IMG/VR virus record: IMGVR_UViG_3300038463_000277
Span: 1-64,000 of that record
Strand: one strand, 5' to 3'
Length of the DNA stretch: 64,000 nt
Source: a virus
Shown: positions 1 through 64,000 of the stretch, piece by piece
How positions within the stretch are numbered: the stretch's first letter is position 1
How the letters are laid out: the number at the start of each line of letters is the position of its first letter
Notes under the pieces: model-generated
Databases searched by the model: none
Told to the model about the DNA's origin: nothing
What the model saw: the letters and a program-made list of their open reading frames with translations, nothing else
Program-made: the position numbers and the translations under genes

Positions 1-446
<446 letters not shown>

Positions 447-450
<4 letters not shown>

Positions 451-1442
451 GCCTCAACCTCCACGCGGGCTTGCAACTGCACTTCGCGGCGGGCGAGAAC
501 TTCTTTCTGATAGCAGAGATAGTCATCGAGCCCGAAGGCATACGAGCCCATGTGTCCGGGGCGCACCGTGGTATCGACGAAGATCGGGATGCCGCACTCG
601 CGCGCCTTGAAGCAAAACGAGAGGTCTTCGCCATACTCGCCATCGCCCCATGGGTGCTTGAGAAATTCAAACCACCATTCGTTACCCGTCTCGCGCGCGT
701 GCTTGCGTCGTCCCGCTTCCATCTTCGCGGCAACTTCGGCACTCATCCCGAGATACTCGCGTTCATAGCGGCAACTGAGGTAATACTCTCCAACCTTGTC
801 GAGCACCGTCGTGCGCACGAGCATGAAGGCAGCGCCGACGGCAGCGACATCGAGCAAGCCGTCTGACTCCCACTCGAATGCCGTGCGATAGCTGCGCAGC
901 TCGGGCACCCAGACGCGGAAGTTAGGTAAGGGCGGGTCTTTGCGCACCGTACAAGCTCCGGCCACAATGTCAACCGGATGCGGGCCGTTCATGTGTGCGA
1001 GGAGCTTAATGAGCGCGTCGCGCGGCGGCGTCATGTCGTCGTCCATCATGAGAACGAAGTCGGCGGGTTGCCCACTCGCGCGCAACTTCACGAGCAAATC
1101 GTTGCGCACCCAATGCACCACGCTCGAAGAAATGCCCGGCGCGGGTGTAACGATGCAGTGATTTTTCGAGGCTTGCAGCATCTCGAAAACCGCTTTGTTC
1201 GTCTCCGGGGCGGGTGAGGATCGCGTCGGCATGAGCAGGCTAATGAGCGGTCGCCCGTCGTCCATCGCTTCGTCGGCAAATAGAAAGTTGTATCCCAGCT
1301 CGCGCCGCAGCGCCTCGCGTCCTTCTGCCGTTTTCAGGATGGAACGCACACGCCGCTTGGAGTCTTCCAAGTCGAGAGGATTGAGCCCCTCGGTGCGCTT
1401 CTGTTCCATCGCAAACTCGGCGATGAGTTTCTTATCGTCCAC
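447..1442 (-). CDS. GT-A fold glycosyltransferase (family 2-like)
   Basis: 331 residues. The core resembles GT-A glycosyltransferases that use a nucleotide-sugar and a divalent metal: a beta strand ending in MMDDDM (Asp134-136, the DxD-type metal site), an [10 protein letters not shown] strand near 201-210, and GEDLSFC near 271-277 followed by a His at 297, as in GT2-like enzymes where the ED pair is the catalytic base region. The N-terminal 60 residues are helical and charged and not recognised. It overlaps the fibre gene downstream and the Cys-rich gene upstream by a few bases, so it is translated within the late operon. A likely substrate is a virion protein (the fibre) or host surface sugar; this is inference. 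Confidence 0.75.
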
Positions 1443-1872
1443 TCGCGACCTCTGCGTCCTTCGGTTGCATTGCGCCGACTACCGCGCCCATGCCATGCGC
1501 GCGGAGTAGCGGAGCGAGAACTTCCACGCCCCACTTGCGCGTTTTCTCCAGCTCTTCGGCAGTGAGCGGTTCGGTGCGCCGGGTCGCGCGTTTCAAATCC
1601 TTTGCGCGCTCGGTTGGCCCCTTGTCCCACTTCTCTACCGTGTCAGAGATGAGTTCGTCCTTGGCCTGATACACGCCGTTCGCATCCTGCTTGTAGAGAG
1701 TCGGCATGGCCTGCGGGCCGGTGTAGATTTTGTTATCCGAGGGGTCGGTGATCGGCCCTTCGAACTTCGATGGATCGCAGCCGGGGCAAACTTCTTTCAC
1801 GAGCACGCCCTTGAGGTCGTAGGTCGTGCATCCCCGGCTCGTCTCACGTCCGCACCCGCAGGTCCAAGCCAT
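1432..1872 (-). CDS. Conserved-looking small protein with N-terminal Cys motif
   Basis: 146 residues. The N-terminus has CGCG (residues 5-8), C15 and CPGC (29-32), a spacing that could bind zinc. The rest is charged and helical with no recognised domain. The gene sits between the capsid gene and the glycosyltransferase in the leftward virion operon, directly abutting its upstream neighbour (stop at 1873), which suggests a virion or assembly role. Function unknown. Confidence 0.65.
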   Translation of the reverse strand: MAWTCGCGRETSRGCTTYDLKGVLVKEVCPGCDPSKFEGPITDPSDNKIYTGPQAMPTLYKQDANGVYQAKDELISDTVEKWDKGPTERAKDLKRATRRTEPLTAEELEKTRKWGVEVLAPLLRAHGMGAVVGAMQPKDAEVASGR

Positions 1873-2406
1873 TTATTGCCTCACTTCCGGCTTCTGTCCG
1901 GGGCCGGGGGGCGTGGCCGCGCGGGTCTTCACCGCGTCAAGTAGCGCATTGCCTTCGCGTAACTGCCGCTGCATGTCGGCGAGGCGCGTCGTCGTGCGGT
2001 CGAGTTGCTGAGCAGGCGTGAGATACATCTTTTCCCACGCGGCATGACCTTCGTCGCCGCTGAGCACGGCAGGATGCTGATCGAGATAGAACTGCTCCTG
2101 CGGGTCGGTCGTGTCGTAAATGCCACTTTCGCGGAAGGTCACGAGCACGCCCGGCGTCGAGCTAATCTGGCCGGTGAGCTTGTCGCGAGTCTCTTCGTTT
2201 GCCTTGAGGTTCAAGGTCGGCGTGAAGAGGCGGCGCTCTTTGATGTTTTGAATGTGGCCGCCGCCGAGATGGTAGTAAGTTTTCTTTTCTACTGTGTGGC
2301 GACCGGGCTGCGCTGCGCAATCGAAGCCATCGGGATAGCTGAAAGTCTTGTCACAGACTTCGCAAGTCGCGCGCCAGCTTTTCGCTTTGAAAGCTCTGGG
2401 GTCCAT
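1873..2406 (-). CDS. Unknown protein downstream of capsid gene, N-terminal CxxC
   Basis: 177 residues. An early CEVC (about residue 16) and a later Cys may form a small zinc site; residues around 55-110 look globular, and the C-terminal third (QLDRTTTRLADMQRQLREG) is coiled-coil-like with a Pro/Gly-rich tail. It follows the capsid gene with about 70 bp between. Position suggests a head-associated or head-tail role, but no family is recognised. Confidence 0.65.
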   Translation of the reverse strand: MDPRAFKAKSWRATCEVCDKTFSYPDGFDCAAQPGRHTVEKKTYYHLGGGHIQNIKERRLFTPTLNLKANEETRDKLTGQISSTPGVLVTFRESGIYDTTDPQEQFYLDQHPAVLSGDEGHAAWEKMYLTPAQQLDRTTTRLADMQRQLREGNALLDAVKTRAATPPGPGQKPEVRQ

Positions 2407-2475
2407 CGGTTCCTTTCAAGAAAAACCCGGCGCGGGTCGCACTCCGCGCCGGTCGAGGGGGTTGGGACAACGTGT

Positions 2476-3663
2476 TTAGGCGAACGCGCCCACGTCGTAA
2501 AGACGCGCGTGCCGAGCTTGGTGCCAGATGCGCCAACCCGCCTGCGTCATGATCAAATCCTTCATGACCTTCGGGTTGGTGGTGTCGTAATCGGGATACA
2601 TCTTGGTGTCAAGATTGATCCCGTTTTCCACCAACGGACAGAATTCAACGCTCGGCAAGTCGATGCCGAGAGCCTCACCCTGCACGCCCGCGTCAAAGTT
2701 GTAGTTATTGGCGATGAGCCAATTCCCGTTTGAGGTCACGAACCGCTTGAGGCTGACACCGAAAACCTTGTCCTCGGCCTTGGTCAGCGCCTTGTTGACG
2801 GCCCAATAATCCATCGCCTCTTTCACGAGCGGCGAGGCCATGAGCAGTTTCTCGGGGCTACCGTAACGGAACGCGAAACGGCTCCAGTTGAGGAACACCA
2901 TGAGGGTCGTCGGGGTGGTGGTGCCGCCGCCATCCGTCAGGTAAGACGAGATGATGGAGCGGATTCCCATGGTGGTGTACTTAGTCGCGGTGCCGTTCAA
3001 CTGCTCGGAGAAGCTGGAGAACAATCCGGCATTCTCGATTTCGAGCTTCTGACGGCGCATACCGAGCCACTGCAAGCGCGCCCGCTCGGGCCGGTCGCCG
3101 TAAATCTTCGTGGCGGCGGCGGTGCGGGTGATCTGGATCGGCCACTCAAAAATCTGAGCGCCCGAAGTGCAGGGGGTTTTGATCGGCGTGCGGGGCACGT
3201 CAATCGCACCCGCCTCGGACTGTGCCACGCCCAAAATTTTCAGCGTGGTGCCCGAGCCGATGGTGTTGACGGTCGTGCCTGCGAAAGCACGGGTGACGGT
3301 GAGCACGTTCGCGGCAGAGGTTACAACCTGAATCAGTTCCTCAACCGTTGACGTGGCGGCGTTCGTCATTTGCACGGCGACGACATCGTTGACGCCGAAC
3401 AGCGTCGAATCGACCACGCTGACGGTGTTCGCGGTCGTGGTGTTCGCGACGGCGGCGTTGGCGGTGCCGAGCATGACAAGATCGGCATCCTGAAACCACT
3501 CGATGCGTGGCGAGAAGACGTTCACTTTCCGCTTGCTGTTGTTGGTCAGCACGTACAGCGGGGTGCGGTCGGGCTCAAGAGTGAGCAGGCGAGTCGAGAC
3601 ATCGCGCACGTTCGATGTTTCGGTCGTGAATGAGTTGAAGCTGGAAATGTTGCGAGTGCTCAA
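2476..3663 (-). CDS. Major capsid protein, SU10/DUF5309-like
   Basis: 395 residues. The protein has the organisation of SU10-type (DUF5309) major capsid proteins: a short N-arm, a beta-barrel-like insertion (about 80-150, VVAVQMTN...VLTVTRAFAG), a spine helix region rich in Arg (DRPERARLQWLGMRRQKLEIE) and a C-terminal A-domain with GVQGEALGIDLPSVEF and a final RIWHQARHARLY segment. The start is TTG at 3663-3661, chosen because TAGGAG lies 6 nt before it and the N-terminal sequence begins there. It follows the scaffold-like gene, the usual order portal-scaffold-capsid. Family recognition is from sequence pattern only. Confidence 0.82.
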   Translation of the reverse strand: MSTRNISSFNSFTTETSNVRDVSTRLLTLEPDRTPLYVLTNNSKRKVNVFSPRIEWFQDADLVMLGTANAAVANTTTANTVSVVDSTLFGVNDVVAVQMTNAATSTVEELIQVVTSAANVLTVTRAFAGTTVNTIGSGTTLKILGVAQSEAGAIDVPRTPIKTPCTSGAQIFEWPIQITRTAAATKIYGDRPERARLQWLGMRRQKLEIENAGLFSSFSEQLNGTATKYTTMGIRSIISSYLTDGGGTTTPTTLMVFLNWSRFAFRYGSPEKLLMASPLVKEAMDYWAVNKALTKAEDKVFGVSLKRFVTSNGNWLIANNYNFDAGVQGEALGIDLPSVEFCPLVENGINLDTKMYPDYDTTNPKVMKDLIMTQAGWRIWHQARHARLYDVGAFA

Positions 3664-3688
3664 GGGGTGCTCCTATGGGCTAGAACGC

Positions 3689-5011
3689 TTAGCGCCCGCC
3701 GCTTCGTCCCCGCACTGGCACGTTCGTCTCTTGCGCCGAAATCTCTCGGTCAAGAGCTGCCATCATGGGGTCTTCTTCGGCGTCCGCGATTCTGTTATCA
3801 AGCGTCTTCGCTGATCCTTGTCCCGCTCCCAGAGCGCGACCGGCTTGGCGCTGTTGATCGGCGCGGCCTGCCATTTTCTTTCCGGTTGCAATTGCTTGTG
3901 CTACCACGGCGGGATTCACTCTCTGCCCCGATGCAACACGGGCCAGCATGGCGTACTTCATTGATGCCTGCTGTTCCCTCGGCAGAACACGCCCTTGCGG
4001 GTCGGTGAATACCATGGAATCGAATCCCGTAATCTGCGCGGCGGCGGCTTCAAGCATGTCGCCGAACTTCTGCGCATCGGGCGTACCCGCGACTGCGGGA
4101 TAGCCCGGCAACCCCGGATAAAGAGGCTTACCTGCGGCATCGGTCGTAGCGCGCACGGTTTCCCATGCCCGACCATACGACTGACGTTCGTAGGTTTGCT
4201 GCCATCCCGGCGCAATCATTTCCATTGCGGCGGGTAGTACGTGAGGGAGCACGGTCGAAACTGTGTCCGCCATGTACCGGGCAATCGTCGGTGCTTCTTT
4301 TTGCACGCTCTGAATGAGCCCGCCGAGAACGGCTTTGTCTTCTGCCGAGACGTTCGGGTCGTCCATGAGCTTCGTATTCACGTTAAACATGCGCAAAAAG
4401 GTATCGCCGACCTCTTTCAAGGATTGCTGATCGAAGCCCGTCTTCACCAAATTGTCGATTGATGCGTAATAGGCTTCGCGTTGTTTCGCGGGTTCGAGAA
4501 CGGCTGCGGGTTCGGCGGCGGCTACCTCGGCGGTTGGCTCGCTTTCGGTTTGCTGCTCCTCGCTCGCAATGCGTCGTTGAATTTCGTGGTCGCTGTCAAT
4601 CTTGTCGAGTAGCAGATGCTTCAAGTCCTCCGGTGTTTTGGGGTCTTGCAACATCTTCCATGCAGTCGGATAGCGTTCGCTGTAGCTCTCCAGTTCGCGC
4701 GGAAGAATATCCTTGAGACGCTCCTCAACGGATGGCGGCTGTTCGGCTTCTTCTTCGGTGGCGGCTTCGGCTTCTACCGCTGGCTCTTCTGACTCGGCGG
4801 GCTGTTCTCCCTCAAGTACCTGTTCCTCGCCGGATAATTCCGGTTCGGCTTCGGCCTCTGTGCCTTCCCCCTCTGCGCTGGGTTCGGAACTTTCTTCCGC
4901 AGATAGGTCGGGCTCTAGAACGGTCCCTCCCAAGAACGAACTGAAATCGTTCGCCCCTTGTGCTGGCGTAGTCTCCTGCGGTTGGCTCGCAGTTTCCGGC
5001 GCTTCGCTCAT
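3689..5011 (-). CDS. Scaffold / capsid assembly protein
   Basis: 440 residues. The first ~110 residues are very acidic and low in complexity (runs of Glu/Ala/Pro/Ser); the middle is helical, and the C-terminus is basic with Gln/Arg-rich helices (MAALDREISAQETNVPVRGR). This acidic-helical-basic layout, and its position between portal and capsid genes, fit a scaffolding protein that fills the procapsid and binds capsid subunits through its basic C-terminal helix. No protease motif was found. Recognition rests on position and composition. Confidence 0.7.
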   Translation of the reverse strand: MSEAPETASQPQETTPAQGANDFSSFLGGTVLEPDLSAEESSEPSAEGEGTEAEAEPELSGEEQVLEGEQPAESEEPAVEAEAATEEEAEQPPSVEERLKDILPRELESYSERYPTAWKMLQDPKTPEDLKHLLLDKIDSDHEIQRRIASEEQQTESEPTAEVAAAEPAAVLEPAKQREAYYASIDNLVKTGFDQQSLKEVGDTFLRMFNVNTKLMDDPNVSAEDKAVLGGLIQSVQKEAPTIARYMADTVSTVLPHVLPAAMEMIAPGWQQTYERQSYGRAWETVRATTDAAGKPLYPGLPGYPAVAGTPDAQKFGDMLEAAAAQITGFDSMVFTDPQGRVLPREQQASMKYAMLARVASGQRVNPAVVAQAIATGKKMAGRADQQRQAGRALGAGQGSAKTLDNRIADAEEDPMMAALDREISAQETNVPVRGRSGGR

Positions 5012-5062
5012 AACTTTCCTCGCTTCTCATGCCCTACCGGGTTGGCTCCGGCTGGGGTCGAT

Positions 5063-5320
5063 CTAAACTTGTTTGTCCGCACTCAATGCCTGATCGAGCG
5101 TTTCCCATAATTCGGAAAGCTCTTGCGCCTTCGCCGCGTAATCAACCGCGTGCTCGACGTTGCGCGGCACCGTCGCCAATTGCATCGCGCTGTTATTCCG
5201 TAAGTGCTGCGCGCGATAGGCGATAAACTTTTCGAAACCGCTGCGCAGCGGCCCGCTCGACGCGATGAAGTTAACAAGCGCGCCGTGCTCGATCTGTGTC
5301 CAGCCGACCTCATCCGCCAT
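5063..5320 (-). CDS. Small helical protein between portal and scaffold genes
   Basis: 85 residues, helical, with no Cys and no membrane segment. Its start overlaps the 3' end of the portal gene by 11 bases, so it is probably translationally coupled to it. Proteins of this size at this place are common in podovirus-like head modules but I do not recognise the family. Confidence 0.6.
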   Translation of the reverse strand: MADEVGWTQIEHGALVNFIASSGPLRSGFEKFIAYRAQHLRNNSAMQLATVPRNVEHAVDYAAKAQELSELWETLDQALSADKQV

Positions 5321-7919
5321 TGTTCTTTCCCATGCCGCGAACGCCCGGCTGTTTCACGCCCGCCGCGTCGAGACCTACCTGCTGCTGCTTTTCCTGCGAG
5401 GCGAGCTGATTCTTTTGCGCCGCTGCGGTCGCGGCGAGTGCCGTCTTCTGCTGGCTCGCCTGCGCATCCTGCTGGTTCTCTTGCTGCTCGGCCTGCGCGG
5501 CCTGTTGCTGGTTTTGCTGCGCCATGGTGTGTTCGTGCGACTGCTGGCCTTCGACGAGCTTCTGTACGTGCGCAACGGTGCCTTGGTGCAACGCACCCAG
5601 ATGGTCACGGATCGCGCTCACGTGGTCGTGCTCTTGCTGGCCGACGCGCTGTTGATGTTCGTGCGCCTGACGGCTGACTTCCTGCGCCTGCTGGGTGCCT
5701 GCGGCGTGCTCGGCCTTCTCTTGCTCGCCCGGTCCTAGTAGGTTGTCGGCAGCATCGCCCGCCTGCCCGGCTCCGACGGCGGTCTTGATGGCGTCGTTGT
5801 GGACAAGCGTCTGACTCGGTTGCAATCCAATCTCGCCGAGGAGTTGGTTGGTGACATCGGCGGGCATCTTGTCGATGGGGATATTGATATTGACGCTGAT
5901 CTTCGGCGGCGGCGGTGACGGCGGAGCCTGCGGCAGAAAATAGTCGTCCGGGTTGCCGATACCGCGAATCGTAGACATCTGGAAGCGAATCACTTTCCGC
6001 TTGTCGATAATCTCGGGGTTCGCCATGGCGACTTGTGTCAGGGTGAGCGCAGCCTGCTGCCGCATCTCATCGTCTACCGCAAGGTACGAACCTGCTTCCG
6101 GTTCGCAATCGAAATCCTCTTGGATTTCACTCGGGTCGAGGCGGATGGCGACAACTTTGTCGTAGTGATCGGAGAGCGCCCAATCCGGCATTTGCTGCTG
6201 CTTTGCCTCGTCCTTGCCGAGCGCATCGACGCGCTCGCGCGTGCCCTGATTCCAATAGCTCGACTGAATTTCGAAAGCTGCGTCATGCTGTTGCTGTTGA
6301 TTCATCCACAGCTTTTTGAGTCCCAGCTCGCGCAGGTAGCGGTTGCGTCCGTCAAACTTGAATTGCGTGAGAGCGTCGGCAGCCTTCGAAGAGAGTAGCG
6401 CCGTCGTCGCCGTCTTGCCCGCTTGCGGATTCGCATCCGTGCCGTTATCGACGGCGGTCAGCGAGGGCTCGGCAATCGACATCATGCGCATGATTTGCGC
6501 TTCGCGGTCGAATGCGCCGTTCGGCAAGGGCGGTTCCGTCAAGGGCTTGATGCCGTTGAGGTCAGAAATTTTCAGCTCACGGAAGAGCCCCCGCACTACC
6601 ACTTCCGGCTCAACCGTCACGCCAATGCGCGAGAGGATGAAAGGCTTGAGCAGGTTCGTGATGTAATCGAAATTCTGCGCGACGGTGAGGTTGTGCATGG
6701 CATACAAGTGCCGGAGCAGGCGCGGAGTCGAGTCGCCATAGGCCGAAATCAGGTCAGGCAGCGGCGTCATGTCGGTGTAGAGATACTTCCCGTAAAGGTC
6801 GTAGGGATAGGGCCGCCTGCCGAGCGGTTTGTCACGGAACTTTTCAGAAACGTAGGTAATCCAGATTTGCCCGTCGTCGGCATCCTGCGAATGCTGTTCG
6901 AGGATGCGGTACTTGCGCCGGGGCCGCAGATTAAAAGGCAAAGAACTGTCCGGGTCTTTCTCGCGCCCGATGGACGAATTAAACATATCGCGCAGGTCGT
7001 CGCCTTCGTCGCGCTGGTCAGTGTCGCCGCCCATGCTCATAAGTTCCTGCAAGGCATCCGGGTCGAAGGCGGGAACCGGCGCGCCCGTCTTCTCGTCCTC
7101 ATAGTTGAGCTTCGACATCTTCTTGAGCCAGAGGTCGGTCTCAACGTACTGCTCAATGGTGTAAGACGATTGGTCGAGGGTGCGGCAATTCGGTTCGAGA
7201 AAAAGGTCGCCGTTGAAGATGAACTTCACAACCGGCCCCTCGTACTGCTTGACTTGAGTCGGCAGATTGACCTCGCTGCCACTCTTCGACATGAAGTCGG
7301 CGATTTCGTCGTCATCCATCTCGGGACCAAGTTCGTCTACTGCTTCATCGACTTCATCGTCGGCAGCACCCTGAAAACGCATGATCGACGCGCGGTCGCG
7401 ATACACAACGTCCGAGCCCTTCATGATGGCGCGGCGAAATTTCATCATCCGCGTGAGCGTGTCTTGATAGAGCTTTGTGTACCCCCAGCCGAACGCCTCG
7501 GCGGCGAGCACCATGCGGACATCGTGAAAGGCTTCGTTCGAGCGCGCGTATTGCTGCATCGCGAGACCACTGAGCGCGTCCGTCACAGTCGGGTCGCTGC
7601 CGCCCGTGTAGCGCAGCCGGTAGGGTTGCGCCGTCATGCGGGCCGCGTTGCGGCGATAGATAATGTTGAGGTCCGGCATGGCGACGTTCGTCCGGCTCTT
7701 ATCTTCGTTGTGCGTTTCTGCGCCGGAACGGTCCTTTTTATAGATCGGCGGCGTCTTACACTTGATGGCCTGCCATACCTCGGTCATCTCGCCATAGAGG
7801 TTTTTGCGCATCCACTTTTGCGACTCGTTGCGTCGCCCGATGATGTCGGTAACGAGACGCGCCGGGTCTTTTGGCATACCGGGCGAACCGATTTTCGCGA
7901 GTGCTGTCGTGGTGGCCAT
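5310..7919 (-). CDS. Portal protein
   Basis: 869 residues. The N-terminal ~600 residues have the layout of portal proteins of the P22/SU10 kind: an N-terminal helical clip (RRNESQKWMRKNLYGEMTE), a conserved MPDLNIIYRRNAARM segment, a long alpha/beta wing (SYTIEQYVETDLWLKKMSKL) and a stem region with AGKTATTALLSSKAADALTQF. Residues from about 700 form a Gln/Ala/His-rich coiled coil with heptad-like Gln runs, which could be the barrel that enters the capsid. It forms a dodecamer at one vertex through which DNA is packaged. Its ATG overlaps the stop of the terminase nuclease gene by one base. Confidence 0.85.
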   Translation of the reverse strand: MATTTALAKIGSPGMPKDPARLVTDIIGRRNESQKWMRKNLYGEMTEVWQAIKCKTPPIYKKDRSGAETHNEDKSRTNVAMPDLNIIYRRNAARMTAQPYRLRYTGGSDPTVTDALSGLAMQQYARSNEAFHDVRMVLAAEAFGWGYTKLYQDTLTRMMKFRRAIMKGSDVVYRDRASIMRFQGAADDEVDEAVDELGPEMDDDEIADFMSKSGSEVNLPTQVKQYEGPVVKFIFNGDLFLEPNCRTLDQSSYTIEQYVETDLWLKKMSKLNYEDEKTGAPVPAFDPDALQELMSMGGDTDQRDEGDDLRDMFNSSIGREKDPDSSLPFNLRPRRKYRILEQHSQDADDGQIWITYVSEKFRDKPLGRRPYPYDLYGKYLYTDMTPLPDLISAYGDSTPRLLRHLYAMHNLTVAQNFDYITNLLKPFILSRIGVTVEPEVVVRGLFRELKISDLNGIKPLTEPPLPNGAFDREAQIMRMMSIAEPSLTAVDNGTDANPQAGKTATTALLSSKAADALTQFKFDGRNRYLRELGLKKLWMNQQQQHDAAFEIQSSYWNQGTRERVDALGKDEAKQQQMPDWALSDHYDKVVAIRLDPSEIQEDFDCEPEAGSYLAVDDEMRQQAALTLTQVAMANPEIIDKRKVIRFQMSTIRGIGNPDDYFLPQAPPSPPPPKISVNINIPIDKMPADVTNQLLGEIGLQPSQTLVHNDAIKTAVGAGQAGDAADNLLGPGEQEKAEHAAGTQQAQEVSRQAHEHQQRVGQQEHDHVSAIRDHLGALHQGTVAHVQKLVEGQQSHEHTMAQQNQQQAAQAEQQENQQDAQASQQKTALAATAAAQKNQLASQEKQQQVGLDAAGVKQPGVRGMGKNNGG

Positions 7920-8992
7920 TAGTAACTAAAACCTCTCACCATGGGCTCGAAGTCCGACCGATTTGTCTCTTCCTTGATGTGGATGGGGTTGCACATTTCG
8001 ATGTAACGCAGGTTGTCGGTCATGTGATTCCTGACCTTGACGGGCTTGCCGGTCGGGTCTTGCCGCTCGACTTGTGTCGGCGTGAGTTGCTGGCGGCGGT
8101 TGTTCTTGAGCTGGTACACAAGCTCGGGGCAACGGTCGCCGAAGATGTGAATGCGGCTCGACTTCTTATAGACATCGTTGTTACCCAAAACCTCGATGAC
8201 CTTGAGCCCTTCATTGACGACTTCGACGCCGACTTGCCGGTCCTTCTTTGCGTCGTCGAAATAGGTGCGGCTCATGTGCATTGCCTGCATGTGCATCTCG
8301 TAACGTTGCTGGTAATTCTCCTGCTCCGGGTCGTCGTTACTGCCCTTGCCGAAGGCGCGCGCGGCGTAATCAATCACGCGCTCAAAAACTTCTTCCTCGA
8401 CCTTCGTGTGTGTTTGCGGGTCGAAGTTCTCGGGGTTCTGATCTGATTCGAGGTACTTGATGGTCTCGACATATTCCTGAATGCGCGGGCCGCGCTCATC
8501 CTGCCGACATGGCCCTGACTTGCCGTAGAGGATTCCGTTTTCCCAGCGGAAGCAAACACTCGACGGCCACAGCTCGCGGTAATACCAGCGGTCGCCCCAC
8601 GGGTCGGTCGCGCACCACAAAAAAGCGTGCGGGATGCCGGGATGCGGATCGACGGACATGCGCCGCGTCCAATCGTGCGGGATGGGGAACGACTGCTCGA
8701 CCGAAACCTTTTCGTCGAACTGGAAGAGCAGCGAGCCGAGCGTCGCCTCGGCGTCAATCTCGTACTCTTTCAGGTACAGCGTTGGGTCGGTCATGCGCCC
8801 GTAGGCATTGAGAGCCCAAGGCGAGAGAGACTTGTTTATCTCCGGCACAAAGGTCTTCTCGCCTTCGCCCTTCATCGGATCGGCTTCGTAGTGCAGGCGC
8901 AGAATCGTGATGCCGTGCGCGTTCTTCCACGTAGACATTCCAACGTGGGGATACTCGACCGGCATTTCGACGGGCGCGCCATCATTTGCCAT
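7919..8992 (-). CDS. Terminase large subunit, nuclease domain only
   Basis: 357 residues. This is the RNase H-like C-terminal half of a large terminase. It begins near the usual inter-domain linker (TWKNAHGITILRLHYEADP) and carries MSVDPHPG with the first metal-binding Asp (115), CATDPWGDRWYYREL (Asp130) and a late HMTDNLRYIEM with a further acidic site. It cuts concatemeric DNA during packaging. There is no ATPase domain in this gene: that domain is encoded 2.3 kb upstream at 11252-11947, with three genes between. Start and stop abut neighbours without gaps, so the split is not a simple recent frameshift. Confidence 0.85.
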   Translation of the reverse strand: MANDGAPVEMPVEYPHVGMSTWKNAHGITILRLHYEADPMKGEGEKTFVPEINKSLSPWALNAYGRMTDPTLYLKEYEIDAEATLGSLLFQFDEKVSVEQSFPIPHDWTRRMSVDPHPGIPHAFLWCATDPWGDRWYYRELWPSSVCFRWENGILYGKSGPCRQDERGPRIQEYVETIKYLESDQNPENFDPQTHTKVEEEVFERVIDYAARAFGKGSNDDPEQENYQQRYEMHMQAMHMSRTYFDDAKKDRQVGVEVVNEGLKVIEVLGNNDVYKKSSRIHIFGDRCPELVYQLKNNRRQQLTPTQVERQDPTGKPVKVRNHMTDNLRYIEMCNPIHIKEETNRSDFEPMVRGFSY

Positions 8993-9298
8993 TTAGTACC
9001 TTGACTGCGCCCCCGCGCCCATCATCGGCGTCGAGGATGCCCCTTGCGGAGCTTGCGGGCCGAGAATGTTGTGCTGCCGTGACAGTTCCGATTCCAAGTC
9101 GCTCAGTGTGCGATGGAGTTCGTGAGCAAGATTCACAAGGCAAATTTCGCTCTGCGGTTCGAGAGTTTTTTCCGTCGGCGATGAGCCAACGAGTTTCGCG
9201 GTGATTGCTTGCGTCGAACTGAGAAGAGCCGACGCGCGTTTGTTTGCTTCGCACATAATCCCTAGCAAGGGATCGCTAACAGCCTTCGTACCTTCCAT
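8993..9298 (-). CDS. Small helical protein inserted between terminase halves
   Basis: 101 residues. Helical with a heptad-like centre (LVNLAHELHRTLSDLESELSRQ) and a Pro/Gly/Ala tail. Its TAA is followed directly by the ATG of the terminase nuclease gene, so the two are likely co-translated. It could be a packaging accessory or a virion protein; no family recognised. Confidence 0.55.
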   Translation of the reverse strand: MEGTKAVSDPLLGIMCEANKRASALLSSTQAITAKLVGSSPTEKTLEPQSEICLVNLAHELHRTLSDLESELSRQHNILGPQAPQGASSTPMMGAGAQSRY

Positions 9299-9313
9299 TG
9301 ACTGCCTCCGTTT

Positions 9314-9931
9314 CTAAGCACCAAAAAATGCGCCGCGTCCGCTCGCGCGACCTTTAGAGAAGATTGCGCCGCGCTCTTTCGCTGACAGCTTTGAAGACTG
9401 GCCCATGCCGCCCGAGACAATTTTCGGCGTGGGAAACGCGCCATCGAGCACGGGATTCGGCGGGCCGCCTGCCGGGGGCGGCATCGGCGAAGTGCTCTTG
9501 CCCATGTTGCCGTCGCTGCCGATGGGATTGCGCGGAGCCTTTGCGACCGCTCCGCCCTTTGTGGGTCCGCCTAAGCCGAGAGGCAAAGGTCCATTGCCGC
9601 CGCCGAAGCTGCCGGGCGTTGCTTTGCGCGGAGCCGCTGCGAGGTTGCCGACTACCGTCTTGCGCGGTGCGCCTGCAAGAGAGCCCACCATGGTTTTGAC
9701 TGGTTTCACGCTCCGCATCGGAACGATGGTTTTGATTGGGTTCATCTGTGCTCCCTTCAAGGCTTGCGCCGCCATCTGCATTGGGTTTCCCAGCGGGTTC
9801 GGGGCGGGGCCTGTGCCCTGTGCCCGAGCCGCTAGATGTGGTCTGAGTTGCGCCGGAGTCTTCGGCGACTTGAGGGCCGCGAGTACCCCGGCGCGCATAT
9901 GGCCGGACTGTGATGGATCGCCGAACGCCAT
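9314..9931 (-). CDS. Low-complexity Pro/Gly/Ala/Lys protein with internal repeats
   Basis: 205 residues, basic and low in complexity, with an imperfect repeat around residues 65-110 (units of about 14 residues containing AGAPRKTVVG and AAAPRKATPG). No enzyme motif, signal peptide or membrane segment. Similar Pro/Gly/Met-rich proteins occur at 51052-51432 and 58061-58543, so it may be a minor virion or DNA-associated protein. It lies between the two terminase genes. Confidence 0.55.
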   Translation of the reverse strand: MAFGDPSQSGHMRAGVLAALKSPKTPAQLRPHLAARAQGTGPAPNPLGNPMQMAAQALKGAQMNPIKTIVPMRSVKPVKTMVGSLAGAPRKTVVGNLAAAPRKATPGSFGGGNGPLPLGLGGPTKGGAVAKAPRNPIGSDGNMGKSTSPMPPPAGGPPNPVLDGAFPTPKIVSGGMGQSSKLSAKERGAIFSKGRASGRGAFFGA

Positions 9932-9943
9932 GACTAACCTCCG

Positions 9944-11239
9944 TTACAAATTCCGAACATCGACAACAAACACGTCGCCGCGCGGCACCGCTTTGCCCTT
10001 GACCACGGTCATACCGAGCGAGCCCATGGCGTCCGAAGTGAACGCAACGAAGCTGCCCGTCTGCGAAGGAACGCCGATAGCGTTCTGCACGATGAAGCTC
10101 GGCGAGTTGCCGCTGTTAAAGGTGTGGCAGGCGCGCGAGACGACGCCCGTCTGCGCGTTGTATCCGCGTACTTCGTTCATCCACGCGCTCGTGAAGGGCG
10201 TCACTTGCGACTGACTCGTGTCCCAAAACGTTGCGTTGTCGAGCGGGTCGAACTTGCCAAAGCCGGTGTGCTGATCGCCGCAATACTTCTGCCCGTTCTG
10301 CCCCGGCAAGCCGGTGCGCGGAACAATCATGCGAGTCGCGGCGATGTTCGCGTAAGGCACTTCGAGGTACTGCCCGCCGCCCGGCCCGCCGAAATAGGCG
10401 TGCAGGTAACCCTTGGCCGCATGGCCGCCGCCAAGCATGTCGGTGAGGTTGAGCGTGGCCGTGTCCCACACAAGCGGATAGCCTTCCGCGCCGTGCGCAG
10501 GCGAGGGGCTGACAATCGCATACTGCGGGTTCGCGGTCTGCATCGCTTCGTGAATGACAAAAGGAAACGTCGTGTGCGGGGAGACCATGTTGCACGCGCC
10601 AGTGATGCCCCAATCGCCGGTAATCTGGCCCTTGGTGATGTCGAGCATCCGGTAGCCGCCGCCCGCGTGTCCGGTTTGGAACACACAGATGTTCGAGCCG
10701 CTGTTCTGCTGGCCTTCGGAGAAGCCCGCGACGAAAGTCGTATCGTCCGCCGAGACCATGAAACTCGAAGTCCACTTGACCTTGAAGCCCGCAGGCAGAC
10801 TGCCCGCAAAATCGCATACTGGTGTCGCCGTGCCGGTGTAGGACATGACGGAGCCGACCGTTTTGAACGTCAGCTTTGCGATCTTCGTGCCGATCAAGCG
10901 ATAGAGCACTGCCGGGTCGGTGCGCGAGAAACATAGGTTGCCGTCAAACTTGCCGGTGAGCTGCTTGCCTTGCAAGGTTGCCGGGTTGAACTGGATGACA
11001 ACGGAGCTGCCGCCCGTGTTCCTGACTAGGAGCAAGGTGTCGTTCGCGTTCCACAAACCGCATTCCGGCTGATCGGCGGTTTGCATGGAAGAGCCGAGGC
11101 AAGTCATGCCGTCGGTGAGGCGAACAATCTTCGTGCCGAAATCAGGGTCGGTCTGGATGGTGTTCTTGCCGGTGAGCGCGCCCCAATTCGGGAGCGGCGA
11201 GGGAAGCTGCGTAATTTTTAGATCGGTGCGGAGAGTCAT
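9944..11239 (-). CDS. Beta-propeller-like protein (TolB/WD-like blades), probable virion protein
   Basis: 431 residues with repeated beta-strand blades (SGLWNANDTLLLV, KWTSSFMVSADDTTFVAGF, FVAFTSDAMGSLG) such as occur in TolB-like or seven-bladed propellers. No signal peptide. The pattern IVRLTDG near the start is typical of TolB-like blades. It may be a surface or receptor-contacting virion protein. It separates the ATPase gene (11252-11947) from the nuclease gene of the large terminase, an unusual place for such a gene. Confidence 0.6.
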   Translation of the reverse strand: MTLRTDLKITQLPSPLPNWGALTGKNTIQTDPDFGTKIVRLTDGMTCLGSSMQTADQPECGLWNANDTLLLVRNTGGSSVVIQFNPATLQGKQLTGKFDGNLCFSRTDPAVLYRLIGTKIAKLTFKTVGSVMSYTGTATPVCDFAGSLPAGFKVKWTSSFMVSADDTTFVAGFSEGQQNSGSNICVFQTGHAGGGYRMLDITKGQITGDWGITGACNMVSPHTTFPFVIHEAMQTANPQYAIVSPSPAHGAEGYPLVWDTATLNLTDMLGGGHAAKGYLHAYFGGPGGGQYLEVPYANIAATRMIVPRTGLPGQNGQKYCGDQHTGFGKFDPLDNATFWDTSQSQVTPFTSAWMNEVRGYNAQTGVVSRACHTFNSGNSPSFIVQNAIGVPSQTGSFVAFTSDAMGSLGMTVVKGKAVPRGDVFVVDVRNL

Positions 11240-11251
11240 TGGGGGAGTCCT

Positions 11252-11947
11252 TTAGCGCTTCGTTTCAGAGTGAAACCAGCCCATGCCGTCGGAACTGACG
11301 GCGATGATCTGCTTACACACAGGTCGGACTGCGTTAAACGACTGCTCAGCCTCGGGCAAGAATGCGGCTTCGTCCATGGCGAATCCGTAGGGATGGAACA
11401 AACGAACCTGATTTTCTCCCTGCGGAACAGCCAAGATGTGCGAGCCGTTTTTTCGCTTCATCTCAACTGAGTTATCGACCACAACCGGGTTGCGTTCCTT
11501 CATCCAGTCGGGTTGACGGTTGAACAAGATGCGGCAGTAGTTAATAAGCTGCGTCGCCTTGTCCTCTTTCTCCGTCTGCATAATCCAAAAAATGTGTGGC
11601 AGCCATTGCGTCATCCATGCGATGTATCCGCAGACGAGCCACGAGGTCATCATTTCGCGCGACTTTGGAATGAAAAGCGTGTCCTGTGTGAGCATCGCTT
11701 TCATGGCGGGCACAAAGTAACTCCACGCCGGGAAGGGTGAGACCGGCTCCGTGCCCTTACTCAGCCAGTGCTGATCCTCGGTCATCGTGTGCTGGGTCAG
11801 CCACAGAAGCGGCCCCGCTTCGAACGATGCAGTGCGGCGGCTGCACTTCTCCCAAACCTCGCGCTCCGCCATCTCTTTCTTGATGAGAATGTTCATCACC
11901 ATGCCCTCGCGTTTGATCGGCGAGAGGTTCGGCGTGACTTGGCTCAC
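11252..11947 (-). CDS. Terminase large subunit, ATPase domain only
   Basis: 231 residues. This is the packaging-motor ATPase half of a large terminase: an adenine-binding region with PAWSYFVP, a deviant Walker A PKSREMMTS (94-102, as in terminases that lack the classical GK), Walker B YGFAMDEAAF with catalytic Glu (192-193) and coupling motif AVSS (216-219). The protein stops shortly after motif III (GMGWFHSETKR), exactly where the linker to the nuclease usually begins; the nuclease is at 7919-8992. The motor is expected to assemble on the portal as a ring. Confidence 0.85.
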   Translation of the reverse strand: MSQVTPNLSPIKREGMVMNILIKKEMAEREVWEKCSRRTASFEAGPLLWLTQHTMTEDQHWLSKGTEPVSPFPAWSYFVPAMKAMLTQDTLFIPKSREMMTSWLVCGYIAWMTQWLPHIFWIMQTEKEDKATQLINYCRILFNRQPDWMKERNPVVVDNSVEMKRKNGSHILAVPQGENQVRLFHPYGFAMDEAAFLPEAEQSFNAVRPVCKQIIAVSSDGMGWFHSETKR

Positions 11948-12609
11948 TTAACCCCCCTGAAAAAATTTACCGCGATGTTCGCGATGGTAAGAAGAGTTAG
12001 AATCGCGCCGATAGATAAGATGGCCCAGTGCCAGCCGTCTCGGTTGCCTACCTTGCGATCCTCGACCGAGGCCGCCGTCTTCGTGAGCGCGTCAATTTTC
12101 TCTGTCAGAACCTTGTTGACTTGCGACAACTTCTCATCCGTCGCGCGGTGCAACGCCTCGGACTCGCTGCGCGGCATTAACATGCGTTGCTGATCGCCGA
12201 GGGTGCTCCTGAATTCGTTCACACTCTCAAATCTTTTTTCTGCGGCAGTCTCCGCTTTCTGAATCGCGCGGTCGGCGGCTGCCATGGCACTCGTAACCGC
12301 TTCTTTCTGCGCCTGAAACGCCGCGTCAATCGCGGCTTTTTGCGCTATGGTTCTCTCGGTAAGCGCCTTTTCCTGCGCCTCCGAGGCAAGATCAACCGCC
12401 CGCTCATGCGCCTCGAAGGCGATGTGACTCTGTTTTTCCGCCGCCTGCCAACGCTCAATCGTGACGTGCTCTAGCGCGTCGATGCGCGTCGTTACTACGC
12501 TGGCAAGCCCCTCTATCTTCGCGAGCACGTAGGCGCGCAGCGTTTCCGTGTTCCAGATAGGAACAACCGGAGCGCCGACGCCGTTTTCTTCTGCCTCTCG
12601 CCTAATCAC
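11944..12609 (-). CDS. Long coiled-coil protein with C-terminal membrane anchor
   Basis: 221 residues. Residues about 30-185 form an Ala/Glu/Lys-rich coiled coil; residues about 195-215 (WAILSIGAILTLLTIANIAV) are one hydrophobic segment followed by a short basic tail. This resembles tail-anchored coiled-coil proteins found near terminase genes in many phages, sometimes annotated as holin- or spanin-related. It overlaps the terminase ATPase gene by ATGA. Lysis or membrane function is inference. Confidence 0.6.
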   Translation of the reverse strand: MIRREAEENGVGAPVVPIWNTETLRAYVLAKIEGLASVVTTRIDALEHVTIERWQAAEKQSHIAFEAHERAVDLASEAQEKALTERTIAQKAAIDAAFQAQKEAVTSAMAAADRAIQKAETAAEKRFESVNEFRSTLGDQQRMLMPRSESEALHRATDEKLSQVNKVLTEKIDALTKTAASVEDRKVGNRDGWHWAILSIGAILTLLTIANIAVNFFRGVK

Positions 12610-12838
12610 CGCGCTGCACGCTCGTTTCTGGAGCTGGAGCGGGAACGATTGCGGAAACCATCGTGTGAATCGCCCTCAATTGTTCCGTGTGTTGCGCCGA
12701 GACCTCGGTAGCTTTCGCGCTCCGTGTGGCTGCCATGCTCGCGGTTACAAGGTTCACCACGGCGAGCAGAGCGACCGCTAAGGGCGTCAGGAACGCGAGC
12801 CATTCGGCAGTCGATGGGATGGGCGGCGATATGATCAC
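12602..12838 (-). CDS. Small single-span membrane protein, holin-like
   Basis: 78 residues with a hydrophobic segment at about 12-32 (WLAFLTPLAVALLAVVNLV) and a polar C-terminal helix. Overlaps neighbours on both sides by 4-8 bases. Size and place next to another membrane-anchored protein suggest a holin or membrane partner, but no lysin gene is adjacent (the endolysin is at 26478). Confidence 0.5.
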   Translation of the reverse strand: MIISPPIPSTAEWLAFLTPLAVALLAVVNLVTASMAATRSAKATEVSAQHTEQLRAIHTMVSAIVPAPAPETSVQRGD

Positions 12839-13236
12839 TGCACGCTTTCCTCGGGAAAGTGCCCGTGCTCAAGGTGGTAGAGCAGGTCGGAATCGCTGCG
12901 CGCGCGCAAGTCCGCCGTGACATCGTTCACGTCGATCTGCTGTTTCGGTTTGCCTTCGCAGCGATCTACGATTTGATCCATGGCCATGAGGCGCGTCTTA
13001 TCGACCTCGGGGTCGGGATGAATCACGCAATGGTAGTAAATGTCGGCGATGCGCTCGGCGCACGTCGTCTTCGTCTCCGGGTCCATGGATGCGAGCTTCT
13101 CGCGCAAGGCGATGGTGACGAGCGTAATCATGCGCGACGCTTTGCCGGTTGGATTCGTGACGACGCCCCTCTTAAAAGGGGTTCCGCCCGGTATCGCTTG
13201 CCCTTGTACGATTCTCGGTTTCTTCGGCGTTACCAT
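12835..13236 (-). CDS. Probable small terminase subunit (DUF5681-like N-terminus)
   Basis: 133 residues from the ATG at 13236, which overlaps the TAA of the upstream gene (ATGGTAA). The N-terminal PFKRGVVTNPTGKAS segment is like DUF5681-type proteins (K/R-G...NP.G), the middle is helical, and the end has DRCEGKPKQQIDVND, a motif common in phage small terminase-type proteins that recognise packaging DNA. It lies at the head of the packaging genes. Assignment is moderate because no pairwise comparison was run. Confidence 0.55.
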   Translation of the reverse strand: MVTPKKPRIVQGQAIPGGTPFKRGVVTNPTGKASRMITLVTIALREKLASMDPETKTTCAERIADIYYHCVIHPDPEVDKTRLMAMDQIVDRCEGKPKQQIDVNDVTADLRARSDSDLLYHLEHGHFPEESVQ

Positions 13237-13454
13237 AGACTTTTGAGCCACTCGACCCACGCATTTTTGTGCGGGGTCTTCTCGACGAGTTCGTTCGGAT
13301 CGAGTTCGAGGTCAACCGCCAGCGGTTCGGCGGGGATTTCCGGCGCGCCGACTACTTCAAGCTCCAGATTCACGCGATGAAGCTCGGGCGCGACCGCGAC
13401 GACCTTCGTCACCTTGACCTTTTTGACCGTGGCCTTTTTCTTTTTTTGTGCCAT
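13230..13454 (-). CDS. Small Lys-rich then acidic protein
   Basis: 74 residues from ATG 13454 (a longer upstream frame would run through the terminator and the next gene). Residues 4-22 are Lys/Val-rich; the rest is acidic. It lies just downstream of a terminator hairpin and overlaps the small-terminase-like gene. Function unknown. Confidence 0.5.
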   Translation of the reverse strand: MAQKKKKATVKKVKVTKVVAVAPELHRVNLELEVVGAPEIPAEPLAVDLELDPNELVEKTPHKNAWVEWLKSLW

Positions 13455-13465
13455 GAGGCTCCAAT

Positions 13466-13492
13466 AAAAAGGGAGAGCGCGAACGCTCTCCC
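13466..13492 (-). terminator. Rho-independent terminator after the Ig-like gene
   Basis: A perfect 9-bp stem (13471-13479 with 13484-13492) with a 4-nt loop, followed on the minus strand by TTTTTATT (13470-13463). It lies 24 bp after the stop of the Ig-like gene and 12 bp before the ATG at 13454, so it limits leftward read-through into the packaging genes. Confidence 0.8.
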
Positions 13493-13515
13493 CCCAGAAC
13501 AACAAACCGGGCTTG

Positions 13516-13866
13516 TTACTGCTCGGTGACCTGAAAGCCGCTCGCGCCGCCCGATACAACGTCAATCGGGTTGCCGCTGCCGCTGATCGCGGTGCCGCTC
13601 GCCAGAGTCGCCGAGACGGTGATGACTGCGCCAGTGACAAGCACGGGTGGGGTTGCCGGGGCGACGGTGGCGGTCAAACCGCTCGCGTCGGTCGCGACGG
13701 GCGTAACCGTGACGCCGGGGTCGCTCGAAGTCCATGAAGGGGTCGAGGTTCCGGTCGGCAGCGTGGTCGCGAGTCCGGCAGCATCCTGCGGGGTAGCAGT
13801 TGCGAGGGCGGTGCCGTTGTCGAGAAGCTGGAAATCGACGCTTGCTTTTGCGATTACTTTGCTCAT
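13516..13866 (-). CDS. Ig-like beta domain protein, possible capsid decoration protein
   Basis: 116 residues, Thr/Ala/Val/Gly-rich, with the strand pattern of a bacterial Ig-like (Big_2-type) domain: PSWTSSDPGVTVTPVATDASGLTATVAPA, then a closing strand VITVSATLASGTAI. No signal peptide. A strong terminator follows it, so it may be expressed at a high level, as decoration proteins are. Binding partner unknown. Confidence 0.6.
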   Translation of the reverse strand: MSKVIAKASVDFQLLDNGTALATATPQDAAGLATTLPTGTSTPSWTSSDPGVTVTPVATDASGLTATVAPATPPVLVTGAVITVSATLASGTAISGSGNPIDVVSGGASGFQVTEQ

Positions 13867-13895
13867 GAAATTTCTCCTAATGGTTTTGGGTTGAG

Positions 13896-14090
13896 TTACC
13901 GCTGCGTTTGAAACGTCACACCAAAGCCAACGGGTAACGGGGGGATGAGAATGCGCAGGATTTCTTGTAACTGCCCCTGCACATCGACGATGAGTAAATT
14001 CTGTGCGGCGAGAGCCTTCTGTAACTTCTCTTGCCCGGCGAGTAACTCTTGCAGCTCGCGCTGAAACGGTAGTTGAAGCGGGGATTCCAT
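13896..14090 (-). CDS. Short coiled-coil protein
   Basis: 64 residues, Leu/Gln-rich heptads over residues 8-48 and a Pro-rich hydrophobic end. No recognised family. Possibly an oligomerisation or chaperone peptide in the late operon. Confidence 0.45.
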   Translation of the reverse strand: MESPLQLPFQRELQELLAGQEKLQKALAAQNLLIVDVQGQLQEILRILIPPLPVGFGVTFQTQR

Positions 14091-14094
14091 AGCC

Positions 14095-14313
14095 CTACCC
14101 TTCGTTGTTAATTACGTTGTCGATCACGAGCACGCCGCCGCTGTGAATGTAGTAACCGCCAGCGGGATAAGTCGTCGCGAGATAGAGCCCTAGTTGTTTT
14201 TGCGCGTTCGCCTGCGTGTCGGACGCAACGCATAAGTCGCCGGGGGGCGCGGAAGCGACTCCCAACTTCTTGTGAACTAAAAACTTGTAGACTTTCAAAA
14301 GCGGTTGCGCCAT
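14095..14313 (-). CDS. Small unknown protein downstream of the peptidase gene
   Basis: 72 residues from ATG 14313, which lies just after the stop of the papain-like gene. A longer in-frame extension exists but would overlap the peptidase gene. Sequence has KVYKFLVHKKLG and a C-terminal GGYYIHSGGVLVIDN, probably a small alpha/beta protein. Function unknown. Confidence 0.5.
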   Translation of the reverse strand: MAQPLLKVYKFLVHKKLGVASAPPGDLCVASDTQANAQKQLGLYLATTYPAGGYYIHSGGVLVIDNVINNEG

Positions 14314-14315
14314 TT

Positions 14316-15089
14316 CTATGCCCTCCAAGGTCGTCCGGTATGGACAACCCAAAGATCGGTATCCGGTGAGGCGATGACTTGGAACGGCATCCAGAAATAG
14401 CCCTTCTGCCCCCATGCAGTGCCCCAACTGTTCTGAATCAGCGCCAGCTCTTTCGGCGCGTCATAGCCGAGACAAAGGGTCTCGTGACCGCCGTCCAGTC
14501 GTTCGCCCGGCTTCGGGATCGGCATGATGCCGGTGTCCGCAACCTGCTGCGACATGAATGACTCATAGACCGTGAAGCCAACCGTGACCGGCCACGGCGA
14601 GGGGTCAGACAAGCAAGTCATGAAGTCGTCGAGGTTCGCGATTCGGTGGTAGGCACCCGTCTTGTACTTGAGGGCGTTCGCCGCTTGTTCCGGCGTCGGG
14701 ATCGTGAAGACGCCCGGCTTGTAGGGATAGAGCGCCGCCTCGCAGCATCCGAGCGCGGTGAGCTGCGCTGCACCCGAGCGCGGCATCGCGCCGTCGTCGT
14801 TCGGGTAAGAGCCTTCGGCGCGCAGCTCCTCGACATAGAGGCACTGCGGGCTCAAGATCGGCGATGACTTTTCGTAGCGCCGCGCAATCCACTCGCGCGC
14901 CGAAGAAAAAGCGTGCCCGGTGCAACTGCCTTCGTCGCCCTGATCCTTGATCGGGCCGCCCCATGGGCGCGTATCGACGTACTGCACAATGGGACGCGCG
15001 GGCGATGCGGCGCGATAGAGCCGGTCGCGCACGTCATGAACGTCGCGCTTCGCTCCGAACTTGCGACCTTGCACTAAGGGGAAATTCAT
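14316..15089 (-). CDS. Papain-like (C1 family) cysteine peptidase
   Basis: 257 residues. The C1 peptidase signature is complete: oxyanion-hole Gln50 and nucleophile Cys56 in KDQGDEGSCTGHA, catalytic His202 in GGHETLCLGYD, and Asn220 in IQNSWGTAWGQKGYFWMPF. The short N-terminus (about 35 residues) leaves no room for an inhibitory propeptide and shows no signal peptide, so it may act in the virion or host cytoplasm. It overlaps the lipoprotein gene upstream by ATGA-type coupling. Possible roles are processing of virion proteins, peptide-bond lysis or attack on host proteins; none is proven. Confidence 0.8.
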   Translation of the reverse strand: MNFPLVQGRKFGAKRDVHDVRDRLYRAASPARPIVQYVDTRPWGGPIKDQGDEGSCTGHAFSSAREWIARRYEKSSPILSPQCLYVEELRAEGSYPNDDGAMPRSGAAQLTALGCCEAALYPYKPGVFTIPTPEQAANALKYKTGAYHRIANLDDFMTCLSDPSPWPVTVGFTVYESFMSQQVADTGIMPIPKPGERLDGGHETLCLGYDAPKELALIQNSWGTAWGQKGYFWMPFQVIASPDTDLWVVHTGRPWRA

Positions 15090-15703
15090 TTAATGGCGTA
15101 TGCCTTCTGCTCCGCTGGGAGCTGCCGATTGAAGTCAGCCTTGAACTGCGCGACGCTGCGCATCTTCGGCGTGGCGTTGATGAGCTTGGTGTCGGGGATC
15201 GCCGAGCGTTTCGCGCGCATCTCTTTCGAGCTGGCGGGCGCGGGGAGCTGCGTGCCGAAGCCCATGAGGGTCGAAACGATGACTTGCAGCAAGCCCTCGA
15301 CAAGCGTCGCCGTGCTTCCGGCTGGCAGGTTGAGGTTCGACCAAAAAAGTTGGATGTTGGTTTCGGCGTCGGCGACGACGGTAGAAATCTTGCCGAGTAG
15401 CGTCGCCTTGTCGGCGGCGGGCGCGGCTTGGTAATCCTGCACCGCGACGGTCACATCCGCGAAAGCTGCTTTCACGGCAGTGATAAGCAACTGCACTGCG
15501 GTGCCGGTGCCGAGCGGAAGGACGCCAGCGCCCGCGAGCAGGTTCACCACTGCCGTGAATCCTTGTAGCCCGACGGGCACGTATTTCTCGATGGCGGCAA
15601 AGATGTTGCCGCAGCTCGCAACGCCGAGGAAACTGCCAGCGGCGGCGATGGTCACGGCGGCTTTGGCGATGCTGGTTGCGAACGCTCTGCGATTCAAATT
15701 CAT
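15086..15703 (-). CDS. Exported lipoprotein with twin-arginine-like signal
   Basis: 205 residues from ATG 15703 (preceded by GGGAG). The N-terminus has NRRAF (residues 4-8), a hydrophobic stretch and a lipobox-like GVASC with Cys31, as in Tat- or Sec-exported lipoproteins of diderm bacteria. The body is an Ala/Val-rich helical bundle with a C-terminal Lys/Arg-rich part. A phage lipoprotein may sit in the periplasm and block superinfection; that is inference. Confidence 0.65.
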   Translation of the reverse strand: MNLNRRAFATSIAKAAVTIAAAGSFLGVASCGNIFAAIEKYVPVGLQGFTAVVNLLAGAGVLPLGTGTAVQLLITAVKAAFADVTVAVQDYQAAPAADKATLLGKISTVVADAETNIQLFWSNLNLPAGSTATLVEGLLQVIVSTLMGFGTQLPAPASSKEMRAKRSAIPDTKLINATPKMRSVAQFKADFNRQLPAEQKAYAIK

Positions 15704-15713
15704 AAGTCTCCCT

Positions 15714-16448
15714 TCACTGCAAAACCCGGACACTGTAAAACTCGGCGGCGGGTGTCCCCGCGCTGACGGCGCACACTTCAACCGTTACCGTGTTCGCGGC
15801 GGTCACGCTCGCATCGACCTTGAAACTCGCGCCCGGCAGACTGCCATCGGTTGCACTGGCGACGGCTGGCATCCCAACGGTCGCGCCGGTGATGGTTGCG
15901 GTTCCGACCGCGCACGCTCCGGCTGCGAGCGCGGACCCGCCGATATTCGTGCTCGTTCCCGCAAGCGATTGCACTGCCGGGGGGATTGGAGCGACGGGGC
16001 GAAGGTCAGAAACACAATTCGTAATGACAGACACGGTGCAGGCAACGGCGGCGTCCACGGTGAACGTGGTATTGCTCTCGATCTGATAGGTGTAAGCGGG
16101 ACCGGCAACGCCGTTGAAGTAGGGCGTGATGCGCCAGCGCGAAAGCCCGAGGGTCGCGCCGCAAGTAATTTGATCGTTACCGAAAAGCGAAGTGGAATAA
16201 ACCCCGCTCGAATTGGTGTGAACGTCGAAGGGCACGAAGGCGACGAGGCTCGCCCCGGTGACGCGGCCCATGTTGCCGCCGCAATAGGTGAGTTCGAAGC
16301 GCGCGAAGGTATTCAGCGCGGGCGTGCCTGCGGGAGTTTGCAGAGTGCCGGTGACAGTCGCCGGGGGTGTGGTCGCGGCATGGGCCACGGGCAGCAAGAG
16401 CATGGCGATGGCGGTGCGCAGCAAGTAGGTCTTCCAGCGCATTACCAT
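15714..16448 (-). CDS. Secreted beta-rich protein with signal peptide
   Basis: 244 residues. A typical signal peptide (basic start RWKTYLLR, hydrophobic AIAMLLLPVA, cleavage after AHA at about residue 24) precedes a Thr/Gly/Ala-rich beta protein: a first domain (TVTGTLQTPAGTPALNTFARFELTYCGG) that resembles fibre or carboxypeptidase-regulatory domains, and a C-terminal Ala/Thr-rich domain. It is followed by the lipoprotein and peptidase genes. A signal peptide is unusual for a tail protein. Confidence 0.6.
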   Translation of the reverse strand: MVMRWKTYLLRTAIAMLLLPVAHAATTPPATVTGTLQTPAGTPALNTFARFELTYCGGNMGRVTGASLVAFVPFDVHTNSSGVYSTSLFGNDQITCGATLGLSRWRITPYFNGVAGPAYTYQIESNTTFTVDAAVACTVSVITNCVSDLRPVAPIPPAVQSLAGTSTNIGGSALAAGACAVGTATITGATVGMPAVASATDGSLPGASFKVDASVTAANTVTVEVCAVSAGTPAAEFYSVRVLQ

Positions 16449-16774
16449 GACGCTCCGCCCGGCACGAGTTGCATGACCGGCATCCCGAGCCCGCTCGGGA
16501 CTCGCTTCCAGCTCCGCGAGCGTTCAATCACGAGCATCCGGCCCTTCGAAATCCAGCGGACATCGCAGAGCCGCACGGGCACGGTTTCCATGCCGCGCAC
16601 TCCGCCTGTCAGAACGACAACACTGTCGTTCACCATCTCGTTCGCGAGCCTTCGGGAAATGTGGTGGTGATGGCGGCAGTCGGATACTGCGCCGTGCATT
16701 TCGAATGCAGAGGCTTGCTTAGGAGTCAGGATGCAGACGCCGTTGCTGTGCATTGATTGGGGTAGTAGGGGCAC
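16442..16774 (-). CDS. Unknown protein, first gene of the left late cluster
   Basis: 110 residues with a GTG start at 16774, or 103 with ATG at 16753; neither has a convincing Shine-Dalgarno site. Contains a His run (HHHH near 36) and strands VVVLTGGV and GRMLVIERSRSWKRV. Overlaps the secreted protein gene by 7 bases. Not recognised; its end may be partly dispensable. Confidence 0.4.
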   Translation of the reverse strand: MPLLPQSMHSNGVCILTPKQASAFEMHGAVSDCRHHHHISRRLANEMVNDSVVVLTGGVRGMETVPVRLCDVRWISKGRMLVIERSRSWKRVPSGLGMPVMQLVPGGASW

Positions 16775-17026
16775 CTACGGCGTAGGCGCACCCGGACGCG
16801 GTTGAAACTGAGGATGGTCGGCTCGCGCAAGCCGGACTGATTGGAAGACCCGAGGTCTCTCAGTGCTTCCGAACTACCAAAGAGGTGCCGAGGTGTGATC
16901 GGCACCCTCTGCGGTTCTAGAGTGGGCTACCTCTGGCGAAATAGCAAGAGCTAAGTTCCGCCAGAGGTTCACCCACTCTTTTCGGCCCACACTCTGATAA
17001 CCGCGTAGAGGCTGTAAAGAAGTTTA
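16775..17026. other. Gene-free structured region with two stable hairpins
   Basis: No convincing reading frame. Two hairpins are visible: 16881-16891 with 16899-16910 (11 bp with one bulge) and a compound stem in which 16919-16926 pairs with 16972-16979 and 16929-16938 with 16959-16968 (18 bp around a small internal loop, 20-nt apical loop). A short T run follows on the plus strand. It could be a structured leader RNA of the leftward late operon or a factor-dependent termination site. Confidence 0.4.
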
Positions 17027-17491
17027 CTACTGAACCGTCGTGGCGGGCTCCGGTTGTCGCGGACCCGGCGCAGGCGGCGCATTCGGTTTTGGGTTGAAGA
17101 GCGGAGTCGCCTCGGTGATCACATCCGAAACGGCCACAGTGCCGGAACTGACTTTGTAATGGGGCCGGTCGTAGATGTGACTGCGCTCGCTGTCATAACT
17201 GGATTCGCGCCGATGGGGATCGGGCGGAGCGTTCGGGCCAACGAGGCGGGGCTTGGGGTTGTTCGGGTCCGGGGCTGGGGTAGCTGGGTCGTGCGGATCG
17301 TGTGGGGCGTTCGGGCCGAGCCCGGTGCCGTGGCGTGCTTCAATGTGCTTGATGAGGAGCTGCTTCGCATCGCCCTCGCTCGTGCCGAGCACATGGGCGC
17401 GATAGCCGCCAGAGGGTTCGTTGCCAAGGTTGTAGGAGAAAGTGAAAACGTGAAGCGGTTTCGGCTTGCCGTCCTTCGTTGGTTCTGTCAT
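17027..17491 (-). CDS. Pro/Asp-rich unknown protein
   Basis: 154 residues from ATG 17491, chosen because GAGGAGG lies 6 nt before it. The first ~60 residues look globular (PLHVFTFSYNLGNEPSGGYRAHVLG with an alpha/beta pattern); the rest is Pro/Asn/His-rich linker with two PNAPxDPH-type repeats. Function unknown. Nothing larger than 100 bp lies between it and the next gene. Confidence 0.5.
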   Translation of the reverse strand: MTEPTKDGKPKPLHVFTFSYNLGNEPSGGYRAHVLGTSEGDAKQLLIKHIEARHGTGLGPNAPHDPHDPATPAPDPNNPKPRLVGPNAPPDPHRRESSYDSERSHIYDRPHYKVSSGTVAVSDVITEATPLFNPKPNAPPAPGPRQPEPATTVQ

Positions 17492-17594
17492 CTGACCCTC
17501 CTCGGGGCATACGCCTCCGAGGGTAGAGCTGTACCTCGGGGAAAGCAAGGGGAGAAATGAAAGGGGCGGGGGAGAGTACCCCCCCTCCTCAAGG

Positions 17595-17948
17595 TCAGGC
17601 TTTCTTTTTCTTCATGAAGCCGGGCAGCTCGCCGCGATCCTTGCGGGCTTGCGCCGTGGCCCTTCCCGAGATGCTGCGGCGGCGCGTGGTCAGTGAATCA
17701 CGCTGCGACGCGACGGCGTTCGTCACCTTCGCAGGCATATAGAGCCGCACCGTTCCATCGCGGTCGATCTGTTCGACGAAGACGGTATCGCCCGCTTCCT
17801 CGCGCGCGGTCTGGATGATATAGGTCTTCGTCGAGCCCGTCATCTTCTCCACGTACTTGATGGTTGAGGGTTTGGTCATGAGGGCGTTGCCGTCCTTCAT
17901 GGCCGCATAGAGCCGGTCGTACTCGTTTGTCTTTTGGAATTCGTCCAT
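17595..17948 (-). CDS. Small basic unknown protein
   Basis: 117 residues; start supported by GAAAGG 9 nt before ATG. A beta-rich centre (KTYIIQTAREEAGDTVFVEQIDRDGTVRLYM) is followed by a very basic C-terminus ending in KKKK, which may contact nucleic acid. No family recognised. A 110-bp spacer without a frame separates it from the next coding segment. Confidence 0.5.
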   Translation of the reverse strand: MDEFQKTNEYDRLYAAMKDGNALMTKPSTIKYVEKMTGSTKTYIIQTAREEAGDTVFVEQIDRDGTVRLYMPAKVTNAVASQRDSLTTRRRSISGRATAQARKDRGELPGFMKKKKA

Positions 17949-18059
17949 TGGTATTTTCCTTTCGAGCTACATCCATTATTTCATGGCGTTCTCGGCGGGA
18001 CACACGTTTCAACCAATATCCATGGGGTTGCGAGCGAGGTCGCGTTGACAGGAAGGGAG

Positions 18060-18245
18060 TTAATTTTTTTCTTGACAGTCGGGCGGAGATTTTTTAGAGG
18101 GTCGCCCTCTGAATGGGATAAAGTCGGGATTGCCGACGTTGAGCCGGTTCACGAGCGCAATCCAATCGCCCTCCTCTTTCAAGCCGCGCGCATAGCCGAG
18201 CGCGAGCAGGATGAAACGGAAGTCGTCCGGGCTCCATGGTGAGAA
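18060..18245 (-). pseudogene. Coding segment lacking a start, directly in frame after a TAG
   Basis: 61 codons (FSPWSPDDFRFILLAL..., then GDWIALVNRLNVGNPDFIPF) ending in TAA. The sequence looks like a genuine protein, while the only ATG here is in another frame and gives nonsense. It continues the frame of the gene at 18246-18515, separated only by TAG (18248-18246). It is either the broken end of a longer gene, a read-through extension, or a gene with a rare start codon. Confidence 0.45.
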
Positions 18246-18515
18246 CTATGTCTCCGTTTTCCGTGCGAGAATATCCGCGCATCGTTGCTTCTCCGCTTCT
18301 AGGTGGTCTGTGAGTTCTTGATATAGGTCATCCATTTTCACTAGGTCGGCGGGCGTCGCCTCGGTGCCGGGTGAGAGCATACCCATGACGACATCGAACA
18401 GCGCCGACGCCCCGGCGTAGAAGGATCGCCGCATCTCCTCGACTTGCGTCGGGCTCGCTTGCCGATGAATGACAACCGCCCGGAAGACTTGCCATTGCGC
18501 TTCAAGCCGCCTCAT
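18246..18515 (-). CDS. Small conserved-looking phage protein
   Basis: 89 residues, helical (EEMRRSFYAGASALFDVVMGML, then DDLYQELTDHLEAE). Small proteins with this pattern are common in early gene clusters of soil phages; function unknown. It overlaps the upstream gene by 14 bases and is followed in frame by another coding segment after its TAG. Confidence 0.6.
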   Translation of the reverse strand: MRRLEAQWQVFRAVVIHRQASPTQVEEMRRSFYAGASALFDVVMGMLSPGTEATPADLVKMDDLYQELTDHLEAEKQRCADILARKTET

Positions 18516-18723
18516 GTTCCTGCCTCCAGTGTTCCTCGAATTCTTCGAACGACTGCGGGAGCCCGCGGACCTCGGACCCCTTCAAGCCGTGCCGCGCGAT
18601 GCACACCCGGCAAGCGAGACCGCGATGCGCCGAGGTCATAACGAGCGCCGGTTCCCGCCACTTCACCCACGGGAAACGCTCCTCCAGTTGCTTGATTGTC
18701 CACGGCCCTTCGGGGATGCTCAT
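18502..18723 (-). CDS. Small protein with CxxC and HxxxxH zinc-type pattern
   Basis: 73 residues. CRVC near residue 38 and HWRQEH at the end form a C2H2-like set. Starts with ATG overlapping the upstream stop (ATGA). Function unknown; one of a run of tiny zinc-type proteins in this operon. Confidence 0.55.
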   Translation of the reverse strand: MSIPEGPWTIKQLEERFPWVKWREPALVMTSAHRGLACRVCIARHGLKGSEVRGLPQSFEEFEEHWRQEHEAA

Positions 18724-19046
18724 GCACGTTTCAATTCCCGGTGCTTGCGAAAGAGGTCATGGCTGCGCTTCACTTGCAGCCGCATCAAGTTCATGGGCGC
18801 GAAGGGATACTTCTTCACCATGGCCGCAAGCGCGTGCTCGCGCAGCTCCTCCCACTTCTCCGCCGCGATCAGGGCCGCGCACTCCTGACAGGCAAGCCAG
18901 TCGCCGCGCGAACGCATCTCGGGCAAGCCCGGCCTTTTCTCATCCATGAGGAAATTATCCTCGGCGCGCAGGGCGACGACTGGTTTCGGGTCGGAACAGA
19001 AATCGCAAATGTCGTTTGGCGAAACGCGGACCTCTAGTTCGATCAT
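18720..19046 (-). CDS. CDFC-type zinc protein, paralogue of the gene at 47596
   Basis: 108 residues from ATG 19046 (overlaps the upstream stop as ATGA). Has CDFC near residue 15 and WLACQECAALIAAEKWEELREHA near 50-75, then a basic helix. The pattern C..C...W.AC..C..LI.A..W..L is repeated in the protein at 47596-48072, so the two are paralogues about 29 kb apart. Such proteins may bind zinc; role unknown. Confidence 0.6.
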   Translation of the reverse strand: MIELEVRVSPNDICDFCSDPKPVVALRAEDNFLMDEKRPGLPEMRSRGDWLACQECAALIAAEKWEELREHALAAMVKKYPFAPMNLMRLQVKRSHDLFRKHRELKRA

Positions 19047-19372
19047 GGCTCGGGCGGTCGCTCCCCTTTCGGAAAGTATTTGATCTTCGGGCGCGTCGTG
19101 ACTTCCGTCACCCAATCCATGTAATCGTAGGTCGGTCGCATCATGCAACTATCGACGTGCCCCGGCAGAACTTGCAGGCAGTTCACGCAACGCGGCGGCA
19201 AGGTCACACCGCGCTTGCGCAGGTCGGTCTCGTAAGCCCATATAATTTCGCGCATCGCCTGTAACTGGCGGCCACGGCGCAGATTCCGCCACGCGCTCGG
19301 GATGAGAATGAAGAAACAGATGGCCATGTTTCCGCAGGCGATGATGAGGCCGACCCCGGTGTTAAGCGTCAT
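19043..19372 (-). CDS. Membrane-anchored small protein with CxxC
   Basis: 109 residues. Residues 5-26 form one hydrophobic segment (GVGLIIACGNMAICFFILI) followed by a basic stretch, then CVNCLQVLPGH and a further Cys. Likely anchored with a small cytoplasmic zinc-type domain. Overlaps both neighbours. Function unknown. Confidence 0.55.
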   Translation of the reverse strand: MTLNTGVGLIIACGNMAICFFILIPSAWRNLRRGRQLQAMREIIWAYETDLRKRGVTLPPRCVNCLQVLPGHVDSCMMRPTYDYMDWVTEVTTRPKIKYFPKGERPPEP

Positions 19373-19586
19373 TTTGGCCGTCGTCCTCCATATTGATTCT
19401 CACGATGTCGTCCACGACGATGCCCGACGCCTTCTGTAACGCATCATTGAGAAACTTCACTACTAATAATCCCTCCAGCGGGTTCGCGGTCTCGGCGATG
19501 AGTATGTCCACAAGCCGCTTCGTGACGTTCTCGATATGCTGTTGGCGCTCAGGCGTCAGTTCGAGGAGTCTTATTTTCTGTGTCAC
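19362..19586 (-). CDS. Small helical protein
   Basis: 74 residues, charged helices (QQHIENVTKRLVDILIAET), no Cys. Overlaps the gene downstream by 11 bases. Function unknown. Confidence 0.5.
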   Translation of the reverse strand: MTQKIRLLELTPERQQHIENVTKRLVDILIAETANPLEGLLVVKFLNDALQKASGIVVDDIVRINMEDDGQNDA

Positions 19587-19589
19587 GGC

Positions 19590-19802
19590 TCAAATTTCTC
19601 CCCTGTCTATGCAGTTGCGAAGCGCCTCGTTGTCGATCAGGGAAGCGTTGCGGCAGAGCTTCGCGTACTCCGCCTTTTTGATAATCAGAAAATCGCCGTC
19701 CGGCAAGCGCAGGTCACACCACAACGCGAGCAGGGCGATAAATCCCTGCTGCTCCTCTTCGGAGAGCTGGCGAAAGAATTCGAAAACGTGCGTGCCCGTC
19801 AT
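19590..19802 (-). CDS. Small acidic protein
   Basis: 70 residues with EFFRQLSEEEQQGFIALLALWCDLRL, a helix-loop pattern, and an acidic C-terminus. Start overlaps the upstream stop by ATGA. Function unknown. Confidence 0.5.
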   Translation of the reverse strand: MTGTHVFEFFRQLSEEEQQGFIALLALWCDLRLPDGDFLIIKKAEYAKLCRNASLIDNEALRNCIDRGEI

Positions 19803-20146
19803 GCGGTTAGCTTTCTGAGTTTAGCGGAGAGAAACAGTTCCGAGATGTGCTGCGCCGTCGCGAGCCGGAAGTCGATCATGCAATAGCTGCAAACCATCTC
19901 GCCATCGTCGCCGTACCTGTATTCTGGCGGGCACTCGTGATGCTCCCAGAGCAAGCGCCGCAGGGTCATCTCGCGGGCATGAGAGAGTTTCGCATCACGT
20001 TGCCCGATAAACTCGAAGAAGGCCGCGCCCGCTTCGCCCTCATCCGCGTAACCCTCGACGGGATGCGCATCGAAAAACGAATTCAGGTTGTGCATGACGT
20101 GCGCGAAGATCGCGACCGTCACGGCGCGCTCATGCGCTTTTTTCAT
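19799..20146 (-). CDS. Small protein with CSYC motif
   Basis: 115 residues from ATG 20146 (GAGAGG upstream; a longer form would start at 20182). Helical with HHECPPEYRYGDDGEMVCSYCMIDFR near the middle-to-end, a possible zinc site. Function unknown. Confidence 0.5.
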   Translation of the reverse strand: MKKAHERAVTVAIFAHVMHNLNSFFDAHPVEGYADEGEAGAAFFEFIGQRDAKLSHAREMTLRRLLWEHHECPPEYRYGDDGEMVCSYCMIDFRLATAQHISELFLSAKLRKLTA

Positions 20147-20561
20147 GGCGGGCCGCCTCTCGTTGTTCCATAAGTTTCTCATTGGGCGGGATGGTGCCGA
20201 GGGTCGCGCCGCACTGCGGGCAAAAGATCAGCCACACCGGGCTCTCGTTCGAGTAGGTGCCGAGCTGCTCGACGGTTGACTTACACTCCGGGCAGTGTGG
20301 CAGCTTCTTCGCCGCCGTCGCCGCGCGTGTGTCTTCGTGGATGCCGCCCGGCTCGACCATCTTCGCAATTTCGCGGGCGTCGGCTACCGGCGTCTCGCTG
20401 AAAGCGATGGCGATGCTCATCTGCGCCGGGAGCCCGCGCGGGAAGAGGTCGCGGGTATTGAATTCGATGGGCTTACCCTCTTTCAGCCGTTCGAGGTTGC
20501 CCGGCTCCAGAATGCAGAGCAGGAACTTGCCGTTTTTGCCGTCGCCTACGATTTTATTCAT
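20130..20561 (-). CDS. Zinc-ribbon protein
   Basis: 143 residues from ATG 20561. N-terminal part has a beta pattern (GKFLLCILEPGNLERLKEGKP), the C-terminal part a zinc ribbon: CPEC near 96-99 and CPQC near 120-123. The gene overlaps its upstream neighbour by ATGA. Function unknown. Confidence 0.55.
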   Translation of the reverse strand: MNKIVGDGKNGKFLLCILEPGNLERLKEGKPIEFNTRDLFPRGLPAQMSIAIAFSETPVADAREIAKMVEPGGIHEDTRAATAAKKLPHCPECKSTVEQLGTYSNESPVWLIFCPQCGATLGTIPPNEKLMEQREAARHEKSA

Positions 20562-20734
20562 GCCGGTCTCACCACCTTGATTTCGATAACGCCATGCTCG
20601 CTCACCGCGCGCGCGCTGTGCTTGTCGCACTGATCGCAGGTAAAGCCGAAGCACTTTCTTTTCGGCGACCAAATGACAAAAATCTTGTGCCCCTTCAGGC
20701 ACGTGACGTAGTTCGCTTTTTCGTTGTCGCTCAT
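20558..20734 (-). CDS. Tiny CxxC protein
   Basis: 58 residues from ATG 20734. Contains C12 (VTCLKGH) and CDQC, a compact zinc-knuckle pattern. Overlaps both neighbours by ATGA. Function unknown. Confidence 0.5.
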   Translation of the reverse strand: MSDNEKANYVTCLKGHKIFVIWSPKRKCFGFTCDQCDKHSARAVSEHGVIEIKVVRPA

Positions 20735-20958
20735 ACCCCGCTCCGTGAGTCCGTCGTCGGCCACTGTCCCGACTTCGCCCAATATTTATGCTCGTCCGTG
20801 CGAATCATCAAGAGATGCGCGATTACTTCGTCCGTCGGCGTCATGAGCCCGGCGTGCGTGAACTGATAGAAGCCCATGGGATGCAGGCAGAGCGCCGCGA
20901 GCACCTTGCCGCCCGTTTCCTTGTCGCCCTTGATGCTGTGCAGGATTTCAACGTCCAT
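20731..20958 (-). CDS. Small alpha/beta protein
   Basis: 75 residues (VEILHSIKGDKETGGKVLAALCLH...). No motif recognised. It is the first gene of the run from 20958 to 17.6 kb; a 370-bp gene-free, structured stretch lies upstream. Confidence 0.5.
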   Translation of the reverse strand: MDVEILHSIKGDKETGGKVLAALCLHPMGFYQFTHAGLMTPTDEVIAHLLMIRTDEHKYWAKSGQWPTTDSRSGV

Positions 20959-21328
20959 AGAGTCCTCGTTTTCTCACTCCGGCAGAAGGACAAGATGAAG
21001 CACGTCGCATCCAACATGCTCAACCCGATGGCCTTCTGCCGGGGATTGTTGGAGCGGCAACTTATATCCAGCGCAATGCGGTAGCTCTGAGCACTTCTTA
21101 CCGGGGCCGCAAAGCTCGCTCTGTTAAAACGTGAGAACGATCAAGTTTGCACCTTGACCGCAGCCTCGTACACCCCTCCCGCTCTCGCTGGAACTTCATT
21201 GCCGCAACTCCCCGGCTGGGATATGGCGACCACAGCCGGAAACAAGTAAGGCAGCCGCACGCCCCGATAGGTAGCCCACGGCTGCCCTAGTGGGTCAGAA
21301 AGGAGAAATATTATCTGACCCAACGCGT
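20959..21328. other. Gene-free region with two hairpins below the zinc-finger gene
   Basis: No convincing frame. On the minus strand, just after the stop at 21329, 21314-21322 pairs with 21291-21299 (perfect 9 bp, 14-nt loop) and, further on, 21279-21286 pairs with 21250-21257 (perfect 8 bp, 21-nt loop). The rest to 20959 shows nothing clear. It may terminate one leftward transcript and hold a leader for the next, but no strong promoter is seen. Confidence 0.4.
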
Positions 21329-21748
21329 TTAGGCCGGTAGGGCGAACCCCGACGGCGCGGTATTCGCTAAGTCGCGATCCTTGGCCTGCTCGGCGCTGAG
21401 CAAAACATTCTGCGTCGCGCGAAGCTGATCGAGCTTGAGCACGTGCTCCGTCATTTCGATTTTCAGGCGCTCAATAGTCTGCTCTTCGCTCTTAATCTCG
21501 CCCGCGAATTGTTCCTTGAGCGCGGTGAGCTGGCCGAAGGCTTGGCTCTCTGCGCGCAGCTCGGGCGCGTGCCCGTTCGTCTTCGCGACGATCTTCGCCT
21601 TCCCGACAAACGTGTGCTTGAGCTGCGTGTGCTTCGGTTTGTAGCTCGGGCGGTGTGAGGGGTTCGCGTTGTAGTGACGGCCTAAATCGCCGGGGCCGCC
21701 GTAGGTTTCGCCGCAATTTTTGCACGTGTAGATTCTCGCGGTTCTCAT
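21329..21748 (-). CDS. C2H2-like zinc finger with coiled-coil tail
   Basis: 139 residues. Residues 8-31 read CKNCGETYGGPGDLGRHYNANPSH, close to a C2H2 finger; residues 75-120 form a coiled coil (EIKSEEQTIERLKIEMTEHVL). Likely a DNA- or RNA-binding dimer. Good AGGAAAAAGATC-type upstream region. Function unknown, regulatory role possible. Confidence 0.6.
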   Translation of the reverse strand: MRTARIYTCKNCGETYGGPGDLGRHYNANPSHRPSYKPKHTQLKHTFVGKAKIVAKTNGHAPELRAESQAFGQLTALKEQFAGEIKSEEQTIERLKIEMTEHVLKLDQLRATQNVLLSAEQAKDRDLANTAPSGFALPA

Positions 21749-21781
21749 GATCTTTTTCCTTTTCAGTTTGGCTGGATTTTA

Positions 21782-22654
21782 CTAGCTGGCTTTCGCCGGG
21801 TCGGTCCAATCGGAGAGACAGAGCTTGCCGTCGATTTCGACGATCTGGCCCGCCCGTTTGCGCGAGGAGACGGCAACGCTTATCACTGTCCGGTCTCTCC
21901 CGCTTGCTGCCTGTAGCGCGTCGGTGAGTTCTTTGCCGGTCATCGGCTTGGTGAGAACTTGGCTTACTAGGCCGGGCCACTTGGCGCTTCCGTTCCCGTT
22001 CCCGTTCCCGTTACCGTTCGCGCTCCTCACCATGGCGAGCGGTTGCGTGGTGAGGCTTATGACCGATTTCAGCGAGGTTGCAACCTCACGCCAGCGCGCC
22101 GCTTCCGCCGCGCAGCGTTTTTGCTCCGCGTCATAGAAACGAACTTTCGTTTCGGCGTCGGTGAGCGCCGCCTCCATCGTCCCGGTAACGACTTCGGATA
22201 CTGCCGGAGCTTCGTTTCTCCGAAGGCCCGCTTCCATTTGTTCTGTGTGAAATGACATTGAAGTTTTCTCCTTTACTCGGTTGAGATACTCGCGAACAGC
22301 GGCGTCTCCACCTTGCGCGCGCAGTATGTTGACATGATTGATGACTTCGGGGCTGTATTGAAAGCAGGGCGCTTTCTCGTGGTAAGTCGCGCGTTGCCGG
22401 ATTTCCACGGGATTATGTGCAAAAATCCGTGAAGCAACCGCCATGCGCGGCGCACCTTCGAGAAACTCATCGGGGCGTGCCTCGGTCAAATGCAGCATCC
22501 CGCCTTGCGGGGGAGTGTTTTCGACGATGCGAAACTTCTTAGCTCCGCCCCTTGTTCCGGGGCGGCTGTTTCTTACTGAGACTGGTTTGGGTGAGCCTAA
22601 GACACGGCGAGCGCCGTGCCGTATTTCGTTTGCAACATCATAGGTTGTTCGCAT
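21782..22654 (-). CDS. Multidomain protein: unknown head, coiled coil, Asn-Gly linker, winged-helix-like tail
   Basis: 290 residues. Residues 1-132 are an unrecognised head; from Met133 (22258) the protein has a strong separate Shine-Dalgarno (AAGGAG 9 nt upstream), so a shorter form may also be made. Residues about 140-200 are a coiled coil, then an (NG)5 linker, and about 228-280 (PGLVSQVLTKPMTGKELTDALQAA) look like a small winged helix. First gene behind the promoter at 22713-22739. Could be a regulator or assembly factor; not recognised. Confidence 0.6.
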   Translation of the reverse strand: MRTTYDVANEIRHGARRVLGSPKPVSVRNSRPGTRGGAKKFRIVENTPPQGGMLHLTEARPDEFLEGAPRMAVASRIFAHNPVEIRQRATYHEKAPCFQYSPEVINHVNILRAQGGDAAVREYLNRVKEKTSMSFHTEQMEAGLRRNEAPAVSEVVTGTMEAALTDAETKVRFYDAEQKRCAAEAARWREVATSLKSVISLTTQPLAMVRSANGNGNGNGNGSAKWPGLVSQVLTKPMTGKELTDALQAASGRDRTVISVAVSSRKRAGQIVEIDGKLCLSDWTDPAKAS

Positions 22655-22712
22655 AGAGATAAAGTTACTAACTGTCTTGCGAGGCCCAATGTACTAAAGT
22701 AACAATGCCCGC

Positions 22713-22780
22713 ATGATACACCTTTTTGTTCCGTGTCAAGAACAATATTTAATCCCTACCAGACAGAGGGGGTATCCCTC
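22713..22780 (-). promoter_or_regulatory. Leftward sigma70-like promoter with upstream operator-like block
   Basis: Minus strand: TTGACA (22739-22734), 15-nt spacer, TATCAT (22718-22713), about 60 bp before the ATG at 22654. Upstream on the same strand lie GTTCTTGACACGG, an AT-rich run, GTCTGGT and a GAGGGATACCCCCTC block. The same order of elements stands before the rightward genes at 35959-36027, which supports a real control site. Confidence 0.6.
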
Positions 22781-23000
22781 ACTCTTCCTCATTCTCTCCG
22801 ACCGGCAAACCCCGCGTCCAGCGCGTTGTCCACCATGCCGAGGCGATTCCGTTGTGCGGATCGACCTCACGCGCAAGGCAGCGCCAACAATAGTTAAAGC
22901 CGGGGCGCAAGGGCTCCGGGTGAAACTGACAGAGGGGCGCGAGACCTTGGTAGGGCGCTCGTTCCGGGGCTGGTCCGGCAGAGGCCATGAGGTCACCCAT
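22779..23000 (-). CDS. Small CxxC protein
   Basis: 73 residues from ATG 23000, which overlaps the upstream stop (ATGGGTGA). Has FHPEPLRPGFNYCWRCLAREV, a possible zinc site, and a Glu-rich end. Function unknown. Confidence 0.5.
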   Translation of the reverse strand: MGDLMASAGPAPERAPYQGLAPLCQFHPEPLRPGFNYCWRCLAREVDPHNGIASAWWTTRWTRGLPVGENEEE

Positions 23001-23421
23001 CGCTTTCTGTAGTAGGCCCGCGCGGTTCGGGCGGAAAGCTGACGGCAAACTTCTCCGGCTCGCCCTTCTGATAGCGGACCTCGTACCATGCTTCGTGTTT
23101 TGTCCAATGCTCGACCGGCAAATGAATGCGGTGCCGGGAGCCGCACTCGTGGCGCTCCGATAAGCGCCAGAAGGTATCCTTTGCGACCGTGTAGATTGCG
23201 CCCGAGGCGTCCACGAAATGAATCTCTTTCACTTCCGGGGCGTGCTGCATCAAGTACCACGCGGCGCGCTCATCGAGCGAGAACGAGCCCGTAGCGAGCG
23301 ACTCGCGGGGCTTCGAGCGATGGAAAACCGTCGCGTCGGGGAGTGAGACGATGCGCCCCTCAACCTGCTTTTTGCCCTTCACCGTGACGATGACGGCGCA
23401 TTCTGTTTCAGCCTGCCACAT
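22993..23421 (-). CDS. Unknown protein with beta-rich N-terminus
   Basis: 142 residues. N-terminal CAVIVTVKGKKQVEGRIVSL suggests a small beta barrel; a middle SLDERAAWYLMQHAPEVKEIHFVDASG looks alpha/beta. One CGSRH. Overlaps neighbours at both ends. Not recognised. Confidence 0.55.
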   Translation of the reverse strand: MWQAETECAVIVTVKGKKQVEGRIVSLPDATVFHRSKPRESLATGSFSLDERAAWYLMQHAPEVKEIHFVDASGAIYTVAKDTFWRLSERHECGSRHRIHLPVEHWTKHEAWYEVRYQKGEPEKFAVSFPPEPRGPTTESDG

Positions 23422-23596
23422 CTAGACTCCTCTCCCGCCGTTCCTTGCGTTCGTGCTCCGCGAAGACCGCGAGCAGCACCCAGATTGTGACCGACCCCTT
23501 GTATTCGTTCGGCAGCTCGTGCCACCAATCGCGAGCGCGCCGCGCTTCCAGTTCGCCGACGTTGTAACGGTTGAGCATTTCTAGGTCGAGGCTCAT
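23408..23596 (-). CDS. Small helical protein
   Basis: 62 residues (LNRYNVGELEARRARDWWHEL, then a hydrophobic-helical GSVTIWVLLAVFAEHERKER). Start overlaps the upstream stop as ATGA. Possible peripheral membrane helix. Function unknown. Confidence 0.5.
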   Translation of the reverse strand: MSLDLEMLNRYNVGELEARRARDWWHELPNEYKGSVTIWVLLAVFAEHERKERRERSLDVAG

Positions 23597-23703
23597 GATT
23601 TTGGCTCCATTCCCGTCGGTCCATAAGACGGCTCGTGCTCCAGAAACGCGCCGTCCGTTTCACCCATCCATGACACTCCGGTAACGAATCCGCCCGGAAC
23701 CAT
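23593..23703 (-). CDS. Short frame after the RNA ligase, own peptide or out-of-frame ligase end
   Basis: 36 residues (MVPGGFVTGVSWMGETDGAF...) ending in TGA that overlaps the next ATG. The composition looks coding while the ligase's own last ~15 residues in this stretch do not. A one-base shift inside the ligase after Ile120 would join the two. Weak ribosome site, so a remnant of a longer ligase is as likely as a separate peptide. Confidence 0.4.
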   Translation of the reverse strand: MVPGGFVTGVSWMGETDGAFLEHEPSYGPTGMEPKS

Positions 23704-24067
23704 CACGAATGTCTGGCGAATAGTCGCCGCCACCCTTCTGAATCCCGGCGCCGTACCCTTCGCCATAGATCACGACGTTATTCCCATCGCCCTCTTCTGT
23801 GGGGAACAACTCCTGCAACTTCGCCGCCGAGACATGCTCATACAGCCACTTAATGAGATCGGCGTGAATCTGCGCGTTATCAGTCTTGCCGCCAAAGGTG
23901 AGCTTCCCGCCCGCCCAGACGCAGCGGATATTCGTCCCGTCAACCTTCTCAGTCCAGTGCCAAGTTTTAAGCAAGCCGTAAGTGCGATTCTTTAGCTCGC
24001 CCACGTGAACCTTGAAAGTCTTCAGGTCACGCTCGTAAAGAGTCTCGATCTTGCCGTACTCGCTCAT
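23660..24067 (-). CDS. RNA ligase family protein, C-terminus missing
   Basis: 135 residues. Motif I is KVDGTNIR with the nucleophile Lys41 that takes AMP; GGKTDNAQI and motif IIIa/III-like VVIYGEGYGAGIQ (98-110) follow, as in Rnl2-like phage RNA ligases. The chain ends soon after (YSPDIR then unrelated residues), so motifs IV and V needed for adenylation are absent. Complete family members are about 200-350 residues. Either a truncated remnant, or broken by a frameshift near 23709. Confidence 0.65.
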   Translation of the reverse strand: MSEYGKIETLYERDLKTFKVHVGELKNRTYGLLKTWHWTEKVDGTNIRCVWAGGKLTFGGKTDNAQIHADLIKWLYEHVSAAKLQELFPTEEGDGNNVVIYGEGYGAGIQKGGGDYSPDIRDGSGRIRYRSVMDG

Positions 24068-24135
24068 GCTCTCACCCTCCGCTAAAACTCTTGTGCACGC
24101 AAATATTATTTGCGTTCCCGCAATTTGTTTGGGAT

Positions 24136-24697
24136 TTATATACTTAACTCCCTAACCTCTGACAAATGAACATCGGACTGCACTTCGTTGCCCCACGTCT
24201 CCCAGCCGTTTCGTTTCTGCCGAGCGAATAGCTCCAAACGAGGACCGTGTGACACTTTCTCGATTAACTCGTAGGCCGCGTCAGGCTTCTGGGAGTGCCG
24301 CACTGGATCACCCGTCTGTATCAGGTTCGGAAAGTACCTCAACTGATCGAAGATGCACCGCTCCCGGTATCCGAGAAGCAGCGTTTGGCTCCGATGGATG
24401 ACATAATTCCCGATACCGGACGGTTTAATCCAATGAATCGGGGCTAGATATTTGAATCCCCATGAGCGAAGCACCTTGGAAACCCGATTCCAGAAACGCA
24501 TTCGTTGTCCACAGCCAGCAATGGCAGCCCACGTCCGCATACTCACGCACAGGCAGCCCGCAAATCGCTTCCAGCGTCATCGTGGGATACGGCAACGATG
24601 GAGGAGACCCGCCTTTCGGACGAGTGCGCTTGCCCGTCATCGGCTGTTGCCAAGGCGGATCAGCGAGGATCGTCCGAAACTGAGTCAAGGGAGTCAT
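24136..24697 (-). pseudogene. MT-A70-type adenine methyltransferase split by a +1 frameshift
   Basis: The N-terminal frame (24697-24425) has TILADPPWQQ with the catalytic DPPW (13-16) and TTNAFLESGF; the C-terminal frame (24546-24136) continues the same protein: VLRSWGFKYLAPIHWIKP, IGNYVIHRSQTLLLGYRER, HSQKPDAAYELIEKVSHGPRLELFAR. The joint lies at about 24475-24479, where skipping one base restores the whole N6-adenine methyltransferase (about 185 residues). It would methylate phage or host DNA to avoid restriction. The shift may be real decay, programmed, or a sequencing error. Confidence 0.75.
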
Positions 24698-24828
24698 CTA
24701 TATAATTCCCATTTGTTTCTGCCTATCCCGCACGATTTGCGAGCATCCATCGCGAGAATCACGCAAACAGCTAACACTACCGCCGCGCAAGCTAACAATA
24801 TCGCCCCACAAGCTGCCCAGATGCTCAC
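24694..24828 (-). CDS. Tiny single-span membrane protein
   Basis: 44 residues from GTG 24828, with AAAGGG 6 nt upstream; its TGA overlaps the methyltransferase ATG (ATGA). Residues 5-27 are hydrophobic (CGAILLACAAVVLAVCVILA), followed by a basic tail. Function unknown. The stretch 24829-24914 shows no gene. Confidence 0.5.
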   Translation of the reverse strand: MSIWAACGAILLACAAVVLAVCVILAMDARKSCGIGRNKWELYR

Positions 24829-24914
24829 ATTTCCCTTTCAAAACTCTTTCGCCCCCTCTAGTGTCCCTTTTTTATCTGCACTTCGTTTACGTTGAGAAGG
24901 TGCATTCGAGGTAC

Positions 24915-25826
24915 CTACCTACCGTCAGTCTGCTCGTTTACAATTTCACCGAAAGCAAATTCTTGCTGCCCGAATGGTTCACAGCTTTCCGAGCATCCTG
25001 AATCCTCGTCGCCGTCGTCTGCGATCCGCGAGTTGACTAGTTCTGCTATTCCGATAATGTCGCCGGTAGTGCGTTGCTCGCGGAAGAACCGTCTTGGCCT
25101 GCCATCAGCATAGGTTCCGTACTTTTCTTCCATGCGTGCGGGGAACTCGAATACTTCTGGAGTCTCCTGCGCGATTGCCACGAGTTTGTTGATATTTTTC
25201 TTCCAGCACCAAGTACAGTTGCCCTGATAAGACTTCAGGTTTAGTCGGTAAGCATGATCCTCCCAGAAGCGATTCACGCCTCCCTTATCCGTTGGGAACA
25301 TCGTAACTAGTGGGTAGATGATCTTTGCCGCCTCGGCATCGGCTCTTATACGGGAAGGCTCATCTACCCTGATGCCGATAGCCGTAAAATAGCTATCCCA
25401 GCCGATTGATGCCATGTATGAACGGATCGGATTCAGCTTCAACTCCCGAGTGCAATGCGGATACTTCTGATTCGGGATGCCGTATTTGTCGATCACGGCC
25501 TCGAAAGGCTCACCCTTCATCGCAACGCCATCAAGAGATACCAGCCGATGCGTGCAGCCGATCCTGCCCTCGTGTGTCACGGCCTCAAGTACGTGGATCG
25601 GGAAGCCCCACTCTTCATCCATTTGCCGCAAAAACTCGAACGTCTCGCGCCGCTCCTGCCCTGTATTCGCCATCACGAAGCACATTTCGTAAATGTCGTT
25701 GTAGTTTGCGAGCAACTCCTGAGCCATAAAGGCTGAAGTTTCTCCACCCGACACGCTTACGCAAAGACGCTCCTTGCTCAAGTTTGTAGCTGCAAGCCTC
25801 GGCTCTTGGTGCTTGTGTTCGCTCAT
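24915..25826 (-). CDS. PP-loop ATPase of the PAPS-reductase-like family
   Basis: 303 residues. The PP-loop SVSGGETSA (24-32) and the family's later motifs are present: ANTGQERRETFEF, HCTRELKLNPIRSYM (Cys125), GIRVDEPSRI and CTWCWKK (204-209). It belongs to the adenine-nucleotide alpha-hydrolase group that includes PAPS reductase and DndC-type proteins, in which ATP is used to adenylate a substrate or sulfur is transferred. In phages such genes are often of unknown role; nearby DNA/RNA modifying genes suggest nucleic-acid modification, but this is inference. Confidence 0.75.
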   Translation of the reverse strand: MSEHKHQEPRLAATNLSKERLCVSVSGGETSAFMAQELLANYNDIYEMCFVMANTGQERRETFEFLRQMDEEWGFPIHVLEAVTHEGRIGCTHRLVSLDGVAMKGEPFEAVIDKYGIPNQKYPHCTRELKLNPIRSYMASIGWDSYFTAIGIRVDEPSRIRADAEAAKIIYPLVTMFPTDKGGVNRFWEDHAYRLNLKSYQGNCTWCWKKNINKLVAIAQETPEVFEFPARMEEKYGTYADGRPRRFFREQRTTGDIIGIAELVNSRIADDGDEDSGCSESCEPFGQQEFAFGEIVNEQTDGR

Positions 25827-26041
25827 CGAATTCCACCCTGTTCAAATCCTGCTTTCATGCCTGCGATAAATGCTCTCCAGAGGCGATTTTCGAGATAATT
25901 CCCGCGCAAGAGACAATCCTCTTGCTTCGTGGCCTGCTGCCCTTCTGAACTGTCGAGCCAGTCATACCACGGACCCTTCCCTGGCCTCGTTATAGCTTCC
26001 GCGGACTTTTTACGTTTGGCCTGCTTGGATTCAGCGCTCAT
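25823..26041 (-). CDS. Small Trp-rich protein
   Basis: 72 residues from ATG 26041. Basic start (ESKQAKRKKSAE) and GNYLENRLWRAFIAGMKAGFEQ helix. Overlaps the PP-loop gene by ATGA. The next gene begins with the same MSAES, so the N-termini may be related by duplication. Function unknown. Confidence 0.5.
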   Translation of the reverse strand: MSAESKQAKRKKSAEAITRPGKGPWYDWLDSSEGQQATKQEDCLLRGNYLENRLWRAFIAGMKAGFEQGGIR

Positions 26042-26367
26042 CCTAAATCTCCATTTATGCGGGTCAGAAGAAGATGGGCTACCTCTTCCGCCTCTACTCT
26101 GTTCCTCGGCAAGCGTCCAGCCTTCGCCTCTTCCCGTGTCGCAAATACTCGGCATCCCGGATAACAGTCCCACCACAATTCCCCGTCCAGCGAGTACCCT
26201 TCCCCATTCGGATACCAAGGATGACGCCCGTGATGTTCATGCTGCTCTCGGACCGTCGCCTCCACGACCTTACATCCACGCGGATACCTATAATCGCGGA
26301 CCCACACTGTCTGCCCCGCGTTGAATCGGAAGATGGATTCCTGTCCGTCCGTGGATTCAGCGCTCAT
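26038..26367 (-). CDS. Unknown protein with SH3-like N-terminal pattern
   Basis: 109 residues from ATG 26367. FNAGQTVWVRDYRYPRGCKVVEATVREQ (residues 12-40) resembles a short SH3-like barrel; then a His/Trp-rich stretch and a helical end. Overlaps the next gene by ATGA. Not recognised. Confidence 0.5.
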   Translation of the reverse strand: MSAESTDGQESIFRFNAGQTVWVRDYRYPRGCKVVEATVREQHEHHGRHPWYPNGEGYSLDGELWWDCYPGCRVFATREEAKAGRLPRNRVEAEEVAHLLLTRINGDLG

Positions 26368-26477
26368 CGCTTCACCTTTTCGTGAACACTGGCGGCGGCC
26401 CCGGCTTTCCCCTCTTTCGTTCCGATCATCATCCCTATCAAGGAGAGGGGTCGGCAGTCCTCCGCCGCCAACTCGCA

Positions 26478-26888
26478 CTACCAATGTGTCAAGAGCCCAC
26501 TCGCGCCGATAGAGATGTAATTGCCCTTCACCCGCGCCCAGCGCGTCTTTTGATCGCGCGTATCGACATGAATAAACCCGCCGTCATAGACTCCAATGCC
26601 GCCCATGCGGAAGGCGGGCACCGCTTCCGCGAGGTTATACATTTCCTGCAACGTCTTCCCCGGAATCTTCACGTCCGCCGCCCTGCCCTGCATGTGCTGA
26701 CTCTTCGAGACCCCGCCCGCTTCCGCGTTGTAGATCGGGCAGCGATACCCGCTATCGACCTCGACCGGCCCGCCCGCTGCCGCGCGCAGCTCTTCGAGCG
26801 CCGGGATGAGCGAAGGGTCAAGCCCGATCTTCCCGCAGTGCGGGCAAGCCAGTTCACTCGTTGAGAAATGCTCGCTTAGGTCGCCCAT
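26478..26888 (-). CDS. M15A-type peptidase, endolysin
   Basis: 136 residues from ATG 26888 (GGGGCGACCC upstream). Matches M15A/VanY-like DD-carboxypeptidases: DSGYRCPIYNAE, zinc ligands in SQHMQGRAADVKI (His65, Asp72), and the third His with catalytic-side Asp in FIHVDTR (His107, Asp109). It cuts peptide cross-links of peptidoglycan and would serve as endolysin. No signal peptide; no holin is adjacent. The 109-bp stretch 26368-26477 shows no other gene. Confidence 0.8.
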   Translation of the reverse strand: MGDLSEHFSTSELACPHCGKIGLDPSLIPALEELRAAAGGPVEVDSGYRCPIYNAEAGGVSKSQHMQGRAADVKIPGKTLQEMYNLAEAVPAFRMGGIGVYDGGFIHVDTRDQKTRWARVKGNYISIGASGLLTHW

Positions 26889-27075
26889 GGGTCGCCCCTT
26901 TCGTCTCGGCATTCTTGCCGGGCTTGATGTCGTACAACGCGAACGCGCTCTCGACTGTGTGCTCCGCGTCTACGGTTCCGTCCGCCGTGAGCCATACCGG
27001 AACTTCTCCCGTGCCCTCGCCGATGAAACGCCGCAAGGCGTCAATCCAGCCCTGATCTACCGCGCTCATTTTCAT
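26854..27075 (-). CDS. Small acidic unknown protein upstream of endolysin
   Basis: 73 residues from ATG 27075 with GGAGG 5 nt before. Contains WIDALRRFIGEGTGEVPVWLTADG and AEHTVESAFALYDIKP. Overlaps the endolysin gene by 35 bases. Preceded by a long structured RNA element (27096-27174). Function unknown. Confidence 0.5.
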   Translation of the reverse strand: MKMSAVDQGWIDALRRFIGEGTGEVPVWLTADGTVDAEHTVESAFALYDIKPGKNAETKGATHGRPKRAFLNE

Positions 27076-27095
27076 GTTCTCCTCCAAGAACTAGC

Positions 27096-27174
27096 GGGAC
27101 CGGCCCCTGCAATCGTGGGACACAAGCGATTTGGTTCCTGCCACAGAACCCCGCGATTGCCGTCCTCCGGTCCC
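27096..27174 (-). ncRNA. Nested three-helix RNA element before the 27075 gene
   Basis: Outer helix 27096-27103 with 27167-27174 (8 bp), middle helix 27109-27118 with 27151-27160 (10 bp with one GU), inner hairpin 27133-27137 with 27146-27150. It lies between two leftward genes, ending about 20 nt before the ribosome site of the next ATG. Pattern resembles a structured leader or riboswitch-type element, but it matches no class I can name. Confidence 0.5.
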
Positions 27175-27177
27175 AAC

Positions 27178-27555
27178 TCATAAACTGCGCCACAGCTCAA
27201 AGCGAAACTCCGCTAGCGTCTCCGGTCGCCCTTGCAGCTTCAAGGTCGCGTTCTCCGTGTTCCCCGGCTCCCAGCTCCGCAGGAATATGCCAAGCGAGAA
27301 TTCATCGAGCCCGAGCACCGAGCAAATCCATTTCTCCTGATTGCTCAGCCGCATCGGCTCCGGCTTCCCCATGACGTGCCGAAACTCCGCGCCCGTCGTC
27401 AAGCGATATTTCTGCGTCTTCGGCCAATACGTGACCTCGTGGTACATATCCGGCAGCCCGCGATTCGAGAATTCCGTGCAGCCCATCGCGTTCCCCGGCT
27501 GACACTCGACTATCGGGATCATCCTGCCGTGATCGAGCCGAAAGCGCGGTTTCAC
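27178..27555 (-). CDS. Unknown 125-residue protein
   Basis: 125 residues, alpha/beta, with EVTYWPKTQKYRLTTGAEFRHVMGKPEPM and KWICSVLGLDEF. No motif recognised. Overlaps the Fis-type gene by ATGA, so it belongs to the replication operon. Function unknown. Confidence 0.5.
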   Translation of the reverse strand: MKPRFRLDHGRMIPIVECQPGNAMGCTEFSNRGLPDMYHEVTYWPKTQKYRLTTGAEFRHVMGKPEPMRLSNQEKWICSVLGLDEFSLGIFLRSWEPGNTENATLKLQGRPETLAEFRFELWRSL

Positions 27556-27854
27556 TCCTCCGTCTCCGCCTTCGCGGCCTCTGCCGCCGCGTCTTCCTTC
27601 GCGTAAAGTTTGAGCTTGACGTACAGCGTCGAGCGCCCAATGCCGAGCGCCTTCGCCGTCCGATCCAAGTCGCCATTCAGATCGCGCAAAGTTCTCTGAA
27701 TCCAGTTTTTCTCGACCTCGTAGAGCGTCAAAATGCCATGCGTTTTTTCGTCCATCGCGTCTGACCGCTCCTGTGCCCGATCATTCTGCCCGCGCTCCAG
27801 ATCGCGCACCGTGCTATCAATCCAACGCTTCTCGCCTTCGCCCTTTTCCGTCAT
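27552..27854 (-). CDS. Fis-type HTH protein (NtrC C-terminal HTH_8-like)
   Basis: 100 residues. Residues 45-85 (EKNWIQRTLRDLNGDLDRTAKALGIGRSTLYVKLKLY) match the Fis/NtrC-type helix-turn-helix. Residues 8-30 repeat its first half in a weaker form (EKRWIDSTVRDLERGQNDRAQ), suggesting a duplicated half-domain. No receiver or AAA domain, so it is a stand-alone DNA-binding protein, perhaps a regulator or DNA-bending factor of replication. Overlaps both neighbours. Confidence 0.7.
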   Translation of the reverse strand: MTEKGEGEKRWIDSTVRDLERGQNDRAQERSDAMDEKTHGILTLYEVEKNWIQRTLRDLNGDLDRTAKALGIGRSTLYVKLKLYAKEDAAAEAAKAETEE

Positions 27855-28471
27855 GCGCTCCTCCGGTCCTGATTGAGAACACCAATGCGGTAGTAGCTGC
27901 CAAGCCTTGACGCGAGCCGCTCATCGACCAAGCGCGCCACGTCCTCCAGCCCGAAATTCGTCGTCACGACCGTCGGCAGAAGCGCGTTCCCTCGGCGGTC
28001 GATCAGGTCGAGCAGACTGCGCCGCTCGTGATCGCTCAAGCTCCCACTCGCAATGTCGTCGAGTACGAGCCACATCGCCCCGGCATACTTCCGCAGGATG
28101 TCCATCTCGCTCGGCAAAGCGAGCGGATCGCGGTAGCTCTCCCGCAGCTCGGCGTAGAAGTCCGCCGCCCGTACAAAAACGGGACGCTTCCGCGCCTCGT
28201 ACAAACTCCGCATCATGGCGCAAGCGAGATGCGTCTTCCCCGAGCCCGTCGGCCCCCAGAGCATTAACCCCTCGGTCGGTTTCAGGATGAACTCGGAGAC
28301 ATCCCGGCGAATGTCCGGGTCGAAGTCCGCGAGCTTTGCCCCGTGGAACTTTGGCGGCAAGACCGTGCGCAGGGTTTTGTCGAGAATGCACGGGCACCGC
28401 GTCGTCGAACAGTCCGGCCCGACAATCCAACCCGTATCCCCGCAGTGCGGGCACTCGCTATTTTTTTTCAT
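27851..28471 (-). CDS. DnaC/IstB-like AAA+ helicase loader
   Basis: 206 residues from ATG 28471. N-terminal zinc-type cluster CPHC...CPC (7-28), then an AAA+ core: Walker A GPTGSGKT (73-80), Walker B LVLDDI (135-140), sensor 1 TTN (170-172) and Arg finger ASR (187-189). Loads a replicative helicase onto single-stranded DNA; no helicase gene is in this window, so it probably recruits the host's. Overlaps the replication gene upstream. Confidence 0.85.
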   Translation of the reverse strand: MKKNSECPHCGDTGWIVGPDCSTTRCPCILDKTLRTVLPPKFHGAKLADFDPDIRRDVSEFILKPTEGLMLWGPTGSGKTHLACAMMRSLYEARKRPVFVRAADFYAELRESYRDPLALPSEMDILRKYAGAMWLVLDDIASGSLSDHERRSLLDLIDRRGNALLPTVVTTNFGLEDVARLVDERLASRLGSYYRIGVLNQDRRSA

Positions 28472-29321
28472 CTCGGCTACTCGTGTACTTGCTAAGGTCG
28501 GCCCTCGTGTCATGAACGGCTCCTGTCGTTTCCCGCTTCACCACATCCCGGCTCCACGTCTTCGGGTCACGCCGGTACTGCGACTCGTGGAAGAACTTCG
28601 CAGCGCCGGGGATGAAATTGAATTCCGCCTTGTCCCACTTTCGGACTACCTCGGCCATGCTCTTCGTCCCCGCAAAAACCAGATCGCGACCGTCCCGCGC
28701 CACGGCCTCGACGATGGCGACCTCGACGTCATGGGGTAGGTGTTGGGGATCGAGCACCTTGGGGTACAGCTTCGCTATCTCCATCACCACGGCGTCGAGG
28801 TTGCCGTTGCTTTTCGTGAGATTTTGACTTTCGAATTTCAAACCCGCCCGGTTTTGACTCGCCGCTTTTTCCGGCTTCTCAACCGAAAGGGGGGTAGGGG
28901 GGTTCTTGGAATCAGGAATCAAAGAATCAGGAATCAAGGAATCAGCCGGGCTAGTACCATGCTCGTCTGGTGCGAGTCCGGTGCGAGTCCGGTGCGAGTC
29001 TGGTGCTGGTATGGTGCTCTGCGCCTCTTTCACGTGTGGATTCTGATGTTTACGAAAGTTCACTATCTGCACGGCTTCGCGACCATCCGCCACGCCATAG
29101 CGACGAATGAAGCCAGCTTTCTCAAGCTCTACGCACAGTAGCGCCACGCTCACGCGACGGTATGGCAACACCTCCGCTTTGATCTGCTCCGGGCGATACC
29201 AAAGTCGCCCTTCCCGGTCGGCCATACACCACATGCCGATGAACAGGATTTGAGCCGCAAGCGGTAGGTTTGCCAGCTCCGCGTTCTTAAAAAATCCCGG
29301 CTTAATGTTCCTAGCTCTCAC
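28458..29321 (-). CDS. Replication protein with N-terminal winged helix (DnaD/lambda O-like role)
   Basis: 287 residues. Residues 1-75 (NLPLAAQILFIGMWCMADREG, then VALLCVELEKAGFIRRYGV) resemble winged-helix phage replisome organisers. The Pro/Ser-rich middle carries the repeated coding sequence described separately; the C-terminal part has EVAIVEAVARDGRDLVFAGTKS. Followed by the helicase loader, a usual pair. A related gene lies at 29997-30821. Confidence 0.7.
   Translation of the reverse strand: MRARNIKPGFFKNAELANLPLAAQILFIGMWCMADREGRLWYRPEQIKAEVLPYRRVSVALLCVELEKAGFIRRYGVADGREAVQIVNFRKHQNPHVKEAQSTIPAPDSHRTRTGLAPDEHGTSPADSLIPDSLIPDSKNPPTPLSVEKPEKAASQNRAGLKFESQNLTKSNGNLDAVVMEIAKLYPKVLDPQHLPHDVEVAIVEAVARDGRDLVFAGTKSMAEVVRKWDKAEFNFIPGAAKFFHESQYRRDPKTWSRDVVKRETTGAVHDTRADLSKYTSSRDEKK
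28909..28945. repeat. 15-bp tandem repeat (GAATCAGGAATCAAA-type) inside replication gene
   Basis: Two copies of a 15-bp unit (28909-28923 and 28924-28938, one difference) plus a 7-bp third partial (28939-28945). They encode SLIPDSLIPDS. Located within the replication gene, like iterons in lambdoid O genes. Confidence 0.75.
28970..29016. repeat. 11-bp tandem repeat (GTGCGAGTCCG-type) inside replication gene
   Basis: Three near-perfect copies (28970-28980, 28981-28991, 28992-29002) and two decayed ones to about 29016. Together with the AT-richer repeat just before, they suggest a replication origin within the gene. Confidence 0.75.
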
Positions 29322-29336
29322 TGTTCCCCTTCCCCA

Positions 29337-29525
29337 TCAGTGCCCCACGTGCCATCCCTCGCAGTACCAGCATCGGTATGCCGATAGCCCCTCCCGTTTC
29401 TTCCCCGCCAACGCCCTCACTGCCGCCTTCGCTGTACGTCTATCCCCATAGCGTTGCTTCCCGTAGCAGCTCGACTTGAAGCTCGGCGTTCGCATCGCGT
29501 CCGCTTTTCGGAATTTCATCGCCAA
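29337..29525 (-). CDS. Small Cys-His protein
   Basis: 62 residues. Basic, ending in AYRCWYCEGWHVGH, a CxxC...HxxxH zinc pattern; similar small proteins lie next to replication genes in some phages. Function unknown. Confidence 0.55.
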   Translation of the reverse strand: MAMKFRKADAMRTPSFKSSCYGKQRYGDRRTAKAAVRALAGKKREGLSAYRCWYCEGWHVGH

Positions 29526-29996
29526 AGCCCTCCAGAGCCTCTAGGACGTTTTCCGGGTGTCACAGGGCCACCCCTTGCAATTCCGCCAGCCTACCCCTGT
29601 TTCCTGCCCCGCCTCGGCCATCCTGCGCAATCCTCGAACCCGGTTAGATCGCCCCGCGCCGGAAGTGAGGCTACCCCCCTTTTGGGAAAAGTCTCGTATT
29701 CGGACAACGAACCGGAAAAAGTTCAAGCGCGTGGGGGAGAAGCAGGGACCGGGCTCAGCACCCCGCCGCCTTCCCTCGGGTCCGACGGGGGTCTCTCCAT
29801 GGCCGGGATGGTCAAGACCCCTCCCCCCATGCCTCAAAAAAAACTTTAGTACCCTGCGTGTGTGTTACGTGACGTTGGTAACCTCGACCGTGTGACCGGC
29901 TGCCGTGTGTACGCTGTGTGTACACTGGCAAGGTGCGAGCGTCTAGCGCATTGCAAGCAATAGGCTTAACGTTGGTGGCGTGGGTTCGGTGTGAAC
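29526..29996. other. 471-bp stretch without a convincing gene
   Basis: Weak frames on both strands look like shadows (Pro/Arg-rich, no start signals). Visible are a GTTAC...GTAAC inverted repeat near 29871-29890 and a T-rich patch on the minus strand near 29835-29850. No clear promoter or RNA gene. It separates two replication genes. Confidence 0.5.
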
Positions 29997-30821
29997 TCAT
30001 GCTGCACCCTGACCTCGGAAATACTCGACCCAATTCGCAGGGGCCTTACCCTGTGCCTTGAGTAGAGCCGCAGGGCCGAATACCTTGTTCCCGGCTGCCT
30101 CTAGAGATAATCCCTCATGCCTCGCCTTAACTCTGATTGCCTCAATAACTGTATCGGTTAGTGTTAGGCTGACAGGTATACCCAATGCGTCTAGCATCCT
30201 CGCTGCAAAAACTTCGATAGCTCTTCGCCTTGTTTCGCGGTCCTTTGCCCCTAATCCTTCGAGGTCACTCTCTAGTACAAAGTCGTGAGTATTACCCTCT
30301 GCGGGCTCTTCTAGTGCATCGCTTTCATTTTGCAGTGCTTGCGCATCATCGGAGTGCAACGGCTTCGCTACAGGTCCGTTATGCGCCTGCACTGCGGCTG
30401 TGCGTTCCACGTGAAACGCATCCGCCTTACACTTCGCGCAATAGCACGCGGCGTGATGCTCGTGAGGAGATTTCGGGATAGTGGAATGGCTAGGACGGTT
30501 TAGAACCAAGTCGGCAATATTGACTATGCGCAGGTACTCGCGGCGTTCGACTTTGTAACGTTCGATCAGGTCCGCATCGGCGAGCTGTGCAAGCCATTCG
30601 ACAACGTTCGCGATGGTAGCGTCGCCTTCGGCGGGGAAGATATAGCTTTGGAGAGCACGCGGCGAATACTCCATCCGCCCCATGTCGTCACAGAAACACG
30701 TGAGGCCAACGTACAGCCACCGGGCGGAGTGCGAGCACTCGGCGAGGGCGTCATCTGAAAAGTAAGTGGGGCGAATCTTGCGAACTCTTGGCAAGGGTAA
30801 AACCTTTCGGTTTACCCTCAT
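29997..30821 (-). CDS. Second replication-type winged-helix protein
   Basis: 274 residues. Residues 15-110 (CSHSARWLYVGLTCFCDDMG, then VVEWLAQLADADLIERYKV) share the pattern of the winged-helix region of the protein at 28458-29321. Two Cys pairs (CYCAKC near 135) follow, and a C-terminal DLxDAL-type helical region. It is the first gene of the leftward early operon. ATG 30821 has an overlapping hairpin (GGTAAA...TTTACC), so initiation may be regulated. A paralogue by likely duplication. Confidence 0.6.
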   Translation of the reverse strand: MRVNRKVLPLPRVRKIRPTYFSDDALAECSHSARWLYVGLTCFCDDMGRMEYSPRALQSYIFPAEGDATIANVVEWLAQLADADLIERYKVERREYLRIVNIADLVLNRPSHSTIPKSPHEHHAACYCAKCKADAFHVERTAAVQAHNGPVAKPLHSDDAQALQNESDALEEPAEGNTHDFVLESDLEGLGAKDRETRRRAIEVFAARMLDALGIPVSLTLTDTVIEAIRVKARHEGLSLEAAGNKVFGPAALLKAQGKAPANWVEYFRGQGAA

Positions 30822-30856
30822 TCCTGATCAGCTCGGGGAAGCGGTTAGGAGTCCGA

Positions 30857-30886
30857 ACTGTACTACCGGAAGAACTTTGGTGTCAA
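30857..30886 (-). promoter_or_regulatory. Leftward early promoter
   Basis: Minus strand TTGACA (30886-30881) followed by TAGTAC after 15 nt (30865-30860) or TACAGT after 18 nt (30862-30857). It stands 36 bp before the ATG at 30821, back to back with the rightward promoter at 30909-30937. Confidence 0.55.
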
Positions 30887-30908
30887 GCGGAATGTTACGC
30901 AAGTTATC

Positions 30909-30962
30909 TATACAGGGATACCCTCTACCTTTACTCTAGTTACATAAGCCGAACGAATCGGC
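30909..30962 (+). promoter_or_regulatory. Rightward early promoter and 5'-UTR hairpin, copy 1 of 4
   Basis: TATACA (30909-30914), 17-nt spacer holding GGGATACCCTCT, TACTCT (30932-30937), then hairpin 30948-30952 with 30958-30962 (loop ACGAA) just before the GGGAG ribosome site and ATG 30976. Confidence 0.7.
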
Positions 30963-30975
30963 AGGGAGCAAAAAA

Positions 30976-31518
30976 ATGAGAACCGCAGGCGCACTAAATG
31001 CACAAATGATTCTGAGCGATGCCGGGCTAGATGGCGCATGGGCGCTGTTCATCGGCGAAATTCCCGAGGGTCGGCAACCGTTCGAAGAGACCACAATTCG
31101 CGACATCGTAGGCAAGCTGGTACGTTACGGCAGCGTCTCCGAAAAGCAAACCAACTTCGTGCGCTCACTACTGGCAAAGATTCCCCAGCGCGCGCAGATC
31201 GCAGCCGAGCGCGCAACCGAGCGCGACGCGGCGAGCGATGCACCCGAGGGTAAGCAAGTCGTCACGGGCGAGGTACTCAAGGCGGAGTATCGCGAATCGC
31301 AGTACGGCGAACAATACAAGATGCTCGTGAAATCGGCAGCCGGGTGGCTGGTTTGGTCAACCGTGCCCGCAGCCCTTGGCACTGTCAAGCGCGGCGATGT
31401 GGTCACATTCCAAGCAACATTAGAGCGTTCGAAGGATGACGCGAAATTCTGCTTCGCGAAACGTCCAACCGTACCGAATGCACTGCGGGTAGTCTCGACC
31501 ACGGAAGGGGGCCAGTAA
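30976..31518 (+). CDS. Early protein with C-terminal OB-fold-like region
   Basis: 180 residues. Helical N-terminus with SEKQTNFVRSLLAKI; residues 95-170 (VVTGEVLKAEYRESQYGEQYKMLVKSAAGWLVWSTVP) look like an OB-fold. May bind single-stranded DNA, but no family recognised. First gene of the rightward early operon, start preceded by GGGAG. Overlaps its neighbour (31518). Confidence 0.6.
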   Translation: MRTAGALNAQMILSDAGLDGAWALFIGEIPEGRQPFEETTIRDIVGKLVRYGSVSEKQTNFVRSLLAKIPQRAQIAAERATERDAASDAPEGKQVVTGEVLKAEYRESQYGEQYKMLVKSAAGWLVWSTVPAALGTVKRGDVVTFQATLERSKDDAKFCFAKRPTVPNALRVVSTTEGGQ

Positions 31519-31847
31519 TGTCGAACTCAATCGCCAACACAATTCTCGAACAGCTCGGCGGGCATAAATTCGCGGTCATGACCGGCGCGAAAAACTTTAT
31601 CGGCTCGGCTGACTCTCTCTCCTTCCGCCTACCGGGCGGGGGCGGATTCTGTAAGGCGGGCATTAACGGTGTGCGCATCACGCTGGCGGCTGACGATACT
31701 TACACCGTGATATTCATGAAAACACGCGGCAGTGTGGTGCCTAAGCTCATCTCCGAGCACACCGGCATTTACTTTGACGGACTGCGCGAGCTGTTCGAAC
31801 GCGAGACCGGATTGCGTACCGCGATGGGGAAAGTGATCTTTCAGTAA
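31518..31847 (+). CDS. Small widespread phage/plasmid-type protein
   Basis: 109 residues: NTILEQLGGHKFAVMTGAKNFIGSADSLSFRL and INGVRITLAADDTYTVIFMK. This pattern is familiar from small proteins of phages and plasmids, function unknown. Its ATG overlaps the previous stop (TAATG). Likely co-expressed early. Confidence 0.65.
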   Translation: MSNSIANTILEQLGGHKFAVMTGAKNFIGSADSLSFRLPGGGGFCKAGINGVRITLAADDTYTVIFMKTRGSVVPKLISEHTGIYFDGLRELFERETGLRTAMGKVIFQ

Positions 31848-31872
31848 CTCGCAGAATGTTACTAGGGTGCCG

Positions 31873-31929
31873 TTGACAGGGGCACCCTCTGTGCTAGACT
31901 AGGAACATCAAAGCCGATAACGAAACGGC
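31873..31929 (+). promoter_or_regulatory. Promoter and 5'-UTR hairpin, copy 2 of 4
   Basis: TTGACA (31873-31878), 16-nt spacer with GGGGCACCCTCT, TAGACT (31895-31900), then AGGAACATC and hairpin 31913-31916 with 31926-31929 (loop with ACGAA) before GGGAG and ATG 31942. Confidence 0.75.
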
Positions 31930-31941
31930 AGGGAGAAAAAA

Positions 31942-32478
31942 ATGTTAGGTTCAAACAAAATCAGCTTTTTACGCGGCGCGGTCAACGTCACACCGACCGA
32001 TGCAAAGCACATTCACGTGAGCACGAACAGCGAACCGCTTACCGTCAACAACGTGGTTATCAATGCGAGCGCGCACTATCACTTGTGGGCGGATGGCGCT
32101 TGGCACATCGGCCCGGAAGATAACCGCAACATGGCGCAATGGCACGCGCTCAGCCTGTCCAAAGTGAACCGCAAAAACTACAACGACACACCGTCGAACT
32201 CGGCGCGCGAAAAGGTCGCGGCGATCCTGACACCGTTGGTCAATGAATGGGTTCTCGCGAACCCGGTCGCGGTTTTTAACGCGGAACTGGCGGACATCGA
32301 AAAGCAGATTGAGCGCGCGTCAATCAAGGCGATGGAAACGCGCTCGGCTGCGGCGCTGGCACAGCAAGAATTAGAAGCACTGGAGTTAAAGCTCGCCGAG
32401 GCAAAAGGCGAACCGACAACGCGGTTGACGTACTCGCAAACTTGGCAAGCGAACCTCGACGTGAAAGGGGGCAAATAA
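31942..32478 (+). CDS. Unknown early protein with C-terminal coiled coil
   Basis: 178 residues. Beta-rich first half (GAVNVTPTDAKHIHVSTN, HYHLWADGAWHI), helical second half with a coiled coil (DIEKQIERASIKAMETRSAAA). No family recognised. Behind its own promoter cassette. Confidence 0.55.
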   Translation: MLGSNKISFLRGAVNVTPTDAKHIHVSTNSEPLTVNNVVINASAHYHLWADGAWHIGPEDNRNMAQWHALSLSKVNRKNYNDTPSNSAREKVAAILTPLVNEWVLANPVAVFNAELADIEKQIERASIKAMETRSAAALAQQELEALELKLAEAKGEPTTRLTYSQTWQANLDVKGGK

Positions 32479-32747
32479 TGCGCGCGCCGTCTGTACTCTG
32501 TTCCTGCGGTAATACCGTGTCACTGCCAGTAGTCAAGGGCTTGCCGATGTCCTACCAGTGCGTATGTGGGAAGAACTACGATGCGCAAGGGATGGAAGAG
32601 TGCGACGCGGATGACATTTGTCTCTGCGGCGCGCCGTCGCGCGCTGGGGTTTGCTCGGATCGGGTTTGCGTGTGCTCGCCGAAGGGCTCGGCATTCACTC
32701 CCGACACCGACGCGGAGAACGCCGCAAAAAAGAAATCAGGTAACTAG
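32478..32747 (+). CDS. Two-knuckle zinc-type protein
   Basis: 89 residues from ATG 32478 (overlaps the previous TAA as TAATG). Cys pairs CSCG, CVCG, CLCG, CVC fit one or two zinc ribbons. Function unknown. Confidence 0.6.
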   Translation: MRAPSVLCSCGNTVSLPVVKGLPMSYQCVCGKNYDAQGMEECDADDICLCGAPSRAGVCSDRVCVCSPKGSAFTPDTDAENAAKKKSGN

Positions 32748-32760
32748 TACCGAAGTTATC

Positions 32761-32828
32761 TAGACAGGTTCACCCTCTGCAAGTAAGATCATCACAGTAA
32801 GCAACTAGAAAAACCGGATACGAACCGG
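32761..32828 (+). promoter_or_regulatory. Promoter and 5'-UTR hairpin, copy 3 of 4
   Basis: TAGACA (32761-32766), 17-nt spacer with GGTTCACCCTCT, TAAGAT (32784-32789), then hairpin 32814-32817 with 32825-32828 (loop ATACGAA) before AAGGGGAAA and ATG 32845. Confidence 0.75.
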
Positions 32829-32844
32829 CTAAGGGGAAAATAAA

Positions 32845-33696
32845 ATGCGTTACTCGAATTTCAACCGCTCATCCAACCGCAACAATCAGCCGCTCACAAT
32901 CGAGCAAGTCGCGCAACTCGCGCCGTCCGCGTTCGCAACTGAGGCGCATAGCTCGCGCTCCTCCAAGTACACGTACATTCCAACCGTGGACGTTATCAAG
33001 GGTATGATGGCTGCCGGGTTCGTGCCGTTCAAGGCGCAACAATCCTCCTCGCGCATCGAAGGCAAAAGCGAATTCACAAAACATATGATTCGCTTCCGCT
33101 TTCAGGGCTCGACCGCGATGACCGCAGTCGGCGACACCACACCCGAGATTGTGATGGTTAACTCGCACGATGGTACTAGCGCGTATAAGCTCATGGCGGG
33201 CATCTTCCGCTTGGCTTGCCTGAATGGCATGATGGTGTGCGAGTCGGAGATTGGATCGGTCTCAGTGTTCCACAAGGGGAACGTGCTCGATAACGTGATT
33301 GAGGGCTCTTGCAGAATCGTAGACGACTCCGCTAAGATGCTCAATTCCGTGAACACGTGGAAGCAACTCCAGTTAACGAACGGCGAACAGAACGCACTCG
33401 CCGAGGCTGCGCACACCCTGCGGTTCTCGGACACCGAAGGCAAGGTAACGACACCGATCACTGCGGCTCAGTTGCTCGGTGTGCGACGCTCGGAAGATAC
33501 CGGCGCGGACCTTTGGACGACATTCAACCGCGTGCAAGAGAACGTGATTCGCGGTGGGCTGCATGGCGTGACGCGCGTGAATGGCGTTCGCCGCAACGTG
33601 ACGACTCGCGAGGTTCGCGGGATCGACCAAGACGTTAAATTGAATCGCGCACTCTGGCAGCTCGCCGCGAAAATGGCTGAGCTGAAAGGCGCATAA
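32845..33696 (+). CDS. DUF932 family protein
   Basis: 283 residues. Matches DUF932/TIGR03299-type phage/plasmid proteins in pattern: YIPTVDVIKGMMAAGFVPFKAQQ, HMIRFRFQG, IVMVNSHDGTSAYKLMAGIFRLACLNGMM. These are found in many phages and mobile elements, biochemical role unknown; some early expression is known. Start behind a promoter cassette. A terminator-like hairpin follows about 80 bp on. Confidence 0.75.
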   Translation: MRYSNFNRSSNRNNQPLTIEQVAQLAPSAFATEAHSSRSSKYTYIPTVDVIKGMMAAGFVPFKAQQSSSRIEGKSEFTKHMIRFRFQGSTAMTAVGDTTPEIVMVNSHDGTSAYKLMAGIFRLACLNGMMVCESEIGSVSVFHKGNVLDNVIEGSCRIVDDSAKMLNSVNTWKQLQLTNGEQNALAEAAHTLRFSDTEGKVTTPITAAQLLGVRRSEDTGADLWTTFNRVQENVIRGGLHGVTRVNGVRRNVTTREVRGIDQDVKLNRALWQLAAKMAELKGA

Positions 33697-33908
33697 GCTC
33701 ACTAGGGCGCTTGGTGGGGCCTCCCGGCCCTTTCCGCTCCCGTCCTAGTAGGCGCTCTGGGGGTCGTGCCCCGGCAAGGCGGAACGCGATAGGGTCCGCC
33801 AAAGTTTTTTATCCTCGCGCCGAAGAGCCTGCAACAATCGGACGGCCTACGGCAGCCAAAAGCGCACCGGGCGGGCGGCGCGAGGGTAACAATCTGAAAG
33901 GGGACAAC
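33697..33908. other. Gap of about 210 bp holding a terminator, no gene
   Basis: Contains CTAG.GGCGC-type repeats near 33705-33756, the hairpin given separately, and the ribosome site AAAGGGG at 33896-33904. No clear reading frame or promoter. Confidence 0.5.
33778..33810 (+). terminator. Rightward terminator after DUF932 gene
   Basis: 6-bp stem 33778-33783 with 33795-33800, then AAAG and six T (33805-33810). The tail AAAGTTTTTTATCCTCG is very similar to the tail after the hairpin at 43158. Confidence 0.55.
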
Positions 33909-34193
33909 ATGACGGCAGCATGGGTAATAGTACCGGGCGCACCCGCAGGTAAACGGATCGGGATAGTAAAGCTCAATGAGAGCGGCTACTACCTGTCAGA
34001 CTACGACAACGCGAGATATTCGGACGACGACGCGCGCGAAATAGTCGAGCACCAAAACAAGGGGCTCGGCATCTCGAAAGAGGTAGCAGAGTCGGCGCTC
34101 GCGGGCTCCATGTTCGGTTGGCACGTTCCGGCAGCCGCGCAAGCGGTCGAGTATTTCAAGGCGCTGGAACTGGAGCAAGCGGCCCGTCGGTAA
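33909..34193 (+). CDS. Small unknown early protein
   Basis: 94 residues from ATG 33909 with AAAGGGG 5 nt upstream. Begins AAWVIVPGAPAGKRIGIVKLNESG, then an acidic helical end. Function unknown. Confidence 0.55.
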   Translation: MTAAWVIVPGAPAGKRIGIVKLNESGYYLSDYDNARYSDDDAREIVEHQNKGLGISKEVAESALAGSMFGWHVPAAAQAVEYFKALELEQAARR

Positions 34194-34208
34194 CACTCCA
34201 AAGTTATC

Positions 34209-34266
34209 TAGACAGGCTCACCCTCACGTTCTACTATAGGAACATCAAAGCCGGATACGAACCGGC
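34209..34266 (+). promoter_or_regulatory. Promoter and 5'-UTR hairpin, copy 4 of 4
   Basis: TAGACA (34209-34214), 17-nt spacer with GGCTCACCCTC, TACTAT (34232-34237), AGGAACATC, then hairpin 34250-34254 with 34262-34266 (loop ATACGAA) before AAAGGGGAAA and ATG 34282. Confidence 0.75.
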
Positions 34267-34281
34267 AAAGGGGAAACGAAA

Positions 34282-34494
34282 ATGGCAAAACTTCAAGGCA
34301 CACCGATTGCGCTACCCGGAATGGAACGGCACGAAGCGGAGCGCGCGGAAGTCGCAGGCGTCGAACTCGCGGCTGATCTGACCGCGAAGTTACTTCAACC
34401 TACCAACATCGAGGCGCGCGCGGGCGCGTTAGAGATGAACTCGCCGCTGTTTCGCGGCACGGATGCGAGCCCGCAGACGGAGTTATTCTCATGA
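34282..34494 (+). CDS. Small protein carrying an NSPLFRGT motif
   Basis: 70 residues. N-terminal part is helical and charged; the end reads AGALEMNSPLFRGTDASPQTELF. A very close segment (about 18 of 23 residues) is found at residues 847-869 of the 1393-residue polyvalent protein (51883-56064). The motif may be a targeting or interaction peptide shared between an early protein and an injected virion protein. Role otherwise unknown. Its start lies behind promoter cassette 4. Confidence 0.6.
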   Translation: MAKLQGTPIALPGMERHEAERAEVAGVELAADLTAKLLQPTNIEARAGALEMNSPLFRGTDASPQTELFS

Positions 34495-34736
34495 GCGTTC
34501 GATTGGTTGTGATGAACGGCTCGTATCCGATGGAAGTACACGCCGAAGGGTGCCGCGACATGAATATGCCGAAGTACCGAAGCGCGCCGAAAGACTGGAT
34601 TCTGACGGGCGACTCAGTGCAAGCGGTCATTGACGCCGAGGCGGAAGAACTCAATTCGCAGTTCGACCGGCCTTACAGCACTGACGAATTGTTTCGCGTC
34701 ATGCCGTGCGCGGAGAAACTGCGGGGGGCGAAATGA
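34491..34736 (+). CDS. Small unknown early protein
   Basis: 81 residues, one beta-hairpin-like start (VRLVVMNGSYPMEVHAEGC) and an acidic helical end. ATG overlaps the previous stop as ATGA. Function unknown. Confidence 0.55.
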   Translation: MSVRLVVMNGSYPMEVHAEGCRDMNMPKYRSAPKDWILTGDSVQAVIDAEAEELNSQFDRPYSTDELFRVMPCAEKLRGAK

Positions 34737-34755
34737 CACCGGGCGCACGGCGTTT

Positions 34756-34787
34756 CATAATTACCCCATAATTATAGGGTAATTATG
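34756..34787. promoter_or_regulatory. Perfect 11-bp inverted repeat after the early operon
   Basis: 34756-34766 and 34777-34787 are exact inverted repeats (CATAATTACCC/GGGTAATTATG) with a 10-bp AT-rich centre. No T tract follows, so an operator, origin-type or protein-binding palindrome fits better than a terminator. Confidence 0.5.
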
Positions 34788-34890
34788 GATTGGTGTATCA
34801 GACGCCCGACATGGCGGAAGTATGGTATAAATATAGAAGTTTTGATGTTTGAAGTCCAAGATTGGCCGTCTGTAGCTACGCGGCCAACGT

Positions 34891-34962
34891 GGTGGAGGTA
34901 GTCGGAGTTGAACCGACAGGCGGAAGTTCTCAAGGCTCTCACCTGCAACCGTGCTACCCCCA
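34891..34962 (-). tRNA. tRNA-like element with encoded CCA, D arm not formed
   Basis: Minus strand, 72 nt. The 7-bp acceptor (34962-34956 with 34901-34895, one GU), discriminator A, CCA (34893-34891) and a perfect T arm (5-bp stem, TTCAACT loop) are clear. Only 37 nt lie between, forming one 27-nt hairpin (AGGTG...CGCCT) with a TTGAGAA-type loop and no D arm. It may be an armless tRNA, a tmRNA-like mimic or an att remnant. A 7-bp hairpin follows on its 3' side (34863-34887). Confidence 0.4.
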
Positions 34963-35007
34963 GAACGATACGGGACTGACACTGACGCCCTGTCGCAATC
35001 AGGGTTC

Positions 35008-35139
35008 TTAGTTTAGAGGCTTTCCTTGCTGGGATTCTCTAGACTCAGAAGCTTCCCGAACCTCGCGCGATGCGCCTACAACGAAATCTTGAATCACGGG
35101 GGCCATCTCTGCTAGGATGTCCCCATATTTTCCTTTCAC
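35008..35139 (-). CDS. Possible short leftward peptide gene
   Basis: 43 residues from GTG 35139 (MKGKYGDILAEMAPV..., ending QQGKPLN). Composition looks natural but ribosome site is weak. It lies upstream of the tRNA-like element on the same strand. May be a small regulatory peptide or a chance frame. Confidence 0.3.
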   Translation of the reverse strand: MKGKYGDILAEMAPVIQDFVVGASREVREASESRESQQGKPLN

Positions 35140-35161
35140 AGTTGTTCGTTCCGGTTCGAGT

Positions 35162-35200
35162 AAAGGCTCGGCGTTCCGTACCCGGCGCTGAGCCTTTTTA
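35162..35200. terminator. Bidirectional terminator
   Basis: AAAGGCTC (35162-35169) pairs with GAGCCTTT (35190-35197), extended by a GC stem with one mismatch, and has A-run before and T-run after, so it can end transcription in both directions. Confidence 0.65.
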
Positions 35201-35217
35201 GTTGGGGGCCGCCCGCA

Positions 35218-35535
35218 ATGATTCACTGGTTTGGCAATAGCTGGGGCTCGGCACTGAATGACGATTGCCCGCAGGCGCGGACGCCGGTAGGCTGGCCTTG
35301 CACGCACTGCGATGAGCCTATCGCCGAGGGCGATCAAGGCATCATCTACAGTAACGCCCCGGTCGCGCATCTCGACTGCTTCATACGCGGCACGATTGGA
35401 AGCGTCGCGCACCAATTGAAAACCTGCTCGTGTTTCTTCCCCGGCGCAACCGAGGGCGACCCGCCCGAACTCTCGCGACGCGAAGCCGCCCGGCTCGCGG
35501 TCGAACTCTGGGAGAAAGCGAACCCGCAACGGTGA
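35218..35535 (+). CDS. Cys/His treble-clef-type protein
   Basis: 105 residues. CTHCDEPI near 28, HLDCFIRG near 51 and CSC near 70 suggest a zinc fold of the kind found in many small phage proteins. Start 18 bp after the bidirectional terminator without an obvious promoter. Function unknown. Confidence 0.6.
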   Translation: MIHWFGNSWGSALNDDCPQARTPVGWPCTHCDEPIAEGDQGIIYSNAPVAHLDCFIRGTIGSVAHQLKTCSCFFPGATEGDPPELSRREAARLAVELWEKANPQR

Positions 35536-35798
35536 CCGAATCAAGTTACGATCTTGTACACGTGAACGTGCTGCCGGAAACGCGGCGCGCGCTCGAACGC
35601 TACGCCGAGAAGCATGGCTATGACGAATGGGTCCGGCGCTGGAGTGAGCCGCAATGGCTCGCTTGGCTGATCGCGCTACTGCAAGAGGAGCCCGATTCGC
35701 CCGAACTCTTCCCCCATGGCAAATGGGCCACGATTCAGCACATGCGAACCCTGCTCGCCGAGGCTGCGCGCGCCGAAGTGAAGAACCGCGCGACATGA
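35532..35798 (+). CDS. Small Trp-rich helical protein
   Basis: 88 residues from GTG 35532 (overlaps the TGA of the previous gene as GTGA). Begins LVHVNVLPETRRALERYAEKHGYDEW; helical. Function unknown. Confidence 0.55.
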   Translation: MTESSYDLVHVNVLPETRRALERYAEKHGYDEWVRRWSEPQWLAWLIALLQEEPDSPELFPHGKWATIQHMRTLLAEAARAEVKNRAT

Positions 35799-35959
35799 GC
35801 GTTTACTGGGAAGCGTTTCGCCCGCTGGCGTTCATGATGGCTTGGTCTGTGTGGTGTGGCATCCTGTCGCACGTTTTCCGGCAATCCAAGCAGGCGGACC
35901 TCGCCGCGACGTTCTTAGGGTTGGCCCTCTACCTAGTCGCCGACAACATGCCGCACTGA
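35795..35959 (+). CDS. Small membrane protein
   Basis: 54 residues from ATG 35795 (ATGA overlap). Two hydrophobic stretches (LAFMMAWSVWCGILSHVF and AATFLGLALYLVADN). Possibly a two-span holin-like or membrane-modulating protein; not recognised. Confidence 0.5.
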   Translation: MSVYWEAFRPLAFMMAWSVWCGILSHVFRQSKQADLAATFLGLALYLVADNMPH

Positions 35960-36027
35960 CAGGGTTGCCCTGTGTCTGGTGCAGAACAAATTAGTTCTTG
36001 ACACGGTACGTCAACGTACATTACATT
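35959..36027 (+). promoter_or_regulatory. Rightward promoter of the recombination operon with palindromic operator
   Basis: Palindrome ACAGGGttgCCCTGT (35959-35973), GTCTGGT, an AT-rich run, GTTCTTGACACGG with TTGACA at 35998-36003 and TACATT at 36022-36027 (18-nt spacer). Order and key words match the leftward promoter at 22713-22780. A further CAGGGGAACCCTC overlaps the ribosome site before ATG 36121. Confidence 0.65.
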
Positions 36028-36120
36028 CTGTTTCTCCAACGCATACTCTACCCCGCTGGGTCGCCCAAAACAGGCAGAACGCGCTGAGATGTTCCACGGC
36101 TGTTTCTCAGGGGAACCCTC

Positions 36121-37212
36121 ATGGCGGCTTCATCGCATTTTCCCATTGTTGAGAGTCTACCCCCCTCGCACGAAATCCGACACACCTTCATCGGCGGCAG
36201 CGAAGCCTATGAATTGCTCAACGAAAAGCAGTACGGCAAGGGCTGTGTGCGCGCGCTCGGCTATCGCAAGAGTCAAGTGCCCGAAGACTTCGAAGAGCGC
36301 GCAGCGCGCGGCGTGACGCTCGCGGGCATCTTCCGGCGCGGGCATTTGCTTGAAGACATCATCGCGAAACTGTACATGGAAGACACGGGGCGCTCGCTCA
36401 TCCGGCGCGAGCGCATCATCCACGCGCGTGACTATCCCGGCGCGGCGGTTCACACAGATCGCATTATCTTGAGTGACGCGCTCGCGAACCGTCCGACCGG
36501 CGACGCGGAATTAAAGAGCCATGGGGAAGGCCCGTTCCTCGGCATCCTGCGCAATGGGTTACCCCCCGGCCACAATCTACAGCTTCAATGGAGCCTGTTC
36601 TGTACCGGGCACACGTGGGGCGCGTTTATCATCCTCGGCGTTTTCGGCGAGCTGCCGCTAAAGCATTTCGATGTAGCCCGCGACGAAGAGGTAATCGACA
36701 TCTTCAAGCGCGAGACGGATAAATTCTGGAGCACACTCGCGCGCGGCGAGCTACCCCCGCCACCGTTCCCCGCAGACGATGTGCGTTGCAAGGTTTGCCC
36801 ATGGCGCTTGACGTGTCGCGGAGAGAGCGAACTCGATCACGAAGAGCTGCAACGGCTGCGCGCGGAGCGCGATAACAAGACGCCATTGCGCACCGTACAA
36901 GACGAAGAGCTTGGCGACCTACTGCTTAACCGCGCGCTCATCCAATCGGAAATCGCGGCGCTCGACTCGGACAAAGAAGACGACCCCGGCGCGCTGCAAC
37001 TCGTGACCGAGCGCATTAAGGAACTCATGGGCGACACCGAGGCGGCGCTAGTCAATGGGCAATGGCGCGTGTACTCGCAGCCGAATTTCTGGAGCGGCGT
37101 CGATCAGCAAAAGCTCAGAGTCGAAGCCCCCGAAGTTTACAAAAAGTTTTTTGTGCGACGCGCGACCGGCAAGAAGCGGTTGCAGGTTCACCCGGTAAAG
37201 CGGGCGCAATGA
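36121..37212 (+). CDS. Cas4/AddB-like PD-(D/E)XK exonuclease
   Basis: 363 residues. PD-(D/E)XK features are Glu79 region (GHLLEDIIAKLY), HTDRI (Asp113) and AELKS (Glu130, Lys132). Cys42 in GKGCVRALGY and C-terminal Cys223, Cys226, Cys232 (CKVCPWRLTC) match the four ligands of a Cas4/AddB-type iron-sulfur cluster. It likely resects double-stranded DNA ends for the RecT annealase encoded 0.8 kb downstream. Start supported by AGGGGA 7 nt upstream. Confidence 0.8.
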   Translation: MAASSHFPIVESLPPSHEIRHTFIGGSEAYELLNEKQYGKGCVRALGYRKSQVPEDFEERAARGVTLAGIFRRGHLLEDIIAKLYMEDTGRSLIRRERIIHARDYPGAAVHTDRIILSDALANRPTGDAELKSHGEGPFLGILRNGLPPGHNLQLQWSLFCTGHTWGAFIILGVFGELPLKHFDVARDEEVIDIFKRETDKFWSTLARGELPPPPFPADDVRCKVCPWRLTCRGESELDHEELQRLRAERDNKTPLRTVQDEELGDLLLNRALIQSEIAALDSDKEDDPGALQLVTERIKELMGDTEAALVNGQWRVYSQPNFWSGVDQQKLRVEAPEVYKKFFVRRATGKKRLQVHPVKRAQ

Positions 37213-37481
37213 AACTGCTCACGCAAAAACTCGATAGCGGCGTGATGGCGCGCTGTGATGCGCGCTGCTACGACGCGAAGGCGGGCGGGCATTGCGACTG
37301 CGTTTGTGGCGGGCGGAATCACGGCGTCGGGCTCGCGAAGGCGCTCGCGAACATAGTCGCCATGGTACGGGACAACAATTTGAAAGGCACCACGATACGA
37401 GTCACACGGGCCGCCGAGCGGGCGATAGAACGCCGCGACCAGACAGAGAAACGAGAGGAGAACTTTCAAAATGCCGACTGA
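37209..37481 (+). CDS. Small Cys-rich protein
   Basis: 90 residues from ATG 37209 (ATGA overlap). CDARC near 16-20 and HCDCVCGG near 28-35 may bind zinc; the end is a basic helix. Function unknown. It overlaps the HNH gene by 11 bases. Confidence 0.55.
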   Translation: MKLLTQKLDSGVMARCDARCYDAKAGGHCDCVCGGRNHGVGLAKALANIVAMVRDNNLKGTTIRVTRAAERAIERRDQTEKREENFQNAD

Positions 37482-37983
37482 CCACATGTGCGAATGCGGA
37501 TGCGGGACGGAACTGCGAGCCAACTATCGCGGTCACTTCTATGCGTTCGCCCGTGGGCATCGCATCACGAAGCGCAAACCAATCGAGGAGCTACAGCGAA
37601 CGCACATCTGCAACGGCTATGTCATGGAACGCGCTCCGGGGCACCCGCACGCGAATCGAGACGGGTTTGTTGGACAGCATATTCTCGTCGCGGAAAAGGC
37701 GCTCGGCTACTACTTGCCGGACGGTGCCGAGGTCCATCACTGGAACTTAAACCGCAGCAACAACGCGAATAGCAATCTCTTGGTTTGCCCGAGCAAAGCC
37801 TACCACTTGCTGATTCACCGCAGGATGGAAGCGAGAGCAGCCTGCGGCAATCCGAATTTCAGAAAGTGCTACATCTGCAAAAAGTGGGACGACGAGAGCG
37901 CCTTGTACATTCGCGCGCGCACGGCCTACCACACCGAATGTCACCGCATTTATCAGGCACAACGAAAGGCTATCGCCGCGTGA
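37471..37983 (+). CDS. HNH endonuclease-type protein
   Basis: 170 residues. N-terminal zinc-type CECGC, then HNH motif: EVHHWNLNRSNNANSNL (86-103) with His89/His90 and Asn pairs, followed by HLLIHRR; a second Cys set (CYIC near 133-136) ends the protein. It resembles phage HNH proteins that nick DNA or act as homing endonucleases. It sits between exonuclease and RecT genes with no intron signs, so it may be a free-standing homing endonuclease or a recombination enzyme. Confidence 0.75.
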   Translation: MPTDHMCECGCGTELRANYRGHFYAFARGHRITKRKPIEELQRTHICNGYVMERAPGHPHANRDGFVGQHILVAEKALGYYLPDGAEVHHWNLNRSNNANSNLLVCPSKAYHLLIHRRMEARAACGNPNFRKCYICKKWDDESALYIRARTAYHTECHRIYQAQRKAIAA

Positions 37984-37988
37984 AAACC

Positions 37989-39134
37989 ATGACAGAAGAA
38001 ATCGCAAAAACACCGGGACGGGGCGCGGATCGCCTCGCCCAATCGTCGTTTCCGCAGATGCTCCAAAACTTCAAGAGCGAGATTGCGCGCGCGCTGCCGC
38101 GACACTTGAACCCTGACCGCATGTGCCGCATCGCGCTTACCGAATTCCGCAAGAATCCGAAGCTCGCCGACTGCGACCCCCGGAGCGTCTTTGCGGCCAT
38201 CATCATCGCGTCGCAACTTGGACTAGAGCCGGGCGTGCTCGGACAGTGTTACCTGATTCCGTTCAAGCGTGAGTGTCAGCTCATCGTCGGGTATCAAGGG
38301 CTCGTCGATCTGGTTCGGCGCTCGGGGTTCGTGAGTCGCATCGAGGCGCATGTCGTGCATGAGCGCGACCAGTTCACCTACAAGACCGGGCTCAGCACCG
38401 TGCTCGAACATGAGCCGACCTTGGAAGGCGATCCCGGCAAGCCGCGCCTTGTGTACGCCGTCGCCGAATTCAAGTCGGGCGGCTATCACGTCGAGGTCAT
38501 GACCGAGGAGCAAATCAACCGCATCCGCGACCGCTCGCAGGCCGTCATCAACGCGAAGAACTACGGGAAGTCAACGCCGTGGGACACGGACACAGATGAA
38601 ATGTGGCGCAAGACTGTGTTGCGGCGCATCTGCAAGTTTCTGCCGAAGTCGCCGGAGATTGCGACCGCCATCGCACTCGATGAAGCGAGCGAGCAGGGGC
38701 GGCAGGCTATCGGCGTACAAGATGCGATTGACAACACGTGGCAAGCGCCCGTTCTCGAAGTCACTACCACGCAGGATGACAGGCTCGCGGGCAAGAGCGC
38801 GGCGAATCTCGAAGCGGTGAAGGAGCGCCACCAACTCGAAGCGCAGCCGGAAGACAACACGCGACCGCTCACGCCCCTCGAAGCGAACGAGGCGAGCGCG
38901 CGGCGCAAAGAACTTGAAGCGCAGGCGGAGCGCGTCAAACAATCTCGGGCAGTCCAGCAGTCCCCGCAGTCGGAACCGCAACCCGTCGCGCCTGTTGAGG
39001 CAGGGGGCGAGACGCCCCCGCCCGAGGAGTATCAGCTCAGCGACCCGCTCGAACTAGAGCCGGTCGAAACCACAACCGAACACGCGAGCCCGGCACTCGA
39101 TTTCGACGGCCCGGCGAAGAAGACACGGAGATGA
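37989..39134 (+). CDS. recT: RecT-type single-strand annealing protein
   Basis: 381 residues from ATG 37989 (an in-frame GTG at 37980 overlaps the previous TGA and could also start it). RecT features: HLNPDRMCRIALTEFRKNPKLADCDPRSVFAAIIIASQLGLEPG, QCYLIPFKRECQLIVGYQGLVDLVRRSG, and EMWRKTVLRRICKFLPKSPEIATAI. The last 120 residues are Glu/Pro-rich and disordered. It anneals complementary strands during recombination with the upstream exonuclease. Confidence 0.9.
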   Translation: MTEEIAKTPGRGADRLAQSSFPQMLQNFKSEIARALPRHLNPDRMCRIALTEFRKNPKLADCDPRSVFAAIIIASQLGLEPGVLGQCYLIPFKRECQLIVGYQGLVDLVRRSGFVSRIEAHVVHERDQFTYKTGLSTVLEHEPTLEGDPGKPRLVYAVAEFKSGGYHVEVMTEEQINRIRDRSQAVINAKNYGKSTPWDTDTDEMWRKTVLRRICKFLPKSPEIATAIALDEASEQGRQAIGVQDAIDNTWQAPVLEVTTTQDDRLAGKSAANLEAVKERHQLEAQPEDNTRPLTPLEANEASARRKELEAQAERVKQSRAVQQSPQSEPQPVAPVEAGGETPPPEEYQLSDPLELEPVETTTEHASPALDFDGPAKKTRR

Positions 39135-39331
39135 CGCATGGGACACATGGACGACGGGACGGAAGAGCCGACGCACAAACGGTCAAAATCTTTTGGCCGC
39201 ACGCCGGGATGCCGGAGCACTATCGCGGCTGCACGAACTTGGACACCGACGTGAACGAATTGACGTTCACCGACTCGGCGGGCAAGCAACATCAAGTTTT
39301 CGGGCTACCTTACGAAGTTTTGGAAGAGTGA
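39131..39331 (+). CDS. Small unknown protein
   Basis: 66 residues, ATG overlapping the recT stop (ATGA). End LDTDVNELTFTDSAGKQHQVFGLP looks coding; the first 15 residues are compositionally odd, and another ATG at 39138 opens a different frame that also reads naturally for ~20 residues. Start uncertain. Confidence 0.45.
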   Translation: MTHGTHGRRDGRADAQTVKIFWPHAGMPEHYRGCTNLDTDVNELTFTDSAGKQHQVFGLPYEVLEE

Positions 39332-39375
39332 CCGCGTTTACCCCGTTCCAACCGGCAAAGGGGAAGCGGATGGAG

Positions 39376-39436
39376 ACCGGGGCAAACCCGGTGCAACGTG
39401 GCTGCACGCTGGCCACGGCACCGGGAGCTAAGTTCC
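39376..39436 (+). ncRNA. RNA element with two mutually exclusive hairpins before xre
   Basis: CCCGGTG (39387-39393) can pair with CACCGGG (39419-39425), enclosing CGTGGC/GCCACG (39397-39402 with 39412-39417), or its first six bases can pair with the earlier ACCGGG (39376-39381). This alternative-pairing layout is typical of a regulatory leader. It lies about 25-85 nt before the Xre gene start, in an otherwise gene-free 129 bp. Confidence 0.4.
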
Positions 39437-39460
39437 CCAACATCAATCAAGGGATGAATA

Positions 39461-39739
39461 GTGAAAAAGAAAGTGCGAGAGGCGCTGAGTATCGCAGCGC
39501 GCGGACGACGCCGGAAGCCGGGACCGCCCGACGCGCTCGGACGTTTCGGGCCTTACCTCAAAGAACGACGGAGAGCAAAGAAGCTGTCTATCCGGGCGCT
39601 CGCGAAGCGCGCGGAGATGGCGCACACGAACATCTTTCAATTCGAGCGGCTGGGAAAAAATCCCCGACTCACCGAATTGGTCGCCCTAGCGGGAGCGTTC
39701 AAGGAACCCCTCTTGACGTTCATGCAACCGCTTGGCTAA
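39461..39739 (+). CDS. Xre/CI-type HTH regulator
   Basis: 92 residues from GTG 39461 with AAGGGA 7 nt upstream. Basic N-terminus, then HTH_3-like domain LKERRRAKKLSIRALAKRAEMAHTNIFQFERLGKNP (residues 33-68). No C-terminal peptidase domain, so unlike full CI. Likely binds operators near early promoters; might be a lysogeny or transition regulator. Confidence 0.7.
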   Translation: MKKKVREALSIAARGRRRKPGPPDALGRFGPYLKERRRAKKLSIRALAKRAEMAHTNIFQFERLGKNPRLTELVALAGAFKEPLLTFMQPLG

Positions 39740-39750
39740 CCACACCCCGA

Positions 39751-39793
39751 CCACGGAGAGAGTTTCTAGCTTCCCGCTTTTCTCTCTCCGTGG
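39751..39793. terminator. 12-bp hairpin after xre
   Basis: 39751-39762 pairs perfectly with 39782-39793 (19-nt loop). No T tract on the plus strand follows, so it may be a weak terminator, RNase III site or protein-binding structure. Confidence 0.45.
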
Positions 39794-39816
39794 GGCGGCG
39801 GAACTGAGGCACACAC

Positions 39817-40404
39817 ATGGGACGCATTCGGCTACCCAAGGGGCAAACGCCGGACGACACGGCGGCGGGGCAACGCATTCAGGCAACCGCCACGCTGCAC
39901 AACCGTGAAATGAATCGCACGGAACGCAAGTATGCCGACCATCTGCGCGAGCGGCTCATGATCGGCGAGATTCGATGGTGGGAGTACGAGGCTTGGAAGT
40001 TCCGCCTCGCGGACAACACGTATTACACGCCCGATTTCATCGTCGTCACGAACGATATGCGGATTGAGGCGCACGAGGTCAAAGCGTACTGGCCGGGGCG
40101 CGACGGCAAGCTCGGTAAGACGGGATGGACGGACGACGCCCGCGTAAAGATCAAAGTCGCGGCGGAAGAGCATCCCGTGCGTTTCATCGCGGTCACGCTC
40201 ATGCCAGATCAGCAATGGCACATTGAGCAGTTTCAGAAAGACACGGAAGAGACACCGGCACTCGAAACCGAGAGCCGTCAGCAAGAGCTGCGGCAGATCG
40301 CGGACGCGCTACACATGCCGGACGGCATGGTCAACGTGGATGGCATCGTGCGCGCCATCGCGGAACTCGATGCGGCGGCGCACACCACTAGCAGGGGAAT
40401 GTGA
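39817..40404 (+). CDS. PD-(D/E)XK endonuclease-like protein (DUF1064-like)
   Basis: 195 residues. NRTERKYADHLRERLMIGEIRWWEYEAWKFRL, then TYYTPDFIVV and IEAHEVKAYW give the E...PD...ExK layout of DUF1064/Holliday-junction-like nucleases. Likely resolves or trims recombination intermediates. Start ATG 39817. The last 60 residues are charged and variable. Confidence 0.65.
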   Translation: MGRIRLPKGQTPDDTAAGQRIQATATLHNREMNRTERKYADHLRERLMIGEIRWWEYEAWKFRLADNTYYTPDFIVVTNDMRIEAHEVKAYWPGRDGKLGKTGWTDDARVKIKVAAEEHPVRFIAVTLMPDQQWHIEQFQKDTEETPALETESRQQELRQIADALHMPDGMVNVDGIVRAIAELDAAAHTTSRGM

Positions 40405-40414
40405 GAGGAACCCA

Positions 40415-40807
40415 ATGGAAGCGAATGTACCGCGTCAGGAACTAAGCCTCTTTGACATTTGCCGGGGAGCCGTGCCGGAAGTTTTCGCGCGCGAGCTGGC
40501 GGAAGTGTTGGAGAACATTGCGGACGTGAATACCTCGGCGAGCGGCAAGCGGCGCATCGTGCTCACCTTCGAATTTACGCCCTACCCGGATCGCTCGGCG
40601 TTCTCGTGCTCGCTGCAATGCAAGAGCGGGCTCGCGTCGGTCGAGGCTATCGACGGCATCGGCTACCTCGTCAAGACGGGCGGCAAGATCACGGCCTACT
40701 CGAAAGACATCCGGCAGCAATCGCTCTGGGATAAGGACGACGACGCAACGGCGAAGGACGGCAAGAGCGCCGGGGCCGGGGACAAGGTTGTAGGGATTGG
40801 ATCATGA
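40415..40807 (+). CDS. Unknown 130-residue recombination-operon protein
   Basis: 130 residues from ATG 40415. KRRIVLTFEFTPYPDRSAFSCSLQCKSGLASVEAI suggests a beta-rich core; Asp/Lys-rich end. No family recognised; seen in similar place in related-looking phage operons, between nuclease and small membrane genes. Confidence 0.55.
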   Translation: MEANVPRQELSLFDICRGAVPEVFARELAEVLENIADVNTSASGKRRIVLTFEFTPYPDRSAFSCSLQCKSGLASVEAIDGIGYLVKTGGKITAYSKDIRQQSLWDKDDDATAKDGKSAGAGDKVVGIGS

Positions 40808-40896
40808 GGACGGCGGAAGGCGTCATCTGGTTCCTGCTCGTCATCCTGTGCGCGGGCACCGTATTGGTTGCCTGCATTCTTGCGACGCAGCCATGA
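40804..40896 (+). CDS. Tiny single-span membrane peptide
   Basis: 30 residues; ATG overlaps previous stop (ATGA). EGVIWFLLVILCAGTVLVAC is a hydrophobic segment. Its own stop overlaps the next ATG. Function unknown. Confidence 0.45.
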   Translation: MRTAEGVIWFLLVILCAGTVLVACILATQP

Positions 40897-41162
40897 GCAT
40901 TGGCTTACATGACGCGCTGTTGCTCGCGGTCGATGTACTGCGGGAAGACCAAAGCAATTGGCGCACTTGTTGCGTAGTCGCTACGTACCAAGAGCGCAAG
41001 CAGGCTGCCGACGTGCTGCGCATGTTCCTCGGCAGGAAACGCCGAGAGTCCAAACTTTCAATGCGGAAAATCCGCGAGGAGAAGAAAAATGGCAACAAAA
41101 AACCTGTTCGAGTACGCGATTCTTCATCAGCCAAAAGCCACGCGCGACGCGCAAGGCAATGA
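40893..41162 (+). CDS. Small basic helical protein
   Basis: 89 residues from ATG 40893. ALLLAVDVLREDQSNWRTCC then a very basic tail rich in Lys/Arg. It overlaps the next gene (41089) by 74 bases in another frame, so the last 25 residues may be unimportant. Function unknown. Confidence 0.45.
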   Translation: MSIGLHDALLLAVDVLREDQSNWRTCCVVATYQERKQAADVLRMFLGRKRRESKLSMRKIREEKKNGNKKPVRVRDSSSAKSHARRARQ

Positions 41163-41310
41163 CACCACACCCGACACCACGATTCTGAAACCGATCACGC
41201 CGGTACTCGCGGCCTGCGAGAACGACGTGAAGATTCTCGCGGCGCGCGCCATCGACGAAAAGCATTTGCAGCACCTTGATGAAGTGGTCATCATCGTCCG
41301 CCCTTTATAG
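41089..41310 (+). CDS. Small alpha/beta protein
   Basis: 73 residues: FEYAILHQPKATRDAQGNDTTPDTTILKPITPVLAACENDVKILAARAI. GGAGAAGA ribosome site. The pattern resembles small phage proteins of unknown role. Confidence 0.55.
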   Translation: MATKNLFEYAILHQPKATRDAQGNDTTPDTTILKPITPVLAACENDVKILAARAIDEKHLQHLDEVVIIVRPL

Positions 41311-41318
41311 CCCCCGGC

Positions 41319-41609
41319 TTGCCCGCGATGTGGATACAGCCGGGAGCGGCGGCGAAGCAGAGACCGGGGGCATTGATACGGGCGAACGACATGCAGAAGC
41401 TCGAAATGCAAAAGCTCGGGCAGGCACTCGGACAGAACGCGCTCGGGATGCAAGGCGGGCAGCTCGGGCAGCAAGGTTGGCCCGTGCAAACGGTTAAGAA
41501 CTGCAACGTCAACACTGTCTACACAACAACCGGCTCGGGCTCGGGCTTGCTCGCGCGCACCGTGGCCGCTACCAGTAACCGCTATAACGCCGCGTCGATC
41601 AAGGGGTAA
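41319..41609 (+). CDS. Gln/Gly-rich small protein
   Basis: 96 residues (ATG 41319 or 41328). Gln/Gly-rich centre (LGQALGQNALGMQGGQLGQQ) like virion proteins at 58565-59140, but placed in the early operon. Function unknown. Confidence 0.45.
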   Translation: MPAMWIQPGAAAKQRPGALIRANDMQKLEMQKLGQALGQNALGMQGGQLGQQGWPVQTVKNCNVNTVYTTTGSGSGLLARTVAATSNRYNAASIKG

Positions 41610-41614
41610 GTGCC

Positions 41615-42451
41615 ATGGGATACGCAGCCGACCAAGAAATCAGGGACCGCGCGCGGGCGCGTGGCGACTCTTACAAACTCGAACCCGTACCGGAAGAAAG
41701 GAATTCTATGCTTCGTGAAGCAATCGACAAAATTCTCAATCTCGCTCAGCCGGAGCGGTGGGAAGTAGACGACGGGCGTGTCTACACGAGCCGCCCCATG
41801 ACCGAAGTTCTCAAACCCCTCTTGCCGCCGATCCACGTGCAAACTCTCACCGGGCTCGCCGAGCTGTACGAGCTGCAATGCGATGAGGGCACGCTCGAAG
41901 GGCCGGATGAGGGCGGTCTCATCATCCACGTTACGGGCCATGACAGGGTAAGCGTCATCACGCGCGGAGCCGACGAATGGAGCCGACGCACGGAGTACGT
42001 GCGCGCCAAGGTTCCCGATGGAGTGCAGCATTTCCGATTCGGTCAGTACCTCGAACCGGATGACTTTATCGTCGGCCTGCAAACTCTCTTCGAAGCCGGG
42101 CCGAAGCTCGGCGACCACTATCGACTGCTCAAACTCGTTTCCAACCTCTCCGCCGAGGCGGTCACCATCGCGAGCGACGACGGCTATTCGCAGACGGTTG
42201 CGACGCGGCAAGGCGTAGTCATGAAGGCAGAAGAGAAGATCGCGCCGCGCGTGAAGCTCTCACCCTATCGCACCTTCCGCGAGATTGAGCAACCGACTAG
42301 CGAGTTTGTGCTGCGGTTGAAATCGCGGCAGAACCAAACGCCCATGGTCGCGCTCTTCGAAGCTGACGGCGGCGAGTGGATGAATACCGCCGTGCTCAGC
42401 ATCAAGAAGTGGCTCGGGGACAAACTCAAAGACGCCGATATTGTGGCCTAA
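41615..42451 (+). CDS. Unknown 278-residue protein
   Basis: 278 residues. Globular alpha/beta, SRPMTEVLKPLLPPIHVQTLTGLAELYELQ, then LKLVSNLSAEAVTIASDDGYSQTVATRQGVVMKAEEKI. It recalls phage DUF2303/YfdQ-type proteins in length and order but I cannot confirm it. Strong start context. Confidence 0.55.
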   Translation: MGYAADQEIRDRARARGDSYKLEPVPEERNSMLREAIDKILNLAQPERWEVDDGRVYTSRPMTEVLKPLLPPIHVQTLTGLAELYELQCDEGTLEGPDEGGLIIHVTGHDRVSVITRGADEWSRRTEYVRAKVPDGVQHFRFGQYLEPDDFIVGLQTLFEAGPKLGDHYRLLKLVSNLSAEAVTIASDDGYSQTVATRQGVVMKAEEKIAPRVKLSPYRTFREIEQPTSEFVLRLKSRQNQTPMVALFEADGGEWMNTAVLSIKKWLGDKLKDADIVA

Positions 42452-42477
42452 CCCAAAACCCGAAAGGAACTCACCTT

Positions 42478-42639
42478 ATGAAAGCACCGTTCCACTTGAT
42501 TCTGATAGTCCTCGCGATGTTGCTGTTTTTGCTCGCTGGCCTCGGAGACTTTCTCGCGGGCGGCCCGTGGGCGTGGACCTATCGCCTGATCGCGTGGGGG
42601 CTGTTCTGTTGGGCACTGAGCGAGATTGTGACCACGTAA
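42478..42639 (+). CDS. Two-span small membrane protein
   Basis: 53 residues from ATG 42478 with AAGGAA upstream. Hydrophobic ILIVLAMLLFLLAGLGDFLAG and WAWTYRLIAWGLFCWALSEI. Holin-like size but no lysin gene is near. Confidence 0.5.
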   Translation: MKAPFHLILIVLAMLLFLLAGLGDFLAGGPWAWTYRLIAWGLFCWALSEIVTT

Positions 42640-42687
42640 ACGAGTGTAGTTAGTAAGTCAAATCAAAAGCAGGAAAGGACAACAAAG

Positions 42688-43074
42688 ATGGCGAACAAAA
42701 AGTATTGGGACGACAACATGGAACTCCATCGCAACGCGCAGCTCGACCTCGAATCGGTCCTCGCGCTCAAACTCATCGAGCATTGGGGCCTGATCGCAGG
42801 CAAGCCGAGCGGCAAAGAAGACAGCGCGGGGCGGGCAATCCTCGCGCTACAAACTCCCGAGGAACTCGTCGAGCGGGCGTTCATAACCGCTGGCCTCTTC
42901 ATCGCGGAAGCAGAAAAGCGGGACGGCATCAAGCCACTACCGCCGATGAAAGAGCGGATCGACATCATGGCCGAAATGCAATGCGCGCGCTTCGATGCAG
43001 CGTTTGACCGACGGCACGAGAACGCACGTCCCGCCAATGAGGAACCAGTACAGGCGCAGACGCAACCTGACTAA
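42688..43074 (+). CDS. Unknown helical protein
   Basis: 128 residues, helical and charged (LDLESVLALKLIEHWGLIAGKPSGK). GGAAAGGACAAC ribosome site. Function unknown. The strong terminator that follows closes this transcription unit. Confidence 0.5.
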   Translation: MANKKYWDDNMELHRNAQLDLESVLALKLIEHWGLIAGKPSGKEDSAGRAILALQTPEELVERAFITAGLFIAEAEKRDGIKPLPPMKERIDIMAEMQCARFDAAFDRRHENARPANEEPVQAQTQPD

Positions 43075-43098
43075 CAGTTTCCGGTTCATACCGGAAAA

Positions 43099-43170
43099 GG
43101 GTGAGCCGGGGAAGGGAGCGCGGTGACTGGCAAGCTGCCGCGCTTCTGGGGCTCACCCAAAGTTTTCTAA
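43099..43170 (+). terminator. Large compound terminator hairpin
   Basis: GGGTGAGCC (43099-43107) pairs with GGCTCACCC (43150-43158), and inside GCGCGG (43118-43123) with CCGCGC (43138-43143); AAAGTTTTCTAA follows. The tail matches that at 33801-33816. A CCGG/CCGG hairpin stands just before (43081-43094). About 100 bp to the next gene show nothing else. Confidence 0.6.
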
Positions 43171-43272
43171 TCCTCGGGTTCATTCGAGTGGCCCGATGGT
43201 TGGGATAGTGAGCGGGTCGAGGGGGCGGGTTCACTGGCCCGTTCCCTTCGCTCACAGAAAAGGAAAATTCTC

Positions 43273-44241
43273 ATGCTGCTGAAAGATCGCTTCATCGCTG
43301 CCGGGTTTACCGGCAAACTTCTCTGTCACGTCATGGGCTGGTTCGGAGACGGCAACATTCACAGAATGAATCGCTATCAATCGAACGACCCGTATGTGAT
43401 CGCGCACCAACTGGAATGTATGCAAGCCGTCGGCATCGACGGCGTGATTTTCACGTGGCAGGGGCCGCTCGCACCCTTCCAGCACGAAACCGCGCAGATT
43501 ATGGCCGTCGAGTGTGGCGAGCGCAATATGCCCTTCGTCCTGCTCCTCGATCCATGGGCCGCGAAGCTCGGCAAGAACTTTCAGGCGTTGGCGTCGTCGT
43601 CGGCTGTCGTCCACGTGCCGAGGCGCAAGACCTTGACCGAGCCCGCCATCATGTCGGCGCACCGGAAGGAACTCGCCGCGCTGGGGCAAGTGCCGAACTA
43701 CACCGCGAACGTCACCGACGCGCTCAACGATCCAACCTCGCAGGCAATGCTCAACTCGTTCGCCTACGTCCCCGAAAAGTACGTTCTCGATTTTGGAACC
43801 GGGGCCAACCTCGCGACACTCGGGACCACGTTCCCGGCGCTCAAGTTCCTCGCCATGGATCAGGGCTTCTCGTGGATTTCTATCCCGACGACCACTCCCG
43901 TTTCTGGATTGAACGCGGTCGCGGTCTCGGCGCTCGCTGGGTTCAACAAGAATCCGGCGATGAAGATACCCGGCCTATGCAGGAACTTCATGGACTCCGG
44001 TATGCCGACGCCCGCAGGCGTGCAGCTCGCGCAATGGACCGGCAGCCGAGACTTTAGTCAGTCGGTTTGGGGCGGGATGCCTGCGCGCGTCCTAGACGGT
44101 CAGGCGGGGCATCTGTTCTTCGATCAGCTCGCTGTGACGCCCTCGGCGATAGCTTACGCGGCGCTCGTAACGTGGAACGACCACGACGAGCAGACGGAAA
44201 TCGAGAGCTTTTGCTCCATGCTCGCGGGAATCCAGATTTAA
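43273..44241 (+). CDS. Glycoside-hydrolase-like TIM-barrel protein (GH71/99-type)
   Basis: 322 residues; AGGAAA 7 nt before ATG. HVMGWFGDGNIHRMNRYQSNDPYVIAHQLECMQAVGIDGVIFTWQGPLAP resembles the start of GH71/GH99-type barrels, and AALVTWNDHDEQTEIES near the end matches the TWND(x)xEGTEIE loop of such enzymes with an acidic pair that can serve as catalytic residues. No signal peptide. In the early rightward region, so it may not be a tail depolymerase; a role against host or competitor polysaccharide is open. Confidence 0.6.
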   Translation: MLLKDRFIAAGFTGKLLCHVMGWFGDGNIHRMNRYQSNDPYVIAHQLECMQAVGIDGVIFTWQGPLAPFQHETAQIMAVECGERNMPFVLLLDPWAAKLGKNFQALASSSAVVHVPRRKTLTEPAIMSAHRKELAALGQVPNYTANVTDALNDPTSQAMLNSFAYVPEKYVLDFGTGANLATLGTTFPALKFLAMDQGFSWISIPTTTPVSGLNAVAVSALAGFNKNPAMKIPGLCRNFMDSGMPTPAGVQLAQWTGSRDFSQSVWGGMPARVLDGQAGHLFFDQLAVTPSAIAYAALVTWNDHDEQTEIESFCSMLAGIQI

Positions 44242-44244
44242 GGA

Positions 44245-44718
44245 ATGGCTATGGGCGATCAAGGGAATCTGTTCGAGGAGCGGATGCCGGTAAGGTTTGC
44301 GGTGCGCGTGTCGGTGCCAAGGCTGTCGGTGCCAAGGCGCGAGCCGCCGCAAACTAGCCGAGCTATCGACATTCAGCGCCCCTTGCCGCGCGAGGCGCAC
44401 AAAGCTATCGCCGAGGGTATGGCGATGGCCGATGCTGGCGCGAACGAGCTTTGGAAGGCGGCCTTCCGCACCCTGATCCTCGACGTTGCTCATCGCATGG
44501 ATTTCTTCACGGTTGACGATTTGCTCGACGAAGCGGACGCGCATCCCCTGCCAGCAAACACGGGCAACCTGTCAGCGATAGGCCCGTTGGTGCGCGAAGC
44601 CGTGCGCAACGGCGTCATCGTTTTCACCGGCAGAGTGCAACGCTCCCGGCGAGCCGTCAAACATGGGATTACTCACCGAATTTGGCAATCTCAAGTTCGA
44701 GGGAAGGCAGCGGCGTGA
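44245..44718 (+). CDS. Winged-helix-like phage protein
   Basis: 157 residues. GANELWKAAFRTLILDVAHRMDFFTVDDLLDEADAHPLPANTGNLSAIGPLVREAVRNGVIVFTG (about 65-130) fits a winged helix of the type seen in many phage early proteins; the end KHGITHRIWQS is a conserved-looking tail. May regulate or take part in replication; function not known. Confidence 0.55.
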   Translation: MAMGDQGNLFEERMPVRFAVRVSVPRLSVPRREPPQTSRAIDIQRPLPREAHKAIAEGMAMADAGANELWKAAFRTLILDVAHRMDFFTVDDLLDEADAHPLPANTGNLSAIGPLVREAVRNGVIVFTGRVQRSRRAVKHGITHRIWQSQVRGKAAA

Positions 44719-44798
44719 AGAAAATTATCAAACTCCCAGCTCGGCGACGGCGCGCGGATCGCGAGATACCCGCGCCGAAGCCAAAGAAGGCAGCATGA
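44715..44798 (+). CDS. Short basic peptide
   Basis: 27 residues from GTG 44715; GTGA overlap at the start and ATGA at the end, so well placed between two genes. Highly basic (LPARRRRADREI), so may bind nucleic acid. Function unknown. Confidence 0.45.
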   Translation: MKKIIKLPARRRRADREIPAPKPKKAA

Positions 44799-45085
44799 AG
44801 ACTGACATTTACAGCGTGAAGTGTTTCGAGTGCGGAACGGTGATAGCAGAGGTCGCCGGTGCCCGCTCTCAAGTGCGCGCTCACCTGAAAGCGCAAGGGT
44901 GGGACGTGGCGATTCCATATTTCGCGGTCGTGCCAGCGGGCGAGGCTCGCGAAGCAAAACGAACTCACGCGCGGCAAACCGTCGATATTTGTCCGCCGTG
45001 CCAGCAAACGCGGATCAATCGAGCGTGTTTGGCGCTCCAGAAGTATTACGAAGAGGGGCGGCATGAAACCCACACAAAAATATAA
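44795..45085 (+). CDS. Zinc-type small protein
   Basis: 96 residues from ATG 44795. CFECG near 10 and CPPCQQ near 71 suggest one zinc site; between them a helical region. Overlaps the HTH gene by 23 bases. Function unknown. Confidence 0.5.
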   Translation: MKTDIYSVKCFECGTVIAEVAGARSQVRAHLKAQGWDVAIPYFAVVPAGEAREAKRTHARQTVDICPPCQQTRINRACLALQKYYEEGRHETHTKI

Positions 45086-45272
45086 CGCCCGGCAAATCGC
45101 GAAGCTCTATGCGGTGTCCTACGGCACCGCTCGCAATTGGATTATGAAGCTAAACGGCGACGATGCGGCGATGGGAGTGAATAAGCTCAAGGGGCGCGGA
45201 AAGCGCCCTTATCGCCTGCGGAGACTCGACGACTCGCAAATGGCGGAACTCGATTCGCTCATCAACGGCTAG
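45063..45272 (+). CDS. Small HTH protein, possible excisionase or regulator
   Basis: 69 residues. ARQIAKLYAVSYGTARNWIMKLNGDDAAMG is a winged/MerR-type HTH of the sort found in recombination directionality factors. Its stop lies 4 bp into the convergent integrase gene, a common place for excisionase genes. Role in excision is inferred. Confidence 0.6.
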   Translation: MKPTQKYNARQIAKLYAVSYGTARNWIMKLNGDDAAMGVNKLKGRGKRPYRLRRLDDSQMAELDSLING

Positions 45273-46702
45273 GCGCTTTCCTTTTCGAGTGCCAACATGC
45301 GATCCAGCTCCGCCACGTCTTTTTCGGATTGCTGTAAGCTCTCTAGGTCTTCGTTGCTCCATGTCCGACGATTCGCCTGATTCGCCTTTTCCTGCAACCG
45401 CGTTGAGAATTTGTAATAGTGTTTGCGCACCACGTCGGGCGTGTCGCCGATTAGGGTCGCAACCTCGGGAACATCCGCGCCCTTGAGGAAAAGGTTTTCG
45501 ACAAACGAGTAGCGGAAGTTATGGAAGGTTGGCCAGTTCGGTTGATCGTATTCATCGACGCCCATGTCCTCGCGTACCATCTTCTCATCGAGAAACTCGC
45601 GCAGCCGCACGAACGACTTTTGCCAAGTGTCGGCGGCGTTCGTGACCTCGCCCGATCCCGCCCAAAAGAAATAATCCTTGTGGGTGTTGGTCGTCGGCAC
45701 GTCCATCAACTCTTTCGCGAACTTCGGCGAGATTTCGACATAGACCGGGTTGCCTGTTTTTTGGCGGTTCACGTCAAAGAAGAAATGGTGCCGCACTTTC
45801 TTTAGGCGATCCCGGCGCGCGGTGAAGGCGTCAGTGAGCGCGAATCCCGTCCTGTACATCAATTCGCAACCGATCTTCATGCGCTGCCCGAAGCCCGCAA
45901 CCGATTTCTGGTTTGGGGTTTTAATCGACGCTCCGAGATGTCCCCACGCCGCGAGGATGGCTTTGTAGAGGCGCGGAGTAAGCGGCCTGCGCTCGCGCGG
46001 TTTCCTGCTCTTGCCGCGCACCTTGAGAAAACGCGCGGGGTTGTCCTTCGAGACCAACTTTTCGCCTCTGCGGGTCCGCACCGGCAAGAATTGCTGCGTG
46101 CTTTCGATCCAGTTGCGCGCGATACAAAAATCAAAAAACGCGATCAAAAAACCTTTTCGCTTTTCCTTGGTGAAGCCTGACATCTGCTTTTGCTTTCCGT
46201 CCGGGCCGAGTGGCATCGAGGTTTCCCATGTCTTCTGGAACTCATCGAGGAAATCAACCGTCACGTCATTGGGGGTCGCGACGTTCTTCTCTTCGGCGAA
46301 GGCTTTTAGTTTGCGATGCAGAGACTCGTATTTCACGAGGTCTCTGATTCCCTCGCCGCTTCTCTTCGAGTCGATGAATTTCAAGAACGCATCCGAGAGA
46401 GGGATCGCGATGACGCCCGGTCTGGCTCGCTCCGCTGCCTCTTGCAATTTGCGAGCGCGGGCGGTTTCTGGATCGTGGTACTTCATCCACTCCTTCGCGC
46501 GAGTGCGGGCCATCTCCCAGCTCTCCGTACCTGCGGGAGCACGGAGTCTTCCCGGCGCGATATAGAAACTCTTTGGGCAATCGCAATCTTTTTCGCGTTC
46601 GGTTTTCGGGTGCTTACATTCCGGGCGATGCTGTTTGACGATGACGGAAAACTCGGGGCGGACATTGAAGACCAATTTTTTCAGGTCGAGTTTAGCTCTC
46701 AT
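45269..46702 (-). CDS. Tyrosine-family integrase
   Basis: 477 residues. N-terminal CPECKHPKT..CDCPK zinc-like arm-binding domain, SAM-like core-binding region (about 115-215), catalytic domain with KTG near 340 (NRQKTGNPVYVEIS), HNFRYSF (His/Arg of HxxR) and KHYYKF (Tyr). However the first catalytic Arg position in the usual TGLR box reads TGFALTD, so an Arg-to-Ala change may impair activity; the second His is also replaced (GDTPD). Catalyses site-specific integration at attP. Start ATG 46702, with the GGAG inside a hairpin. Confidence 0.8.
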   Translation of the reverse strand: MRAKLDLKKLVFNVRPEFSVIVKQHRPECKHPKTEREKDCDCPKSFYIAPGRLRAPAGTESWEMARTRAKEWMKYHDPETARARKLQEAAERARPGVIAIPLSDAFLKFIDSKRSGEGIRDLVKYESLHRKLKAFAEEKNVATPNDVTVDFLDEFQKTWETSMPLGPDGKQKQMSGFTKEKRKGFLIAFFDFCIARNWIESTQQFLPVRTRRGEKLVSKDNPARFLKVRGKSRKPRERRPLTPRLYKAILAAWGHLGASIKTPNQKSVAGFGQRMKIGCELMYRTGFALTDAFTARRDRLKKVRHHFFFDVNRQKTGNPVYVEISPKFAKELMDVPTTNTHKDYFFWAGSGEVTNAADTWQKSFVRLREFLDEKMVREDMGVDEYDQPNWPTFHNFRYSFVENLFLKGADVPEVATLIGDTPDVVRKHYYKFSTRLQEKANQANRRTWSNEDLESLQQSEKDVAELDRMLALEKESA

Positions 46703-46705
46703 GGC

Positions 46706-46729
46706 GGGTGCTCCTATCTAGGAACACCC
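46706..46729 (-). promoter_or_regulatory. Hairpin hiding the integrase ribosome site
   Basis: GGGTGCTCC (46706-46714) and GGAACACCC (46721-46729) form an inverted repeat with one mismatch and a 6-nt loop. On the minus strand the GGAG of the integrase ribosome site lies in the last arm, so translation may be gated or a repressor may bind here. Confidence 0.5.
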
Positions 46730-46741
46730 TATCACGATTGC

Positions 46742-46918
46742 GTCCGTCTTGTGTCTATCGAAAGTAACAAACTCTCGATTTCAGCCAAAAAGAAGTGTTG
46801 CGGGGGGTGGATTTGAACTCCGAACATGCTTTTAGAATGTGCAAGTTACTGAAAACACGTTTTGAATGATTTCAAAGATTGCAATAATTGCAGCCACGTG
46901 TGTCCGTCCTGTGTCTAT
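46742..46918. other. attP: attP-like region: direct repeats around a tRNA 3'-end-like core
   Basis: 46742-46758 and 46902-46918 are 16/17-identical direct repeats (GTCCGTCyTGTGTCTAT), as expected of integrase arm sites. Between them 46797-46829 reads on the minus strand like the 3' third of a tRNA (GTTCGGAGTTCAAATCC then CCCCCGCAA). Adjacent to the integrase start, and no functional tRNA can be folded, so this looks like a core site copied from a host tRNA gene. Confidence 0.6.
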
Positions 46919-46920
46919 GC

Positions 46921-47208
46921 TCAATACTTCCCCAACACTGCTCTCGCGATGGCCTGCGCCTTCTCGCTTTCTTCGAGCACGGGGCGAGCTTCGTCCATGG
47001 TCTTGAACTTGGTCGCCATGTCTTCGTACTGCCACGCGGTCGAACCGCATATGCCGCAGTGCGGGTTCGCGAGCTGCCGGTCGAGCGCCGCCTGCACAAC
47101 CTCGCGGAAACCTTGCATCGCTTCTTCGGGAGAGATGTCGGCGGGATCGTAGGCCATGCCGAAGATGCAGTGCCGGTCGGGGCACAGGCATTGGATGACG
47201 TGAATCAT
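46921..47208 (-). CDS. Small Cys/His protein with helical tail
   Basis: 95 residues from ATG 47208. VIQCLCPDRHCIFGMAYDP then CGICGS near 56-61 form two Cys clusters; the end is helical. Overlaps its upstream neighbour by ATGA. Function unknown. Confidence 0.6.
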   Translation of the reverse strand: MIHVIQCLCPDRHCIFGMAYDPADISPEEAMQGFREVVQAALDRQLANPHCGICGSTAWQYEDMATKFKTMDEARPVLEESEKAQAIARAVLGKY

Positions 47209-47450
47209 TTGCCCTCCTCCGTCTCGCGCAACACTTCGACGACTTGCAGGCGGCAGAAATAGATTTTCTTTCCGTAGAGCGCCGCTTGCTCCTCGGCCTG
47301 AGTCCAATACTTCGCGAGCTTCTCGCGGTCAATCGCGACCATGGGGATGCAGCCAGCGGGGACGATGCCCTGCTTGAGCCCGATCTTTCCCGAGCCGAAT
47401 TCATCCTCGCCGATCCATGCGAAGACTTCGAGCGCCGTGAGGTTGGTCAT
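47205..47450 (-). CDS. Small unknown protein
   Basis: 81 residues from ATG 47450. LEVFAWIGEDEFGSGKIGLKQGIVPAGCIPMVAI, then a charged helix. No motif recognised. ATGA overlaps on both sides. Confidence 0.55.
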   Translation of the reverse strand: MTNLTALEVFAWIGEDEFGSGKIGLKQGIVPAGCIPMVAIDREKLAKYWTQAEEQAALYGKKIYFCRLQVVEVLRETEEGK

Positions 47451-47599
47451 TTGAGAATCCTCCAGACTGCGAACGCGGCGACGGTGAGACAGATACCGCA
47501 AAACAATCCTCGGAGAAACCCGAGCGTGCGCGGATGCCATTCGCGAAAGTCGTCGTAACCCGCGAGCATGATGTCGAGTTGGCGACGGAGCCAGATCAT
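47447..47599 (-). CDS. Small single-span membrane protein
   Basis: 50 residues from ATG 47599. WHPRTLGFLRGLFCGICLTVAAFAVWRILK contains one hydrophobic helix at the C-terminus. Function unknown. Confidence 0.5.
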   Translation of the reverse strand: MIWLRRQLDIMLAGYDDFREWHPRTLGFLRGLFCGICLTVAAFAVWRILK

Positions 47600-48072
47600 A
47601 GCTCTCCTAAGTGCATTGCGGTCGGGTGCCCCTCGCCACATTTTGAGCAGAGAATCTCGCCCTCGAAAATTGCGTAGATCATGTACAAGTATCGGAGCTT
47701 GAGCGCCTCGCCCCGGTGAATGAGGTTTGGATTATTGGCGAGGTTGCCCGCGACGGAAGCGTCGGCGAGGTCGTTCCAACGTTTCGCGTCGATCAGCTTT
47801 TTGCAGTCGGCACACGCGCCCCACAAACCGGAATCGACGAAAATCTGTCCGTTGTGCAGCTCGCCGCTGACGGCGCTCTTCGCGGTGTAGTTGCCGGGCA
47901 GCGGTCCCTCGGCGAGACAGAAATCGCAGTGCGTATCGTCTTCGAGGAAGATGTGACAGCTCGCGCAATACTTCGCCTCGACATCGTTCGGGTTCGTGCT
48001 CGTCATCTTGCAGTGGTCGCACGTGATGGCGAAGGTGTCGCCGCGCATTGAGATGCTGTAATGGGTTTTCAT
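47596..48072 (-). CDS. CDFC-type zinc protein, paralogue of 18720-19046
   Basis: 158 residues from ATG 48072. Several Cys pairs: CDHC, CASC, CDFC, CADC, CSKC. WGACADCKKLIDAKRWNDLADASVAG matches the paralogue at 18720-19046. Likely binds one or more zinc ions; role unknown. Confidence 0.6.
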   Translation of the reverse strand: MKTHYSISMRGDTFAITCDHCKMTSTNPNDVEAKYCASCHIFLEDDTHCDFCLAEGPLPGNYTAKSAVSGELHNGQIFVDSGLWGACADCKKLIDAKRWNDLADASVAGNLANNPNLIHRGEALKLRYLYMIYAIFEGEILCSKCGEGHPTAMHLGEL

Positions 48073-48434
48073 ACCCAAGGCTCTTTTCGCGCATCCTCGC
48101 CGAGCATCGCGGCGGCCACTTCGCAGAGCGCGACGCCAGCAATCTGGTTGGTGGTCGGATACCAGTCATCGAACGTGCAACCCCACTCCATGTAAGTGAT
48201 GCCCGCGACGCTTCGCCAGCTATGACCTTCGACGCAGCGCAGATGCCGGATGCGTTGGGCGTCCGGGCGGTTCATCTTCGCCTTGACGACTTCTGTGATT
48301 TCGCGGTGACGCTCGCCCGTCGCCTTCGCCAGCTCGGTTATCTCCTCGACGCTCGCGACGTGGGAATTCGCGACTAGCTTTTTTATTTCCGAGGGCGATG
48401 CTTTCGGGTCGCCCCAATAGATCGGGTCCGTCAT
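48069..48434 (-). CDS. Small phage protein with His/Cys
   Basis: 121 residues. Helical ELAKATGERHREITEVVKAKMN, then RHLRCVEGHSWRSVAGI and GCTFDDWYP. No family named. ATGA overlap with neighbours. Confidence 0.55.
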   Translation of the reverse strand: MTDPIYWGDPKASPSEIKKLVANSHVASVEEITELAKATGERHREITEVVKAKMNRPDAQRIRHLRCVEGHSWRSVAGITYMEWGCTFDDWYPTTNQIAGVALCEVAAAMLGEDARKEPWV

Positions 48435-48637
48435 AGCTTTATGACCTCCACGGGTGAATTTGTAATGAGGTCGCGGTATCCGTCCCCCCAGTCGAGCACG
48501 GGCATCATGCCAGCATATCCGCCGAGGAGTGCCTCGAACTCTAGCGCGAGGCTGTTGCCGTTCTCCGAGGCGAGCACGACGACGCCCTCGACCTCGCGCC
48601 CCTTGAAGCGGATTTTCACGCGGTCACCTTTCGTCAT
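48431..48637 (-). CDS. Small SH3-like protein
   Basis: 68 residues: KGDRVKIRFKGREVEGVVVLASENGNSLALEFE gives an SH3-like barrel; the end is less ordered. GAAAGGTG-type start. Function unknown. Confidence 0.55.
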   Translation of the reverse strand: MTKGDRVKIRFKGREVEGVVVLASENGNSLALEFEALLGGYAGMMPVLDWGDGYRDLITNSPVEVIKL

Positions 48638-48897
48638 GGGTTTATATACTCCTTCTCAGGATCGCCGCCCGGTCGCCGTCTGCCGGTGTCAGGGTGCCGC
48701 ATCCACCCCTCGGGCTCGCCGGTGCCGTCCCAGCTCTTGAGCGCAGCGACCGCCGCGCCGGGTGTGTCGTATCACCATGCGTTCTCGGTCCACTGTGCCT
48801 CGGTAGGTCCGTAGATGAGGCGCGCGCGCCCGAAGGTGAGCGGGATCACCCACGCCGTTTTGCCGTCCGCGAAATCTTTCTGCGCGAAGTAGTTCAT
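48634..48897 (-). pseudogene. 88-codon small gene with an in-frame TGA
   Basis: Reads AQKDFADGKTAWVIPLTFGRARL... then TENAW, TGA (48774-48772), YDTPGAAVAALKSWDGTGEPEG and ends before 48634. Both halves look coding and both ends are coupled to neighbours (start overlaps the upstream TGA; end overlaps the next ATG), so the gene is one unit broken by codon 42. Could be a mutated gene, read-through or a sequence error; TGA is used as a normal stop elsewhere. Confidence 0.6.
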
Positions 48898-49202
48898 CAC
48901 TGGCACCGCTTATCGGTCTGCATGATTTCCGTGACGGCCTTTTGCACGCGCTCCTGAAAATCCGGCTCTCCTATGTCACCCTCGACGATGGCGTCGGCGA
49001 GGCGGCGAAGGCGCGCCGGTATTGTTCTGCCGCGTGTGACGATGAGGATGAGCGGTTTATCGAGCAGAAGCGACGCGCCAAGCTCTAAGCAAATCTTCGG
49101 ATCGGGATGCCCGCCGGGGGTAATTATGAGCGTGATGGCGGACTCAATCATCGGCAACACTTCATCCGCGAAGCGTTTGAGATATTTATCGTTGGCGTCC
49201 AT
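48897..49202 (-). CDS. Rossmann-like protein resembling deoxyribosyltransferases
   Basis: 101 residues from ATG 49202. ESAITLIITPGGHPDPKICLELGASLLLDKPLILIVTRGRTIPARLRRLADAIVEGD has the strand-helix order and GG..P...ELG segment of nucleoside 2-deoxyribosyltransferase-like or TIR-like folds. Catalytic residues are not certain. May act on nucleosides or NAD-like molecules; inference only. Confidence 0.55.
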   Translation of the reverse strand: MDANDKYLKRFADEVLPMIESAITLIITPGGHPDPKICLELGASLLLDKPLILIVTRGRTIPARLRRLADAIVEGDIGEPDFQERVQKAVTEIMQTDKRCQ

Positions 49203-49203
49203 T

Positions 49204-49425
49204 TCAATTTTCCTCGAACTTCGCGATGAACTCGCGCATAGTCGCAATCATGCCCTCGCGCTCGGCGGAAGAGATGTAGAAAAGTTCCTTGCCCTTGTAG
49301 GAGAACACGAGTACGGTGAAGCCGAAGCCGTCGGGCATGGACTCTTTGAGCGTCCGCCCGATTTCTCGGAGCTTCTTCTCGGCGGCTTCGTTGCGAACTT
49401 CGTAGCGCATGGGATCGTTTGCCAT
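49204..49425 (-). CDS. Small conserved phage-type protein
   Basis: 73 residues: RYEVRNEAAEKKLREIGRTLKESMPDGFGFTVLVFSYKGKELFYISSAERE. A small alpha/beta protein of a type common in phages, function unknown. It is the first gene of the leftward run 46921-49425. Confidence 0.6.
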   Translation of the reverse strand: MANDPMRYEVRNEAAEKKLREIGRTLKESMPDGFGFTVLVFSYKGKELFYISSAEREGMIATMREFIAKFEEN

Positions 49426-49506
49426 CCGGGGATTTTACTCCCGTTCCTATCCGGGCACAACGGTGTTAGTATGTCGTTCGGGCCAGAGTTACACCCTCTT
49501 GTTTTT

Positions 49507-49902
49507 ATGGCTTGGATTGGGCAGTACATTCTCGATGAGAACGGCGACGCGCAGCCGGAGCCGGACACGTTTCGGTGGGGGCGCTGGTTCGAACACTCGC
49601 ACGAATCCACGGGCAAAGATAACCGCATCGTGCGGCGGGATGAGGTTGGCGACATTAGCGTCTCGACCGTGTTCCTCGGGCTCGATCACGCTTACACCCT
49701 CGACGCGCACGAGCCGGTGCTTTGGGAGACGATGATTTTCGGCGGGGCGCACGATCAGTACCAGCGGCGCTACACGAGCCGCCGCGATGCCGTGGCGGGG
49801 CACATGGAAGCATTGAAGCTCATCGAGGCGTGGGCGCTCGACATCGACGAACTCAATCGGATGCTCGCGCTCGAACCGGCGTGGGTGCGGAAGGTGCAAT
49901 GA
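49507..49902 (+). CDS. Small conserved phage-type protein
   Basis: 131 residues from ATG 49507 (an upstream start at 49471 is possible). DEVGDISVSTVFLGLDHAYTLDAHEPVLWETMIFGGAHDQYQRRYTSRRDA is a pattern I have seen in many phage hypotheticals. Preceded by an ACACCCTCT motif like those in the early promoters. Function unknown. Confidence 0.6.
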   Translation: MAWIGQYILDENGDAQPEPDTFRWGRWFEHSHESTGKDNRIVRRDEVGDISVSTVFLGLDHAYTLDAHEPVLWETMIFGGAHDQYQRRYTSRRDAVAGHMEALKLIEAWALDIDELNRMLALEPAWVRKVQ

Positions 49903-50051
49903 CCGTAAGACAGTTCGTTTTGCGCTTTAACGATGACGCATTTCGCACGGCGATGCGGCGACTGCTCGCGCTCGTGCGCCGGGCGTGGTACGGGCCTGAC
50001 TTTCGGACCCGTCGCCGTCGCTGCCGCGAGCTGAAACGCCGCAAGAGATAG
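49899..50051 (+). CDS. Small basic peptide
   Basis: 50 residues, ATG overlapping the previous stop. Very basic Arg-rich end. May bind nucleic acid. Function unknown. About 115 bp upstream of the next gene contain a possible TTTACA promoter (50090). Confidence 0.45.
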   Translation: MTVRQFVLRFNDDAFRTAMRRLLALVRRAWYGPDFRTRRRRCRELKRRKR

Positions 50052-50168
50052 CACATTATTACCATTGTGTTTCACTAAGAACAGGTTTACAAACGCTTAA
50101 CACATCCGGTAGGTAGTTTCTCGGGCCTCGCTGTAAACTTTCCAACATTTATCAAGGAACCCCTTTTT

Positions 50169-50441
50169 ATGGTCAAGGATGTCCCGCGTCCATCTGTCAA
50201 GCAGCTAAAAACATTCAAGCTCACCCTCACTCAGTACGACATTTTGGAGCTACTCAAAAAGACTCGCCGCCCCATGTTGCCGGGTGAGGGCCGCACCATT
50301 AACCGCGCCGTCGAAGACCTCTTAGAGCGCCGCCTGCTGACCCGCTGGCCGGAAGATGCCGACGAGGTTCGCCTGACGAAAGCCGGGCGGGCCGTGGCTC
50401 TTGCCGTGGTGACTGCGGTAACGTCAAGGGGTAAACCCTAG
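50169..50441 (+). CDS. Winged-helix regulator
   Basis: 90 residues. TLTQYDILELLKKTRRPMLPGEGRTINRAVEDLLERRLLTRWPEDADEVRLTKAGRAV fits a compact winged helix. Likely a transcription regulator. Starts after a plausible promoter region; the end is followed by a hairpin. Confidence 0.6.
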   Translation: MVKDVPRPSVKQLKTFKLTLTQYDILELLKKTRRPMLPGEGRTINRAVEDLLERRLLTRWPEDADEVRLTKAGRAVALAVVTAVTSRGKP

Positions 50442-50469
50442 AGTGCATGGTGACAATTTTTGGCCTTGT

Positions 50470-50500
50470 GTTCCTGACTAGGAACGCGCTATTTTTGTTT
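50470..50500 (+). terminator. Short hairpin with T tract after winged-helix gene
   Basis: GTTCC (50470-50474) pairs with GGAAC (50481-50485); TTTTTGTTT follows at 50492-50500. May terminate the upstream unit or be an operator, since AGGAAC also appears next to early promoters. Confidence 0.45.
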
Positions 50501-50563
50501 CTAGTCTGTCCCATTCGCACGCTAGGAATTCCCCAAATGGGCTAAACCGATAGGAGCCCAACA

Positions 50564-51055
50564 ATGTCACTAGGCCAAAAGCAAGCGCTGGAAGTGTTAG
50601 AAAGGGAGCTTAAACAAATACGCGAGGAAAATCGCCTTGAAGAGCAAAGCCTCGAAGAGACCATCAACGCGCTGCGCCGGAACATGGAGAAAACGGAGCA
50701 GTCCAAAAAGAAGAGGAGAGATTTGACTGTCAAGAAAGGCGGCTGGGTAGGTATGGCCGCCCCGGATGCAATTCACGCCTACCTTGCGCAAGCGGATGGC
50801 CCGGTCTCGTTTCTCGCGCTGGTCGATGCGCTAATAACGGGCGGGGTCGATCTAGGCACGGACCCGAAACGGTACGAGCGGAACGTGCGCTCGACGCTCG
50901 GGAACACTCGCGACCGCTTTCTTTATGATCCTGAAAAAGAGATGGTGGATTTATTGCCGTCGTCGGGATTGTTGAAACGTGCGAAGGCGAAGCGCGAGGC
51001 GAAAACGAAGGCTAGAAAAGCAGAAAAGAAAGCGCACAAAGAAGCAACCGCTTAA
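50564..51055 (+). CDS. Coiled coil plus HARE-HTH-like domain protein
   Basis: 163 residues. N-terminal coiled coil (10-50); a winged HARE-HTH-type domain about 62-128 (DAIHAYLAQADGPVSFLALVDALITGG then NVRSTLGNTRDRFLYD); Lys/Glu-rich tail. Probably binds DNA, perhaps modified DNA, as proposed for HARE-HTH domains. Ends in convergence with the leftward gene at 51052. Confidence 0.6.
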   Translation: MSLGQKQALEVLERELKQIREENRLEEQSLEETINALRRNMEKTEQSKKKRRDLTVKKGGWVGMAAPDAIHAYLAQADGPVSFLALVDALITGGVDLGTDPKRYERNVRSTLGNTRDRFLYDPEKEMVDLLPSSGLLKRAKAKREAKTKARKAEKKAHKEATA

Positions 51056-51432
51056 CCCCCGCCAAAGAACGCCTTCGAAGGATCGGGCGCGCCGGGCGCT
51101 AGAAGGCTCTTACGATACTGCGGCAGCAATCCCCCTGCTGGCCCGCCCCGGCCCGCCCCATAAGGATTCAAAGGTGTCTGCCCCATAGCTGGCGGCGGTG
51201 CCTGTCCCGTACCGAGCGAAGTTGAGCCGATAGCGCCGCCGAGCTTTGGCAGCGGCGCGATGGGCTGCATCGGCGTGGCAGCCTGAGCCGGTTGCATGGG
51301 CGTCGGGGCGCTTAGAGCAGTGCCCGGCAGCAAGGGCGATGCGGTCGGCCCCTGCGCGGCGCTGACGCCGTTTGACTGTGCGCCGCCGATGCCACTTGGT
51401 GCTGCGAAAGTCTTTGCTGAATTCGCGCCCAT
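51052..51432 (-). CDS. Pro/Gly/Ala-rich virion-type protein
   Basis: 126 residues, low complexity with MQPIAP/MQPAQA repeats. Starts ATG 51432 right after the TAA of the upstream gene. Similar to proteins at 9314-9931 and 58061-58543; probably a minor virion protein. Confidence 0.5.
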   Translation of the reverse strand: MGANSAKTFAAPSGIGGAQSNGVSAAQGPTASPLLPGTALSAPTPMQPAQAATPMQPIAPLPKLGGAIGSTSLGTGQAPPPAMGQTPLNPYGAGRGGPAGGLLPQYRKSLLAPGAPDPSKAFFGGG

Positions 51433-51606
51433 TTATTTTCCTTTTTCACGCCGGTAGATAAGCCCTAATTTGTACGCCACGGGATCAGCGGCACGCTTCG
51501 CGTCATCCTCCCGCGCGAACTTCAAGGCGCGCGTGACTCTAGCCCAACCCTCGGGCGTGAGCTGCTCGAAAGGCTTTTTCTGGGACTCGGTTGATTGTTT
51601 CTCCAT
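51433..51606 (-). CDS. Small charged protein
   Basis: 57 residues from ATG 51606 (MEKQSTESQKKPFEQ...). TPEGWARVTRALKFAREDDAKRAA helix, basic end. TAA directly before the ATG of the next gene. Upstream 51609-51624 holds a GTTCT...AGAAC palindrome with CACCCT centre. Function unknown. Confidence 0.5.
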   Translation of the reverse strand: MEKQSTESQKKPFEQLTPEGWARVTRALKFAREDDAKRAADPVAYKLGLIYRREKGK

Positions 51607-51716
51607 AAGTTCTCACCCTAGAACAAAACGCGCGCTTTTACAACGTCACAAAGTAACCGCGAGTAATGCCACTTTCGGGTGTGGTGAAAGCCCGCACGGC
51701 AACCTATATTCACAGC

Positions 51717-51929
51717 ATGATGATTCTCTTCGACTCATTCGACTTGAAGAACCTCCGCGAGTTTGCCTGTCCGATATGCTTCGAGCCGAGCCCGGTCACG
51801 CTCGGCGAAAAGTGGCAAGTGTGCCCGCAGTTCCATTTCACGAAGACGAAGACGATTTGCCCAACCGACCGAACGATTGACCCTAATAGTGCCCCTTCTC
51901 GCCTTCCTTCACCGCATCCGCATCAATGA
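51717..51929 (+). CDS. Possible Cys-containing rightward protein
   Basis: 70 residues. CPICFEPSPVTLGEKWQVCPQFHF suggests a zinc site; the rest is less convincing. It overlaps the end of the large leftward gene by 47 bases and stands alone in this direction, so it may be a chance frame. Confidence 0.3.
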   Translation: MMILFDSFDLKNLREFACPICFEPSPVTLGEKWQVCPQFHFTKTKTICPTDRTIDPNSAPSRLPSPHPHQ

Positions 51930-54900
51930 CAATCACTCGTCCATCGGGCAGCCTGCCCAAGTTATAGGTCGCGGCATCCCAGCTTAAACCCTGAGCGTCG
52001 AGTTTTTTGGTCATCGCGATGGAGTCTGCCTCGGTGATGCCCGAAGTGTCTACCCACGGGTAAATTCCGACATGCACTTTCTTGCTTGCGCCCTGAATCA
52101 CTTCTGTTTTGATCGGCGCAATCACGTCGGGACTCTTGATTGTGCTCGGGGGCTCATCGCTGACTCGCATCACGTTGCCGTTCTTCAAGTCGAACACTAC
52201 AGCCTTAGTGCCGCTGTTCAAGTACGAGATGGGCTCGGTACTGTTCTCCGCCGCGAACTTGCGAATGCTCGACATCGTTTGCGGCCCGGTGGGGATGGTG
52301 TTGTTAACGTGGTAATTGAAGTCGGCGCTTTCATCGTCCGACATGGGGCGAGGTTCGTGAGCCGCTGGAGCTGGAGCCGTGGCTCCGGGCGCGGGCTCTC
52401 CTCCTTCGGGAGCTTGTCCAAGTTCTTTGCCGATGGCGGCGCGAATCTGCGGGTAGATTTCCTTAAAAACTCCATCGAGCTTCTCGCCCTGCGTAACGCG
52501 CTTGCCCGCGTCTTCTAGGATTGAGCCCACGGGGCCAGATTTGTACTGCACTCGGTTGAAGTGTTCCGCGAGTTGCTGCGCGCCCGCCGCTTGCTGCGCG
52601 GATTCGTTCATGTCAACGATGTTCTTGCCACGGGCGAGAGCCGCTTGCCGCGATGCGTCCGCCTTCGAGATGAACTGCAAAGCGGAAGTTTCTCCACGGA
52701 GCGCGCCGTCGATCTTCGAAGCGAGGCGGCCCGTTGCGACCGCGTTCGATACCGAGTCTTCTTGGTCGCCGAAGAGCCCTTGTGTGGTGGTCGCGGTGTT
52801 GCCCTGCTCCTTGATGCGCAAAGCCTGCTGCTGTAGGTCCGCCGCCGAGAGGCGATGCGAGGTTGCCATCTGCGCGAGCGCGGCCTGCTGCTTCGGATCG
52901 TCGAGACCTCCAACCGCGACGGCTTTGTTCTCGTCAATCTCACCCGAGCGATACTTGTCCCACATCGCATCGGAGAGATTGGAGAGGGCGGAGCCTTTCT
53001 TTATTACGTCGCCCGTCAGATTGATGCCGCGAGCCGCGAGCGCGCCGGTCGTTGTGCCGGTCTGCCGCAGATAGCTCGCAGCGTCGAACGGTGTCGCATT
53101 CCCCGCCTCTAGATTTTTCTCCGCTCCAAAGCGTTTCGCTTCGGCGGCGTTTGCAAAATCATGAAACCGCGCTTCGATTTCCGGCGTGCCCGTCGCGACG
53201 GCGTGATTGTAACGATGATGCCCATCGACGACTTTGACCTTGTTGTCGGCTGGATCGCGCCAAACGTCTATCGGCCCGGCCTTGTCCTGATCCCATGGCG
53301 CGCCTTCGGGTATAGTCGGGCGCGGCATCTGCCGCCATTGGAAAGTCGCGGGGTCAGCGGTCAGGTCTTTGGTCTGCACCATGCGCACTGCCGAGGGGCG
53401 GCCCATGGTCTCGCCGTCGGGTTTGGTCGCGGCGGGTTCGGACTCTGGCGAACCGCCAAACATTTCGTTCTGCGGGCTCGCGCCGGTTCCACGGAAGAGC
53501 GGCGAATTTGACTCCATCGCGCCCGCTGCGCGCTCGATGTTGCCTTTGGGTTGAGCGAGGTCGGCGGTCATGCTCGCGCCAGCTTCGGCGCTGCGCACGG
53601 TCGCACGTTCGGCTACGTGGTTTTCCATGCCCGGCAGTGATGGCTCTGAGGTAGCACCCTGCGGCTCTCTCACCATATAGCCGAGCGCCGGATCGGTGCC
53701 GGGCTCGGGAACGAAGCCGTGTTGCCCGTACCATTTGACTAAATTGTCTTTCCCTAACCGCGTTGCTTCATCGCCATAGGGGGACGCCGTTAGCTCCATG
53801 GTCACGCCGTGCTTGTCCGCGATGTCGGTGATAGACCGAAGTGCGGAATTCCCCGCGCCGGTGCCGGGCTTTAAGGTTTGGATTCCTTTCAGCCGTAGCC
53901 TGCCATCGTTTTCGGCGACGGTAAAGGTCGCGTTCGGCCCGTCCTTGCCCATCGAAGCATATTCTTTCGGATTGGTGCCCGCGCCCGGATTGTTGGGGTT
54001 GACGGGGAACTGCTTGTCGATTTCCTGTAACGCTCCATGGACTCCGGTCGCCGTTGGCTCGGGAGTGGCCGCTGCCGGGGCTGGCGGGGCCGCTGGGGCG
54101 CTCGCTGGCGGTGGCGTGGTCTGAGGGGTGCCCTCTGTGAGCTGGCGAGGCTTCGAACGCCCTGCCTCCCATGGCATGACGGGGCGGGTTTGGGCTGGGA
54201 TCGTGGCCGGGCCTGCCGGAATCGGACCTCTTTCGGTCGGTACATACTGTTGGCTGTCCATGAGCTGCCGGGGGACGACTCCAGAGACCGGGTTGTGTTG
54301 TGGCGCGGCGTATTGGCCTGCGGGCAACGCGCCCTTGATGGTCGGCGGCGGGGCCGTCGCTTCCGGCATGTACTGGCCTTCGTGAACTTCGTTTGGCAGC
54401 ATGAGGCGCGACGGAACGGGAATGGGCGATGCGCCTGCGGGTCTAGCACCGGGCGCGGCGGCGGCATTGACGGCGCTTGTCGCGCTCGTGGCCGAGGTCG
54501 CGGGGAGCTGCGGCGGTACTGGCCTCGGCGCGGCGGTTGCCTGCGGCCCCGGCCCTCCGGCGAGAGGCGGCCCTTCCGGCATCGCGTTTGCGGCGCGCTG
54601 CGCGAGCATGTCAGGCGCGTTGAAATACTTGTGAATTTGGCTCGCCGCAATCGACCCGACGCCGCCCAAAGCTGCGAGGGGATGCCCGGCCATGAGCGCG
54701 GCGAGAGCTTCGCCGCCGCCGCCTAGCAAAGTTAGTTGCTGTTGGAGAGTCGAGCCTTGGTGACGCGCGTTTACCACGGCGCGCTTGTCGAAGACTTTTT
54801 GAATCTGCTTGAGCGCGCCGTACTGCTGGCGCAACCCGGTCGGATCAGTCTCGCCGTTGGCGGTGAGCTTATCGTCGATGGCAGTGCGCAAACCCGCTGC

Positions 54901-56064
54901 CGCGTCTTCCATTGCCGAGATGCTGCCGCTCGTCATGCCTGCGGCGTGCTGCATGTCGGGCGTCATTCTGTAATAGCCCTTTAGTTCCGCGTTGAGCGTT
55001 TGCAGATAGTCGCTCGCTTTCGCGATGGTGATAGGGCCGTCGAACTTGCTGGCGAAGTCAGTTGCCCGCTGCGCTTTTTCAGGGAAGAGGTCTCTCATCC
55101 CATCCGTGACACCGGAGCGAATTTTGTCGCCGATGGGTGAGCCGTCGATAACTGCCGTCGCGTTGCGGTCGATCTGCGGTTGATAGAACTGTTTATAGAG
55201 CCTGTCAGCGGCTTCGTGTGCGCCGTCCGCCATGTTCTCCGCGCTCTTGATCGGCTTAATTTTGTTTTGCTCGGCGATGCGCGGCCCCGCCGTATCTACC
55301 GCGTCAGAAAATCCACGGTCGAGGACGGACGGCCCTCCGGCCTTGTTCATTAACTCTTGACCTGAAAGCCCGATGCCCGTCGCGTTCTTCCCTGCATTCA
55401 AGACGGCCTTCGTGCCTGCCGTTGCGCCTTTCACTACGCCGCCGCCGACGGTATCGACTACGGAGTTAGTAACCCCCTCGCCCGTCTTTGTGCCGAGCCC
55501 GAGCATCGCCAATTGCGCCGATGCCGAGCCTAAGCCGTGCGCGATCTGTTCCGGGTCGCCCGACTTGATACCCTGACCAACTTCCTCGCCTGCTCCAACC
55601 GTCGCGGGTCCGAGGAGCGGGATCGCCGCGCCGACCGCATGAACGACGCCGCTAAATTTATTGGCTAGACCCTCACTCCGTAGCTCTTGCTGACCCTTTT
55701 CGAAAAGCGCGTTCTGCGAGTCGTACATCGAGCCGCCGACTAACTTCGCCGATTCGACCGGATGTTTGATGATGTTCCACAAGCCGGGGACGCCCGTGAA
55801 GTCTGAGGCGTGCGAGGTCTCGGGCAATCCAGCGCCACTTGCCGCACCTAACATTCCCTCGCGCAATACTCCGCCGACCTTTTGGTCAACGGTGCGCGGG
55901 GTTGCCGGTGTCGCCACAACTGGCGGCGGACCCGTAGTAACCGGCTTACCCCCTAGATCGGAGAAGTCAATCGGGCCGGGTGCTGGCGCGGGCGGCGGCG
56001 GACCAACCGGCTTGCCCCCTAGATCGGAGAAGTCAATCGGTTGAGTACCAGAGTTACTTGCCAT
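51883..56064 (-). CDS. Large polyvalent (injected) protein with GNAT-like, ParB-like and kinase-like parts
   Basis: 1393 residues. Two N-terminal IDFSDLGGKPV repeats (10-20 and 32-42); an Ala/Gly helical part (150-240); a Pro/Ala linker (500-670); a GNAT-like domain (675-800: LKPGTGAGNSALRSITDIADKHG, WYGQHGF); the NSPLFRGTGASPQNEMF motif (853-869); a ParB/Srx-like domain (895-1060: VDGHHRYNHA); and a C-terminal protein-kinase-like fold (about 1280-1385: LNSGTKAVVFDLKNGNVMRVSD, VIVIDADA). Such multi-domain proteins are known as phage polyvalent proteins, delivered with the DNA to counter host functions. Activity of each domain is not shown. Confidence 0.65.
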   Translation of the reverse strand: MASNSGTQPIDFSDLGGKPVGPPPPAPAPGPIDFSDLGGKPVTTGPPPVVATPATPRTVDQKVGGVLREGMLGAASGAGLPETSHASDFTGVPGLWNIIKHPVESAKLVGGSMYDSQNALFEKGQQELRSEGLANKFSGVVHAVGAAIPLLGPATVGAGEEVGQGIKSGDPEQIAHGLGSASAQLAMLGLGTKTGEGVTNSVVDTVGGGVVKGATAGTKAVLNAGKNATGIGLSGQELMNKAGGPSVLDRGFSDAVDTAGPRIAEQNKIKPIKSAENMADGAHEAADRLYKQFYQPQIDRNATAVIDGSPIGDKIRSGVTDGMRDLFPEKAQRATDFASKFDGPITIAKASDYLQTLNAELKGYYRMTPDMQHAAGMTSGSISAMEDAAAGLRTAIDDKLTANGETDPTGLRQQYGALKQIQKVFDKRAVVNARHQGSTLQQQLTLLGGGGEALAALMAGHPLAALGGVGSIAASQIHKYFNAPDMLAQRAANAMPEGPPLAGGPGPQATAAPRPVPPQLPATSATSATSAVNAAAAPGARPAGASPIPVPSRLMLPNEVHEGQYMPEATAPPPTIKGALPAGQYAAPQHNPVSGVVPRQLMDSQQYVPTERGPIPAGPATIPAQTRPVMPWEAGRSKPRQLTEGTPQTTPPPASAPAAPPAPAAATPEPTATGVHGALQEIDKQFPVNPNNPGAGTNPKEYASMGKDGPNATFTVAENDGRLRLKGIQTLKPGTGAGNSALRSITDIADKHGVTMELTASPYGDEATRLGKDNLVKWYGQHGFVPEPGTDPALGYMVREPQGATSEPSLPGMENHVAERATVRSAEAGASMTADLAQPKGNIERAAGAMESNSPLFRGTGASPQNEMFGGSPESEPAATKPDGETMGRPSAVRMVQTKDLTADPATFQWRQMPRPTIPEGAPWDQDKAGPIDVWRDPADNKVKVVDGHHRYNHAVATGTPEIEARFHDFANAAEAKRFGAEKNLEAGNATPFDAASYLRQTGTTTGALAARGINLTGDVIKKGSALSNLSDAMWDKYRSGEIDENKAVAVGGLDDPKQQAALAQMATSHRLSAADLQQQALRIKEQGNTATTTQGLFGDQEDSVSNAVATGRLASKIDGALRGETSALQFISKADASRQAALARGKNIVDMNESAQQAAGAQQLAEHFNRVQYKSGPVGSILEDAGKRVTQGEKLDGVFKEIYPQIRAAIGKELGQAPEGGEPAPGATAPAPAAHEPRPMSDDESADFNYHVNNTIPTGPQTMSSIRKFAAENSTEPISYLNSGTKAVVFDLKNGNVMRVSDEPPSTIKSPDVIAPIKTEVIQGASKKVHVGIYPWVDTSGITEADSIAMTKKLDAQGLSWDAATYNLGRLPDGRVIVIDADAVKEGEKGHY

Positions 56065-56108
56065 TACCTGTTCCCCCGTGAGAACGTGCCAGTTGAGGTA
56101 CTATTCTT

Positions 56109-56237
56109 ATGTTTCAACCGTGGCCCTGCTTCCTTATCTGCTCAGCCTGCGCAGTCGTTTTCTGGCTCTCAACCCTCAAGCAAGCCCGCGACATTGAACG
56201 CGAGCAACGCCATCTCGATTGGTCTAAGAAACCCTAG
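56109..56237 (+). CDS. Possible short rightward membrane peptide
   Basis: 42 residues (MFQPWPCFLICSACAVV...) with one hydrophobic helix and a charged end. It is alone in this direction between two leftward virion genes and overlaps one by 4 bases, so only tentative. Confidence 0.3.
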   Translation: MFQPWPCFLICSACAVVFWLSTLKQARDIEREQRHLDWSKKP

Positions 56238-58057
56238 TGTGTGGGCATCACCGTCAATCCGGGGTCTCGTATCCTCGCCTTTGCCAGATTTGCAGTCGGA
56301 ATATCGTGGGGCCGTCCATCGGATGCGGTGATTCGCGTGTACCCAGCGGCGGGCGGTTGCGTAATGACCGGCGGCGCGGCAGCGGGCGGCCCGCCTCCGG
56401 CAGCCTGTTTAGCTTTCGGCTGCGATTTGTTGATTGCGGCTTGTTCCTGCTGATTCAGCATGGTCATCTTCGACTGCGCGAGCGACTGATATTTATCGAG
56501 CGCCGAGAGCATGGTTTCTGCGTTCGCGTTGTCCGGCAAGGTCGCGCCGTTCTCTTTGATTTCGGTGTCGGTCATGTGGCTCGCGGCCAACATCTTCGTA
56601 ATTTCATGGGTGTACGCGCCAGCGACGACCTTGAAATCGTTAAGGTCTTTCGAGCCGAATTCCGCCTCGAATCTATTGCGCAGGCTGTTGATCGTGCGCT
56701 CGTCGCCATTGTCCAAAGCCGTGACAACCTGCTTCAAGAGTTCGGCGTGTTGAATCGCGGTCGTGAATGCAACCTTCTGGTCGCCGATGTTGCTCGGCAC
56801 TTCCGCGCCCATGGCCTTCTTCGCAACTGTCATACTTGCCGAGTTCGGTCCCGCTGCGCCAGTAGCGAGCGCCGTCGAGCCTGAGACATACTTGCTTTGT
56901 CCGGGGTTATCTGGGTCCGCGATTAAATGCGGCCCCGCGAGCGAAGCCGGGCCGTAACCTTGTCCGCCCGGACCTTTCACGGGCGTCGCCGACGAATCGC
57001 CTCGATTGACGACTACGAGACCGGCATCGGTCATCACCGGCATATTCTGGAAAACTTGCGCCCTCTCAAGGGAAGCGAGATTCGACATGCTCATCTGCTT
57101 GCCGATGAAGTCGGTTGGGATTTTATATTGCTGCGCGAGTTCGGGAGTGATCGCTACGCCTTGCGCGCTGCCCGGCACCATTTGATTCGTCTTCGTGTCG
57201 AACAATCCGACGCCGGGGACGGCCTTGTAATGCTGTGTGCCCTGCTGCGTCGCCTTCGCGTCGTTCAATCCAGCCGTGGATTGGTTCTTGTTGATGAGCG
57301 AGTCCTGCACATCCATCGCCTTTTGCGCCTGCAACCTTTGGAAAGCCATTTGGTTCGGCAAGTACGCAAGCGCCGCGCGCTGCGTTTGTAGGTTCATCTG
57401 GTGCTGCTGCATCGCCTGATTTTGCGCTTGCTGCTGATCTTGCGCCTGCTGCGCCATGGCGAAGCCCTGACCGAAGTTGTGACCCTGTGACCCTTCGGCT
57501 GCGCCTGTCCCCGCGATGCGGAGCAAGGTGAAGAGCTTGCCGAGCTTCGAGAGTCCCGCGCCCGCCGCGCTCGGTAGTCCTGTGTTCGGATCGGTCGAGG
57601 CTTGCCCGTAGCCCGGCGTAACAAGTTTTGGAGCCCCTGCGACGGCGGGCATACTCGCGTCGAGACTGCCATTCGGCGCGGTCGTTTGGTTTGGGTTTTC
57701 CGGCGTCGGCAACGCTGGCACGGTGAGCGGTTGCGACATGACCGGCGCTTGCGCTTGCTGACTCGGCGGCCCGGCAGCGACCGCTCCGGGCGGCGCGTCG
57801 GCGGGTGTCTGCGGCGGAACGGATACGTCCGGTTGCGGCGTGACGTTGGTCACCGCAGGCGGGTTGATGGTCATGGGCGCACCTTCTGCCGCGCCTTGGC
57901 GCTGATCTAGCAGAGTGTTCGCAGTCGCAATCGCGTCGCCCTTTTTCATGTACTTGATGTTTTTGGGCGGGGGCGGAGTTCCGCCCGCGAGGTCTTGCGC
58001 GGTCAGCGGCGGCGTGTAATCAACGCCGGTTTGCGTGAGTGTCGGCCATCCTGACAT
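56234..58057 (-). CDS. Gln/Ala-rich internal virion protein
   Basis: 607 residues. Pro-rich N-terminus, Gln-rich coiled-coil (AQQAQDQQQAQNQAMQQHQ), then a helical domain (IGDQKVAFTTAIQHAELLKQVVTALDNGDERTINSLRNRFEAEFG) and a Pro-rich tail ending in YTRITASDGRPHDIP. Typical of internal (ejection) proteins of podovirus-like virions. Function in DNA ejection is inferred. Confidence 0.6.
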   Translation of the reverse strand: MSGWPTLTQTGVDYTPPLTAQDLAGGTPPPPKNIKYMKKGDAIATANTLLDQRQGAAEGAPMTINPPAVTNVTPQPDVSVPPQTPADAPPGAVAAGPPSQQAQAPVMSQPLTVPALPTPENPNQTTAPNGSLDASMPAVAGAPKLVTPGYGQASTDPNTGLPSAAGAGLSKLGKLFTLLRIAGTGAAEGSQGHNFGQGFAMAQQAQDQQQAQNQAMQQHQMNLQTQRAALAYLPNQMAFQRLQAQKAMDVQDSLINKNQSTAGLNDAKATQQGTQHYKAVPGVGLFDTKTNQMVPGSAQGVAITPELAQQYKIPTDFIGKQMSMSNLASLERAQVFQNMPVMTDAGLVVVNRGDSSATPVKGPGGQGYGPASLAGPHLIADPDNPGQSKYVSGSTALATGAAGPNSASMTVAKKAMGAEVPSNIGDQKVAFTTAIQHAELLKQVVTALDNGDERTINSLRNRFEAEFGSKDLNDFKVVAGAYTHEITKMLAASHMTDTEIKENGATLPDNANAETMLSALDKYQSLAQSKMTMLNQQEQAAINKSQPKAKQAAGGGPPAAAPPVITQPPAAGYTRITASDGRPHDIPTANLAKARIRDPGLTVMPTH

Positions 58058-58060
58058 ATG

Positions 58061-58543
58061 TCACCTTCCGTAAAAAGCGTTGCCGGGTCCGCCCGTGTCG
58101 CCCATGCTCCCGGTCGTTAACCCTGTCACGTTCCCGTTCGCGTCCTTTTGCACGGCATAGCCGGGCATCCGAGGGGGTTGCGCCATTTGTGCTTGCTGCA
58201 CGGGCGGCGGAACATATTGCATCGGCGGCAGGGTGAACTGCGGAGCCGGGCCACCTTGCCTTGGTTGAAGTGATTTCGCGAGTCCACTCGACGGCGCTGT
58301 TCCAGTTCCCGCCCCACTGAGAGCTTTCATTAGGTTCGGGTGATTCTGCGCGAAGTTTTTATTTGGCGCTAAGCCCGCTTGCAGAGGCATAGTCGCTGCC
58401 GGACCCATCTGCGTCGGCGGCATGGCCGGTGCTGGTCCCGCCGCGCCCGGCAATGGCATCGGCGGCGCTGCGCCCATCTGTGTCGGCGGCATGTTTGGTG
58501 CCGGTCCTGCTCCTCCACCACTACCCGCGCCCGTTGCTCCCAT
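58061..58543 (-). CDS. Pro/Gly/Met-rich virion-type protein
   Basis: 160 residues with two copies of MPPTQMGxAPP/MPPTQMGPAA and a Pro/Gln centre. No domain. Between internal virion genes, so likely a minor virion or linker protein. Confidence 0.5.
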   Translation of the reverse strand: MGATGAGSGGGAGPAPNMPPTQMGAAPPMPLPGAAGPAPAMPPTQMGPAATMPLQAGLAPNKNFAQNHPNLMKALSGAGTGTAPSSGLAKSLQPRQGGPAPQFTLPPMQYVPPPVQQAQMAQPPRMPGYAVQKDANGNVTGLTTGSMGDTGGPGNAFYGR

Positions 58544-58564
58544 ATAAAACCTCCGTTGAACTTG

Positions 58565-59140
58565 TTACTTCCCTGCGTAGGCCGCGCCAACCTGACCCGC
58601 TGCTTGGATTCCAGACTGTGCGAGCCCGCCGATAACACCCAGCGCCGTCGGCTTCTGAGGTCCGCTGATAATCGACTGGTTTGCGTTGCCCTGCATCCCG
58701 CCGTAACCCATGGCCTGCTGACCGGCGATCTGCTGTTGTCCCTGCACTCCAGCCGCGCCCTGATTTTTTGCCATCTGTTGCGCCATCATGTTTTGCGTCA
58801 TCGAGGCGTCGAAGGAATTCGCTTGCTGCGCGCCGAGGTTCGAGGTCAATGAGTCGCGATAGCCCGAGGGCATGTTCCCGTATTGCGACGTTTGCCGAAG
58901 CATCTGCGCGCGCGCTGGGGCATAGGCTTGCGCGTTCGCACCCGCGCTGTAGTCGGTGAGGGAGTTATAGAACGGCAAGCCCTGCTTCATCTGATTGTTG
59001 TAAAAGCCGGTGGCCCCGGTTTGATCGGCGTTCTGCTGGCCTTGCTGCTGGATCATCTGCGAATTCGCATTGCCCGCGAGACCCTGCTGCCCGCTGATTG
59101 AGCTATTCAACTGCCCCGCTGATACTCCTCCACCGCCCAT
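58565..59140 (-). CDS. Gln-rich helical virion protein
   Basis: 191 residues, very rich in Gln, Asn, Gly, Ala; helical (ARAQMLRQTSQYGNMPSGYRDSLTSNLGAQQANSFD) with a Gly-rich C-terminal hydrophobic end (GVIGGLAQSGIQAAGQVGAAYA). Likely an internal ejection protein that may form a membrane channel; inference. Confidence 0.55.
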   Translation of the reverse strand: MGGGGVSAGQLNSSISGQQGLAGNANSQMIQQQGQQNADQTGATGFYNNQMKQGLPFYNSLTDYSAGANAQAYAPARAQMLRQTSQYGNMPSGYRDSLTSNLGAQQANSFDASMTQNMMAQQMAKNQGAAGVQGQQQIAGQQAMGYGGMQGNANQSIISGPQKPTALGVIGGLAQSGIQAAGQVGAAYAGK

Positions 59141-59149
59141 AAATCCCCC

Positions 59150-59590
59150 TTACTTAATTTCGTAGGTGTAACGGTCTGCGGGCTTCATGCCGAAGGCTGT
59201 CATCCAATCGAGATAGTTAGGACATCGCTCCTCGGGAGCTTCGTCCTTCGCGATGTGAACGAGCACTTGCGCGCCTCGGTAACCCTGATCGTGTAAGTAG
59301 TCGGAAGCTCTATCGACGAGCTTCTTAGTCGCCGCGTTGTCGGTGAAGCGGCAGACGGGAAAGTCGGGGCGCAACACTAAGCAAAGCAACCCGAGCCCGC
59401 GCACCGGCTTGCCTGCCTCATCCACTTCGCAGGCGAACCATGCGTTCTTGTAGTCGAGGAAATTGATTGGCTTCGGACTCGTGACGTGCTTGTCGGCGTA
59501 GTCGGCAGCCAACTGAAACAGCGCGTCATCCACGGGGACAAGCGCCCCGCCAACCGCTTTCCACATAAGTTGAAAAACGTGAACCTTCAT
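59150..59590 (-). CDS. GNAT-like or unknown alpha/beta protein among virion genes
   Basis: 146 residues from ATG 59590. The centre (CEVDEAGKPVRGLGLLCLVLRPDFPVC) and later VLVHIAKDEAPE resemble acetyltransferase strand order, ending in WMTAFGMKPADRYTYEIK (a GNAT C-terminal motif type). Similar GNAT-like proteins occur among tail genes of some podoviruses. Not proven. Confidence 0.45.
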   Translation of the reverse strand: MKVHVFQLMWKAVGGALVPVDDALFQLAADYADKHVTSPKPINFLDYKNAWFACEVDEAGKPVRGLGLLCLVLRPDFPVCRFTDNAATKKLVDRASDYLHDQGYRGAQVLVHIAKDEAPEERCPNYLDWMTAFGMKPADRYTYEIK

Positions 59591-60078
59591 TGCTGACGCA
59601 CTCCGCTCGGCGGCCCGCTCTGTGTCTTGTCGAGCCCGCCAGAAAATACATTCGTCCAATCGGTCGGCGGCGTCGGGTTCGGCCCCGGCGCGGTCGTATC
59701 CGGCAAGGGCTGCGCTTGAATGTGAACGCGCGGGCCTTCGCGAAATCCGTTAATGGTGCTGACAAAGAGGTTGGTGACGGGCGGCGTTGCTCCGCTTGAT
59801 AGCGGGATGAAGAGCTGCCGCGTGCCACGGTCGCGAATCTGCGCGTGCAAGTTGCTCTCTGTGCCGAGATAGACGCGGTAGCCGGTGACGTTCTCGGAAT
59901 TGACGGGCAACTTCCAAGTCAGAAGCGTGCCGCCTGCGCCCGGCTGTACCTGCGCATCGCGCGCCATAAGTGGCAGCTTCGAAGTGCCATGGGTGCGCAC
60001 CTTGTTGACCGCTTGGTTCCGCTGTTGCAGCATCGCCGTGCGGTTCGAGCCGAGCTGCGGGCCGATGGAGCTTTTCAT
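59587..60078 (-). CDS. Fibronectin type III-like protein
   Basis: 163 residues from ATG 60078. Residues 50-135: GGTLLTWKLPVNSENVTGYRVYLGTESN, then RQLFIPL and TINGFREGPRV fit an Fn3 fold, common in phage tail surface proteins. Helical start (LQQRNQAVNKVRTH). Likely a tail accessory protein. Confidence 0.65.
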   Translation of the reverse strand: MKSSIGPQLGSNRTAMLQQRNQAVNKVRTHGTSKLPLMARDAQVQPGAGGTLLTWKLPVNSENVTGYRVYLGTESNLHAQIRDRGTRQLFIPLSSGATPPVTNLFVSTINGFREGPRVHIQAQPLPDTTAPGPNPTPPTDWTNVFSGGLDKTQSGPPSGVRQQ

Positions 60079-63000
60079 CTTCCCCTCGAATCGCCCATGA
60101 CCGGCGTGACCATGAGAATGCGGCCATACGTCTCGACCGGGATGTGAGGCGGCACATTGTTCGCCGTCGGGTGTGTCGGATCGGGCGCGTCGGCAGCGTG
60201 CGATAAGAGCCGAATCCAGAGATACACATGCGTCATCTCGGGGTTCTGTACGTCGGCCATGTAATGCGAATCCTGTTCCTCGCCGGGCACGGGTCGCACT
60301 TGGTCGGTGAGGTCTGTCCACTGCGTCGGGTCAAAGGGCGAGTTAAGATTTGCCGCGATGAAGAACTGCACCGTGCCGTCGCCGTACCAGTCGATGAGCT
60401 TGAGCGCGGAGTTTTCGGAGCCGATGTAGGTCAGGGCCACGGCGTCGGCAGTGAAGGCTGTCCCCGCATCGTCTCCGCCGAGATAGAGCTGATAGAGGTT
60501 GCCATCGCTTGCGCCTACCCAAACACGGCCATGCCCGAGCGCATCGCGCAAAAAGAACTGTGTGTACTCGGCGGCGAGCGGCCCGAGGAAATTCTCTTGA
60601 TAAGCCTGCCCGTAGGGGCTGCGCGCGACTGAGGTGTAAGTCGTCTGATCGCGCAAGTTGAAATCGTGGATGACGGTGAAGGGGTTGCCGCTCGCATCCC
60701 TGCACTTGATGCGGAGAATTTCAATCTGCCGTTCCGTCTCGCGGAAGTAGGTCACTTCCGTGTCTTGAATGTAGGCGTCGCCGATCTGCGCGAGAAGCGC
60801 CGCTTCGTACTCACCCGAGATAGGCACGGGGCCGTTGCCGCTCGGCAACATGGTGCAAAGCTGCTTGTCATGCGAGACCCAATACGGCAAGCCGTTCCAT
60901 CCCTGATCGAAGGAATGAGGCCCGGCGATGCCGACGTTATAAGGTCCGTTCCATGCGGTCTCGCCTGAGAGTTCGGAGAGCTGGCCACAATCGTTCTTGG
61001 TGTAAACCCATGACTCTTGCATGTAGCCAAAGCCCGCGATAATGCTCGCGGCGGTTGGGAAAGTTTCGACTAAGCGCGGGGGCCATGCCTGCGCCGGGTC
61101 GCCCATGAAAATGCCGGTTGTCGCATCCAGCTCTGAGCCTGAGCGATAGCAGAACGGCTCATTGAGGATCGCGCCGCACATGCGATCACCCTCGCGCCAG
61201 AACGAAATGAAGGGCGGCGGGATGTCGTTCTCAAACGGCAGTTCGGCGTTGCCGTCGATTTGGCTTTCGGTGATCGTGATCGTGGTCGTACCATTCGGGA
61301 CTGTGATCCAGTTCCCGCCTGAGTCCATGACCGCATAAGGCACTTCGCCTCCGTCGCCCGTGCGTCCAATCAAGAGCACCCATTCCGAATCGACTAGCGA
61401 GAGGTCGGGCAAGTCGTCGATGACGGCGTTACATGCGGCAGTCGAGAAAAGCCGGTTGCCGATAGCGATGCGGTTGCCGATGTGTTGCCCGCCGACGGGG
61501 TTATAAACCGAGGCATAGAACTGAAAGCCGGGCTGTGTGCCTCCGACGGAAGAGCCGGGGATGCCTTGCTGAATGAAGCCCTCGCCGCCGCTCAAGTCGG
61601 GCCACATATTTTCTAGCGGGATGACGGAGTAAGCGGGCGTGAGAATCGTTGCGGTTGTGACTGCGCTCGCGACCCAATAGAGCGGCTGCACATAGCCATC
61701 GAAGCCGACATACAAGCTCGCCTGATTCAGCGCGGTGTTAAAGGTGAAATTGTTCGCGTCGATGACGGTCACGGCGAACGGCCCGGCAGAGGCGAAGGGC
61801 GGAACCGTGTCGCTGATCTGCTGCACGAGCAGGCAGATAATATCGCCGGTTGCGAGGCCGTGCGCCGTCGCTTCCATTTGAACTTGGTAGTTGTAGGGCG
61901 CGGTCGTCGCGAGTACGGGGCCGAAGAGTGGCGGGGCGAGACCATCGCCAATCGGGCCGCCGCCTTCCGCGCCGGTCGAGGGGCCGGGAGCAGGCGTCGG
62001 GGGAATATCTTGCCCGTTGCACTGCAAAGCCATCCGGCTTTGGTCTTTCCAGTTGAACCAGTTAATCTCTCCCGTGATGACGCCAGCAACCGCGACGTTT
62101 ATGACGAGCGTGTCAACCGTTGCGCCCGCATTGTTAGTGCCTGCCATGAGCGGGTAGCCGGTCTTCGCGGCGAGAACGCCCGCGTTGATGGGCTCGGTTT
62201 TGTTCTGCACTACCACACCCTCGACTAAGGTCGCCTTAGTCGGGTCGAAAGCGACCATCATGCCGTCGTCGTGGATGAGCGAGAAGGTGTATTGCCCGGC
62301 GATGGGGAAATTCATGTTGAAGGTAATCGCCGCTTGCCATGGCCCCGGCCCCTTGCCGGTATCGACGGTGCCAGTGATGGCACCCGAGGGGCCGATGGTA
62401 TTCATCTTCATCGTGCCGGAAGCTGCGCCGATCCAACTGAGTGAGGGCGGTGTGGGAAGCGAGAAGTCTGCGGCGCGCGCGGGGTAGGCGATGTTAAAGC
62501 CGCCACTGCCGAGTCCCCAATTCCAGCCATACGAGGCGAGTGAGCCGGGGACGATGCTCGGCTCGGTGACGTTGAAGCCGATAGCGCCGCCTAAGACGGG
62601 AATCGCGTCAGTCGCGCCCGGCAGAGTGACGCCAAAGATTTTGACCACGTTCGCGCTCGGACTCACCGGCAGCCCGGTAATGGCGAGATGTGGGAAGGCC
62701 GAGAGCGCGCCCTCGCCTGCGGGGATTGTGGCGATGGGCGTTGGCCCGGTCATGAGTTCGTTCGTATCGAGGTCGAAGAAGCCCATGTACACGAGCCGGT
62801 CGTAGGGCGCGATATTCCAGCCGCCATCTGTGCCGGTGAGGCTATTGAGCACGGCCTCGGCTTGAATCGTCGTGATACCGGAGAGGCCGGGCGTGACCGA
62901 AGTCCCGAGCACTTGCGCGGCGGTCAGCTCCGGCAATCCGATGTCACGGAAGACAATGCCATCGAAAAACTTGTAGTCCGTGCCGTTGTGCATGTAGATA

Positions 63001-63983
63001 AAGCCGAGCTTGCCGAGCGCGTAGCTCCAGCGTTTCGAGGACGCGATAGCCGCGCCGCGAATGCCGGGCGAAGTAACGCCGAGCGTCGTCAGGTTCAAGA
63101 GCTTCGGTGTGGTGCCCTGCCAGAACAACAAACACTCGGTTCCGTTCGGGAAGGGCGGAGCGCCGAGGAAAACGTTGGCCGTCTTGAAGCCAGCGAGCAC
63201 CGTGCCGCCGCCGATGCCGCCGTAAACAGTGATGCTCCACGTTGGATTGAGCGATGCGCCGCTCGCTGCGATCAGGTAAGACGCGACTGCGGTGACGCCG
63301 TTGCCGCCGCCGACCCCATGGTCAATGCGCAGCGGTACGGAAAAGCCACTGTCAATTGTGATCGAAGCCGAGCCCGAAAGATTTGTGTTTCCCTCCGACG
63401 CCGCGATGACAATATCGTTCACCGACGGGACAATCGCGCCCGCCTGCCACGTTCCCGTATTCGCGATGTCGCCGTTTTGCAGATCGAAGATGCCCGCGCC
63501 CGTGTTCCCAAAGGCGTACACGATGGCCGCGTAAGGATCGGCAATGGTGAATTGGTGCCCCGCGCCGACCGTCGGCGCATAGCAGTAAGCAATCTTCACA
63601 AAGCCGGTGCCGCCGTTGCCGTACCCCGGCAAGTACGCCCAACCGTTGCTCTCGTTATCGGCGATGGTTGGCAAGTCGGGTTGACTTGCGCCGCATCCCA
63701 TCACGGCGATGAGCAACTGCGCGCCCGTGGTGTTGAGCGTGAGGGGCGCGGCCTGTGTGACGACTCCGCTCGCGATGAGGCTCGGCACTAAAAGATTGGT
63801 GACCGCGATAGTCCAGTTGTCGGCCTGCACGGTGAGGTAGGTCTGCCGCACATACTGGTTTTCGTTCCCCGGCCCGATGCCGAAGTAAATGCGCCATGCC
63901 GCCGCGTCCAAGTCCTGCGGAAGATTCGAGACGGTAAAGCCGTGCGTCGCGTCTACGACGATAGGCCCGTACTCGACTGACAT
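60075..63983 (-). CDS. Very large tail/hub protein with PA14-like part
   Basis: 1302 residues, Thr/Gly/Ala-rich beta protein. N-terminal half has jelly-roll and Ig-like strands; around 520-660 (FNMNFPIAGQYTFSLIHDDGMMVAFD, then INWFNWKDQSRMALQCNG) resembles a PA14-type carbohydrate-binding domain. The C-terminal region (GASDGNLYQLYLGGDDAGT, MTHVYLWIRLL) is propeller- or hub-like. Likely a tail shaft or receptor-binding scaffold. Start 17 bp from the right edge; next genes of the late operon follow. Confidence 0.6.
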   Translation of the reverse strand: MSVEYGPIVVDATHGFTVSNLPQDLDAAAWRIYFGIGPGNENQYVRQTYLTVQADNWTIAVTNLLVPSLIASGVVTQAAPLTLNTTGAQLLIAVMGCGASQPDLPTIADNESNGWAYLPGYGNGGTGFVKIAYCYAPTVGAGHQFTIADPYAAIVYAFGNTGAGIFDLQNGDIANTGTWQAGAIVPSVNDIVIAASEGNTNLSGSASITIDSGFSVPLRIDHGVGGGNGVTAVASYLIAASGASLNPTWSITVYGGIGGGTVLAGFKTANVFLGAPPFPNGTECLLFWQGTTPKLLNLTTLGVTSPGIRGAAIASSKRWSYALGKLGFIYMHNGTDYKFFDGIVFRDIGLPELTAAQVLGTSVTPGLSGITTIQAEAVLNSLTGTDGGWNIAPYDRLVYMGFFDLDTNELMTGPTPIATIPAGEGALSAFPHLAITGLPVSPSANVVKIFGVTLPGATDAIPVLGGAIGFNVTEPSIVPGSLASYGWNWGLGSGGFNIAYPARAADFSLPTPPSLSWIGAASGTMKMNTIGPSGAITGTVDTGKGPGPWQAAITFNMNFPIAGQYTFSLIHDDGMMVAFDPTKATLVEGVVVQNKTEPINAGVLAAKTGYPLMAGTNNAGATVDTLVINVAVAGVITGEINWFNWKDQSRMALQCNGQDIPPTPAPGPSTGAEGGGPIGDGLAPPLFGPVLATTAPYNYQVQMEATAHGLATGDIICLLVQQISDTVPPFASAGPFAVTVIDANNFTFNTALNQASLYVGFDGYVQPLYWVASAVTTATILTPAYSVIPLENMWPDLSGGEGFIQQGIPGSSVGGTQPGFQFYASVYNPVGGQHIGNRIAIGNRLFSTAACNAVIDDLPDLSLVDSEWVLLIGRTGDGGEVPYAVMDSGGNWITVPNGTTTITITESQIDGNAELPFENDIPPPFISFWREGDRMCGAILNEPFCYRSGSELDATTGIFMGDPAQAWPPRLVETFPTAASIIAGFGYMQESWVYTKNDCGQLSELSGETAWNGPYNVGIAGPHSFDQGWNGLPYWVSHDKQLCTMLPSGNGPVPISGEYEAALLAQIGDAYIQDTEVTYFRETERQIEILRIKCRDASGNPFTVIHDFNLRDQTTYTSVARSPYGQAYQENFLGPLAAEYTQFFLRDALGHGRVWVGASDGNLYQLYLGGDDAGTAFTADAVALTYIGSENSALKLIDWYGDGTVQFFIAANLNSPFDPTQWTDLTDQVRPVPGEEQDSHYMADVQNPEMTHVYLWIRLLSHAADAPDPTHPTANNVPPHIPVETYGRILMVTPVMGDSRGR

Positions 63984-64000
63984 TTCAGTGAGCGCACCCG

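Follow-up and report, generated by a model that had tools for sequence, protein, structure and literature searches.

A multidomain protein encoded among predicted virion genes

Why would a virus place, among the genes for its particle, one very large protein that seems to combine several unrelated enzymatic parts, and could such a protein be delivered into the host together with the DNA? The window analyzed here, a stretch of 64,000 nucleotides (positions 1 to 64,000 of the IMG/VR record IMGVR_UViG_3300038463_000277), contains a gene of this kind, P0001, which an earlier note had read from the letters as a leftward polyvalent virion-region gene (Table 1). The open reading frame (ORF) is intact, as that note had described it, with an ATG start and no internal stops. 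Residues ~803 to 1224 share 63% identity with a stretch of a 1433-aa protein encoded by another virus, G003 (IMGVR_UViG_3300005764_000055). Over the homologous part of the two proteins, dN is 0.32 versus a near-saturated dS of 2.4, and therefore P0001 is a translated gene and not a chance ORF. The module borders given in Table 1 were set by all-against-all blastp comparison of eight proteins.

Table 1. Location and basis of the features discussed, in window coordinates
Feature	P0001 residues	Position	Strand	Basis
P0001, 1393-aa polyvalent-type protein		51883..56064	(-)	ORF and relatives
Motif copy 1, IDFSDLGGKPV	10-20	56005..56037	(-)	Exact string; doublet test
Motif copy 2, IDFSDLGGKPV	32-42	55939..55971	(-)	Exact string; doublet test
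Helical region	~100-490	54595..55767	(-)	blastp, alignment, mostly low-confidence model
Pro/Ala-rich linker	~500-660	54085..54567	(-)	Sequence; modeled coil, mostly pLDDT <50
Predicted GNAT acetyltransferase domain	~670-800	53665..54057	(-)	Fold and sequence matches
Mini-domain (MD), with LPGME, NSPLFRGT and QNEMF	803-870	53455..53658	(-)	Recurrent module, ~65 residues
Predicted ParB module	~885-1216	52417..53412	(-)	CTPase-type fold with VDGHHR, HTH domain, helical tail
Putative kinase-like C-terminal domain	~1260-1388	51901..52287	(-)	Distant plasmid relatives; low-confidence model
607-aa protein, upstream of P0001		56234..58057	(-)	Ejection-cassette member proposed by position
191-aa Gln/Ala-rich protein		58565..59140	(-)	58% identity, 128 residues, to syntenic G003 protein
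P0005, 70-aa stand-alone MD copy, ends ...SPQTELFS		34282..34494	(+)	In operon

The source record measures 68,959 bases, of which the window is a part. It encodes an SU10-type major capsid protein at positions 2476 to 3663 (Pfam SU10_MCP, 6.4e-21), a terminase-like match (phrog_5989), an integrase, RecE- and RecT-like proteins, a Holliday-junction resolvase, a DnaC-like helicase loader, and two related replication-initiation proteins. Family searches on a subset of its ORFs named no DNA polymerase. The phage is probably SU10-like and temperate.

In leftward order, a 264-aa protein, a 1412-aa protein, several small proteins (including the 191-aa Gln/Ala-rich protein), and the 607-aa protein are followed by P0001. 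G003 has the same gene order, ending in its 1433-aa protein, and three of the intervening proteins have counterparts there: 56% identity over 147 residues for the 169-aa protein (145 aa in G003), 58% over 128 residues for the 191-aa protein (187 aa), and 42% over 50 residues for the 607-aa protein (677 aa). The 264-aa and 1412-aa proteins have the size and place of a putative tail tube/nozzle pair, a likeness without sequence confirmation; searches tied P0002 and P0003 to known tail proteins by no more than one weak match. In Prochlorococcus phages, a 2563-aa ParB relative lies after annotated tail tubular genes and three hypothetical genes, in what is presumably the place of T7 gp16. The SU10 proteins gp20 to gp24, which are present in virions and missing from genome-release particles, are reported as ejection proteins in the available part of PMC9509320. 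Based on the order shared with G003, the SU10 proteins, and the Prochlorococcus position, we propose that P0001 is the last and largest gene of an ejection-protein cassette. This same-strand cassette, conserved with G003, and the SU10-type capsid gene also support the virion-region location given in the earlier note.

Domain architecture of P0001

Several unrelated activities are predicted within the one polypeptide, namely, GNAT and ParB and, less firmly, the kinase-like tail. Modules are also exchanged between relatives: P0001 has a GNAT domain at the place where the G003 protein has a zeta kinase (8e-21), while an MD-ParB block is common to both. P0001 has no Pfam domain at the curated cut-off, and a peptide-pattern search of viral contigs and genome contigs returned no close relative of the whole protein. 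The exact combination GNAT-MD-ParB-kinase thus far appears, as judged from sequence, only in P0001. NSPLFRGT itself, whose combination with the other parts was thought in the earlier note to be perhaps new, is not confined to P0001 and belongs to a recurrent module. Structure prediction by segment, which that note had recommended, found the GNAT and ParB folds and did not confirm a kinase fold (low-confidence model).

The N-terminal IDFSDLGGKPV repeats are indeed two exact copies. Pairs that differ in sequence occur in other proteins: IDLSGGFQ twice in G003, FDPDAFH twice in G010, DDLD[SA]FM in L026, DDFAxIAKP in L027, DIFDQYA in L058, DIFDQVA in L110, and FDADxFMA in L065. We started from 99 proteins, of which 64 remained after those with similar N termini had been merged, with start codons taken as the first ATG, GTG, or TTG. 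In 17 of these 64 ParB- or MD-bearing proteins (2.6 expected), no other window of the protein scored as high as the first 75 residues, and the same was true of 5 of 103 control ORFs (9.4 expected), the controls being other long, nonoverlapping ORFs of ≥400 aa from the same loci, some of which are perhaps not genes. A doublet score of ≥27 was reached by 18/64 proteins versus 1/103 controls, by a scoring scheme and threshold picked after examples had been seen. Not all of the listed pairs pass the own-window test; that of L058 fails it. The pairs appear to be one wider habit of ParB/MD-bearing proteins that takes unrelated motif forms, and the natural guess is that they are a loading or ejection tag. 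The available part of PMC5512222 contains no description of such pairs, which, as a recurring feature, offer a testable candidate signal for head loading or ejection.

In the helical region, residues 137 to 196 match G009 at 48% and residues 282 to 491 match G003, G005, and G010 at 25 to 29%; the N-terminal model of P0001 is mostly below pLDDT 50. The Pro/Ala linker that had been pointed out earlier is plainly visible in the sequence at about residues 495 to 665 and is a coil in the model, and it is probably disordered. The predicted GNAT domain has a fitting strand-helix order, with pLDDT mostly 60 to 84, and keeps the glycine-rich motif A. Fold comparison by Foldseek and VIA covered the GNAT and ParB segments. 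All 50 of the VIA matches listed for the former are GNAT proteins, the first being the anti-CRISPR acetyltransferase AcrVA5 (Z 9.7, 95 residues, rmsd 3.0), and the best Foldseek E value is 5e-3. The tblastn relatives (12 records, E 2e-4 to 0.1) include giant phage proteins named N-6 adenine-specific DNA methylase, structural protein, and DarB-like antirestriction. Both the fold matches and these relatives inside giant DarB-like proteins are consistent with the GNAT-like part proposed from the sequence.

The C-terminal tail is more difficult to place. Its model confidence is <50. It has no match in phage records, viral contigs, or the loci of this study, no Pfam match, no relevant PDB chain, and only an unrelated weak match in NCBIfam; a search of 396 genomes from the phylum of G013, run without a positive control, gave no match either. 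Among plasmids, 15 records match at E values up to 10 (best, 1e-3), of which 14 are from Burkholderia and 14 are conjugative. The plasmid relative that we examined has 659 residues, contains Zeta_toxin and KfrB domains, and is encoded near a TraG-type gene; it has in common with the tail a Gly that precedes the second strand, an Arg, D-x4-N, and a D after DGRV. Kinases have an ATP-binding Lys at the position where the tail has Arg. The conserved D-x4-N and D and the single family of distant relatives speak for the kinase-like part named in the earlier note, while the Arg for Lys and the model confidence speak against it, and a kinase-like identity is weakly supported. According to the text available from PMC5512222, polyvalent proteins carry truncated kinases that consist of an N-lobe with the catalytic residues and have lost the C-lobe. 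The conserved residues of the tail fit these kinases, whereas the histidine described just before the D is missing.

ParB module and its predicted action on DNA

The ParB module, with VDGHHR at residues 946 to 951, has a good model (most blocks, 75 to 90). Foldseek matches it to Noc at an E value of 5.1e-8, and to ParB and KorB, over ~210 columns. VIA gives Z values of 10 to 12, including Noc (7nfu) at Z 10.1 over 196 residues, and for the N-domain alone 2.5 Å over 93 residues of 7bm8; the arrangement of the two domains probably accounts for the high rmsd in some rows. Pfam HTH_ParB and NCBIfam parB_part match the module below their cut-offs, and its PHROG matches are to "portal protein" phrog_21 (1.2e-26) and ParB-like partition proteins. 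Together, the fold matches and the subthreshold family matches support a ParB N-terminal fold followed by a helix-turn-helix (HTH) domain. Of the "ParB/Srx-like" part in the earlier note, the ParB fold stands; the module is more than an Srx-like pocket, since it continues into an HTH domain and then a long tail of helices. Some viral proteins among the fold matches bear the name "Large polyvalent protein associated domain-containing."

Partition ParBs carry the pocket motif GERR. A GERR-type CTP motif is not found in this module, which has GH[HN]R instead; its G, H, and R are kept in 80/80 loci and its third place is N (60 loci) or H (20 loci), in a count that is not de-duplicated and is taken over loci themselves found by similarity. 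Among 211 pattern stretches in viral contigs, at least 174 encode ParB relatives, mostly in proteins of 1000 to 3000 aa. We analyzed 80 of the 174, which form 44 clusters at 90% identity, 34 of them with complete ORFs; the median ORF length of these 34 representatives is 1449 aa (range, 391 to 3177), and 23 are ≥1000 aa. In L044, the relative and a Mu-type portal form one protein, a fusion that indirectly favors packaging; the ParB-bearing protein of L037 also has GGDEF and LPD38, and that of L058 has FtsK gamma. Many phages may therefore inject a DNA-binding protein of ParB fold, given the 174 or more viral stretches in which the module is found. No injected ParB is described in the titles and abstract openings of the few papers found on ParB, CTP, bacteriophage, and virion.

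The 68,959-base contig contains no parS-like palindrome cluster (12-mer palindromes, 15 versus 31 expected), and hence no specific site for the HTH domain is evident in the phage DNA. One possible reading, which we would sooner doubt than accept, is that the module acts not as a DNA-binding clamp but as a nuclease, regulated by NTP, that would nick or degrade the DNA of the host. The missing parS-like cluster is consistent with this, as are a weak ParBc_2 "ParB-like nuclease" match in G003 and the GH[HN]R pocket, unlike the GERR of partition ParBs. Iyer et al. also argue for nuclease action of the DdrB-like ParB domains of polyvalent proteins in the available text of PMC5512222. However, the fold matches of P0001 run through the ParB HTH domain, the family matches are HTH_ParB and parB_part, and ddrB-ParB is not among the Pfam matches of P0001 (E 0.1) or of the G003 protein.

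A recurrent mini-domain and its stand-alone copy

NSPLFRGT, at residues 853 to 860, belongs to a module that we call MD. The same virus has a second copy, P0005, which is 63% identical to P0001 residues 808 to 870 (search of its own genome). P0005 is preceded by AAGGGG, which resembles a ribosome site, has an ATGA overlap with the next gene, and lies in an operon that is separate from P0001 and adjoins DUF932. Comparison of P0005 with the MD of P0001 gives dN 0.36 and dS 1.7 over 65 codons, a ratio well below 1 with dS near saturation. Whole-record search of 24 other virus records found exactly one MD copy in each, always in a frame of 1000 to 3604 aa, and a separate MD gene occurs in 1 of the 25 viruses, that of P0005.

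An improved MD profile found 22 viral loci. MD precedes ParB in P0001, the G003 1433-aa protein, and L027 and follows it in, e.g., L038, L068, L116, L119, L125, L130, L132, L134, and L135. It occurs without ParB in the G010 1179-aa protein and in the visible ORFs of, e.g., L021, L026, L117, L120, L122, and L124, as well as in L126, L128, L129, and L131, where the locus edge cuts the ORF. The share of MD copies found with ParB is biased because one scan started from ParB. MD is also present in Acidobacteria, Verrucomicrobia, and Granulicella MAG contigs; of the 396 genomes from the phylum to which G013 belongs (Granulicella, the source genome of L028), none but G013 has it. No MD was found in phage records or plasmid records, and P0005, as a query by itself, has no match in viral contigs, PHROGs, or NCBIfam. 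Neither MD nor P0005 matches Pfam at E 10, where named LPD models were looked for, although Pfam may not hold every LPD, and the literature searched contains no mention of the string SPLFRGT.

Merging of identical C-terminal segments reduced 30 rows to 23 distinct MD copies, most of which have PGM, SPL, and Qxx[LMI]F fixed; these 23 include L114, although its MD is limited to the first half and A7 omits it, and MD_L028 lacks its true N terminus on a broken contig. By its distribution and conservation, MD appears to be an uncharacterized large-polyvalent-protein-associated module. It is unlikely, in our judgment, to be a flexible spacer or processing site, with P0005 as a spare cassette that has no function of its own. 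The low confidence of the MD model, its location between domains, before or after ParB, and the lack of a separate copy in the other 24 records would fit such a spacer, and Verrucomicrobium polyvalent loci provide a cassette precedent (PMC5512222, in part). In contrast, MD is conserved over 23 distinct copies with its three motifs fixed in most, and P0005 has AAGGGG, the ATGA overlap, and constraint at the amino acid level. We find it quite improbable that P0005 is an antagonist that competes for the partner of the injected protein, switching off its action, or that shields a lysogen from incoming phage: the same module does stand in a separate operon beside DUF932 in a phage that encodes an integrase, but it does so in only one virus of 25. 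A module found both in a presumed injected protein and in a small gene of the same virus provides a 70-residue handle for partner finding.

One candidate partner is suggested by the C-terminal end of MD, which reads Q-x-x-[LMI]-F in 20 of the 23 distinct segments and N-P-[TS]-L-F in two, one copy being partial. According to the available part of PMC11139829, clamp-binding motifs follow Q-aliphatic-x-[LM]-[FL], with QADMF of Pol III alpha accepted, Asn tolerated for Gln, and Ile at position 4 weakening the motif. Compared with bacterial clamp motifs (QL[SD]LF; QADMF), the spacing of Q, hydrophobic residue, and F is alike in 20/23 MD copies, whereas position 2, mostly aliphatic in those motifs, is N, T, G, R, K, or S in MD. 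Moreover, Q..[LMI]F strings are not rare in these ORFs, since they occur 20 times in 43,336 residues outside MD. We give little credence to the reading in which MD docks on a protein of host replication, the beta sliding clamp being the simplest choice, and P0005 is a free clamp-binding peptide, since the motif departs from the known ones at position 2. If this were true, the injected proteins with ParB and MD would link the DNA of the entering phage to the replisome of the host, or would stall the latter, P0005 would carry this on within the cell, and one peptide module would be delivered twice, by the virion first and then by gene expression. Circumstantially, the phage's own helicase loader and initiators fit use of the host replisome.

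Proposed model

We consider it probable that P0001 is a polyvalent protein of the ejection cassette of an SU10-like phage. The N-terminal motif pair and the helical region would load it into the head, it would pass through the tail along with the first DNA, and the long disordered linker would free the C-terminal enzymes to act in the cytoplasm. There, the GNAT domain would acetylate and the kinase-like tail would phosphorylate host targets, while the ParB module, nucleotide dependent and with its own HTH domain, would bind DNA and most likely protect, organize, or regulate the incoming genome. MD may be an adaptor that docks P0001 on a host or phage partner, and P0005 would supply the same adaptor, made in the cell from a separate operon. 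The ORF, the domain homologies, the module exchange, the gene order, and P0005 are direct results of computation; we infer packaging and ejection, from gene order and relatives, as well as timing, targets, and every activity. The polyvalent layout proposed in the earlier note is to this extent largely supported, through the fold and sequence matches of GNAT and ParB, with packaging and injection as the inferred part. That P0001 instead serves simply as a structural or scaffold protein, its enzyme-like domains having decayed, is very improbable, since, despite the Arg in place of the ATP-binding Lys and the low overall sequence similarity to known enzymes, the ParB pocket residues are invariant in 80/80 loci, the GNAT glycine-rich motif is kept, and selection is purifying.

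Comparison with known systems

Polyvalent proteins are predicted takeover tools of the first moments of infection, and few of their modules have known targets. The class and each of the enzyme types found here were described in 2017 by Iyer et al. (PMC5512222, as available in part), and the novelty lies in the MD module and the N-terminal pairs. Like the proteins described there, whose prototype is DarB/DdrB of phage P1, P0001 is one large virion-region protein in which GNAT, ParB, and other conflict domains, with a putative kinase-type one, are exchangeable modules. It differs from them in having no detected metallopeptidase and no Pfam ddrB-ParB match, in carrying MD, and in a ParB part with a predicted Noc/ParB fold, an HTH domain, and GH[HN]R.

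The G003 1433-aa protein resembles P0001 in its MD-ParB block, motif pair, helical region, and cassette order; it has a zeta-toxin-type kinase in place of GNAT and ends after ParB, with no kinase-like tail. The 2563-aa protein of the Prochlorococcus phages P-SCSP1 (e.g., OM416768, classed in the Autographiviridae) has a ParB module 27 to 28% identical to that of P0001, in a match that spans P0001 residues 891 to 1214 only. With Noc, ParB, and KorB (7nfu, 7bnr, and 8qa9), P0001 shares the predicted CTPase-type fold and HTH domain; unlike these, it has GHHR for GERR, sits in a 1393-aa protein, and comes from a contig in which no parS-like cluster was found. On Burkholderia conjugative plasmids (e.g., NZ_CP046610), a Zeta toxin family protein with Zeta and KfrB domains, encoded near a conjugal transfer gene, has ~30% identity to the P0001 C terminus over ~100 residues, and its delivery, if any, would be by conjugation. 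The zeta kinases of the plasmid protein and of the G003 protein are related to each other (3.6e-9), and one toolkit may therefore serve both virions and conjugation.

Mini-domain and N-terminal segments

The mini-domain, the module of about 65 residues with the NSPLFRGT motif that lies at residues 803 to 870 of the polyvalent protein, is also present as a gene of its own encoding 70 amino acids (see table), which is the sole stand-alone copy in 25 module-bearing virus records. In two compared loci, L021 (5040-8579, residues ~769 to 985) and L026 (3235-8805, residues ~674 to 925), the proteins share an unnamed region with ~30% identity that immediately precedes the mini-domain; a Pfam search of the L021 protein gave no match.

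The N-terminal segments of the proteins from L018 (5850-12809, residues 54 to 112) and L016 (residues 11 to 67) are 42% identical. By eye, each contains two copies of a VP...AL..GF unit, a further type of N-terminal pair.

Other genes and palindromes

A small gene lies downstream of the polyvalent gene and is encoded on the other strand. By eye it resembles a gene of another virus (L017, 4943-5482, +), and its position is the same in the two viruses. The replication-initiation genes are consecutive and match one PHROG. The reductase-like gene may belong to auxiliary metabolism; alternatively, it may be a relative of the DNA-modification type.

Features of the window
Feature	Coordinates	Strand	Match
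Phosphoadenosine phosphosulfate reductase-like gene	24915-25826	-	4.6e-46
Replication-initiation protein, first of two	28458-29321	-	phrog_16167
Replication-initiation protein, second of two	29997-30821	-	phrog_16167
Stand-alone mini-domain	34282-34494	+	
"Replication terminator" PHROG match	40223-40807	+	8.7e-17
Small gene beside polyvalent gene	50564-51055	+	

Across the whole 68,959-base contig (handle L004), which includes the window, there are 15 perfect palindromes of length 12 versus ~31 expected and 3 of length 14 versus 7 expected, a depletion that looks like restriction-site avoidance.
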